35,258 nucleotides of DNA from Guptibacillus hwajinpoensis (GTDB lineage: Bacteria > Bacillota > Bacilli > Bacillales > Guptibacillaceae), in contig NZ_LELK01000004.1 in NCBI RefSeq assembly GCF_001039475.1, positions 38,990 through 74,247 on the forward strand. Reading direction: 5' to 3'. Position 1 is the stretch's first letter. Each line of letters opens with the position of its first letter. Below, in pieces: positions 1 through 35,258 of the stretch. A program made the position numbers and the translations under genes. The notes under the pieces were generated by a model that was given only the letters and a program-made list of their open reading frames with translations, ran no database searches and was not told the DNA's origin.

Positions 1-54
1 TTTAGTTTTGGCCTCTTCTTTTATTTTTTTGTGAGAATGTAGTTACATATTTTT

Positions 55-290
55 TAGGCTTTTTCTAAAAGGTTTTTGGTTTTGAAAGAGGTATTGGATA
101 AAGACAAACTTCGCTAATTGTAGCGGAAGGATGCTCGACTCCTGCGGGACTAGCGGGACAGGTGAGACCCCACAGGAGCGTTAGCGACGAGGAGGCTCAC
201 CGCCCGCCCCGCGGAAAGCGAGCAACCTGGAGCGGAAATTCACCCACTGCACTTTTGGTAATAATCTCAACCCAAAAAGTTTTTGCTTTA
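55..290 (+). repeat. Long-form GC-rich intergenic repeat, copy E1
   Basis: A non-coding block with an AT-rich left end (AGGCTTTTTCTAAAAGG at 56-72), a GC-rich core at about 121-235 and a right end containing GGAGCGGAAATTCACCCACT near 230-249. The core can fold on itself: GGTGAG (161-166) faces CTCACC (195-200), and the outer GCGGGA stretches face the CCCGC-rich stretch at 202-212. The same core, reversed, is at 35121-35258, and core-less versions are at 8219-8330 and 19148-19260. It lies upstream of the walR promoter. No coding potential was seen in 1-418. The exact ends are approximate. Confidence 0.8.
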
Positions 291-341
291 TAAGTTAAGG
301 GAACGACTGTAGGGAAGATCGTAAATAAAACCTACATAATA

Positions 342-350
342 TGATAAAAT
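342..350 (+). promoter_or_regulatory. Candidate extended -10 promoter of the wal operon
   Basis: TGATAAAAT forms an extended -10 (TG-N-TAAAAT) about 70 bases before the walR start. No good -35 is visible at 17-18 bases upstream, which is acceptable for an extended -10 promoter. This is the only convincing -10 between repeat E1 and walR. Confidence 0.4.
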
Positions 351-418
351 AGACAAAAGATGCATGATTAATTTCAACGTTTAACTGATATTGTCATATC
401 AAAGAAGGAGCGTTTTAT

Positions 419-1126
419 ATGGACAAGAAAATTCTTGTTGTTGATGATGAAAAACCAATTGCAGATATTCTGCAATTTAATCTTGAAAAAGAAGGCTTTA
501 CCGTTGTTTGTGCTTACGATGGTGACGAAGCGATTGCAAAGGTAGAAGAGGAGAATCCTGATATGATTCTTCTCGATATTATGCTACCTCAGCGTGATGG
601 CATGGAAGTTTGTAGAGAAGTCCGCAAGAAATATGAGATGCCGATTATTATGCTAACCGCAAAGGATTCTGAGATCGACAAAGTACTTGGGCTTGAGCTT
701 GGGGCAGATGACTATGTAACGAAACCGTTTAGCACTCGTGAGCTTATTGCACGTGTGAAAGCCAATTTGAGAAGACGTCAGCAGGAGCCTGAGAAGGAAT
801 CTTCTACAAATTCGTTAATTAAAGTAGGAGCATTAACGATTCATCCGGATGCTTATCTCGTAACGAAGCGAGAGGAATCGATTGAGCTTACACATAGAGA
901 GTTTGAACTGCTGCATTATCTATCGAAACATATCGGTCAAGTTATGACTCGGGAACACCTCCTTCAAACCGTTTGGGGCTATGATTACTTTGGTGATGTA
1001 AGAACGGTAGATGTGACGGTGCGTAGACTGCGCGAGAAGGTTGAAGACAATGCAAGCCATCCGACGTGGATTATTACAAGACGTGGTGTAGGGTATTACA
1101 TGCGTGAACCGGAACAGGAGCAATAA
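419..1126 (+). CDS. walR: WalR (YycF), essential OmpR-family response regulator
   Basis: DNA-binding response regulator of the WalRK system, which controls peptidoglycan hydrolase and cell-wall genes in low-GC Gram-positives. Residues 1-120 are a receiver domain with acidic pocket D9/D10, phosphoacceptor D53, T80 and K102. Residues about 135-230 are an OmpR/PhoB winged helix ending in the conserved RRGVGYYM stretch. Thr101, the position phosphorylated by PrkC in B. subtilis WalR, is present. The length of 235 aa is normal for the family. The ATG has an AAGGAG site 8 bases upstream. It is the first gene of walRKHIJ; walK starts 7 bases after the stop. Identification is near certain from sequence plus gene order. 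Confidence 0.97.
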
Positions 1127-1133
1127 AGCGTAA

Positions 1134-2936
1134 ATGGGAAAGGTTGGTTTTTTTAAGTCCATTCATTTTAAGTTTGCCATCATTTACGTATTGCTCATCC
1201 TTATTGCTATTCAGTTCATCTCTGTTTACTTTAATGAGAAGCTAGAAGAACAGTTTCAGACCAATTACATCTCATCCGTTATGGATCGAGCTGAGCTACT
1301 TGCTGATAGTGCCTCCGGTCAAGTGAATAGTAAAAGTGATGAAGAAGAAAATACAATCAATGATTTGATTGAGAATTTTAGGCAAGATGAAATTCGTCAA
1401 ATTCACGTTGTAAATTCGTTAGGACAAATTGTAGGAACCCTTAATGATGAAAGCGTTGAGGGGTCTCGCTCTACAAATACGTTTGTTAATAGTGCTCTTA
1501 ACGGAGTATCAGAGAATAATATTTTTATCGATAAAGATGGAGATCGTTTTTTTGCTTATAGTCTCCCAATTAAAGGGGAAACAAATTCTATAGTTGGTGC
1601 AGTTTACATTCAAGCTGACATGAAGCAGGTATTCGAACAGGCTGATCAAGTGAACAATCTTCTAGCGCAATCTGCACTTATTGCACTAGTACTCACTGGT
1701 TTGCTGGGTATAATCATTTCACGTACGATTACACGTCCAATATCAGACATGAGAAAACAAGCTCTTGTTATGGCCCGTGGAGACTTCACACGTAAAGTAA
1801 AGGTATATGGTGAAGATGAAATAGGTCAGCTCGCCCTCGCTTTTAATGATTTAACAAGAAGGCTACAGGAAGCAAATTCAATTACAGAAGGTGAGCGGCG
1901 CAAGTTAACTTCTGTACTTGCTTATATGACAGATGGTGTTATAGCAACGGATCGAGAAGGAATGATTATTCTAATGAACGATCGTGCTGAAGAAATGATG
2001 AGCGTTTCACGTGAAACGGTTCTCGGTACTTCTTTAAATCAAATCCTACAGTTTTCTGAAGATAAGACGTGGGATGATGTTTATAATGGACCTGATTCTA
2101 TGATTCTAGATTTAAGCGATGATCATCAAACATTTATCATGCGTGTTAACTTTTCAATCATCCATAAAGAGGACGGACCTATTAATGGTTTAATAGCTGT
2201 GCTGCATGATATTACTGAGCAGGAGCAGCTTGAACAAGAGCGTCGTGAATTCGTTGTGAATGTATCACATGAGCTGCGTACACCTCTTACGACGATGAGA
2301 AGCTATCTTGAGGCTCTTCAAGAGGGAGCGCTTCAAGACCCAGAGATTGCTCCTCGTTTCCTTGGTGTTGCTCAGAACGAGACCGAGCGAATGATTCGCT
2401 TAGTAAATGACTTGCTTCAGCTATCTAAAATGGACAAAAAAGAATATCAATTACAGTTTACTGAGGTAGATTTTGTAGAGATGTTTGATCACGTCCTTGA
2501 TCGTTTTGAAATGTCTAAACGTGAAAATATTGAGATTGTTAGACAGCTCCCTCGTGTTGCGATCTATACAAAAGTAGATCAAGACAAAATGACACAAGTG
2601 CTGGATAACATTATTTCGAATGCAATTAAGTATTCTCCAGAAGGAGGTACAATCACGGCCCGATGTTGGACGATCGGGAAGAAGATTAGGATTAGCATTA
2701 GTGATCAAGGTGTTGGAATTCCTAAAAACAACCTCTCAAAAATATTTGATCGATTTTATCGCGTGGACAAAGCCCGTTCAAGAGAGCTTGGGGGAACTGG
2801 GCTGGGCCTAGCCATTGCTAAAGAGATGATTCATGCTCACCACGGTGATATATGGGCAGAGAGTAAATGGGGACAAGGTACAACGATCTACTTTACGCTC
2901 CCTTATAAACGCATAAGGGAGGTCGGGGACAAATGA
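1134..2936 (+). CDS. walK: WalK (YycG), essential sensor histidine kinase
   Basis: Membrane histidine kinase that phosphorylates WalR. In order: a short cytoplasmic N-terminus, TM1 at about 13-31, an extracellular sensor domain at about 32-177, TM2 at about 178-196, HAMP at about 197-250, PAS at about 258-365, and a HisKA domain with the H-box SHELRTP (phosphoacceptor H379). The HATPase domain follows, with N-box near DNIISNAIKYSPEG, G1 DQGVGIP and G2 GGTGLGLAI. The 600 aa length is typical. The ribosome site is weak: an AGGAG lies 13 bases upstream inside walR, so translation is probably coupled to walR. The stop overlaps the walH start by 4 bases (ATGA). Confidence 0.97.
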   Translation: MGKVGFFKSIHFKFAIIYVLLILIAIQFISVYFNEKLEEQFQTNYISSVMDRAELLADSASGQVNSKSDEEENTINDLIENFRQDEIRQIHVVNSLGQIVGTLNDESVEGSRSTNTFVNSALNGVSENNIFIDKDGDRFFAYSLPIKGETNSIVGAVYIQADMKQVFEQADQVNNLLAQSALIALVLTGLLGIIISRTITRPISDMRKQALVMARGDFTRKVKVYGEDEIGQLALAFNDLTRRLQEANSITEGERRKLTSVLAYMTDGVIATDREGMIILMNDRAEEMMSVSRETVLGTSLNQILQFSEDKTWDDVYNGPDSMILDLSDDHQTFIMRVNFSIIHKEDGPINGLIAVLHDITEQEQLEQERREFVVNVSHELRTPLTTMRSYLEALQEGALQDPEIAPRFLGVAQNETERMIRLVNDLLQLSKMDKKEYQLQFTEVDFVEMFDHVLDRFEMSKRENIEIVRQLPRVAIYTKVDQDKMTQVLDNIISNAIKYSPEGGTITARCWTIGKKIRISISDQGVGIPKNNLSKIFDRFYRVDKARSRELGGTGLGLAIAKEMIHAHHGDIWAESKWGQGTTIYFTLPYKRIREVGDK

Positions 2937-4309
2937 GAATTACAAAGAAGCGTATAGAGAATTTTAAAGCAATCTTGTTAAATATTCTGGTGTTTACGAG
3001 TTTGTTCCTAACGTGGCAGATTTGGACCTTTGAACCAGACTATCAGAAAGAAACCGATCCAAAAGAGGCAAGTCCAGTAGGTGTGGAAGACGTTGACATT
3101 AATCAAGTCGTTAAGCCGAACCAAATCGTTTATCATAAGAACAATCAACATTTTACTTCTTTCAATTCGGAAACGATTAACCCTTTCTACACAACTTTCA
3201 TCTCTGGAACGAAAATCAAATCCTTAACGATGGAAAACAATCTTGAGATTGTAAGTGATTTCGATAATAGTGTTGAGCTTATTTTTCCAACTCTACTATC
3301 AAATAATGTTTTAAAGAAGCTAATTAGTGTTCCAAAAAACGATATTCCACTTGAAAAGTTTGATCGGATTATTATCCCTTCAGTCGCAACAGGGGAGAAT
3401 AATGAGATTATATTCTTGAATACGTCAAGCGAGCAAGGGATGCGTGCAGCAGTTGAAGTATCTAGTGGAATGAAGAAGTGGTATGAAGAAAACTTTGCTT
3501 TTTCTGATATAAAGAATGCGTCAACTGAAGAGCAAGTTGTAAGAGCAAAGTCATTTCAAGTCAAAGAAGATTTGCCTGTTTTCTACATCCCTATTCAGAA
3601 ACCAGTGATACAGACCTATGAGGTAAGCACAGACGAACTAGCGAATGAACAGAACTTTAAAGAAGCTCTCTTTCCAGAGCAAGATCGTGTTGAGAAAAGC
3701 TCGTTTAATATTAAAACCGTTCATACAGATGGAAGTCGTACATTAACATTTTTAGAAAACAAGTTCATGACGTTCGAAAATCCACCGTCTACGACAAATG
3801 TCGATAATGAAGCGCCGATTTTAAATGCTTATGGATTTATTAATAAGCACTTCGGTTTTCGCATCAATGATTTTAGCGAAGAGGATTATTTACTTAGTGA
3901 ATGGGCTTCTTCCTCTAAGAATGAAACAGATCAAATAACATTTCGCTTAAATACAGAAGGGTACCCTGTTTTCAGTTCTTCTTCTGAAGACCTTGATGAA
4001 ATTAATGTGATTGTTAAGAACAACGAAGTGAGTACGTATACGCGAATGCTAAAGAACATTCAATACGCTCATCCAATAGATGAGCGTGCGTTGCCAGGTT
4101 ACGATGAGGTGCTATCTCTCTTGAATGAGGGGAGCTTTAAGCAAAGCGAAATAACAAATATCACAATCGGTTTCACGATTGATCGTTCTCTTAACCAATC
4201 CCAAGAATTCACTCTCGTTCCACAGTGGTACATTAAGTTAAACGAAACGTGGACCCCTATTCAATCACTCAGCAATGAACAAGGAGGGGTAGCATTTGGA
4301 CTGGAATAG
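2933..4309 (+). CDS. walH: WalH (YycH), membrane regulator of WalK
   Basis: Bitopic membrane protein with a cytoplasmic basic N-terminus, one TM helix at about 12-28 (ILLNILVFTSLFLTWQIW) and a long extracytoplasmic domain. In B. subtilis YycH together with YycI binds the WalK membrane region and restrains kinase activity. The family has no enzymatic motif. The 458 aa length fits. The ATG overlaps the walK stop by 4 bases with GGAGGT upstream, and the 3' end overlaps walI by 14 bases, so walK, walH and walI are translationally coupled. Identification rests on the N-terminal helix, size and strict operon position. Confidence 0.95.
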   Translation: MRITKKRIENFKAILLNILVFTSLFLTWQIWTFEPDYQKETDPKEASPVGVEDVDINQVVKPNQIVYHKNNQHFTSFNSETINPFYTTFISGTKIKSLTMENNLEIVSDFDNSVELIFPTLLSNNVLKKLISVPKNDIPLEKFDRIIIPSVATGENNEIIFLNTSSEQGMRAAVEVSSGMKKWYEENFAFSDIKNASTEEQVVRAKSFQVKEDLPVFYIPIQKPVIQTYEVSTDELANEQNFKEALFPEQDRVEKSSFNIKTVHTDGSRTLTFLENKFMTFENPPSTTNVDNEAPILNAYGFINKHFGFRINDFSEEDYLLSEWASSSKNETDQITFRLNTEGYPVFSSSSEDLDEINVIVKNNEVSTYTRMLKNIQYAHPIDERALPGYDEVLSLLNEGSFKQSEITNITIGFTIDRSLNQSQEFTLVPQWYIKLNETWTPIQSLSNEQGGVAFGLE

Positions 4310-5198
4310 AACGAAAACAATACTAATTCTAACCTTCCTTGTGTTTAATATCTTTCTTGCAAGTGACTTATATAAAAAGCAGACAGATATAAGTGGTCTT
4401 GAGATGCAGAATCAAGTTACGCTTGATGAACAGCTAAAAGACTTACATGTAACGTATGATAATGATCCGTCTCTTCAGTCTAAGAAAATGGCTTTCATTA
4501 GTGGGAAAGTTCATTACTTTACAGATAAAGAAGAGAAGACACTTGAAGAGAACACGAGTCAGGATATTACGCTTAATGGTCGGAAACTTATCTCAACACT
4601 TAAAAAACCATTTCCGATTAGTGATCCAGATGCACCTTCAGCCTATTCTATTTTCTTAGAAACGTATGTATACGAAGGTGGAAAGTATCAGTACTATAGG
4701 AAAGATTCAAATGATCCTAATATTGTTTACTTTGCTGAAACACATGAGGATAAACCACTTTTCAGTCAAGATTCTGGAATGGTAATCGTGACGTTAGAAG
4801 ATGATAAAGTCGTTTCTTACACTCAGACGTATTTAAATCTGGAGAAAATTGTTAAAGAACGTAAGATTGATCCAATTTCTGAAACGATTGGTTTATTAGT
4901 TAGTCAACAAGATATTCGAGCTTACGATAAAGTCGAAGATGTATCAATTGGCTACTATACAGTGACAAGTGAAGATGAGCGGGATACGTTTGTATTTGTC
5001 CCAACATGGCGAGTTGTGGTGGAGAATAAGAAGGATGATCTTCCTGGATTGCGGTATTATTACGTTAATGCAATCGAAAAAACGGTTTTTAGCGACACGG
5101 AAGAAAATGCTGACAATGATACAGAAGAGGAAGAAGAAAGTAACGACAAAACCGTAGATCCGGATTCTTCAACACCTCAATCATCCACAGGCGATTAG
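4296..5198 (+). CDS. walI: WalI (YycI), membrane regulator of WalK
   Basis: Partner of WalH in controlling WalK. It has a short basic N-terminus (DWNRTKT), one TM helix at about 7-23 and an extracellular two-lobed domain. The start is TTG, backed by a strong AAGGAGGGG at 4281-4289 and by the conserved MDW-N-K-T-K-type N-terminus; no better ATG exists. The C-terminus carries an acidic, low-complexity tail from about residue 270 (runs of E/D, then S/T) that makes the protein about 20 aa longer than I would expect from the B. subtilis protein. The tail is probably a disordered extracytoplasmic extension. Confidence 0.94.
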   Translation: MDWNRTKTILILTFLVFNIFLASDLYKKQTDISGLEMQNQVTLDEQLKDLHVTYDNDPSLQSKKMAFISGKVHYFTDKEEKTLEENTSQDITLNGRKLISTLKKPFPISDPDAPSAYSIFLETYVYEGGKYQYYRKDSNDPNIVYFAETHEDKPLFSQDSGMVIVTLEDDKVVSYTQTYLNLEKIVKERKIDPISETIGLLVSQQDIRAYDKVEDVSIGYYTVTSEDERDTFVFVPTWRVVVENKKDDLPGLRYYYVNAIEKTVFSDTEENADNDTEEEEESNDKTVDPDSSTPQSSTGD

Positions 5199-5222
5199 TA
5201 GTTAGTAGGAGAGGAATGTAGT

Positions 5223-6017
5223 ATGTCTCTTGAATTTAGCGTGCTTGCAAGCGGAAGCACAGGTAATGCCATTTATGTTGGTACAGAGAAGCATAAGCTT
5301 CTTGTTGATGCTGGTTTAAGTGGCAAGAAATTAGAAGAATTGTTCGCAAAAGCCCATCTTGATCCTAAGGATCTAGATGGGTTGCTTGTGACTCACGAAC
5401 ATAGTGATCACATTAAAGGTCTCGGAATATTTGCAAGGCGTTATAAGCTCCCGATCTATGCAAATGCAAAGACGTGGGATGCGATGAGTGGACTCATTGG
5501 AGAAGTTCCTGTTGATCAGAAGTTTCATTTCGATATGGAAACCGTTAAAACTTTTGATGATCTTGATGTTGAGTCTTTTGGTGTATCCCACGATGCTGCC
5601 GAGCCTATGTTCTATGTGTTTCATCACGAAGGAAAGAAGCTAAGTATTGCAACTGATTTAGGCTATGTAAGTGATCGTATAAAAGGGACCATTCGAGACT
5701 CTGATATGATGATTTTCGAGTCTAATCACGATATTAATATGCTCATGATGGGGCGTTATCCATGGAATGTGAAACGAAGAATACTTGGGGATATGGGTCA
5801 TGTCTCAAACGAAGATGCTGGGGCTGCGCTAGCAGATGTTATTGGTGATCAAACAAAGCGTATTTATTTAGCCCATTTAAGTAAAGATAATAACATGAAA
5901 GACCTGGCAAGACTTTCTGTCCAGCAGACGCTTGAACAAAATGGCTTTTCGATAGGAGATAAAATCGATTTATACGATACTGATCCTATGAATCCAACGC
6001 TCGTAACAAGGTTATAG
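5223..6017 (+). CDS. walJ: WalJ (YycJ), metallo-beta-lactamase fold hydrolase
   Basis: Metal-dependent hydrolase of the MBL superfamily encoded in nearly all wal operons; it has been linked to DNA metabolism and cell-division coordination but its substrate is not settled. The di-metal site is visible as THEHSDH (H58, H60, D62, H63), with further conserved residues H124 in SHDA and D140 in ATDLG. The 264 aa length matches the family. The ATG has AGGAGAGG at 5208-5215. It lies 24 bases after walI and is cotranscribed with it. There is no hairpin terminator before htrA 86 bases downstream. Confidence 0.95.
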
Positions 6018-6111
6018 CTACTATCATTAGGCTCTTTGTATCTTTTGTCTAAAAGCAACTTTTCAGCGGTCGCACAGGTCTCCTTTTTATTCGAAAGGAA
6101 AGGTGAAGAAA

Positions 6112-7320
6112 TTGGGCTATTATGATGGCGACGATTACAATCAACCAAAGAAGCAGAAAGGTAATCGTGGAGGTGCCTTTATAGCTGGCCTTCTGGGGGC
6201 TGTTCTAGGCGCATTGTTAATTCTTTTCACGGTTCCAGCTCTATCTGACTTTGGAGTCGTTCCTGAGGTTGCTCCTGAGCCTGAGGAAGAGAGCGGAGTG
6301 GGCAACCAGGGTGTAGTGACGAAAGACATAAGTATCGATGTGACGAATGATATTACGTCTGCAGTTGAGAACGCAGGGAAAGCTGTAGTTGGTGTTATTA
6401 ATTTGCAAAAGACAGATTTCTGGGCTGAAGACTATGGTGAAGCTGGTGCTGGATCGGGTGTTATTTATAAAAAAGAAGGAAAGCAGGCATTCGTTGTTAC
6501 AAATAATCACGTTGTCGAAGGTGCAGGACAGATTGAGATTAGTTTAAACGCCGAGACACGCGTTCCTGCCGAGCTTGTAGGCACTGACCCCTTAATGGAT
6601 CTTGCCGTTCTTAAAATCCCTTCTGAATCGGTTACAACAGTTGCAGAGTTTGGTGATTCAGATACGCTGAAGCCTGGTGAACCTGCAATCGCAATTGGAA
6701 ATCCTCTTGGTTTCCTTGAAGGGACTGTTACACAGGGAATCATCAGTAATCCTGAGCGTTCTTTCCCCGTTGATACCGATCAAAATGGAACGATTGATTG
6801 GAATGCAGACGTAATTCAGACAGATGCATCCATTAATCCAGGAAATAGCGGTGGCGCACTGATTAACATTTCCGGACAGTTAGTTGGTATTAACTCCATG
6901 AAAATTGCTCAATCGAGTGTAGAAGGTATTGGTTTCTCAATTCCAATTAATATTGCTGCGCCAATCATTAGTGATCTAGAGTCCTATGGCGAAGTAAGAA
7001 GGCCAGAGATTGGAATTGGAACGAAATCACTATCTGAGATTCCAACTTATCATTGGAGTGAATCGCTAAAGCTTCCAAAGGACATAGATTATGGCGTTGT
7101 TGTGATGAGTGTTTTTCCAACTTCATCTGCAGATCAAGCCGGTTTAAAAGAACTGGATGTGATTACCGCAATGGATGGTAACGAAATTAAAAACTCGATA
7201 GAACTACGTAAGTTTCTATATACAAAGAAAAAAATTGGGGATAGTGTGAAACTGACCATTTATCGAGAAGGAACGAAAGAAGAAGTGGACCTGAAATTAG
7301 CGCAACAGCAAAGATCTTAA
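6112..7320 (+). CDS. HtrA/DegP-type membrane-anchored serine protease (YyxA/HtrC-like)
   Basis: Trypsin-like quality-control protease with a C-terminal PDZ domain, facing the outside of the membrane. An N-terminal cytoplasmic stretch is followed by one TM helix at about 22-43. The catalytic triad is H133 (in TNNHVVEG), D163 (in MDLAVL) and S246 (in NPGNSGGAL). The PDZ domain covers about 300-395. I start at TTG 6112 because AGGTGA (6101-6106) is ideally spaced for it and the resulting MGYYD N-terminus is typical of Bacillus homologues. The GTG at 6103 would add three residues but its SD spacing is too short. It follows walJ, as yyxA does in B. subtilis, and a hairpin terminator closes the operon. 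Confidence 0.93.
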   Translation: MGYYDGDDYNQPKKQKGNRGGAFIAGLLGAVLGALLILFTVPALSDFGVVPEVAPEPEEESGVGNQGVVTKDISIDVTNDITSAVENAGKAVVGVINLQKTDFWAEDYGEAGAGSGVIYKKEGKQAFVVTNNHVVEGAGQIEISLNAETRVPAELVGTDPLMDLAVLKIPSESVTTVAEFGDSDTLKPGEPAIAIGNPLGFLEGTVTQGIISNPERSFPVDTDQNGTIDWNADVIQTDASINPGNSGGALINISGQLVGINSMKIAQSSVEGIGFSIPINIAAPIISDLESYGEVRRPEIGIGTKSLSEIPTYHWSESLKLPKDIDYGVVVMSVFPTSSADQAGLKELDVITAMDGNEIKNSIELRKFLYTKKKIGDSVKLTIYREGTKEEVDLKLAQQQRS

Positions 7321-7324
7321 TAAG

Positions 7325-7352
7325 AACAGGAGAGGAAACTCTCCTGTTTCCT
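7325..7352 (+). terminator. Terminator of the wal-htrA operon
   Basis: A perfect 10-bp stem AACAGGAGAG/CTCTCCTGTT (7325-7334 with 7339-7348) closed by a GAAA tetraloop and followed by a T-rich tail, 5 bases after the htrA stop. Confidence 0.85.
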
Positions 7353-7369
7353 TTTGAAAAAATATACAC

Positions 7370-7671
7370 AGTGGATAACTAGTGAACAAGGAGGGGTACT
7401 ATGAAATTACTTTGTTGTGAAGATCATGTTGAGCTAGCACTCGACGTAGCAGTTGATGAAACGGGTCATTTTCCAGTGTTAGAAAAGGTTCAAAAAGATG
7501 AGAACAGTTTGTCCACAACCTGTGAATACTGTAAGAATACTGCAACATATATTGTGTCGAACTAATATTCGGTCACGATATGTGGATAAAAATTGTGTAT
7601 ATGTGGATAAAATCTGTGGATAACCTGTTCACTTTTTGTGGATTTAATAAATAGCGAACAAGTGGGGATAA
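7370..7671. other. DnaA-box cluster upstream of rlmH
   Basis: Three exact DnaA boxes TGTGGATAA (reverse complement of TTATCCACA) lie at 7581-7589, 7602-7610 and 7615-7623. One-mismatch boxes lie at 7370-7378 (AGTGGATAA), 7509-7517 (TTGTCCACA, opposite strand, inside the small CxxH/CxxC gene) and 7663-7671 (TGGGGATAA, also serving as the rlmH ribosome site). TGTGGATTT at 7637 is a weaker match. In B. subtilis one of the DnaA-box clusters outside oriC lies at yydA, the rlmH orthologue, so the location appears conserved. Confidence 0.75.
7401..7565 (+). CDS. CxxH/CxxC small zinc-binding-type protein
   Basis: A 54-aa protein starting MKLLCCEDH with a strong AAGGAGGGG site 6-7 bases upstream. It carries a CxxH pair (C6-E-D-H9) and a CxxC pair (C41-E-Y-C44), the pattern of a small zinc-finger family (CxxH/CxxC protein) that commonly sits next to rlmH in Bacillus. 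The function is unknown and a structural zinc site is likely. The gene contains a one-mismatch DnaA box near its 3' end and is flanked by the other boxes, so its DNA is under a second constraint. Confidence 0.85.
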   Translation: MKLLCCEDHVELALDVAVDETGHFPVLEKVQKDENSLSTTCEYCKNTATYIVSN

Positions 7672-7675
7672 CTAA

Positions 7676-8155
7676 ATGAACATAAGTATCGTGACGGTTG
7701 GAAAATTGAAAGAGAAATACTTAAAACAGGGCATTGCTGAATACACAAAGCGTTTAGGTCCTTTTGCAAAGGTAGAGGTTATTGAAGTATCCGACGAAAA
7801 GGCTCCTGAGAATTTAAGTGAAACTGAAATGATTCAAGTAAAAAAAGCAGAGGGAGACAGAATCTTAGGTAAAATCTCTCCAGATGCTCATGTGATTGCA
7901 CTTGCCATTGATGGAAAGATGAAAACATCCGAACAGCTTGCTCACGACTTGGATCAGCTTGCTACCTATGGAAAGAGTAAAGTGGCATTTGTTATTGGAG
8001 GCTCTCTTGGACTAAGTGAAAATGTGCTTAAGAGAGCAAATGATACACTCTCTTTTTCAAAAATGACTTTCCCTCACCAGTTAATGAGGCTAATTCTTGT
8101 GGAACAGATCTATAGGGCTTTTAAGATTAACAGAGGGGAACCGTATCATAAATAG
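7676..8155 (+). CDS. rlmH: RlmH, 23S rRNA pseudouridine-1915 N3-methyltransferase
   Basis: A 159-aa SPOUT-family methyltransferase that modifies pseudouridine 1915 in helix 69 of 23S rRNA using SAM. It begins [15 protein letters not shown], and the C-terminal alpha/beta knot carries the SAM-binding [10 protein letters not shown] stretch (about 104-113) and the conserved [19 protein letters not shown] stretch. The length is exactly typical. The ribosome site GGGGATA lies inside the last DnaA box. In B. subtilis the orthologue (yydA) is likewise near walJ/yyxA. It is monocistronic, closed by a long hairpin terminator. Confidence 0.97.
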
Positions 8156-8169
8156 ATTAAAAAAGTAGT

Positions 8170-8213
8170 AAAAAGGCAAGGAATAAGTCATTGGACATAT
8201 TCCTTGCCTTTTT
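8170..8213 (+). terminator. rlmH terminator
   Basis: A perfect 16-bp stem, AAAAAGGCAAGGAATA (8170-8185) with its complement at 8198-8213, a 12-base loop and a terminal T run. It begins 15 bases after the rlmH stop. Confidence 0.9.
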
Positions 8214-8218
8214 AGTAT

Positions 8219-8330
8219 GGCTCTTCTCTAAAAAATGGTTGTCTTTGAAACAAATTTGTATAACACTACATTTAGCATACTGGAGCGGAAATTAATCCAC
8301 TCTTATAGCAATAGTCCTTAAGAAAGGCTA
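8219..8330 (+). repeat. Short-form intergenic repeat, copy E2 (core missing)
   Basis: The left end GGCTCTTCTCTAAAAAATGG and the right end GGAGCGGAAATTAATCCACT with AGCAATAGTCCTTAAGAAAGGCT match the ends of copies E1, E3 and E4, but the GC-rich core of about 120 bases is absent. The imperfect inverted ends (GGCTCTT / AAGAAAGGC) persist. Apart from this repeat and the mqo promoter, the 8214-8542 interval shows no gene. Confidence 0.7.
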
Positions 8331-8433
8331 TTTTCTAATAGGTCTTTGCTTATAAAATTCTTATAAAAATCAACACTTATCTAATAATTGCAGAAATTTC
8401 ATTTTCAAACATGATAACGAACTATGATAAGGT

Positions 8434-8439
8434 TATAAT
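8434..8439 (+). promoter_or_regulatory. Candidate -10 box for mqo
   Basis: A consensus TATAAT lies about 104 bases before the chosen mqo start. The -35 region at the expected distance (around 8411-8416) is poor. A long untranslated leader would follow. Confidence 0.35.
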
Positions 8440-8542
8440 GGAGATAGAAAAAGGTATGTTCCTAAGTGAGGCCAGCTTTTTGCGATAGTTTAGCATGAGC
8501 GCCTACTCTTTTTTACAAATAAATGAGATAAGGAATGGTATC

Positions 8543-10036
8543 ATGGGTAACAATCAAAAAAAAGACATTATTTTAATTGGTGCTGGAGTTATGAGTGCAA
8601 CCTTGGGGTCATTACTTAGAGAGTTAGCACCTGATTGGGAAATTAAAGTGTTTGAGAAACTAGGCTCTGCAGGAGAAGAAAGCTCGAATGAATGGAATAA
8701 TGCTGGGACAGGCCATGCTGCTTTATGCGAGCTGAACTATACGTCCGAGAAAACTGATGGATCAATTGATATAAGCAAAGCTGTAAAGGTTAATGAACAA
8801 TTTCAGCTATCAAGACAGTTTTGGTCATATTTAGTGAAGAACGGTTTGATTACAAACCCGCAAGATTTTATCATGCCTCTCCCCCATATGAGTCTTGTAC
8901 ATGGTGAGAGCAATGTAGCTTTTTTGAAAAAGCGATTGGAAGCGTTGTCAGAGAGTCCGTTATTTAGGGGTATGGAATTCTCTGAGGATCCCGAGAAACT
9001 AAGGGAGTGGCTCCCCCTTATTATGGAGGGACGAACATCTGATGAACCGATAGCAGCTACAAAGATCGATTCTGGTACGGATGTTAATTTTGGAGCGCTG
9101 ACTCGCCTCATGTTTGATCACTTGAAGAGTGATAACGTTCAGATTAACTATAAGCATAGTGTAGAGGATATTAAGCGTAAAGACGGTGTGTGGGAAGTGA
9201 AAGTCCATGACCACTCTAACGATAAACTAGAGTATCATACTGCTGATTTTGTCTTTATCGGAGGTGGTGGAGGCAGTCTGCCGTTACTACAAAAGACCGG
9301 TATACCAGAGGCCAAGCAGATCGGTGGATTCCCTGTAAGTGGACTCTTTATGGTTTGTAAAAACCCTGAAGTCATTGAACAGCACCATGGAAAAGTATAC
9401 GGCAAAGCCAAAGTTGGTGCTCCTCCAATGTCAGTTCCACATCTCGATACAAGGTATATTAATAATGAAAAAACCTTACTCTTTGGACCTTTTGCTGGCT
9501 TCTCGCCTAAGTTTTTAAAAACAGGTTCAAATATGGATCTACTTAATACAGTGAAACCGAATAATGTACTAACGATGATGGCGGCAGGCTTAAAAGAAAT
9601 GGGACTCACGAAATACTTAATTCAGCAAGTTATGCTATCGGATGAAAAACGCATGGAAGAAGTTCGCGAGTTCATTCCAACAGCTAAACTTGAAGATTGG
9701 GATACTGTGGTAGCGGGCCAGCGTGTACAAATTATTAAAGACACGGAGACTGGCAAAGGAACACTTCAATTCGGAACGGAAGTAGTTAGCTCTTCAGATG
9801 GCTCTGTTGCTGCTTTGCTAGGGGCTTCTCCAGGAGCTTCTACTGCTGTTCACGTTATGTTAGAAGTATTAGAGAAGTGTTTCCCACAACAACTATCTGA
9901 TTGGGAAGCTAAAATCAAGGAAATGATTCCTTCCTATGGTGTCTCAATAGGTAATCATCCTGAGCTCTTTGATGAAATTCATTCCTCAACAGCACAAACG
10001 CTTGGACTATATGAAAAAGAAGCGGTTCATAGTTAA
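8543..10036 (+). CDS. mqo: Malate:quinone oxidoreductase
   Basis: Membrane-associated FAD enzyme oxidising malate to oxaloacetate with electrons passed to quinone, an alternative to NAD-dependent malate dehydrogenase in the TCA cycle. The N-terminal FAD-binding [10 protein letters not shown] (G13-x-G15) is followed by the Mqo-specific [21 protein letters not shown] region (written here in part), and late conserved stretches such as [14 protein letters not shown] are visible. I start at ATG 8543 (497 aa), which has AAGGA at a good distance. The ATG at 8495 would add 16 residues without any ribosome site. It is monocistronic with its own terminator. Confidence 0.95.
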
Positions 10037-10079
10037 TAATCTCTTCGTAGAGTCCTTAAAATCGAATAACTGATGAATG

Positions 10080-10106
10080 CGGTAGATCTCTCTACCGTAT
10101 TTTTTT
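10080..10106 (+). terminator. mqo terminator
   Basis: Stem CGGTAGA (10080-10086) / TCTACCG (10091-10097), loop TCTC, then a run of T's with one A. It separates mqo from the repeat array that follows. Confidence 0.85.
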
Positions 10107-10199
10107 ATGGTTGCGGAATTCTAGGATTAGAGAATATTTCTGTTAGAAGAGGGGGGGAGGCGACAGTTTTAGGGAGGACGGAATACTCAATTAAAAAAA

Positions 10200-10376
10200 G
10201 TTTACAACTTATGTATACTTGTAAACGAAATTGTATACATTGTGTACATTAGTTGTTTACAAGTATACAAAAACGTAAACACATTGATGCATAAGGTGTT
10301 TACAATATTGTTTACATGTATACAATATATGTTTACGTGTAAACGGGATTGTATACATGTAAACGAACTTGTAAAC
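10200..10376. repeat. Phased GTNNAC hexamer array, candidate centromere (parC-like)
   Basis: Sixteen GTNNAC hexamers (GTTTAC, GTAAAC, GTATAC, one GTGTAC) lie in 177 bases. They start at 10200, 10213, 10221, 10233, 10242, 10255, 10263, 10275, then 10298, 10310, 10318, 10331, 10339, 10351, 10359, 10371. Steps alternate 12-13 and 8-9 bases, giving a 20-22 base period, about two helical turns. The array splits into two eight-hexamer blocks of nearly identical geometry (10200-10280 and 10298-10376) separated by 17 bases. It sits directly upstream of a ParM-like actin gene, as parC does in parCMR modules. It probably binds the downstream adaptor protein and may also autoregulate the operon. No gene is seen in 10107-10475. 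Confidence 0.85.
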
Positions 10377-10392
10377 TAGATAAATTGACTTA

Positions 10393-10419
10393 TTGACGAT
10401 TGGCACATATTTCTATAAC
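10393..10419 (+). promoter_or_regulatory. Candidate promoter of the parM-parR operon
   Basis: TTGACG (10393-10398) and TATAAC (10414-10419) are separated by 15 bases, a slightly short spacer; another TTGACT lies at 10385-10390. The position just downstream of the hexamer array would allow repression by the array-binding protein. Confidence 0.3.
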
Positions 10420-10475
10420 TTTGAAGTTAATAGTAGAAATACTAGACTATTAAATATGAAAGGGTGGAGCGTTAA

Positions 10476-11663
10476 ATGAGTAATTCAAGAATTGCGGCTG
10501 TAGATGTAGGTAATGACTCGTTAAAAGGAATTTATGGCAAAATTGAATCTGACCTATACATACCAAACGTTATCGCAAGAGATATAGAAGATCGTCCAGT
10601 GATTGGAATTGAGGATCTTGATACTAAGGATCCGCTAGACGGAATTCACATTCGTGTTCATTCACCGGCATTAAAAGATAACAATGCGATTTATCGTGTT
10701 GGTAATCTAGCTACGAAAAGTGACAACCCAATGGAATTAGATCCAGGAAGTGCAAAGTCTGAAGAGGATCAAACCCTCGTTATGCTTTTTGCATCCCTTG
10801 CTTTAGATGCAGTTAATGAGAAGAACTCCGCTAACTTCAAGAACCAGAACGGTGTTGTTGATGCAAATTACACACTTGGAACGGGTCTTCCATTACGCGA
10901 GGTTAAAGAAGGTAAGGACGTTGGTTATCGCTCAAGACTACTAGGATCAGTGCATCAGGTAGAGTTTCTTGTGACACCTAAGTATCAAGGGAAGAAAGTA
11001 AATATTAAATTTGATGAAGTAAAAGTATATCCTGAAGGATTTGCTGCTTACATTAATCTTGTGATGGATAATGATCTTAATATCATTAATAAGGACTTGA
11101 TTGATAAACGTATTCTCATTCAAGATATAGGCGGACTTTCAACAGATATCGCTGTAATTAAGAATAGAAACGTTGATGATGACAAAGCGCAGGGCTTTAA
11201 TATCGGGGTAGCTGAGTCGCTTGAAGCCATTCGTGAAGAGATTCGTTCAAAGCATGGTGTGGAACTCGATAGCCGTCGTGACGTAGTGGATATCATTACG
11301 AAGAAGAATGATCGTAACCATATCATGGTACGCGGTAGCCGTACGAGCGTTCACGATATTACAGATCGTATTTTATTTGAACTTGCTAAGAAGCAGTATC
11401 GTCATCTTCGTAATGTTTGGCAGAAGAACTCTCAATCTGAGATTTGCTATTTTGTCGGTGGCGGTTCTATTGTTTTGAAAGATTATCTTAAAACACTAAA
11501 TAACAGCCTTGATGGCTATAACATTGACTTCTTTGAAGATGAGAAAGAGAGCATCTGGATGATGTCAAACGCTTATTATAAGCTAATTTCTGATTTCAAC
11601 AGAAAGAATGCAAAGGATAAGCCTCAAGATAAAAGAGAAGAAAAGCACAAGGTCAAAAACTAG
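10476..11663 (+). CDS. ParM-like bacterial actin (Alp/ParM/StbA family ATPase)
   Basis: An actin-like filament-forming ATPase of the plasmid-segregation type, 395 aa. The nucleotide-binding motifs are in order: phosphate-1 DVGNDSLKG (10-18), connect-1 region YPEGFAAY (185-192) with E187, phosphate-2 DIGGLSTD (217-224) and the adenosine motif VGGGSIVL (327-334). The C-terminal 20 residues are highly charged. In ParM systems the filament pushes or pulls DNA bound through a ParR adaptor at a parC centromere; here both candidate partners adjoin. The ATG has AGGGTGG 9 bases upstream. No plasmid, phage or integrase genes flank it, and base composition looks like the neighbours, suggesting a resident chromosomal copy. 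It is not MreB, FtsA or Hsp70: it lacks their hallmark regions and is in the wrong context. Confidence 0.85.
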   Translation: MSNSRIAAVDVGNDSLKGIYGKIESDLYIPNVIARDIEDRPVIGIEDLDTKDPLDGIHIRVHSPALKDNNAIYRVGNLATKSDNPMELDPGSAKSEEDQTLVMLFASLALDAVNEKNSANFKNQNGVVDANYTLGTGLPLREVKEGKDVGYRSRLLGSVHQVEFLVTPKYQGKKVNIKFDEVKVYPEGFAAYINLVMDNDLNIINKDLIDKRILIQDIGGLSTDIAVIKNRNVDDDKAQGFNIGVAESLEAIREEIRSKHGVELDSRRDVVDIITKKNDRNHIMVRGSRTSVHDITDRILFELAKKQYRHLRNVWQKNSQSEICYFVGGGSIVLKDYLKTLNNSLDGYNIDFFEDEKESIWMMSNAYYKLISDFNRKNAKDKPQDKREEKHKVKN

Positions 11664-11675
11664 TAGGGTGATTTG

Positions 11676-12242
11676 ATGAAAAAGGCGGGGATGAATGGGA
11701 TTCAGAGGGGACAGGCAATCACGTTTCGCCTCCCTTCTGACACACCTGATCATATTCTTAAGCAACTGCAAAAGCTTAAAGAAGAAGAAAAGCGTAACTT
11801 CTCAAGCCGCATTGCAGAGTATGTGTTAGATGGTGTTACTCAAACGATAAGACGCGACAACGATGCCATCACCGTTCCTTTACCAAAAGGGTTGAGCAAG
11901 GCGCAAAGGGATTGGCTTAAGCATGAGCATTCAGAGGCGCTTCTTGGAAACATCGTATATCAAATTTTATCAGATCCACTGCGCGCTGCATCACTCCTTG
12001 CATCGTTTACTAGCAATTCGATTGATATCGATCAGGCGCTCTATTTGCAAGAACAAGTCTCAAACTCGGCTGTGCAAAGAGAAGCGTCAGATACTATTGA
12101 AGCTCCGCTAGCGGCTTCTGATGACGATCTAATGAATTTCGATTGGAATCAGGCAAAGCAGGAGCAAAGTTCAGCGGTAGAAGAGGAAGAAGAGGGTGCA
12201 GATGATCTACTTGGCGGCTTTCTAGATCGGATGAATAAATAA
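11676..12242 (+). CDS. ParR-like adaptor with two tandem ribbon-helix-helix-like domains
   Basis: A 188-aa protein 12 bases behind the ParM-like gene. Residues 13-54 (QAITFRLPSDTPDHILKQL... to the FSSRIAEYVLDGV stretch) look like a ribbon-helix-helix DNA-binding unit: a short beta strand, helix, turn, helix. Residues 63-102 (DAITVPLPKGLSKAQRDWL... to LLGNIVYQILSD) repeat the same pattern. The C-terminal third is disordered and acidic, ending in a hydrophobic/acidic peptide DDLLGGFLDRMNK, a plausible actin-contact tail as in ParR. The ATG at 11676 is preferred over TTG 11673 because AGGGTGA is then 7 bases away. The role is inferred: binding the hexamer array and coupling it to filaments. Sequence similarity to named ParR proteins cannot be claimed by eye. 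Confidence 0.7.
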   Translation: MKKAGMNGIQRGQAITFRLPSDTPDHILKQLQKLKEEEKRNFSSRIAEYVLDGVTQTIRRDNDAITVPLPKGLSKAQRDWLKHEHSEALLGNIVYQILSDPLRAASLLASFTSNSIDIDQALYLQEQVSNSAVQREASDTIEAPLAASDDDLMNFDWNQAKQEQSSAVEEEEEGADDLLGGFLDRMNK

Positions 12243-12246
12243 TAAG

Positions 12247-12280
12247 AAAAGGCAGCAGGAATCATTCCTGCTGCCTTTTT
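12247..12280. terminator. Bidirectional terminator between parR-like gene and nagE
   Basis: Stem GGCAGCAGGAA (12251-12261) / TTCCTGCTGCC (12265-12275) with a 3-base loop, flanked by AAAA and TTTTT so it works in both directions for the two converging genes. Confidence 0.92.
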
Positions 12281-12289
12281 GATTTGGTA

Positions 12290-14146
12290 TTACTCTATTG
12301 AGAGTATGCCTGACTCACCCTGCTTTACATTACCTGATTTCTTTATTTTCAATGTTTTTAGGTTTGTGAAAATGATGGGAGTAGCAAGTGAAGGAATAGA
12401 ACGGCTAATGGAGTTTAGGTCCACTTCCATCAGTTTTTGTCCTTTTTTAACTGTGTCACCCTCTTTTACTAAGGTTGTAAACCCTTCACCTTTAAGGTTA
12501 ACAGTATCTATACCTACATGAATTAATATTTCTAGTCCTTGCGTTGATCGAATTCCAATTGCATGTTTAGTAGGGAATACGCTGACGACTTCGCCGTCAA
12601 CCGGTGAAGAGAAGTTTCCATTCTCAGGCATGATCGCAAACCCTTCACCCATCATACCTGAAGAGAACACTTCGTCTGGTACTTCAGTAAGGGGGATGAT
12701 CTTACCTTGCACCGGCATTACGAAGTCTTGCTCGCCAAGTGCAGTTTGTGCAGTTGTGCCGCCGTTGTGATTAGTCGCAGGATTTGAATTTGTTCCACGC
12801 ATCGCATCTGCAACGAATTCAACATCTGTTCCAACAATAATCTGTAAGTTGCGGTTATTCACTTTAACGACCCCGCGAGCACCGTGCCGTTTCAACTCTG
12901 CTTCATCGACTTTTGACATATCATTCATCTGCAAACGAAGGCGAGTTGTGCAGTTGTCGATAGATGAAATGTTATCAATTCCACCAATACTTCTTATAAA
13001 GTGTCCAGCCATAATGTCGTACTTATCACCTTCTATTTTGTTAGTCTGGACGATCATATCTTCATCTTCTCTACCAGGCGTTTTCAAATTCAGTTTCTTA
13101 ATTAAGAAATAGAAAATAACGAAATAGAGGATGCCGTATAACAATCCGATGCCTAGAAGGAGGGCTGGTTTTTGGGCAAGTCCATAATTAAGGAAAAAGT
13201 CAATTGCGCCAGCTGAAAAACCGAATCCATGATGTATATCAAGTACATAAGATAAAACCATAGAGCTTGCTGTTAAGAGTGCATGAATACCGTATAAAAG
13301 TGGTGAAAGGAACATGAAAGCAAACTCAATTGGCTCAGTAATTCCTGTCAGAAACGAGGCAAATGCAATTCCGATTAACATTCCGCCTACTTCTGCTCTT
13401 CTATCTTTCTTTGCAGCGGCTATCATTGCAAAGCATGCTGCGGGAAGTCCGAACATCATTATTGGGAAGAACCCAGTCATAAAGATACCTGCAGATGGAT
13501 CCTCAGCGAAGAATCGATTCAAATCTCCTGTTGCACCCTCGTATTCTCCGAACACAAACCAGACTAAACTATTTAATACATGGTGTAGGCCGAATGGAAT
13601 AAGTAGTCTGTTTAAGAATCCGAATACGCCTACCCCGAGAGCTCCTGCCCCAATAATCCATTCTCCTAGTGCATTAATACCCTCTTGAATGGGAGGCCAT
13701 ACGAACCCGAAAATACCTGCTAATACGATCATGACGGTTGCAGTGACGATCGGGACAAAGCGTCGACCACCAAAAAATCCGAGCCAGGTAGGTAATTTTA
13801 TATCATGAAAGCGATTGTATAGAAGTCCCGCAACAATACCAGATAGAATTCCTCCCAAAATAGCCATATTAATATTCTCATTGATTGCCATTGTTCCCTG
13901 GGTAAGAACGAGGTAACCAATTGCCCCTGCAAGGCCAGCTGCACCGTTACCATCCTTTGAGAAGCCTATTGCTACTCCAATGGCAAATATGAGTGCTAAG
14001 TTATCAAAAATCGCTCCGCCAGCAGCTGCTACGAAGGGTATGTCTAGAAAGTCCTCTTGTCCTAACCTAAGCAGTAAAGCGGCAGCGGGAAGTACAGCAA
14101 TTGGAAGCATCAATGACTTACCAATCCGTTGTAAAGCTCCTATCAT
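12290..14146 (-). CDS. nagE: PTS N-acetylglucosamine transporter, EIICBA
   Basis: Membrane phosphotransferase permease that imports GlcNAc as GlcNAc-6-P, 618 aa, domain order C-B-A. EIIC covers about 1-355 with around ten membrane segments and the signature GITEPIEFAF (268-277). EIIB covers about 375-450 with the phosphocysteine in SIDNCTTRLRL (C399). EIIA covers about 475-610 with H528 and the phosphohistidine H543 in LIHVGIDTV. The ATG has GAAAGGGG upstream. It is divergent from nagA, with a NagR-type operator over its -35 box. A weak cre-like stretch (TTGAAAACGTCTTTT near 14170) lies just past the promoter but matches poorly. Glucose is the alternative substrate; context favours GlcNAc. 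Confidence 0.94.
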   Translation of the reverse strand: MIGALQRIGKSLMLPIAVLPAAALLLRLGQEDFLDIPFVAAAGGAIFDNLALIFAIGVAIGFSKDGNGAAGLAGAIGYLVLTQGTMAINENINMAILGGILSGIVAGLLYNRFHDIKLPTWLGFFGGRRFVPIVTATVMIVLAGIFGFVWPPIQEGINALGEWIIGAGALGVGVFGFLNRLLIPFGLHHVLNSLVWFVFGEYEGATGDLNRFFAEDPSAGIFMTGFFPIMMFGLPAACFAMIAAAKKDRRAEVGGMLIGIAFASFLTGITEPIEFAFMFLSPLLYGIHALLTASSMVLSYVLDIHHGFGFSAGAIDFFLNYGLAQKPALLLGIGLLYGILYFVIFYFLIKKLNLKTPGREDEDMIVQTNKIEGDKYDIMAGHFIRSIGGIDNISSIDNCTTRLRLQMNDMSKVDEAELKRHGARGVVKVNNRNLQIIVGTDVEFVADAMRGTNSNPATNHNGGTTAQTALGEQDFVMPVQGKIIPLTEVPDEVFSSGMMGEGFAIMPENGNFSSPVDGEVVSVFPTKHAIGIRSTQGLEILIHVGIDTVNLKGEGFTTLVKEGDTVKKGQKLMEVDLNSISRSIPSLATPIIFTNLKTLKIKKSGNVKQGESGILSIE

Positions 14147-14193
14147 ATACGTTCAACCCCTTTCAAAATTTGAAAACGTCTTTTATCACGTTT

Positions 14194-14227
14194 ATCATAA
14201 CAACCTTAAATATAGTTGTCTATACCA
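14194..14227 (-). promoter_or_regulatory. nagE promoter with NagR-type operator
   Basis: Read leftward: TGGTATAGACAACT (14227-14214) contains -35 TAGACA (14222-14217), then 17 bases, then -10 TATGAT (14199-14194). The operator resembles the NagR/YvoA and DasR dre-type site, and binding would occlude the -35. Confidence 0.8.
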
Positions 14228-14261
14228 ATGTGGGAAGTCATCAAGCTTTTTGATCTTTTTC

Positions 14262-14295
14262 TGGTATAGACAACTGTACTTTATGGTGATACTAT
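14262..14295 (+). promoter_or_regulatory. nagA operon promoter with NagR-type operator
   Basis: An identical TGGTATAGACAACT (14262-14275) contains -35 TAGACA (14267-14272), followed after 17 bases by -10 TACTAT (14290-14295). It is the mirror image of the nagE promoter, with operator centres 48 bases apart. Confidence 0.8.
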
Positions 14296-14331
14296 TAAAA
14301 CACAATCACTCACATAAAGGGGGTTAACATA

Positions 14332-15510
14332 ATGAATGAGAAAGCCTTCATTATTGAAAATATAACGATATATGCTGAACGAGAAACCATTCTAAATGGT
14401 TATATAAAAGTAGAACATGGAAAAATACAATCCTTTGGCCAAGCGAATCATGGAGTAGCACAAGATCATGAAGCTGTTTACCCAACACCGGACAATCTGA
14501 CATTGTTACCTGGTATGATTGATGTTCATATTCATGGCGCCAACGGAGCTGACACTATGGATGCAACGCCAGAAGCGCTTACTGTGATGGCTGAAGCACT
14601 TCCAAAAGAAGGGACTACAAGCTTTTTGGCGACAACCATCACTCAAGATTCACACCTTTTAGAGAAAGCGATTAAGAATGCTGGAGACTATATACGATCG
14701 AACGCTCATCCTCGCCAAGCAGAGGTTCTAGGAATCCATTTAGAAGGACCTTTCCTTAACGCTAAACGTGCAGGTGCTCAGCCTCCACATGCTATTCTAG
14801 ATCCTAATATAAACCTTTTTAAGGAATGGAATGAATTTGCACAAGGAACGATTAAGCTTGTTACGTTAGCACCTGAGAAAGAAGGGGGAAGAGACCTCGT
14901 TCGCTATTTATCTGAGCAGGGTATTGTAGCTTCAATTGGCCATTCTGATGCAACATTTGAAGAAGTAATAGAGGCAGTCGAAAATGGCGCAACCCATGCT
15001 ACACATCTGTTTAATGGAATGAGGGGGCTCCATCATCGAGAACCTGGTGTTGTAGGTGCTGTATTATTAAGCGACCATTTAAAGGCTGAAATCATCGCAG
15101 ATGGACATCATGTAAGACCTGAAATGATTAAGCTTGCTTATAAACAAAAACGAGATGAAGGAATGATCCTTATTACGGATGCTATGCGCGCTAAGTGTCT
15201 GAAGAATGGGCGTTATGATTTAGGCGGACAGGATGTATATGTAAAGGACGGGAAAGCATTATTAGAGAATGGGACTCTTGCAGGGAGTGTACTAAGCATG
15301 AATGATGCGCTTCGTAATATTCAAGCTTATACTGGGTGTACACTCGAGAGTGCAGTTAAGATGGCTGCAGAGAATCCCGCAAAGCAGCTAGGTGTGTTTG
15401 ACCGGAAAGGCAGTATTGCAGTTGGAAAAGATGCAGATTTCATTCTTCTAAACGAAGATGGAGATGTAGTTATGACATTTTGTAAAGGCACTTTAGCTTA
15501 TTCTAGATAG
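14332..15510 (+). CDS. nagA: N-acetylglucosamine-6-phosphate deacetylase
   Basis: Cytoplasmic amidohydrolase converting GlcNAc-6-P to GlcN-6-P plus acetate. Metal and catalytic residues of the family are visible: DVHIHG (H66, H68), HLEGPF (E138), IGHSDA (H204), THATHLFNGM (H225) and catalytic D283 in LITDAM. The 392 aa length is typical. AAAGGGGG precedes the ATG. First gene of nagA-nagB-nagR-SIS, driven by the operator-controlled promoter; nagB starts 12 bases later. Confidence 0.97.
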   Translation: MNEKAFIIENITIYAERETILNGYIKVEHGKIQSFGQANHGVAQDHEAVYPTPDNLTLLPGMIDVHIHGANGADTMDATPEALTVMAEALPKEGTTSFLATTITQDSHLLEKAIKNAGDYIRSNAHPRQAEVLGIHLEGPFLNAKRAGAQPPHAILDPNINLFKEWNEFAQGTIKLVTLAPEKEGGRDLVRYLSEQGIVASIGHSDATFEEVIEAVENGATHATHLFNGMRGLHHREPGVVGAVLLSDHLKAEIIADGHHVRPEMIKLAYKQKRDEGMILITDAMRAKCLKNGRYDLGGQDVYVKDGKALLENGTLAGSVLSMNDALRNIQAYTGCTLESAVKMAAENPAKQLGVFDRKGSIAVGKDADFILLNEDGDVVMTFCKGTLAYSR

Positions 15511-15522
15511 GAAGTGATTAGG

Positions 15523-16239
15523 TTGAGAATCATTGAAGCAATTGATTATGAACATATGAGTTCACTTGCAGCAAGGTATTTAATTGAAAAAATATCCACT
15601 AATCCAGAGTTAATTCTGGGGCTTGCTACAGGTGGTACACCAGAAGGAACGTATAAACGACTAATTGAAGATCACCGCATGAATGGAACATCGTATAAAG
15701 ATATCACAACGTATAATTTAGATGAGTATGTAGGATTTTCACCTGATAATCCAAATAGCTACCATGCGTTTATGTATAAGAATTTATTTAGTGAATTGGA
15801 TATCCAAGAAAACAATGTTCACCTCCCAAATGGTGTCGCTATCGATCTTGTGGAAGAATGCAAGGCTTACGAAGAGCGAATTGAAGAAAATGGAGGAATT
15901 GATATCCAACTTCTTGGAATGGGAAGCAACGGGCACATTGGATTTAATGAACCGGGCACATCTTTCGAAGCGAATACTCACCTTGTTGAGCTTACTCAGT
16001 CCACAAGAGAAGCAAACGCACGATTTTTCACAGATATTGAGGATGTGCCTCGAGAAGCCATTACGATGGGAATTGCTACAATTATGAGAAGTAAAGAAAT
16101 TCTATTACTAGTATCAGGTGAAACGAAGAGAAATGCCTTAAAGGAACTGCTAAATGGGTATGTGCGAGAATCGTTTCCAGCATCGGTGTTAAACCGCCAT
16201 CCGAATGTTACAATTATTGCTGATCAAAAAGCATTATAA
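15523..16239 (+). CDS. nagB: Glucosamine-6-phosphate deaminase
   Basis: Converts GlcN-6-P to fructose-6-P plus ammonia, joining amino-sugar breakdown to glycolysis. The phosphate-binding LATGGTPEGTYK (34-45), NLDEY (D67) and the active-site GMGSNGHIGFNEPG (H138, E143) are visible, in the short monomer-type version without the C-terminal allosteric extension of E. coli NagB. I start at TTG 15523 (238 aa): AGGAAG at 15509-15514 is 8 bases upstream and the N-terminus then matches Bacillus NagB. GTG 15514 overlaps that ribosome site. Confidence 0.96.
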   Translation: MRIIEAIDYEHMSSLAARYLIEKISTNPELILGLATGGTPEGTYKRLIEDHRMNGTSYKDITTYNLDEYVGFSPDNPNSYHAFMYKNLFSELDIQENNVHLPNGVAIDLVEECKAYEERIEENGGIDIQLLGMGSNGHIGFNEPGTSFEANTHLVELTQSTREANARFFTDIEDVPREAITMGIATIMRSKEILLLVSGETKRNALKELLNGYVRESFPASVLNRHPNVTIIADQKAL

Positions 16240-16271
16240 GGTATGAGCAAGCTGAAAGGAGTATGTCTAAG

Positions 16272-16994
16272 ATGATCGATAAGACATCCCCATTACCGAT
16301 CTATTATCAACTGGTCGAATGGATTAAAGGTTTAATTGAACAAGGAGTACTACAACCAGGTGATTCACTTCCATCTGAACGAGAGTATGCTGAACGGTTT
16401 AGCATTAGTCGTATGACGGTTCGTCAGGCCATAACAGAGCTCGTTAATTCAGGCTACTTGTATCGACAGAAAGGCGTAGGTACATTCGTCGCAGAGAAGA
16501 AAATTGAGCAGCAGTTAATGGGCTTAACGAGTTTTACAGAAGATATGAAAGCGCGTGGAATGGAGCCAAGTAGCAAGTTAGTGGGCTTTGAAATTGTTCC
16601 TGCACCTACATATATTTCTGAACAATTGACTATTCAGGAGCATGCTCCTGTCTATGAAATTAAACGAATCCGACTGGCTGATGGAATTCCGATGGCGTTA
16701 GAGAAAACGTACATCTCGGCTAATCTTGTGAAGGGTTTGACTGAAGAAATCGTGCAAAGCTCCTTGTATCACCACATTGAAAACCAGCTATCGATTAAGA
16801 TAGATGAAGCTACACAGGTGCTAGAGTCGTCTGTTGCAACGCAGCAGGAAGCAGAATATCTAAACATACAAAAAGGTGCTCCAATTCTGCTTATCCAACG
16901 AAATACAACACTTACGGATGGAACCTCACTCGAAATCGTTAAATCTTCTTATCGGGGCGACCGCTATAAATTTACGATTACGCTTAAGCGATAA
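16272..16994 (+). CDS. nagR: GntR/HutC-family repressor of GlcNAc genes
   Basis: An N-terminal GntR winged helix (about 5-70, with LPSEREYAERFSISRMTVRQ, wing ending in VGTFV) and a C-terminal UTRA effector domain (about 90-235, QGLTSFTEDM-type linker region, ending YRGDRYKF). The closest known protein is B. subtilis NagR (YvoA), which binds dre sites and is released by GlcN-6-P/GlcNAc-6-P. ATG 16272 is chosen since AAAGGAG (16255-16261) is 10 bases upstream; ATG 16263 is only one base from it. The two operators in the nagE-nagA gap are the obvious targets, and the gene is autoregulated through the nagA promoter. Confidence 0.93.
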   Translation: MIDKTSPLPIYYQLVEWIKGLIEQGVLQPGDSLPSEREYAERFSISRMTVRQAITELVNSGYLYRQKGVGTFVAEKKIEQQLMGLTSFTEDMKARGMEPSSKLVGFEIVPAPTYISEQLTIQEHAPVYEIKRIRLADGIPMALEKTYISANLVKGLTEEIVQSSLYHHIENQLSIKIDEATQVLESSVATQQEAEYLNIQKGAPILLIQRNTTLTDGTSLEIVKSSYRGDRYKFTITLKR

Positions 16995-17009
16995 TTTGGA
17001 GGTGGGTAT

Positions 17010-17753
17010 TTGATTAATGAATACTTATCGAACGTAACGGATGCTCTTGAAGTCATAGAAAAAGCAGAAGAGAACGCTATAAACCACGCAGCGGAAGAGA
17101 TCGCCGACAGTATAGAAAAAGGGAGCATTATCCATGTCTTTGGATGTGGTCATTCGCACATGATGTCTGAAGAAGTCTTTTATCGAGCAGGTGGACTTGT
17201 ACCGATCCATCCCATTCTCGTTGAAGATTTAATGCTTCATAAAGGTGGAACACGGTCTACTTTATATGAACGGAAGAATGGATACGCTGAATCTTTCATG
17301 ACTGAACAAGATATAAGAAAAGGCGATATCGTTATTGTAATCTCGACTTCAGGTCGTAATCCAGTGCCGATTGATGTAGCTCGTATCAGTAAGGAAACGG
17401 GAGCTTTTGTAATCGGTTTAACGTCGAGGCAGGCATCAGTAGGACAGCCATCTCGTCATGAACGGGGCTCCTATTTGTATGAGGTGGTCGATCTTGTTCT
17501 TGATAATCATGTTAAACAAGGGGATGCAGTAATGCATGATGAAGCGAATAATATCTCTTTCGGCTCCATCTCAAGTATTCTTGGTTTAACGATGATGAAT
17601 GCTATTGTTGTTGAAGCGATTAATAAGTTAATTCATCGAGGAATTGAACCACCAATTTTTAAAAGTGGAAATGTAGATGGGTCTGATGAATCAAATCAGG
17701 CACTCATTCAGCGCTATAAAGAGCGTATTCCATTATTAGAAACCATTAGTTAA
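17010..17753 (+). CDS. SIS-domain protein, UPF0309-like
   Basis: A 247-aa sugar-isomerase-fold protein resembling the UPF0309 family. It has an N-terminal helix region, the SIS core with HVFGCGHSHMMSEEVFYRAGG (written here as two adjoining parts, about residues 46-66) and VIVISTSGRNPVPIDVA (about 109-125). SIS domains bind phospho-sugars; as last gene of the nag operon it may act on or sense an amino-sugar phosphate, but the reaction is unknown. The start is TTG with GGAGGTGGG 5-6 bases upstream, 15 bases after nagR. A terminator follows. Confidence 0.85.
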   Translation: MINEYLSNVTDALEVIEKAEENAINHAAEEIADSIEKGSIIHVFGCGHSHMMSEEVFYRAGGLVPIHPILVEDLMLHKGGTRSTLYERKNGYAESFMTEQDIRKGDIVIVISTSGRNPVPIDVARISKETGAFVIGLTSRQASVGQPSRHERGSYLYEVVDLVLDNHVKQGDAVMHDEANNISFGSISSILGLTMMNAIVVEAINKLIHRGIEPPIFKSGNVDGSDESNQALIQRYKERIPLLETIS

Positions 17754-17758
17754 ATGTG

Positions 17759-17792
17759 AAAGCTCCCCTTGATAGTTAGGAGAGCTTTTTTC
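17759..17792 (+). terminator. nag operon terminator
   Basis: Stem AAGCTC (17759-17764) / GAGCTT, extended through CC/AGG pairing with an imperfect loop, followed by T6 and CC. It lies directly after the SIS gene. Confidence 0.75.
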
Positions 17793-17865
17793 CTTTATGA
17801 AAAGGTGTTATTACCCCGGGAATAATTTGTTCGGTTAGTAATGAAACTAAATCGTTGCAAACCTA

Positions 17866-18720
17866 TTAATAGATTCTTGCGTCACCACTAGAGAGCGAAA
17901 TAGTTACGCTGTATTTACCAGAGCCGTGAACGCCTGTGATGCCATTGTTGCTAACGGTTTGATTCTTAAGGGTGAAGTCGGTTGAAATATCTCCGCTACT
18001 AGCTTCTGTTTGCAGCGTGAAATCAGCTTCATCTGGAAGGTCTAAAGCAACGGTACCTGAACTTAGGTCGAATGATACATCGCCGATCAGCTTATCCATT
18101 TGGACATTCATTTCACCTGAAGACATTTCTCCGATGATAGGACCGATATACCCGGTTAGAATAACATCACCTGAACTAATATCAAATTCGCCTTCCTCCG
18201 TTGTGAGATGATCGACTATAAGCTTTCCTGAAGAGCCATCATGCTTGAAGCGTTTTGTTTTGACGTTAGAGAGTTCGACTTTACCCGAGCTCATATCAAG
18301 ATCTACTTCGTTTAGTACGAGAGGTGAAGAGTCATCCATTAATTCAACCTTTCCAGAACCAACCTCAAGCTTGAGGTCCTTATTAAAATCTTTAGGAAAA
18401 TAGACGCTAACATCTGATTCTTCTTGAAAATTAAAGAATTCATACCATTTGCGTTTAACTTCCACTTCGATCGTATCGCCTTTTTTCCTCACAGCTAGCT
18501 CCCCTTTTCCATTTAACGTGGCTTTAACGTCATTGCGACTTTCTGGAATAATTGTCATATGACTACTGTGAGTAATGATGCTGATTTGATCGATCCGTTC
18601 TGATGTTGGAATGCTGTTTTCCGCGCTTCCACCTGCGAATAGTGATGTATTCTCGTACAAAATTAATAGAACAGCACCAACTGCAAGTATTGAAACGATT
18701 ACATAAAAACCACTTTTCAT
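17866..18720 (-). CDS. DUF4097 (LiaG-like) membrane-anchored beta-repeat protein
   Basis: A 284-aa protein with an N-terminal TM helix (about 5-22) and an extracellular right-handed beta-helix-like domain. About eight turns are marked by a recurring SSG (SSGKVEL, SSGKLIV, SSGDVIL, SSGEMNV, SSGTVAL, SSGDIST, SSGDARI). This is the DUF4097 pattern found in LiaG and YvlB-type proteins, whose function is unclear but often linked to envelope stress. ATG 18720 has GGAGGG 6 bases upstream; the in-frame GTG at 18735 lies before that site and is rejected. It is divergent from the small HTH gene and converges on the nag operon. Confidence 0.85.
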   Translation of the reverse strand: MKSGFYVIVSILAVGAVLLILYENTSLFAGGSAENSIPTSERIDQISIITHSSHMTIIPESRNDVKATLNGKGELAVRKKGDTIEVEVKRKWYEFFNFQEESDVSVYFPKDFNKDLKLEVGSGKVELMDDSSPLVLNEVDLDMSSGKVELSNVKTKRFKHDGSSGKLIVDHLTTEEGEFDISSGDVILTGYIGPIIGEMSSGEMNVQMDKLIGDVSFDLSSGTVALDLPDEADFTLQTEASSGDISTDFTLKNQTVSNNGITGVHGSGKYSVTISLSSGDARIY

Positions 18721-18857
18721 CTTGTATCCCTCCACTTATTCAGTGTCATCCTTTATGCTATAGTAATCTTATACGAAAAAAATGAATGATAACATTAGCT
18801 TGAGTAGTAATTCACTATAAGACTTAAGACGTAATCAACCCAATTGGAGGCATACCT

Positions 18858-19088
18858 ATGTACCTCACGGTTAAAGAGACGGCGGAGTACCTTTCTCTAC
18901 CAGAATCCTATATCGAAACGTTAATACGCGAAAAGCGAGTTCGTACGCTATTCGATGGCGAGCAGTATTTACTTTATAAAGAGCAGTTCAATACGCATTT
19001 TGAACAGCTTGAAAAGATGAAGAAGAGAATGGAAGAAGAAGCAAATGAGCCTCTACCTGAAGATCCTGATGTGAAGGACGAGGATTAA
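18858..19088 (+). CDS. Small excisionase-type helix-turn-helix protein
   Basis: A 76-aa protein. Residues 1-45 (MYLTVKETAEYLSLPESYI, then LIREKRVRTLFDGEQYLLYKEQF in part) follow the MerR/Xis-like HTH_17 pattern; residues 46-76 are a charged helix and acidic tail. TTGGAGG lies 9 bases upstream of the ATG. There is no integrase nearby, so a role in phage excision is unlikely; it is probably a housekeeping DNA-binding protein of unknown target. It is monocistronic with its own terminator. Confidence 0.75.
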   Translation: MYLTVKETAEYLSLPESYIETLIREKRVRTLFDGEQYLLYKEQFNTHFEQLEKMKKRMEEEANEPLPEDPDVKDED

Positions 19089-19106
19089 GGTTCTCATTGC
19101 ACAGTA

Positions 19107-19145
19107 AGAAAGGATGCCTGAGATGACTGGCATCCTTTCTTTATT
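19107..19145 (+). terminator. Terminator of the small HTH gene
   Basis: A perfect 12-bp stem AGAAAGGATGCC (19107-19118) / GGCATCCTTTCT (19129-19140) with a 10-base loop and a TTATTT tail that runs into repeat copy E3. Confidence 0.88.
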
Positions 19146-19147
19146 TA

Positions 19148-19260
19148 AGGCTCTTTTCTAAAAGATTGTTGCTTTTGATACAAATATTGAAAAATCACAC
19201 TTAGTGATTGAAGCGGGAATTAACCCACTCCTATAGCAACAATGTTTACGAAAAGAGCCT
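19148..19260 (+). repeat. Short-form intergenic repeat, copy E3, with flanking TATTTA duplication
   Basis: The inverted ends are AGGCTCTTTTC (19148-19158) and its near complement CGAAAAGAGCCT (19249-19260); inside are the right-end motif GCGGGAATTAACCCACTCC and AGCAACAATG, the complement of the ATTGTTGCT near the left end. The GC-rich core of E1/E4 is missing. TATTTA occurs directly on both sides (19142-19147 and 19261-19266), as expected for a target-site duplication. Its last base is also the last base of the stop codon of the VOC gene. Confidence 0.75.
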
Positions 19261-19628
19261 TATTTAAATGCAACTTCACTTATGATCGCGTGAGTATTCT
19301 GCTCACTATCTTGAAAAAAGGCCATCCACGTTTCCGTATCATCCATTTTTGCGACGACATGGGGCTTACTTAAAAATTGCACCCCATTCTTTTGTAGTCT
19401 AGTGTAAGTGGTTTTGATTTCATCTACCTCAAAGTAAACGATGGAGCTTTTGTTGGCAAACGTCTCGTTCTCTGAAACTGAAAGGAGAAGCCGTAGGCCA
19501 TCACAGTTGAAAAAGGCCATTGTGTTTGTTTCAAATAGAAGTTGGAGCTCTAGAAATTCTTTGTAAAACTGAACAGCACGTTCCATTTTTTGAACTGGAA
19601 TGCCAATCTGACTCACTCTATTAATCAT
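19260..19628 (-). CDS. VOC/glyoxalase-fold protein
   Basis: A 122-aa single-copy vicinal-oxygen-chelate protein built of two beta-alpha-beta-beta-beta halves. The first half runs from VSQIGIPVQKMERAVQFY, the second from SIVYFEVDEIKTTYTRL to WMAFFQDSEQN, both standard VOC landmarks. The substrate is unknown; the family includes glyoxalases, fosfomycin-resistance enzymes and dioxygenases. AGGAGG lies 12 bases before the ATG, a long spacing. The 3' end abuts repeat E3, whose insertion may have set the present stop codon. Confidence 0.8.
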   Translation of the reverse strand: MINRVSQIGIPVQKMERAVQFYKEFLELQLLFETNTMAFFNCDGLRLLLSVSENETFANKSSIVYFEVDEIKTTYTRLQKNGVQFLSKPHVVAKMDDTETWMAFFQDSEQNTHAIISEVAFK

Positions 19629-19703
19629 GTAAGAGAAGAACCTCCTAAAAAGTAGATTAACTTGTACTTCTCTCCAGAATCATACATTTCCTGTTTTCTA
19701 TTC

Positions 19704-19728
19704 GTTTATTATGTGGAATATCGGGAAT
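19704..19728 (+). promoter_or_regulatory. Sigma-B-like promoter for the tiny cationic peptide
   Basis: GTTTAT (19704-19709), a 13-base spacer, then GGGAAT (19723-19728), close to the sigma-B consensus GTTTAA-N12-15-GGGTAT. Transcription would start just before the AGGAGGAGG ribosome site at 19741. Confidence 0.5.
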
Positions 19729-19759
19729 ACCCTTACTATCAGGAGGAGGTTATCCTTTT

Positions 19760-19849
19760 ATGAAAAAATTAATTAAACGTGCTATTAAATATGGTCCGAT
19801 CATCTATCCGATAGTGAAGAAATTGCGAAATAAACAAAAAACAAGATAA
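19760..19849 (+). CDS. Tiny highly cationic peptide (29 aa)
   Basis: ATG at 19760 with a near-perfect AGGAGGAGGT (19741-19750) 9 bases upstream encodes 29 residues: MKKLIKRAIKYGPIIYPI at the start and then KKLRNKQKTR at the end. It has 8 Lys and 3 Arg, no acidic residue, and a central hydrophobic IIYPIV patch. It has its own promoter-like sequence and terminator, which supports a real gene. It could be a membrane- or ribosome-associated small stress protein or an antimicrobial-like peptide; no function can be assigned. The closely spaced ribosome site and flanking signals are the main evidence. Confidence 0.7.
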   Translation: MKKLIKRAIKYGPIIYPIVKKLRNKQKTR

Positions 19850-19857
19850 TGCAGAAT

Positions 19858-19884
19858 AAATCCCCGAGACATTCTCGGGGATTT
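19858..19884. terminator. Bidirectional terminator between tiny peptide and PLD-like gene
   Basis: A perfect 12-bp stem AAATCCCCGAGA (19858-19869) / TCTCGGGGATTT (19873-19884) with a CAT loop lies between two converging genes. Confidence 0.88.
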
Positions 19885-19892
19885 CCTTGTTG

Positions 19893-21347
19893 CTAGTATG
19901 TTGTAACCTGAAAGATTTTTTGTAGAATATACATAACGTACTTAAAGGCGGGGAGCGTATCCTGATACTCTTCATAGCTTACTGTATATACTCCATCCTC
20001 ATTAGTCCAAACCCGCTCAAAGTAGTCATCAACATTTTGAACAACTTCACTTTCATTCGGTGCTTTCAAATGAATATTCGTTTCCATGTTGTAATCATCC
20101 ATGTTTCTTGAGGTATAGTTGCCTGACCCACCGATAATAGTGCTATTATTCTCTCCTTTAATATAGAGGAGCTTCGTGTGGAATTGCTCTTTATTCGTGT
20201 CGTACCAGCGAATGGAAAGGTTTTCTTTGTCTTGTTTATGGAGCTCCGCTGTAACGGGTAGGTTCGGTAAGCCGATCTTTTGCTGTCCAAATGCATTTTG
20301 GTTCGGATCCAGAACTAGACGCACGTCGACCTCTCGTTCAGCTGCATCGACCAGGGCATCAACAATGTCTCGATCGGCAAGGTAGAACATGCCAATATAG
20401 ACCAGTTGTCCTTTTTGAGCATCATCAATTGCTGTTACAACGCTATCTTGAATTTTACTTTCCGTTACGATTTGGGCCTGTATGGTGGGGTTCTTATCTG
20501 ATTCTTTTTCAGTAATGGTTTTGTCTGGAAAATGAGATAAATCACCACCAGAATAAGATGCAACTGCTTTTTCGGATCGAATGAGATCATTTAGGATTGT
20601 TCCTTTTACCTTAAAAGCAATGTTCGAGTGAAATCCACTTGCGTCGTGTGGGTTGGCTGACATAATAATACCTGCATCTTCCGTTACAACCGTTTTTCGA
20701 TGGTTAGCTTTCACATTTAGAAGTTCTAAATACGACCTCATCGTAACTTTCGGTGCGGAAGGAGCCATAGGGTTAGGAAGCCAACCAAATCCGTCTTGAC
20801 CAAACCATGAAAGTGTCATACGCCACAGTCCTGAATAGAACAAATTCGGATCACGGAGCCGGTTTAAATCTGTGAAAATGACTTCTGCTCCCATTTCTTT
20901 AATTTGCTGAATTTGTTTCGCTTGATGGGATCCATACGTTGTATTTACCTCATCAGTAATTAGGACGACTTCAAGGTCTGGGTTATCCTTCATCTTATTT
21001 ACAACTGTTTTGGATAAGTTCTCACTAATTTTAGGATAATCCCGTTTATCATCTGTGTAGCCGTTAAATAAAAAAAGATCTAGAATTAAGAAATCATCTG
21101 CATCCTTGATTGTTTGATTGATCTCATCGAAAATACTATGATCATAGACTTCTTTTCCATCCTTGTCGTATGTTAAGTCATAAAGAAATTCAATGTCATT
21201 ATTGTTCAGATTATGTACATCTCCTGCATAAGATACACCTTCTGGCAACGGTTTAAATCGATGATAGGTCATCACCCCTACATAAATAATAAGTAAGACA
21301 CTTAGTACAATCCAACGCTTCTTCTTAAACCATTGCCTCTTTTTCAT
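19893..21347 (-). CDS. Phospholipase D-like/cardiolipin synthase-like membrane protein
   Basis: A 484-aa protein with a basic N-terminus, a TM helix at about 12-31 and two PLD-like halves. The first catalytic-type motif is HRKTVVTED (in KANHRKTVV), the second HTKLLYIKG followed by GGSGNYTSRN. Both keep the H-x-K pair, but the Asp expected five residues after Lys is Glu in the first and Lys in the second, so these are variant HKD motifs. It may be a phospholipid-modifying enzyme at the membrane's outer face; the substrate is unknown. ATG 21347 has GAGGAG about 8 bases upstream; a longer in-frame start at 21416 has none and would bury the TM helix. Confidence 0.8.
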   Translation of the reverse strand: MKKRQWFKKKRWIVLSVLLIIYVGVMTYHRFKPLPEGVSYAGDVHNLNNNDIEFLYDLTYDKDGKEVYDHSIFDEINQTIKDADDFLILDLFLFNGYTDDKRDYPKISENLSKTVVNKMKDNPDLEVVLITDEVNTTYGSHQAKQIQQIKEMGAEVIFTDLNRLRDPNLFYSGLWRMTLSWFGQDGFGWLPNPMAPSAPKVTMRSYLELLNVKANHRKTVVTEDAGIIMSANPHDASGFHSNIAFKVKGTILNDLIRSEKAVASYSGGDLSHFPDKTITEKESDKNPTIQAQIVTESKIQDSVVTAIDDAQKGQLVYIGMFYLADRDIVDALVDAAEREVDVRLVLDPNQNAFGQQKIGLPNLPVTAELHKQDKENLSIRWYDTNKEQFHTKLLYIKGENNSTIIGGSGNYTSRNMDDYNMETNIHLKAPNESEVVQNVDDYFERVWTNEDGVYTVSYEEYQDTLPAFKYVMYILQKIFQVTTY

Positions 21348-21440
21348 GTTGTGCGCTCCTCTAATTCTATTTTCTTTTCTATACCCTTGCGAGCATTCAT
21401 CTAGACCATATCTCAATGTGCTTTATAGAGAGTATATCAG

Positions 21441-21470
21441 TTGTTCCACTTCAGAGGGTCGCTTTATACT
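21441..21470 (+). promoter_or_regulatory. Candidate promoter of the RQC-minor-like gene
   Basis: TTGTTC (21441-21446), an 18-base spacer, then TATACT (21465-21470). It argues that translation begins after 21473, supporting the ATG at 21512. Confidence 0.4.
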
Positions 21471-21511
21471 GAATGGTAACGAATCGGAATTCAGAAAGCG
21501 GGTTTTGCATT

Positions 21512-23032
21512 ATGAGCGTAGAACATCATGTTTATCATTTTGAAGCATACCCTTTGTTGGCATTTGTACCAATGGGTAAGAAAAATAAACGAATAAGAAC
21601 TTTAGGACAAAAAGTGCAGAAAGGAATCATTCACCGCGTTCATGAGCAAATAAAGCGGAAAGTGGCTGCTCTGTCTTCAGAGAACATAACTAAGTTGCAG
21701 ACGTTCTTAGATCAAGATAGCGAAGCGGTTCTACCAATTCCTTTGGATCGGGAAGATGAATTATATCCACAATTGATTAAGCCTGAACTACTACTATGGA
21801 ATTCCTTTTCATCCATGCACGGTTTACCGATTCACCAGACACTTATTTATCCGGAGCATTATCTACAACTTTCTAGCGAGAAGTTAGATCACCATCTTGA
21901 TCAGGTGATTCAGGATTACTTATTCTGTGCAGAACTTGCACAAAAATCCCGTGATGAATGGGAAAGTGAGATCATTGAGGCGTTTCAACGTCATCCTTTT
22001 ATTCAATTAGCTAGGAAAAAGAGAGAGGTAATTGAAGCGGTAGAGAGAATGAATCGATCTCCACTTATTTCTCTCTTAAATACACCAGAAGACCTTTCCT
22101 ACTGGCGTCATCGAGTGGGAGTTGTGTTGAGATCCTATCGTGACATTCCATCCGAGTGGCTTTGGGGTAACTTTGCGTGTCATCATGAAAAGGAAATGAT
22201 CTTTCATTCTTCAGAAAGTCAGATCGAGTATCATTGTGAAGAGTGTGCATATTCGATTTATTATCAAGTAGATGAAAAGAAGGTCTATCTTAACGAAGAA
22301 GTGAATATGGATCGAGCGCGCAAAAGAATTGTTACGATCGAGCGCCAATTTAATGAAATGATAGAGAAGACGCCTCGTTTAATCGAGAAGATTGAAGATT
22401 TAGCTAGCTTAATTCATCAATTAGAACCTTATGACTCACTATTTGGAGAAGCACTCAAACTTGAAGGGTATTTAACTGACGCAGAACTTGATTCAATTGA
22501 ACAGCCACAGCTTGTAACGACCTATAACCAAATTCGGCATGTCGTGTTACCTGAAAAAAGAGTAGAATCACCCTTAATCTGGTTATCAAATGTATCTACA
22601 GATACAATCGAGCCATTTAAGCCTCGGAAAAGGTTACCGGAGCTTAATGAAGCCGAAATCACGCACGTTAGACGTTACCTTGAGACATTAAGAACTTTGC
22701 AACAGAATGATTATGCTGATGAGGACGTATATGTAGAAATTAAGCAGAAGCCCGTGAATTATGGTCAAGTGAAGTCTTTAATCTCATTCGTCGCTTCGAA
22801 TGAAAATGATCCACTTCATGTGGTAACAAAAGTGTTGACCGGACAGGCTACAAATGCAATAAGAGCACAAGGTTTACATGAGAACAATGCTTTTGGGATG
22901 CTTGAAGATTGGGAAGAAAAGCATGTGGTTAAAGTAATTAAACAGCTTGAGAAAGATGAATTGTTAAAGAAACTCTCAAAAGGTTATGCAAAAACTGATA
23001 AGGCAAGGGGTTTATTGGAAATTAGCGAGTGA
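21512..23032 (+). CDS. RQC-minor-like DNA-binding protein
   Basis: A 506-aa protein of uncertain role. The C-terminal region (about 425-506, from VVTKVLTGQATNAI through EKHVVKVIKQLEKDELLKK, ending YAKTDKARGLLEI) resembles the winged-helix RQC domain of RecQ helicases, but no helicase motifs are present. This matches the RQC-minor type proteins annotated in Bacillaceae. The middle has a zinc-ribbon-like set C223-H-H225 and C242-E-E-C245. The rest is helical and charged. I use ATG 21512, since an earlier in-frame ATG at 21473 falls 3 bases past the -10 box. It is divergent from the PLD-like gene and has its own bidirectional terminator. Confidence 0.55.
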   Translation: MSVEHHVYHFEAYPLLAFVPMGKKNKRIRTLGQKVQKGIIHRVHEQIKRKVAALSSENITKLQTFLDQDSEAVLPIPLDREDELYPQLIKPELLLWNSFSSMHGLPIHQTLIYPEHYLQLSSEKLDHHLDQVIQDYLFCAELAQKSRDEWESEIIEAFQRHPFIQLARKKREVIEAVERMNRSPLISLLNTPEDLSYWRHRVGVVLRSYRDIPSEWLWGNFACHHEKEMIFHSSESQIEYHCEECAYSIYYQVDEKKVYLNEEVNMDRARKRIVTIERQFNEMIEKTPRLIEKIEDLASLIHQLEPYDSLFGEALKLEGYLTDAELDSIEQPQLVTTYNQIRHVVLPEKRVESPLIWLSNVSTDTIEPFKPRKRLPELNEAEITHVRRYLETLRTLQQNDYADEDVYVEIKQKPVNYGQVKSLISFVASNENDPLHVVTKVLTGQATNAIRAQGLHENNAFGMLEDWEEKHVVKVIKQLEKDELLKKLSKGYAKTDKARGLLEISE

Positions 23033-23067
23033 CAGGCACCACCCGCTTTATGTCGAATGGTGTCATA
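23029..23067 (+). repeat. Possible dispersed GTGACAGGCACC-type inverted repeat
   Basis: GTGACAGGCACCA (23029-23041) is followed after 16 bases by TGGTGTCA (23058-23065), an imperfect inverted pair. GTGACAGGCACC-type sequences are familiar as intergenic repeats in Bacillaceae. Here it supplies the stop codon of the upstream gene. Only one copy is in this window, so the call rests on recall. Confidence 0.35.
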
Positions 23068-23070
23068 GCA

Positions 23071-23099
23071 AACCTCCCGGCTCGATGAGCCGGGAGGTT
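23071..23099. terminator. Bidirectional terminator between RQC-minor-like gene and MFS gene
   Basis: A perfect 13-bp GC-rich stem AACCTCCCGGCTC (23071-23083) / GAGCCGGGAGGTT (23087-23099) with a 3-base loop, placed between converging genes. Confidence 0.92.
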
Positions 23100-23111
23100 T
23101 TGGTATGTTTG

Positions 23112-24443
23112 CTATTCTTTTTTACTAACCTTAGCATAGAGGAACATGATGGCTAAAGAGAGCCCCATCAGGATGAATAAGAACAAGTAGGTAACTTGAA
23201 AAGATTCCGTACTATAGGTTAATCCGTTCAGTTCAAGTAGAATACCTCCAGCTACTGATCCAGAAGCACTTCCAACGAATTGGATGAGCTGTTTCATACC
23301 AATTCCTGTTCCGATTTGTTCAGAAGGAAGGATTCGCGATACTTCATTTGTCGTACTAGAAGAAAGACTTGAGAAGCCAAAGCTTGTGAACATGTACCCG
23401 ATCATAATCATGTACTCATTTAGTGGTGATAAGAAATAAAAGACCACCGTTGAAAAGAGAAGTAGCCCATGTGCAAGGTAAATGACCTTCATATTGCCAT
23501 ACCGATCAAGAAGTCTTCCTACATAGATCGCGGCAACGGCTGAAAGCATGGCACCAGGGAAGATAATGTACCCAACGACAGAAGGACCCTTTTCGTAGAC
23601 ATTTTGAAGCATAAGCGGCATCAGCAACAAGATAGCGAAATGAGTTGTGAAGCCAAGGTAACTCATATATAGCAACAGTCGATATTCTTTGTTTTTAAAT
23701 AGGCTAGGCTGAATAAAAGGGGCGTTAGTTCTAGTAATTCTTAGCCAGAGAAGAGCACCTACAATGATTCCAAGCGCTAAATACAGCCAATTAAATGTTG
23801 AGATATAGATTAGGAAACTTGTTACAGTAGCTCCTGTTAAAAGAGCCCCTAGAAAATCTAAGCTTCCTTTTCGAACACTCTCATCTGGGAGACGGCGAAA
23901 CAGGATTGGGATTAACAGGACAACAAAGAGAGTCACAGTGAAAAGATAATTCCAGTCGAGGTATTCTGTAACAACCCCACCGACAACTGGACCAAGTCCA
24001 AAGCCCAATGAGGAAGCAGAGGCAATCATCGCCATGGCTCTGCCCCGTCTTTCAAGGGGTATAAAGCGACCTGCAAATACCATCGATAAGCCTGGAATAG
24101 CGGCTGCTCCGGTTGCTTGTAGAAGTCTTGCGGCAAGTAGTAAGGGAAAACTTACTGCAAAGAACCCGAGCACTGAACCAAGCCCGAAGATCGTGATGCC
24201 AGTTATAAGCAGACTTTTTATTGGAAGATAGTCAGACAGACGGGTATACGTAATTGTAAAGATTGCAAGGATAATCGAATAGCCTGACACAATCCATGCG
24301 CCTTCTGCTGGACTAAGGTTAAATTCGGTTAGCACGTTTGGAAGTGCTACGTTAAACATTGTTGTATTCATGACAACAAGCCACACCGCTACGCTAAGAA
24401 TAAGAATGGTACGGAAATAGCTTGATGTTTGTTTGTCGCTCAT
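23112..24443 (-). CDS. MFS drug-efflux-type transporter (DHA2-like)
   Basis: A 443-aa integral membrane protein with about 12 hydrophobic segments. The N-terminal WLVVMNTTMFNVALP and the motif C-like GFGLGPVVGGVV (in helix 5) are typical of proton-driven drug exporters of the DHA2/QacA-TetL group. The loop 2-3 motif A is loosely kept (SDYLPIKSLLI). The substrate cannot be told from sequence. ATG 24443 has AGGAGG 6 bases upstream; a GTG one codon earlier is less likely. Upstream lies the SASP-like gene in the same orientation, 77 bases away, with no obvious shared function. Confidence 0.88.
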   Translation of the reverse strand: MSDKQTSSYFRTILILSVAVWLVVMNTTMFNVALPNVLTEFNLSPAEGAWIVSGYSIILAIFTITYTRLSDYLPIKSLLITGITIFGLGSVLGFFAVSFPLLLAARLLQATGAAAIPGLSMVFAGRFIPLERRGRAMAMIASASSLGFGLGPVVGGVVTEYLDWNYLFTVTLFVVLLIPILFRRLPDESVRKGSLDFLGALLTGATVTSFLIYISTFNWLYLALGIIVGALLWLRITRTNAPFIQPSLFKNKEYRLLLYMSYLGFTTHFAILLLMPLMLQNVYEKGPSVVGYIIFPGAMLSAVAAIYVGRLLDRYGNMKVIYLAHGLLLFSTVVFYFLSPLNEYMIMIGYMFTSFGFSSLSSSTTNEVSRILPSEQIGTGIGMKQLIQFVGSASGSVAGGILLELNGLTYSTESFQVTYLFLFILMGLSLAIMFLYAKVSKKE

Positions 24444-24520
24444 CACAAACCTCCTGATGCTACTTTTGAATCATGAAGCACCAGGTTATTGTAAACGATA
24501 CGGGCTTCATCTGTCTCATC

Positions 24521-24646
24521 TCACGTTCTTTCTGAGTTCTTTTGCATTTGACGAGCCAGTTGCTCTTTAGCCTGGTTGTAAGTTAAGCCAGAGTTGGCAT
24601 TTCGGCGCCTCACTTCTTCAATATCTGTACCTGATTTTGTTTTCAA
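24521..24646 (-). CDS. Small gamma-type SASP-like protein (41 aa, TTG start)
   Basis: A TTG start with a strong AAAGGTGGTGA site 6 bases upstream encodes 41 residues, starting MKTKSGTDIEEVRRRNANSG and continuing LTYNQAKEQLARQMQKNSER before a final Thr. The segment GTDIEEVRRRNANSG resembles the repeated T-N/D-x-x-x-V-R-x-Q-N-x-x-S unit of gamma-type small acid-soluble spore proteins (SspE family), but only one unit is present and Gln content is low. It would be a spore storage protein or an unrelated small basic protein. The rest of the 24447-24766 interval holds no other gene. Confidence 0.6.
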   Translation of the reverse strand: MKTKSGTDIEEVRRRNANSGLTYNQAKEQLARQMQKNSERT

Positions 24647-24722
24647 GCGATCTCACCACCTTTTACTCATTAGTTTTTGCAGGACACACCGATTTATGCC
24701 TTTATGTAGTCGCTGTTGAACA

Positions 24723-24731
24723 TGATATAAT
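24723..24731 (+). promoter_or_regulatory. Extended -10 promoter of the rRNA methyltransferase gene
   Basis: TGATATAAT (TG-N-TATAAT) lies 36 bases before the start. The -35 region is weak, as allowed for an extended -10. Confidence 0.5.
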
Positions 24732-24766
24732 GCAACCATAATAAAAACATGAACAGATAGGATGAC

Positions 24767-25966
24767 ATGATGACAAACGAAATAAGCGTGCAGATTTATG
24801 CTAAGCACAAAAAGAAATTTGAGAATGGATATCCCCTTATTTTCAAAGAAGCGATCGTAAACAGCGAGCGTCTAACAGAAGAAGGAACCATTCTTAACCT
24901 TGAAGATGAGCAGGGTCGTTTTATCGGCAAAGGATATTATGGCAGACAGAATAAGGGATATGGCTGGGTGCTGACTCAACAAGAGAACGAATCGATTAAT
25001 CAGGAGTTTTTTGTAAGAAAGATTCAAACAGCGCTTCACTACCGTAATTCCTTCTTTGAAGATGCGAGTACGACGGCCTTTCGAGTTGTAAATGGCGAAG
25101 GAGACGGACTTGGTGGGTTAACCATTGATTATTTCGACGGATATTATTTGATTAATTGGTACAGTGAAGGCGTTTATTCTTTTAAAAACTTTGTCGTCGA
25201 AGCGTTAAAGCGCCTTGTGGACTTCAAAGGTATTTACGAGAAAAAGCGTTTTGATGCAAAAGGTCAGTATGTTGAAGATGATGACTTTGTAACAGGCGAA
25301 CGCGGTGAATTTCCTTTAATCGTTAAAGAGAATGGTGTGGACTTTGCTGTTTACTTAAATGAAGGTGCAATGGTTGGCGTGTTTCTTGATCAGCGTCCCG
25401 TTCGTAAGCTAATTCGTGATCAATACGCTAGTGGGAAAACAGTTTTGAATACTTTTTCCTACACTGGAGCTTTTTCCGTCTTTGCGGTTAAGGGAGGAGC
25501 AAGCAAAACGACGAGTGTTGACCTTGCGAATCGAAGTCTGAACAAAACAATTGAGCAATTTAGCGTGAACGAAATTGATTATGAAGAACAAACCATTCTT
25601 GTGATGGATGTATTTAAATACTTTAAGTATGCTGTGAAAAAGAATCTTTCCTTCGATATGGTGATTCTCGATCCACCAAGCTTTGCTCGCTCTAAGAAAC
25701 ATACGTTTAGCGCAGCAAAAGATTATAAGGACCTTATTAAAGATGCTATTTCAATTACAGAAGATGATGGGATTATTGTTGCCTCAACCAATTATAGTGG
25801 TTATGACATGAAGAAATTTAAAGGATTTATTGACCAGGCATTTAAAGAGACGAACGGAAAGTATGAGTTGCTTGAAGAGTTTACACTACCGGAGGATTTT
25901 AGAACGATTAAAGAATTCCGTGAAGGTAACTACCTAAAAGTAGTCTTCATTAAAAAAATAAAGTGA
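24767..25966 (+). CDS. Class I SAM-dependent rRNA methyltransferase, RlmI/YwbD-like
   Basis: A 399-aa protein of the RlmI family (23S rRNA m5C1962 in E. coli; B. subtilis YwbD). The N-terminal PUA domain covers about 1-80, then the RlmI central region. The Rossmann methyltransferase begins near GVFLDQRPVRKLI and NTFSYTGAFSVFA (motif I), then VILDPPSFARSKK (motif IV, DPPSF). The Cys used by true m5C enzymes in motif VI is not obvious in the ASTNYSGYD stretch, where Asn-Tyr-Ser replaces the usual NCS-like sequence, so the target base or even activity may differ. ATG 24767 or the adjacent ATG 24770 could be used; the ribosome site (AGGA) is weak. Confidence 0.87.
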   Translation: MMTNEISVQIYAKHKKKFENGYPLIFKEAIVNSERLTEEGTILNLEDEQGRFIGKGYYGRQNKGYGWVLTQQENESINQEFFVRKIQTALHYRNSFFEDASTTAFRVVNGEGDGLGGLTIDYFDGYYLINWYSEGVYSFKNFVVEALKRLVDFKGIYEKKRFDAKGQYVEDDDFVTGERGEFPLIVKENGVDFAVYLNEGAMVGVFLDQRPVRKLIRDQYASGKTVLNTFSYTGAFSVFAVKGGASKTTSVDLANRSLNKTIEQFSVNEIDYEEQTILVMDVFKYFKYAVKKNLSFDMVILDPPSFARSKKHTFSAAKDYKDLIKDAISITEDDGIIVASTNYSGYDMKKFKGFIDQAFKETNGKYELLEEFTLPEDFRTIKEFREGNYLKVVFIKKIK

Positions 25967-26014
25967 TTGCTAGCGGAACGATATGAATCTGGATAAGGGG
26001 GAGAGGTTGTTAGT

Positions 26015-26632
26015 ATGAATATAATTGTATTTGGGGCTTCAGGTGGAACTGGAAATGCATTCGTAAGACAAGCAATTGCAGCAGGTCATCACGTAACAGC
26101 TTTTGTTCGAACCCCTTCTAAGCTTGAGACTTCTCACAAAAACTTATCCGTTGAGCTAGGGGATGCGATGCAAGCAGCTGATGTCAAACAAGCAATGAGT
26201 TCTGAATTTGATGCGGTAATATCATGCCTCGGTGCGAATGGTCTTGGTAAAACGACTGACCTTTCTACAATGACGACGAACATTCTGGATGCAATGAGTC
26301 TCCATGATGTGAAGCGCATTATTTATATGGCTTCTGCAGGCATTAACAAAGAAATACCTGGCGTTACAGGTTTTGTTGCTGGCAAACTGCTGCAAAACGT
26401 TCTTGCAGATCACCGAAGAGCAGTCGACCTGCTAGCAGCAAGTGAAATGGAGTGGACAGTTGTCCGACCAATGGGATTAACGAATGATGAGAGAACAAGT
26501 GATTATCGAAAGACCACGAGTGGCGTTCCAAAAGGAGGGCGGCGAATTTCAAGAGAAGACGTAGCGGATTTTATTCTGAAAACAGCTTCTGACCATCTTT
26601 ATATTCGTCACTCCATCGGGCTCGCTAATTGA
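26015..26632 (+). CDS. NAD(P)-binding Rossmann protein (NmrA/SDR-like)
   Basis: A 205-aa atypical short-chain-dehydrogenase-fold protein. The N-terminal VFGASGGTGNAFV is the GASGGTG dinucleotide motif; VTAFVRTPSKL follows as the second strand with the NADP-selecting Arg; SCLGANG and YMASAGINKE are typical of NAD(P)H-binding (NAD_binding_10) proteins such as YwnB-like flavin or quinone reductases and redox sensors. The catalytic Tyr-x-x-x-Lys of classical SDRs is absent. GGGGGAGAGG precedes the ATG. The function is not assignable further. Confidence 0.82.
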   Translation: MNIIVFGASGGTGNAFVRQAIAAGHHVTAFVRTPSKLETSHKNLSVELGDAMQAADVKQAMSSEFDAVISCLGANGLGKTTDLSTMTTNILDAMSLHDVKRIIYMASAGINKEIPGVTGFVAGKLLQNVLADHRRAVDLLAASEMEWTVVRPMGLTNDERTSDYRKTTSGVPKGGRRISREDVADFILKTASDHLYIRHSIGLAN

Positions 26633-26633
26633 A

Positions 26634-26666
26634 AAGAACCGTGAAGCAATCGCTTCACGGTTCTTT
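26634..26666. terminator. Bidirectional terminator between the NAD(P)-binding gene and the alcohol dehydrogenase gene
   Basis: A 14-bp stem AAGAACCGTGAAGC (26634-26647) / GCTTCACGGTTCTT (26652-26665) with loop AATC, between converging genes. Confidence 0.9.
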
Positions 26667-26674
26667 ATATAGAG

Positions 26675-27889
26675 TTAAATAGATACTTTCTGAGAATGAA
26701 TCACTCGGTTACCTACAGCGGTAATAAGTTCAGGTGATAGCGGGAAGTTAAGTGCTGCAGGGTCCATTTTGACGGCCGTTATGGTTGCCTCTAGTGCTTC
26801 ACTTTTTATATCGTAGTCCTTAAAGTCTGCAGGAAGACCGACGTCCTGCTGCATGTTTTTGATCTTCTCGATAACGTCCTGCAACAACGTTTCTTTATCT
26901 TTTCCTTTCGTATCTAGATTCAATGCTTGAGCAAGCTGTTGTATTTTTGGCAAATACAGAGTAGGAATCATTTCCATAACAATAGGAAGGAAGACAGCAT
27001 TTGCAAGACCATGTGGAATGCGGAAAAGCGCTCCATATGCATGGGCAAAATTGTGTACAGGAATGGCATTGAGTGCAAAGCTAAAAGCGGTAATCCCCAT
27101 CATGCTTGCTTGCAGCATTTCCATTCTTGCGGTTAGATTGTCTCCGTGTTTCACTGCGGTTGGAAGATGAGTTTCGATTAATCGAATAGACTGCAGTGCA
27201 TAGGCATCGGTCAAAGCTGTTGCGGTTGGTGACGCGAGAGCTTCAATAGCGTGAGTGAGGGCATCAAACCCAGTAAACGCCGTGATAGAAGCAGGAAGGC
27301 CAGTTGTTAATTCAGGATCAAGAATGGCCATATCCGCATTAATGAACGGGTGGATAATGTTCGTTTTCATTTTGATGTCTTCGTTATAAATAACAGCAAT
27401 AGGAGAAACTTCTGATCCCGTTCCGGCTGTCGTTGGAATAGAAATATGGGGGATTGGCATATAGTTTGCTTCAGGCCAAGATAAATAAAGCAGGCCTCCA
27501 GGGATGGCTTCTTTAATATCTGTTAAGCCGTGATGAAGACAGTATTTAACTCCTTTTACTGTGTCCATAACGCTCCCACCACCAACTGCAAGTAGACCGT
27601 CAGCACTTATTTCTCGTGCGTATCGTAGCGCTGCATTCACGTCTTTACTGCCTGCATCTTGCTTAATATCAAGGAACACTCCTGCAAGCTCTGGTCCTGT
27701 ACCATGCGGTGTTAAGGCAAAGATTTCTTTAATCTTCTCGACAATTCCGGCCTGCTCAAGACCACGATCACTGAAAAGGACGATTCGCTTAGCTTGGAGT
27801 CCTCTAAATAAATCAGGGACGAGCGCGCGAGTTCCTGCACCACTATGAATTGCAGTTCGAAGCATGTATTGAGAATAAGTTAATGACAT
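26675..27889 (-). CDS. Iron-containing alcohol dehydrogenase (group III)
   Basis: A 404-aa NAD(P)-dependent alcohol dehydrogenase of the FucO/DhaT type. The nucleotide motif GGGSVMD (103-109) and the four iron ligands are present with correct spacing: D209, H213 (in GFDALTHAIEA), H279 (PVHNFAHAYG) and H293 (RIPHGLAN). ATG 27889 is chosen because GGAGGTGAG is directly upstream; a start at 27940 would overlap the aldehyde dehydrogenase and lacks a site. It is the last gene of the leftward operon R2lox-ALDH-ADH, so it probably interconverts an alcohol and the aldehyde handled by ALDH. The substrate is unknown. Confidence 0.93.
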   Translation of the reverse strand: MSLTYSQYMLRTAIHSGAGTRALVPDLFRGLQAKRIVLFSDRGLEQAGIVEKIKEIFALTPHGTGPELAGVFLDIKQDAGSKDVNAALRYAREISADGLLAVGGGSVMDTVKGVKYCLHHGLTDIKEAIPGGLLYLSWPEANYMPIPHISIPTTAGTGSEVSPIAVIYNEDIKMKTNIIHPFINADMAILDPELTTGLPASITAFTGFDALTHAIEALASPTATALTDAYALQSIRLIETHLPTAVKHGDNLTARMEMLQASMMGITAFSFALNAIPVHNFAHAYGALFRIPHGLANAVFLPIVMEMIPTLYLPKIQQLAQALNLDTKGKDKETLLQDVIEKIKNMQQDVGLPADFKDYDIKSEALEATITAVKMDPAALNFPLSPELITAVGNRVIHSQKVSI

Positions 27890-27906
27890 ACTGCTCACCT
27901 CCATCT

Positions 27907-29433
27907 TTAAGATTGGTTTGAAAAGAGAAGACTGTACCATGTTCTACGTTCTGCTTCTGGAACCATTGATGTGTGGACGTGCTTAACCTGCGTATAGGCA
28001 TCAAGTGAATGCCTGCCCATCTCTCTGCCGATGCCACTTTGTTTGTAGCCACCGAAAGGAGCATCATTCCGAAGCATATGCCAGTCATTGATCCACACAA
28101 CGCCAGCACGAAGCTTTCTAACGACTTTATATGCTTTATTCACATCTGCCGTCCATACACCTGCAGCAAGTCCATAAATCGTGTCGTTTGCCATACGTAC
28201 CGCATCTTCAACTTCGCTATAGCGGATAACGGAAAGAACAGGTCCAAAGATCTCTTCTCTTGCGATTGTCATATCGTTTGTCACATCTGCAAAAATCGTA
28301 GGAGCGATGAAATGTCCATTCTCACATCCTTCAACCTTCACTTCTTGTCCACCGCACACGAGGCGAGCACCTTCTTGTTTTCCTTTCTCGATATAAGATA
28401 AAATCGATTCTTTTTGAGTTTCTGAAATGACAGGTCCCATATCTGTAGCGAGATCAAGCGGATTACCTAGAACTAGCTTCTCTGAAAGCTCTTTTAATCC
28501 ATCAATAACCTGATCATAGATTTTATCTGGGACAAACAATCTTGTGCCAGATTCACAAAGCTGTCCAGAGTGGAGGAAGACGCCGAATAGGCTTCCTGGA
28601 AGAGCCAGAGAAAGATCCGCATCTTCTAGTAGAATAGAAGGTGATTTGCCTCCTAGTTCAAGTGTCGTGTTTTTGATTGTATTAGAAGCAAGACTCATAA
28701 TGTGGCGACCTACCTCGGTTGAACCTGTGAAGGCGATTTTCTCGACTTTCGGATGAGTGGCGAGCGCTTCACCCACTTCTTTACCGCTTCCGGTAACGAC
28801 GTTTATGACACCAGGCGGTACGACTTCAGATATTATTTCAGCGAGCCTTAGCGTTGTGAGAGGTGTGTAGCTTGCTGGTTTTATAACGATCGTATTACCC
28901 ATGGCGAGGGCAGGGGCAATCTTCCAAGATGCAATCAACATAGGCATGTTCCAAGGCGTAATCGCTGCACACACTCCGATTGGTTCACGCCAAATGAAAT
29001 TGTGAGCAGGTCCAGGGAACGGTGGGGAAGGGAGTGTTTCAGAATACGTGTAGTCGAGTACAAATTTCCCGAGCGTTTGGAATAAATCTACCATCTGAAG
29101 CACGTCATTTGAACCAAGCCTTCGAACTGTTCCGCCTGATGAGATCGCTTCTAATCCGACGAGCTCTTCAGCATTTTCCATAATCTTTTGTGCGATCGCA
29201 TAAAGAATTTTCGAACGCTCTTTAGGTGCCATTTCGCGCCATTCATCTTGTTCAAATGCAGCGGTTGCGGCTTCCACAGCACGATCGACATCTTTCTTTG
29301 TTCCACTTGCTACCTTTGCAACAAGTTCCCCGTTTGCTGGATTGACGACATCGAATGTACGATTCGCTTCTGAGGCGATCCATTTACCATTAATGAATAG
29401 CGGATACGACTTGATATCTATGTTAACTGACAT
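27907..29433 (-). CDS. NAD(P)-dependent aldehyde dehydrogenase
   Basis: A 508-aa aldehyde dehydrogenase superfamily member. Visible catalytic residues are N162 (PWNMP), K185 (IKPAS), the cofactor loop FTGSTEVG (235-242), general base E259 (LELGGKSP) and nucleophile C293 (GQLCESG), all in place. It oxidises an aldehyde to the acid; betaine-aldehyde- or phenylacetaldehyde-type substrates are possible but not determinable. AAAGGAGGATAAAAA precedes the ATG. It lies 19 bases downstream of the R2lox gene and 17 bases before the alcohol dehydrogenase, so the three are one operon. Confidence 0.95.
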   Translation of the reverse strand: MSVNIDIKSYPLFINGKWIASEANRTFDVVNPANGELVAKVASGTKKDVDRAVEAATAAFEQDEWREMAPKERSKILYAIAQKIMENAEELVGLEAISSGGTVRRLGSNDVLQMVDLFQTLGKFVLDYTYSETLPSPPFPGPAHNFIWREPIGVCAAITPWNMPMLIASWKIAPALAMGNTIVIKPASYTPLTTLRLAEIISEVVPPGVINVVTGSGKEVGEALATHPKVEKIAFTGSTEVGRHIMSLASNTIKNTTLELGGKSPSILLEDADLSLALPGSLFGVFLHSGQLCESGTRLFVPDKIYDQVIDGLKELSEKLVLGNPLDLATDMGPVISETQKESILSYIEKGKQEGARLVCGGQEVKVEGCENGHFIAPTIFADVTNDMTIAREEIFGPVLSVIRYSEVEDAVRMANDTIYGLAAGVWTADVNKAYKVVRKLRAGVVWINDWHMLRNDAPFGGYKQSGIGREMGRHSLDAYTQVKHVHTSMVPEAERRTWYSLLFSNQS

Positions 29434-29452
29434 TTTTTATCCTCCTTTTGCT

Positions 29453-30343
29453 TTAAATGACGCCGACATCAGCTTCAAGCGTTTCTTGAATATCTTTAAC
29501 GCTTTTGCCTTTTGCACGTGCAAGGATTTCCATGCGCACGGATAGCTGTTTCATAGAAAAGGCCATCGTTGCATCCAATGTGTTTCCAAACGCATTTTGA
29601 GCTTTTCCACCCATTCCTTCGTGAGTTAGCTGTTGGGCAAGTGGTGCAAGTTCATCCATTTTGTTCTGTACAAGTTCAAATAGAGATGGTTTCTCTGCAA
29701 TCAAACGCTGTAGCAAAAACGTGCCATAGCCAATATGACGTGATTCATCTCTTTTAAGCAGACCTACACCTTTCATTAATCCAGGCATTATTTGAGCTTT
29801 TTCTAGTGATTCATAGAAAGAAAAGTAGCCTGTTTCAGCAAGTACACCTTCAACAAACATGTTGTAGACTGTCGATGCTTCAGCAAGTGCTTCCCTTGAA
29901 TGATCGTGCTGAAGCTTGCCCATTGCTTCGGGCAAAATATGATAGAAGATTTTCTGATAGGTGTCAGAGTGATAACGTGAGAGATTGTCTTTTTGACCAA
30001 TTTCGTTAAGAAAAAGTCTAAAAAACTCGGTATGTTTCGCTTCTTCAAAGAGAAAAGTCGTTAGATACATTTCTTCTTCAATTCTGCCTTCTTTTGCAAT
30101 CACCATGATGAGTGGTAAGAGATCTAGTGTTACGGCTTCTTCACCAGCTTGAAATTGCGAAACAAGCCTAAGAATCTCCTCCTGCTGAGCTCCTGAAAGA
30201 AACTGCCAGTCTTTCACATCCTGTGTGAAATCAATCTCTTTTGGATCCCACCCTCCAAATTTCTTCGCTTTTTGATAAAGTCGAAATGGAAGTAAATCCT
30301 CTTGTAGACCTCGTTCACTTGTCGTTTTCATTTCCCTCCGCAT
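29453..30343 (-). CDS. R2-like ligand-binding oxidase (R2lox), Mn/Fe ferritin-like oxidase
   Basis: A 296-aa ferritin-fold protein related to ribonucleotide reductase R2 but of the R2lox group, in which a Mn/Fe cofactor and a long-chain fatty-acid ligand occupy the site. Metal ligands read E68, E101, H104, E165, E200 and H203 (in GEEAVTLD, FEEAKHTEF, FVEGVLAE, DESRHIG), matching the spacing of the Geobacillus R2lox ligands E69, E102, H105, E167, E202, H205. The Val and Tyr that form that protein's ether cross-link have equivalents V71 and Y160. ATG 30343 has AAAGGTGG 6 bases upstream. It is the first gene of an operon with aldehyde and alcohol dehydrogenases, which suggests an oxidase acting on an alkyl substrate; that is inference. 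Confidence 0.9.
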   Translation of the reverse strand: MRREMKTTSERGLQEDLLPFRLYQKAKKFGGWDPKEIDFTQDVKDWQFLSGAQQEEILRLVSQFQAGEEAVTLDLLPLIMVIAKEGRIEEEMYLTTFLFEEAKHTEFFRLFLNEIGQKDNLSRYHSDTYQKIFYHILPEAMGKLQHDHSREALAEASTVYNMFVEGVLAETGYFSFYESLEKAQIMPGLMKGVGLLKRDESRHIGYGTFLLQRLIAEKPSLFELVQNKMDELAPLAQQLTHEGMGGKAQNAFGNTLDATMAFSMKQLSVRMEILARAKGKSVKDIQETLEADVGVI

Positions 30344-30363
30344 ATAAGACCACCTTTCATTGC

Positions 30364-30392
30364 TTGCGAATTAATCTGTCAGCTTCTATAAT
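30364..30392 (+). promoter_or_regulatory. Sigma-A promoter of the LuxR-type gene
   Basis: TTGCGA (30364-30369), a 17-base spacer, then consensus TATAAT (30387-30392). It lies within the divergent gap between the R2lox operon and the regulator. Confidence 0.65.
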
Positions 30393-30405
30393 AAAAGGGC
30401 TATCA

Positions 30406-30420
30406 TAAAAAGCGCTTACA
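30406..30420. promoter_or_regulatory. cre-like catabolite control site
   Basis: TAAAAAGCGCTTACA matches the cre consensus WTGNAANCGNWNNCW at all but the TG positions. It sits about 14 bases past the luxR -10 and upstream of the R2lox operon, so CcpA could affect either direction. Confidence 0.45.
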
Positions 30421-30478
30421 TATTTAGTGTAACGATTTATGTCTGAACATTCGATTCCTGAAAAGATAGGGGTGAATC

Positions 30479-31174
30479 ATGTCGATGCATGAAGAAACGT
30501 GGATGCGATCTTTTCATCAGTTGCTAGAAGTGAAAGAACCTATCCACCGTTGTGAAGTAATCCTTCAAAAGTTTCTTTCTCACTTCCCATTCAGACGTGC
30601 AAGTATCTTTACTTTTTCTTATTTTACGGGCATCGGAGAAGGTGTTCTCCGTGTAGACCGTAGCGGCGTATTTTCCATGAATGAAATACGAGAGGATATA
30701 CGGCGTATTCCGCCAATTCAACGCGCCTTATTAACTAATAAACCTGCTCTGTTGATGATGGATCAACATCATCAGCTTTTCCCCGAAGAATATATTCAAG
30801 CTTACAATTTAACATCCGTTCTCATTATTCCGTTATGCATTGAGCGTATTGCGATTGGCTGTGTTCTTATAGATGAGAAAGAGGAAGGAAGTACAATCCA
30901 CCAAGGATTAATTGATGATGTGATGGTGTATTTCAGGCAAGCTCTCGGCTTTATGCTACCAATAACCTCAAAGTCCCCAAATCCGTTAAGTCCACGAGAA
31001 ACAGAAGTTCTTCAGCATGCTGCAGACGGCTACAGCACGAAAGAAATTGCTCAACGATTGCAAATTAGTGATTTTACAGCAAGAGATTACATTACTTCAG
31101 CGATTCGGAAGTTAAATGCAAATAATCGCGCTGAGGCAGTTGCGAACGCATTAAGAGAGAGGTGGATTCATTAA
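30479..31174 (+). CDS. LuxR-family transcriptional regulator with GAF-like sensor domain
   Basis: A 231-aa regulator. Residues about 15-155 look like a GAF-type small-molecule domain (FPFRRASIFTFSYFTGIGEGVLRVDRSG region, then LIIPLCIERIAIGCVLIDE), quoted here in parts. Residues about 165-228 are a LuxR/FixJ HTH beginning LSPRETEVLQHAADGYSTKE and ending in a RAEAVANA helix. There is no receiver Asp pocket, so it is probably ligand-driven. AGGGGTGA is upstream; ATG 30479 gives the better spacing, though ATG 30485 is possible. It is divergent from the R2lox operon and precedes the molybdo-enzyme, and is the likely local activator of both. Confidence 0.85.
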   Translation: MSMHEETWMRSFHQLLEVKEPIHRCEVILQKFLSHFPFRRASIFTFSYFTGIGEGVLRVDRSGVFSMNEIREDIRRIPPIQRALLTNKPALLMMDQHHQLFPEEYIQAYNLTSVLIIPLCIERIAIGCVLIDEKEEGSTIHQGLIDDVMVYFRQALGFMLPITSKSPNPLSPRETEVLQHAADGYSTKEIAQRLQISDFTARDYITSAIRKLNANNRAEAVANALRERWIH

Positions 31175-31239
31175 TCCTTTGTAATGAGGGCAGGATTTAA
31201 AAGCCCTTGTGTAAAAACTAAATTTTCAGTAAACTTAAA

Positions 31240-31260
31240 ATACTGACTGGTTGGTATTAT
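31240..31260 (+). promoter_or_regulatory. Extended -10 promoter overlapped by a TetR-operator-like inverted repeat
   Basis: TGGTATTAT (31252-31260) is an extended -10 for the molybdo-enzyme gene. Overlapping it, ATACTGACTGGTTGGTAT (31240-31257) is an imperfect 18-base palindrome (12 of 18 positions symmetric) of the kind bound by TetR-family repressors. No TetR gene lies in this window. Confidence 0.45.
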
Positions 31261-31281
31261 GCGAAAAGAAGGAGGGATAAT

Positions 31282-33552
31282 GTGAAGAACAGTGAAGCGG
31301 AAAGCGTTCACTACCGAACATGTCCGCTATGTGAAGCGACATGTGGGCTTGAAATTCATACGGTTAATGGCAAAGTTACGCACATTGAAGGGGACAAGAA
31401 AGATCCATTTAGTAAGGGTTATTTATGCCCAAAAGGGTTTAGCCTAAAAGAACTTCACCACGATCCTGACCGCATTCGAGAACCGATGATCCGAAAAGGG
31501 GAAGAGTGGTTTACTGTTAGTTATGAAGAAGCTTTTAAAGAAGTTCGGAAAGGTCTAAGAGGAGTAATTGAAGCGTATGGGAAAGATGCGGTAGCCGTTT
31601 ATCTTGGTAATCCGAACGTTCATAACTTATCTGGCATGCTTTACCTGCCAATTTTTCTAAGAGCACTTGGCAGTCGAAATCAATATTCAGCAAGTACAGT
31701 AGATCAGATTCCTAAACAATTAGCCGCTGAGTTGATGTATGGTGGTGACTTTAGTATTCCTATTCCTGATATCGATCGTACGAAGTATTTTCTCTGTATT
31801 GGAGCAAATCCAGTTGTTTCGAACGGTAGCTTAATGACTGGACCGAATATGAGAGGGAGACTTCAAGACTTGAAGAAACGCGGTGGTCGTCTTGTTGTTG
31901 TTGATCCGGTACGAACAGCGACTGCAAAATTGGCAGATGACCATCATTTCATTAAGCCCGGCACGGATGCTTATTTTCTGTTTAGTATACTTCACACGTT
32001 GTTCGAGGAGAAATTAACGAAAGAGGACTATCTTGCCGATCATGTTAATGGTTTGGAAGAAGTGAAGGAGCTAGCAAAGGCATTCTCACCTGAGAGCATG
32101 GCGAGTGTATGCGGCATTGATTCTGAAGCAATTCGAATGATCGCACGAGATATTTCATCTGCCTCTTGTGCAGCAGTTTACGGACGTATGGGGACTTGCA
32201 CACAATCATTCGGCACAATGAACAGCTGGCTCATCGACGTTATCAATTATGTTACGGGCAACCTCGATCGTGAAGGGGGCGTAATGTTCACAACACCAGC
32301 AGCTGGAGGGAAAAGGACCAAAAAGAAAGGCTATCGATTTGGGCGGTTTAAAAGCAGGGTGAGCGAAATGCCAGAGGTTCTTGGTGAGCTTCCCGTAGCA
32401 TGTCTAGCTGAAGAGATGGAGACGCCTGGAGATGGGCAAGTGCGTGCTTTTGTAACCGTGGCTGGCAATCCGATGGTATCTACTCGGAATAGTAATCGAT
32501 TAGAAGATGCTGTGAGTAATCTTGATTTCATGGTAAGTGTAGACTGCTATTTAAATGAAACGACGCGTCATGCGAATGTCATACTTCCAGCCCCTTCACC
32601 ACTTGAGCGATCTCACTATGACCTCTCATTCTATCAGCTTTCGGTGAGAAATATTTCTCACTATTCAAGCCCGGTATTTGAGAAGAAAGACGAGCTTGAC
32701 GAGTGGGAGATTCTGTTGAAGCTTGCTTCCTTAATTGGAGATGAGGAACCTAATGAAGATGCAGTAACTCAATTGGACGATGCTACAATCCAGTTTCTCA
32801 TCGCTAAAGATGTGAAGAACGATCAGTCATCGGTTTATGGACGAAAGTCTGAAGAGATCATGTCAGCTCTTCAAGATCGAAAAGGACCTGAACGAATGCT
32901 TGATTATATGCTACGAACAGGTCCTTACGGTGACCAATTTACTAATGGAGAAGGGTTAAGCCTTTCTAAACTAGAACAGAACCCACACGGATTAGATCTT
33001 GGTCCACTACAGTCAAGAATTCCTGAAATCCTTTTAACACATACAGGCAAAATTGAGCTAGCACCTGAACTAATTGTAAATGATGTGCAGAGACTGAAGG
33101 ATGAGATGGCGAACCAGCCGGATATGATGTTAATAGGCAGACGACATTTACGATCTAATAACTCATGGTTACACAATCTTCCGGTCTTGATGAAAGGAAA
33201 GAACCGCTGTACGATGCTGCTTCATCCTACTGATGCTAACAGATTTAAATTGGAGGATGGTGGTACGGCAGAGGTAGCGTCTGAAGCAGGGCGACTTCAT
33301 GTAGTCGTCGAGATAACGGATGAAATTATGCCGGGAGTAGCAAGCATTCCACATGGATACGGACACGGATTGAAAGGAACGAAAATGGAAGTGGCAGAAC
33401 AAAACGCCGGTGTAAATACAAATCTTTTAAGTTATGAAAAAAGGTTAGATGCTGTGTCAGGAACGGCTGTGCTAAACGGTATCCCAATTGCAGTGAGAAA
33501 CGTAACACAAGGGAGGAACGAACGTGACAATGTACGCTCTGAATTTGTTTAA
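31282..33552 (+). CDS. Molybdopterin (bis-PGD) oxidoreductase with N-terminal 4Fe-4S site
   Basis: A 756-aa member of the DMSO reductase/formate dehydrogenase superfamily. The 4Fe-4S Cys set is C14, C17, C21 and C49 (CPLCEATC and YLCPKG). Cofactor-binding landmarks include YLGNPNVHN, CIGANPVVSNGS, VVDPVRTATAKLAD, RMGTCTQSFGT and GHGLKG. At the Mo-ligand region (SASTVDQIPKQ, 136-146) no Cys or selenocysteine is present; Ser or Asp would have to serve. There is no Tat signal, so it is probably cytoplasmic. The start is GTG with AAGGAGGG 5-6 bases upstream. No FdhD, electron-transfer subunit or cofactor genes are nearby. The substrate is unknown; formate is unlikely without Cys/Sec. Confidence 0.88.
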   Translation: MKNSEAESVHYRTCPLCEATCGLEIHTVNGKVTHIEGDKKDPFSKGYLCPKGFSLKELHHDPDRIREPMIRKGEEWFTVSYEEAFKEVRKGLRGVIEAYGKDAVAVYLGNPNVHNLSGMLYLPIFLRALGSRNQYSASTVDQIPKQLAAELMYGGDFSIPIPDIDRTKYFLCIGANPVVSNGSLMTGPNMRGRLQDLKKRGGRLVVVDPVRTATAKLADDHHFIKPGTDAYFLFSILHTLFEEKLTKEDYLADHVNGLEEVKELAKAFSPESMASVCGIDSEAIRMIARDISSASCAAVYGRMGTCTQSFGTMNSWLIDVINYVTGNLDREGGVMFTTPAAGGKRTKKKGYRFGRFKSRVSEMPEVLGELPVACLAEEMETPGDGQVRAFVTVAGNPMVSTRNSNRLEDAVSNLDFMVSVDCYLNETTRHANVILPAPSPLERSHYDLSFYQLSVRNISHYSSPVFEKKDELDEWEILLKLASLIGDEEPNEDAVTQLDDATIQFLIAKDVKNDQSSVYGRKSEEIMSALQDRKGPERMLDYMLRTGPYGDQFTNGEGLSLSKLEQNPHGLDLGPLQSRIPEILLTHTGKIELAPELIVNDVQRLKDEMANQPDMMLIGRRHLRSNNSWLHNLPVLMKGKNRCTMLLHPTDANRFKLEDGGTAEVASEAGRLHVVVEITDEIMPGVASIPHGYGHGLKGTKMEVAEQNAGVNTNLLSYEKRLDAVSGTAVLNGIPIAVRNVTQGRNERDNVRSEFV

Positions 33553-33841
33553 CGTTAAAGATGGAGAAGAATATGCGGAGTATGCAAGAAGGGCGGAAGA
33601 GCCTGTTCGTAAATACGGGGGCAAGGTTATTGCTATGGGTAAGCTCGATTCCTACCCTGAAGGAGATATCGCACCAAGACAGGTAATGATGCTTGTCGAG
33701 TGGCAATCAAAAAAAGGTATCTATCAGTATGTGAATGATCCAGAACTTGAAGACCTACATCCTCATCGCGAACTGGGTGTTGATGATTTTGTCTGGCACC
33801 TTTTTGAGAAAATAGAAGACTTGAGACCAGTGTTGAAATAG
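33524..33841 (+). CDS. DUF1330-like dimeric alpha/beta-barrel protein
   Basis: A 105-aa protein with the ferredoxin-like fold of the DUF1330/antibiotic-monooxygenase-type group: MYALNLFNVKDGEEYAEYA, then VRKYGGKVIAMGKLDSYPEG and VMMLVEWQSKKGIYQYVNDP. It has no clear active-site residues; such proteins are often small monooxygenases or isomerases. The GTG start has GGGAGG 7 bases upstream and the gene overlaps the molybdo-enzyme's 3' end by 29 bases, so they are translated together and likely act in one pathway. Confidence 0.75.
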   Translation: MTMYALNLFNVKDGEEYAEYARRAEEPVRKYGGKVIAMGKLDSYPEGDIAPRQVMMLVEWQSKKGIYQYVNDPELEDLHPHRELGVDDFVWHLFEKIEDLRPVLK

Positions 33842-33842
33842 A

Positions 33843-33868
33843 AACAGCCTCCGCTTGCGGAGGCTGTT
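33843..33868. terminator. Bidirectional terminator between DUF1330-like gene and OYE gene
   Basis: Stem AACAGCCTCCG (33843-33853) / CGGAGGCTGTT (33858-33868) with loop CTTG, between converging genes. Confidence 0.85.
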
Positions 33869-33872
33869 CTGA

Positions 33873-34991
33873 TTAATCTTCAATAGGGAACCAACCAGGT
33901 ACGTTGAAAATAGTGCTCCAAAGTGGTTCTGGAACAACAAGTTCATCTTGCGTTCCTTTTTTCAAGGTTGTACGAATGCTTGCAGTATCCCCATTTTGGA
34001 CTTTCTCGACCCAACGAGGCTCCATAATCATTTCACGTCCAAGTGCGATTAGTGGTACGCCAGTTTCGAGTGCTTTCTCAACTTCATCAGGTGTATGAAG
34101 TGAGCCAACACCAATAACAGGGACGAGGTGGCCAATTCGCTCTTTAATCATTTCCATACGAGGCGTTGGCTCTTCATCACGCATAGAGCCCTGATAGAAA
34201 TCAGAAAGCGATACGTGAACATAATCGAGGTTACGCTTCGCAAGCTCATCAACAAGTTGAAGTGTGTCATCCATCGTAATACCAGGATTTTCACGTTCTT
34301 CAGGAGAAACGCGGTACCCTACGATAAATGGTTCGCTGGCATGTTTCTTCACTGCAGCTTGTGTAGATTCAATAACGGCGAGTGGAAATTTCATACGGTT
34401 CTCAAGACTTCCACCCCAACCGTCTTCTCTGCGGTTAGAATGTGGCGAGAAGAATTGTTGAAGCAGGTACGTGTTTGCTCCGTGAAGCTCTACACCGTCG
34501 AATCCAGCTTCAATGGCACGTCTAGTAGCTTCTCCAAATGCATGAATGGTATCTTGGATTTCTTGATCCGTCATAGCACGTGGTGTCTTAGATCCTTCTC
34601 GTTCAGCTGGAACGGCACTTGCACTAAGAATTTCCTCATTTGGCACAAGCTCTGGAGGACACATTCTGCCACCGTGGAAGATTTGTAGAATCGCTTTTGC
34701 GCCTTCAGCATGAATTGTATCAGCTAGTTTCTTAAGGCCTGGAATCTGTTCGTCGCGGTCAACTCCGATTTCACCAGCAAATCCTTTACCATGTGCAAGA
34801 ACGTTTGCACACGCTGTTATCACGGTACCAACACCACCAGAGCGCTCTTTGTAATAAGATATCTCCTTATCCGATACTGTTCCATCATCATGTGATAAGA
34901 AATTTGTCATAGGTGCAAGCATAATTCTGTTTTTGAGTGCAACACCAGAGGGCAGAGTAAAAGGCTGTAGCATTTTAAAATTAGTAGACAT
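33873..34991 (-). CDS. Old Yellow Enzyme family NADH:flavin oxidoreductase
   Basis: A 372-aa TIM-barrel FMN oxidoreductase, similar in size to B. subtilis YqiG. Landmarks: LAPMTNFLSHDDG near the N-terminus (FMN binding), ILQIFHGGRMCPPEL, the substrate-pocket HGANTYLLQQFFSPHSNRR, the DGWGGSLENR stretch and the C-terminal VGSLHTPDEVEKAL and IALGREMI (FMN phosphate). It lacks the 4Fe-4S Cys cluster and C-terminal domains of 2,4-dienoyl-CoA reductases. It probably reduces activated C=C bonds of electrophiles; the physiological substrate is unknown. AAAGGAGGATAACA precedes the ATG. Confidence 0.92.
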   Translation of the reverse strand: MSTNFKMLQPFTLPSGVALKNRIMLAPMTNFLSHDDGTVSDKEISYYKERSGGVGTVITACANVLAHGKGFAGEIGVDRDEQIPGLKKLADTIHAEGAKAILQIFHGGRMCPPELVPNEEILSASAVPAEREGSKTPRAMTDQEIQDTIHAFGEATRRAIEAGFDGVELHGANTYLLQQFFSPHSNRREDGWGGSLENRMKFPLAVIESTQAAVKKHASEPFIVGYRVSPEERENPGITMDDTLQLVDELAKRNLDYVHVSLSDFYQGSMRDEEPTPRMEMIKERIGHLVPVIGVGSLHTPDEVEKALETGVPLIALGREMIMEPRWVEKVQNGDTASIRTTLKKGTQDELVVPEPLWSTIFNVPGWFPIED

Positions 34992-35120
34992 TGTTATCCT
35001 CCTTTAGTAAACGTACTGTAATTTCAACTCTTACAGTTTAGCATGGCAGGACTTTTCATGTCTTTTAAAATGCCTGTGTAGTTCTTAATGGTAAGAAGAG
35101 AGGTTATAGCTCACTTTAGA

Positions 35121-35258
35121 AGGCTCTTTTTGAAAAAGACATTGTTGCAATAGCAAGTTAATTTCCGCTCCAGGATGCTCGCTTTCCGCGGGGCGGGACA
35201 CTTGAGCCTCCTCGTCGCTAACGCTCCTGTGGGGTCTCACCTGTCCCGCTAGTCCCGC
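35121..35258 (-). repeat. Long-form GC-rich intergenic repeat, copy E4 (cut by window end)
   Basis: AGGCTCTTTTTGAAAAAGACATTGTTGC-type end at 35121-35148, then TTAATTTCCGCTCCAGGATG and the GC-rich core (GGGGCGGGACACTTGAGCCTCC and onward, quoted in part) in reverse orientation to copy E1. The core matches E1 nearly base for base where both exist, including the AGGTGAGACCCCACAGGAGC stretch in reverse complement. The far end is outside the window. The gap 34992-35120 shows only a possible weak OYE promoter. Confidence 0.8.

Follow-up and report, generated by a model that had tools for sequence, protein, structure and literature searches.

A conserved chromosomal ParMRC-type cassette left of the replication origin in Bacillales: a candidate for chromosome segregation or origin positioning

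Positions 10200-12242 of the window, the 35,258-nucleotide stretch of the Guptibacillus hwajinpoensis genome analysed here, hold a ParMRC-type cassette composed of a hexamer array, an actin gene and a ParR-like gene, in that order. Its interpretation as a conserved chromosomal cassette of this order is well supported by comparison of sequences across genomes. The cassette probably acts in chromosome segregation or origin positioning, and the reading favoured here, with reasonable though not high confidence, is that of a functional, vertically inherited, origin-proximal ParMRC (type II, actin) partition system operating in cis beside intact ParB homologues. As the cassette is chromosomal in many species and lies on the same side of the origin wherever this could be scored, the DNA that it helps to separate or position may be the chromosome and not a plasmid.

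Both genes of the cassette are on the forward strand, between mqo and nagE (Table 1). Based on the NCBIfam annotations, the upstream flank encoded WalR/YycF, WalK, an HtrA-type protease, RlmH and malate:quinone oxidoreductase, and the downstream flank an N-acetylglucosamine PTS transporter, NagA, NagB and a GntR regulator; for the ORF at 5223 no match was obtained, and yycH, yycI and yycJ are names that we presume for genes of the flank. No replication, conjugation, phage or integrase protein was found among the 10 flanking proteins scanned. An earlier note on this DNA had described a dense hexamer array, a 395-aa ParM/Alp-type actin with three nucleotide motifs and a small co-oriented gene, bracketed by terminators and without mobile-element genes at the flanks; all of these elements were recovered, including terminator-like stems on both sides.

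Table 1. Features of the cassette and its borders, in positions of the window.
Feature	Position	Strand	Basis or remark
Terminator-like stem	10075-10102	+	Upstream of the cassette, 3' of mqo
parC-like array, 16 GTNNAC hexamers	10200-10376 (177 bp)	none	Spacings mostly ~8 and 12 bp
parC core, most conserved part, with a central non-palindromic element between hexamers	10245-10334	+	Profile match
parM, ParM/Alp7A-family actin-like ATPase, 395 aa	10476-11663	+	Pfam, PHROG, Foldseek
Presumed first phosphate motif of ParM, D10-K17	10503-10526	+	D10, V11, G12, N13 and K17 invariant, 44/44
Presumed second phosphate motif of ParM, D217-D224	11124-11147	+	All eight residues invariant, 44/44
Presumed adenosine motif of ParM, G328-G330	11457-11465	+	Invariant, 44/44
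parR, putative DNA-binding adaptor, 188 aa	11676-12242	+	Position after parM, tblastn
ParR N-terminal strand-helix-helix region, possibly RHH-like	11703-11855	+	Weak model, sequence pattern
ParR C-terminal tail, candidate ParM-binding peptide	12201-12239	+	Conserved residues
Terminator-like stem	12246-12280	scored on both strands	3' of parR

The parM product matched the Pfam families Alp7A_like_C (PF22128; 2e-37, above the cut-off) and ALP_N (5e-9), as well as the PHROG 'partition protein' family (3e-39). Key residues of the three stretches that we take to be its nucleotide motifs were invariant, as counted over 44 aligned relatives. The AlphaFold2 model of ParM was poor (mean pLDDT 56.7), worst in its C-terminal half, where a uniform alignment is probably responsible. 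The top Foldseek matches of this model were the Bacillus thuringiensis ParM structures 4xe7, 4xe8, 4xho and 4xhn (E 1e-13 to 3e-11), and further ones were C. botulinum ParM, pSK41 ParM, CorM, Alp7A (5ec0, E 4e-10) and, at rank 10, the chromosomal Dh-cParM1 (E 4e-8). The FcmB morphology family gave a weak score (23.8 bits against a cut-off of 300). ParM proteins of this family presumably polymerise.

Directly downstream, an ORF of 180-209 aa began 0-19 nt past the parM stop in all 121 parM loci, a set that contains some genomes twice, and tblastn with the ParR of the window gave a match in 110/110 loci. In the window, the ATG at 11676 was judged a better start than the TTG at 11673 taken from the ORF list. 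Mean pairwise identity of ParR was 57.3% in 34 genomes. Its first 60 residues fit a strand-helix-helix pattern, with helices at residues 25-37 and 42-60 in a weak structure model. The ParR of the window had no Pfam family match (its relatives had scattered weak ones), a PDB sequence search returned no credible match and a fold search with the weak model returned no PDB match at E ≤ 0.001, so the family is without a name in the libraries searched and we infer a ribbon-helix-helix (RHH) domain from sequence pattern. In the C-terminal tail, residues L179, F182, L183 and N187 were invariant in 44/44 relatives, and a ParM-binding role was assigned to it on the assumption that it resembles R1 ParR. 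ParR is a putative adaptor that would bind parC and contact ParM.

Counted over the whole window, GTNNAC was barely enriched (110 hexamers vs 91.7 expected), so that their clustering, and not their number, is the striking feature. The array was the densest 200 bp in 74 kb of chromosome, the next best place having 4 hexamers. The paired form GTNNACNNGTNNAC occurred 5 times in the window, always within 10213-10364, against 0.27 expected, and none of 100 shuffles reached this count. At least five GTNNAC were also present in 103/103 distinct regions upstream of parM (median 11 against a background of 1.0), with spacings of mostly 8 and 12 from one hexamer to the next. When 41 chosen arrays were compared, they aligned in register and shared 12 invariant columns as well as the central non-palindromic element. 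The resulting core profile recovered parC in 40/40 held-out loci, which include close relatives of the model loci, and was positive in both genomes analysed from outside the order; the core of the window scored 58.7 bits (E 3e-17) against core model R1, its sequence being one of the model's 41.

At the genome level, parC was found at the cassette in all 22 parM-positive genomes searched (21 single-contig genomes and the draft of the window), and nothing elsewhere on these chromosomes scored better than E 0.018; the first look for extra sites scored 145 of ~500-1800 candidates per genome, so that weak ones may be missed. The seven parM-negative genomes gave nothing better than E 7.5e-4. Further centromeres elsewhere on the chromosome were therefore discarded, as none comparable was found in the genome-wide profile search. 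Extra parC copies were located at most ~1.1 kb from parM in 4 of the 22 genomes. A second parC was also observed ~1 kb further upstream in six loci (L048, L049, L053, L055, L058 and L068), and the doubling in L058 looks like a tandem duplication because the two copies flank a decayed fragment of parM.

Orthologues of parM (E < 1e-200) were detected in 51 of 101 relatives, with 77-98% identity apart from the window itself, in 201/397 genomes sampled from the order (224 matches at E ≤ 1e-3 minus 23 weak ones), and in 24/398 genomes sampled from the class, 8 of them outside the order. A gap separated these orthologues from the other hits (≤46% identity) in the relatives and in the class sample. 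As about half of the sampled genomes had no strong match, the cassette is not essential throughout the order. Named genomes yielded 400 parM relatives in a scan, the best 80 of which included Peribacillus, Cytobacillus, Metabacillus, Mesobacillus, Rossellomorea, Sutcliffiella, Thalassobacillus, Pontibacillus, Jeotgalibacillus, Evansella, Alkalihalophilus and others; among these 80, the nearest named relatives were Pseudalkalibacillus hwajinpoensis strains and Bacillus sp. NTK071. A locus confined to one strain within a recently integrated plasmid, which the earlier note had named as a finding that would speak against its resident chromosomal module, was looked for, and orthologues were found in half of the order sample instead. 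Together with the conserved parC and ParR and the origin-proximal address, this distribution supports residence on the chromosome.

ParM was about as conserved as DnaA, with mean pairwise identities in 34 genomes of 82.4% for ParM, 82.5% for DnaA and 68.4% for DnaN. ParM and DnaA distances were correlated in the same genomes (Mantel r 0.66, 0/999 permutations as high), more loosely than those of DnaA and DnaN (0.87). The dN/dS ratio of parM was 0.018, 0.015 and 0.013 in three comparisons (walK: 0.011, 0.013 and 0.007), rough values since dS was high (1.8-2.2) in two of the three; parM was saturated in a fourth comparison, and nagB had higher ratios (0.068-0.095). ParM is under strong purifying selection. 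A quick tree was built from the ParMs of 80 chromosomal loci and 7 plasmids, a phylogeny of the kind that the earlier note had called for; in it, the chromosomal sequences formed one fully supported clade of their own, within which genera clustered (39 changes vs 57.1 when shuffled, 0/200 as low). As 29 of the 79 inner forks were open and several genus names scattered, some transfer of parM is possible; vertical inheritance is the best reading.

The mqo-parM-parR-nagE order, the synteny of which the earlier note had proposed to follow in related genomes, was restricted to the genus of the window among the loci fetched, and synteny was consequently dropped as proof of residence. Other genera had other neighbours: 33 upstream and 32 downstream kinds were counted next to the cassette in 80 loci, based on mechanically called ORFs. 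As the neighbours differ between genera, distance and direction from dnaA were used as the measure of position. A total of 87 genomes were examined (51 strong-match relatives and 36 picked from the order sample for their few contigs), of which 16 carried parM and dnaA on separate contigs and were left unscored. In all 71 genomes with both genes on one contig, parM was left of dnaA and read away from it, and two single-contig genomes from outside the order agreed, with parM origin-left at ~51 and ~56 kb. The cassette is accordingly not plasmid-carried, being on the dnaA contig in 71/87 genomes (16 unscored) plus 2/2 more, and its address was origin-left and read away in 73/73 scored genomes, from 27 family groups plus one, positions that are not independent draws since the genomes are related. 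The distance between parM and dnaA ranged from 35 to ~320 kb, and from 35 to 281 kb for the 55 distances that did not cross the record start; the other 16 of the 71 did so and used rounded sizes, which made them up to ~58 kb too large where this could be checked.

If the cassette is a partition system, ParR would bind the hexamer array just upstream of parM, its C-terminal tail would recruit and cap ParM filaments, and the growing filaments would push apart or position the two copies of the origin-left arm after replication, ParMRC acting in addition to Spo0J/Soj-parS and SMC as a second system. The force on the chromosome and the cell-cycle timing of this action are likewise conjectural. A more specific proposal, in which about half of the order's sampled genomes own a second, actin-powered segregation machine whose single origin-left centromere is pushed apart by a ParM spindle after each replication round, is made tentatively, its chances being rated slightly below even. 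If true, an actin spindle would share the segregation of a bacterial chromosome with ParABS and SMC.

Two ParB-family genes per genome, which we take to be Spo0J and Noc, were present in all 101 relatives, and the genome of the window has them in the interval from dnaA to parM and carries a perfect parS next to them. The cassette was therefore rejected as a replacement of ParABS, and the need for a second segregation system is not evident. A role mainly in sporulation, with ParM filaments pulling or anchoring the origin-left arm at the prespore pole as RacA and ram do in B. subtilis, is rated unlikely. According to the available excerpts of two articles, the ram sites of B. subtilis RacA are mostly found within a 250-kbp stretch to the left of oriC (PMC4949633; also PMC9564211), on the same side and in the same range as parC; this overlap is suggestive only, and the RacA-ram system differs from the cassette in having multiple sites and no actin. 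The sporulation protein SpoIVA was found in 51/51 parM-positive relatives, but also in 100/101 relatives overall, so that its distribution does not discriminate and the sporulation link based on it was set aside. A RacA-like gene was scored in 68/101 relatives, none over the model cut-off, and absence calls are uncertain because one of four RacA models was used. Within these limits, parM and RacA were both present in 35 of the 101 relatives and both absent in 17, parM alone being present in 16 and RacA alone in 33 (Fisher p 0.83). An exchange of parM for RacA was thus rejected for lack of mutual exclusion, and the genome of the window itself carries a RacA-like gene besides parM, which argues against the sporulation role.

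There is also a slim chance that ParM serves instead as an actin in cell shape, at the membrane or in a general cytoskeleton, and that the array is only an operator for autoregulation by ParR. Chromosomal actins of the superfamily can shape cells, the weak FcmB score and the presence of CorM among the Foldseek matches point in this direction, and a cyanobacterial family is reported, in the accessible part of PMC12645912, to affect morphology. An operator, however, would hardly need 16 sites in 177 bp with an in-register core, nor the constant origin-left address.

Partition is likewise preferred to a merely historical address, by which a working cassette once came to lie near the origin and was kept there by inertia with no origin-specific function, an explanation rated very unlikely. 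Gene order around the origin is generally conserved, and mqo was also origin-left and read away in 28 of the 31 genomes with mqo on the dnaA contig (drafts included), so plain retention could explain part of the constancy of the parM position. In near-complete genomes, the left 320 kb contained parM in 9/9, mqo in 8/16 (including six of the nine with parM) and nagE in 4/11, all four belonging to the genus of the window. Against mere inertia, parM stays on its side of the origin in all scored genomes while its immediate neighbours vary, and mqo and nagE leave the origin-left zone in several genomes.

Relatives of the cassette that share its gene order are found on plasmids, even within the genus of the window, where a P. 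hwajinpoensis plasmid encodes a separate ParM followed by a small gene. They include the ParM/StbA loci of Bacillales plasmids from B. methanolicus (pBM69), Peribacillus and Pseudalkalibacillus. Plasmid ParMs were 39.6-43.4% identical among the 25 of 90 records listed, and none of the 90 plasmid records had a ParM with at least 60% identity. In the seven plasmids examined further, ParR was shorter (134-151 aa) than in the cassette, and the long array and the parC core were absent. Hexamers were present upstream in L189, L190 and L192 (4-6 each), two of the seven plasmids having 4-5 GTNNAC of the same class and a third 6 of another sort, and one weak match to the parC core was found in L192 (E 3.3e-4). 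Although these shared traits favour it, the alternative that the cassette is left over from a domesticated plasmid, and either interferes with plasmids that enter the cell (as the earlier note had suggested) or captures them through incompatibility, is most improbable, because ParM is strongly constrained and the plasmid relatives are distant and lack the long array and core, and because DnaA-like conservation and an origin-left address are not expected of a remnant. A phage origin (e.g. AlpAC-like) was also rejected, as only 2 of 50,697 phage records matched, at 24%, and no phage-type protein was found at the flanks.

Among known systems, the Alp7A/Alp7R pair of B. subtilis pLS20 is plasmid-borne and has the same succession of an actin and a small adaptor; the ParM of the cassette shares its Alp7A_like_C domain and matches its structure (see above). 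The B. thuringiensis ParM structures, presumably of plasmid origin, are the best Foldseek matches of the cassette ParM, yet their identity to it is 18-19%. Actin filaments move plasmids, and the present family, read as a chromosomal partition system, offers a direct test of whether they also move a main chromosome, since it combines a compact cassette, one identifiable centromere and a constant origin side; its hosts with sequenced isolates include Alkalihalophilus pseudofirmus OF4 and Cytobacillus species.

The concept of a chromosomal ParM is already known, as chromosome-encoded ParMR cassettes (cParMR) were published in 2025 from several Firmicutes and a Burkholderia (PMC12270681, J Biol Chem 2025). 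According to the accessible part of that article, the hosts include Desulfitobacterium, C. botulinum, Moorella and Bacillus tropicus, filament formation was reported for two cParMs, Bt-cParM is conserved in Bacillus, and ParCMR was yet to be tied to chromosome segregation. No other report on a chromosomal ParMRC of Bacillales was found in the open-access literature, searched by title and abstract start, and no experiment on this ParM family was found in the literature. The cassette resembles cParMR, as far as described there, in its chromosomal ParM with a nearby ParR, both conserved among related species and at the genus level, and in the additional presence of ParA/ParB. Unlike cParMR as described in the same part of the article (PMC12270681), its clade extends over many family groups, with ParM about as conserved as DnaA, and its in-register parC occupies one place, origin-left in every scored genome; within the open-access literature searched, this conserved parC appears to be new, and so do the inheritance across the order and the position left of the origin.

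Second copies of the predicted centromere parC occur either upstream or downstream of parM. In six loci from relatives (L048, L049, L053, L055, L058 and L068), an extra parC was located upstream of the first, at a distance of about 1 kb. The two copies in L058 enclosed a decayed parM fragment, an arrangement that resembles a tandem duplicate, as if the gene had been lost and the centromere retained. In another parM-bearing genome (G023), a second strong copy probably lies past parR.

Additional parC copies and the RacA-like gene
Feature	Position	Remark
Extra parC and decayed parM fragment	L058 8769-9884	parC copies flank the fragment
Second strong parC copy	G023:C1:3264674-3264764	Downstream side of parM
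RacA-like gene	L132 1495-1992 (G000:C14, about 446240)	Genome of the window

A perfect parS site was found at G000:C7:19474, on the contig shared with the window, and a parS-like palindrome with two mismatches to the consensus inside walK (window 2003-2018), 8 kb away from the parC array. The htrC-rlmH interval contained a tandem repeat (window 7577-7622; unit of 21 bp, 2.2 copies).

The RacA-like gene scored 151 bits with the best RacA model, below its cut-off of 165. Among 101 relatives surveyed with one RacA model, no match reached that model's own cut-off, which indicates that it is narrow.

A 355-kb plasmid of Pseudalkalibacillus hwajinpoensis (L188; NZ_CP156675.1) encodes a separate ParM (43% identity) followed by a short downstream gene; chromosomal and plasmid systems therefore coexist.
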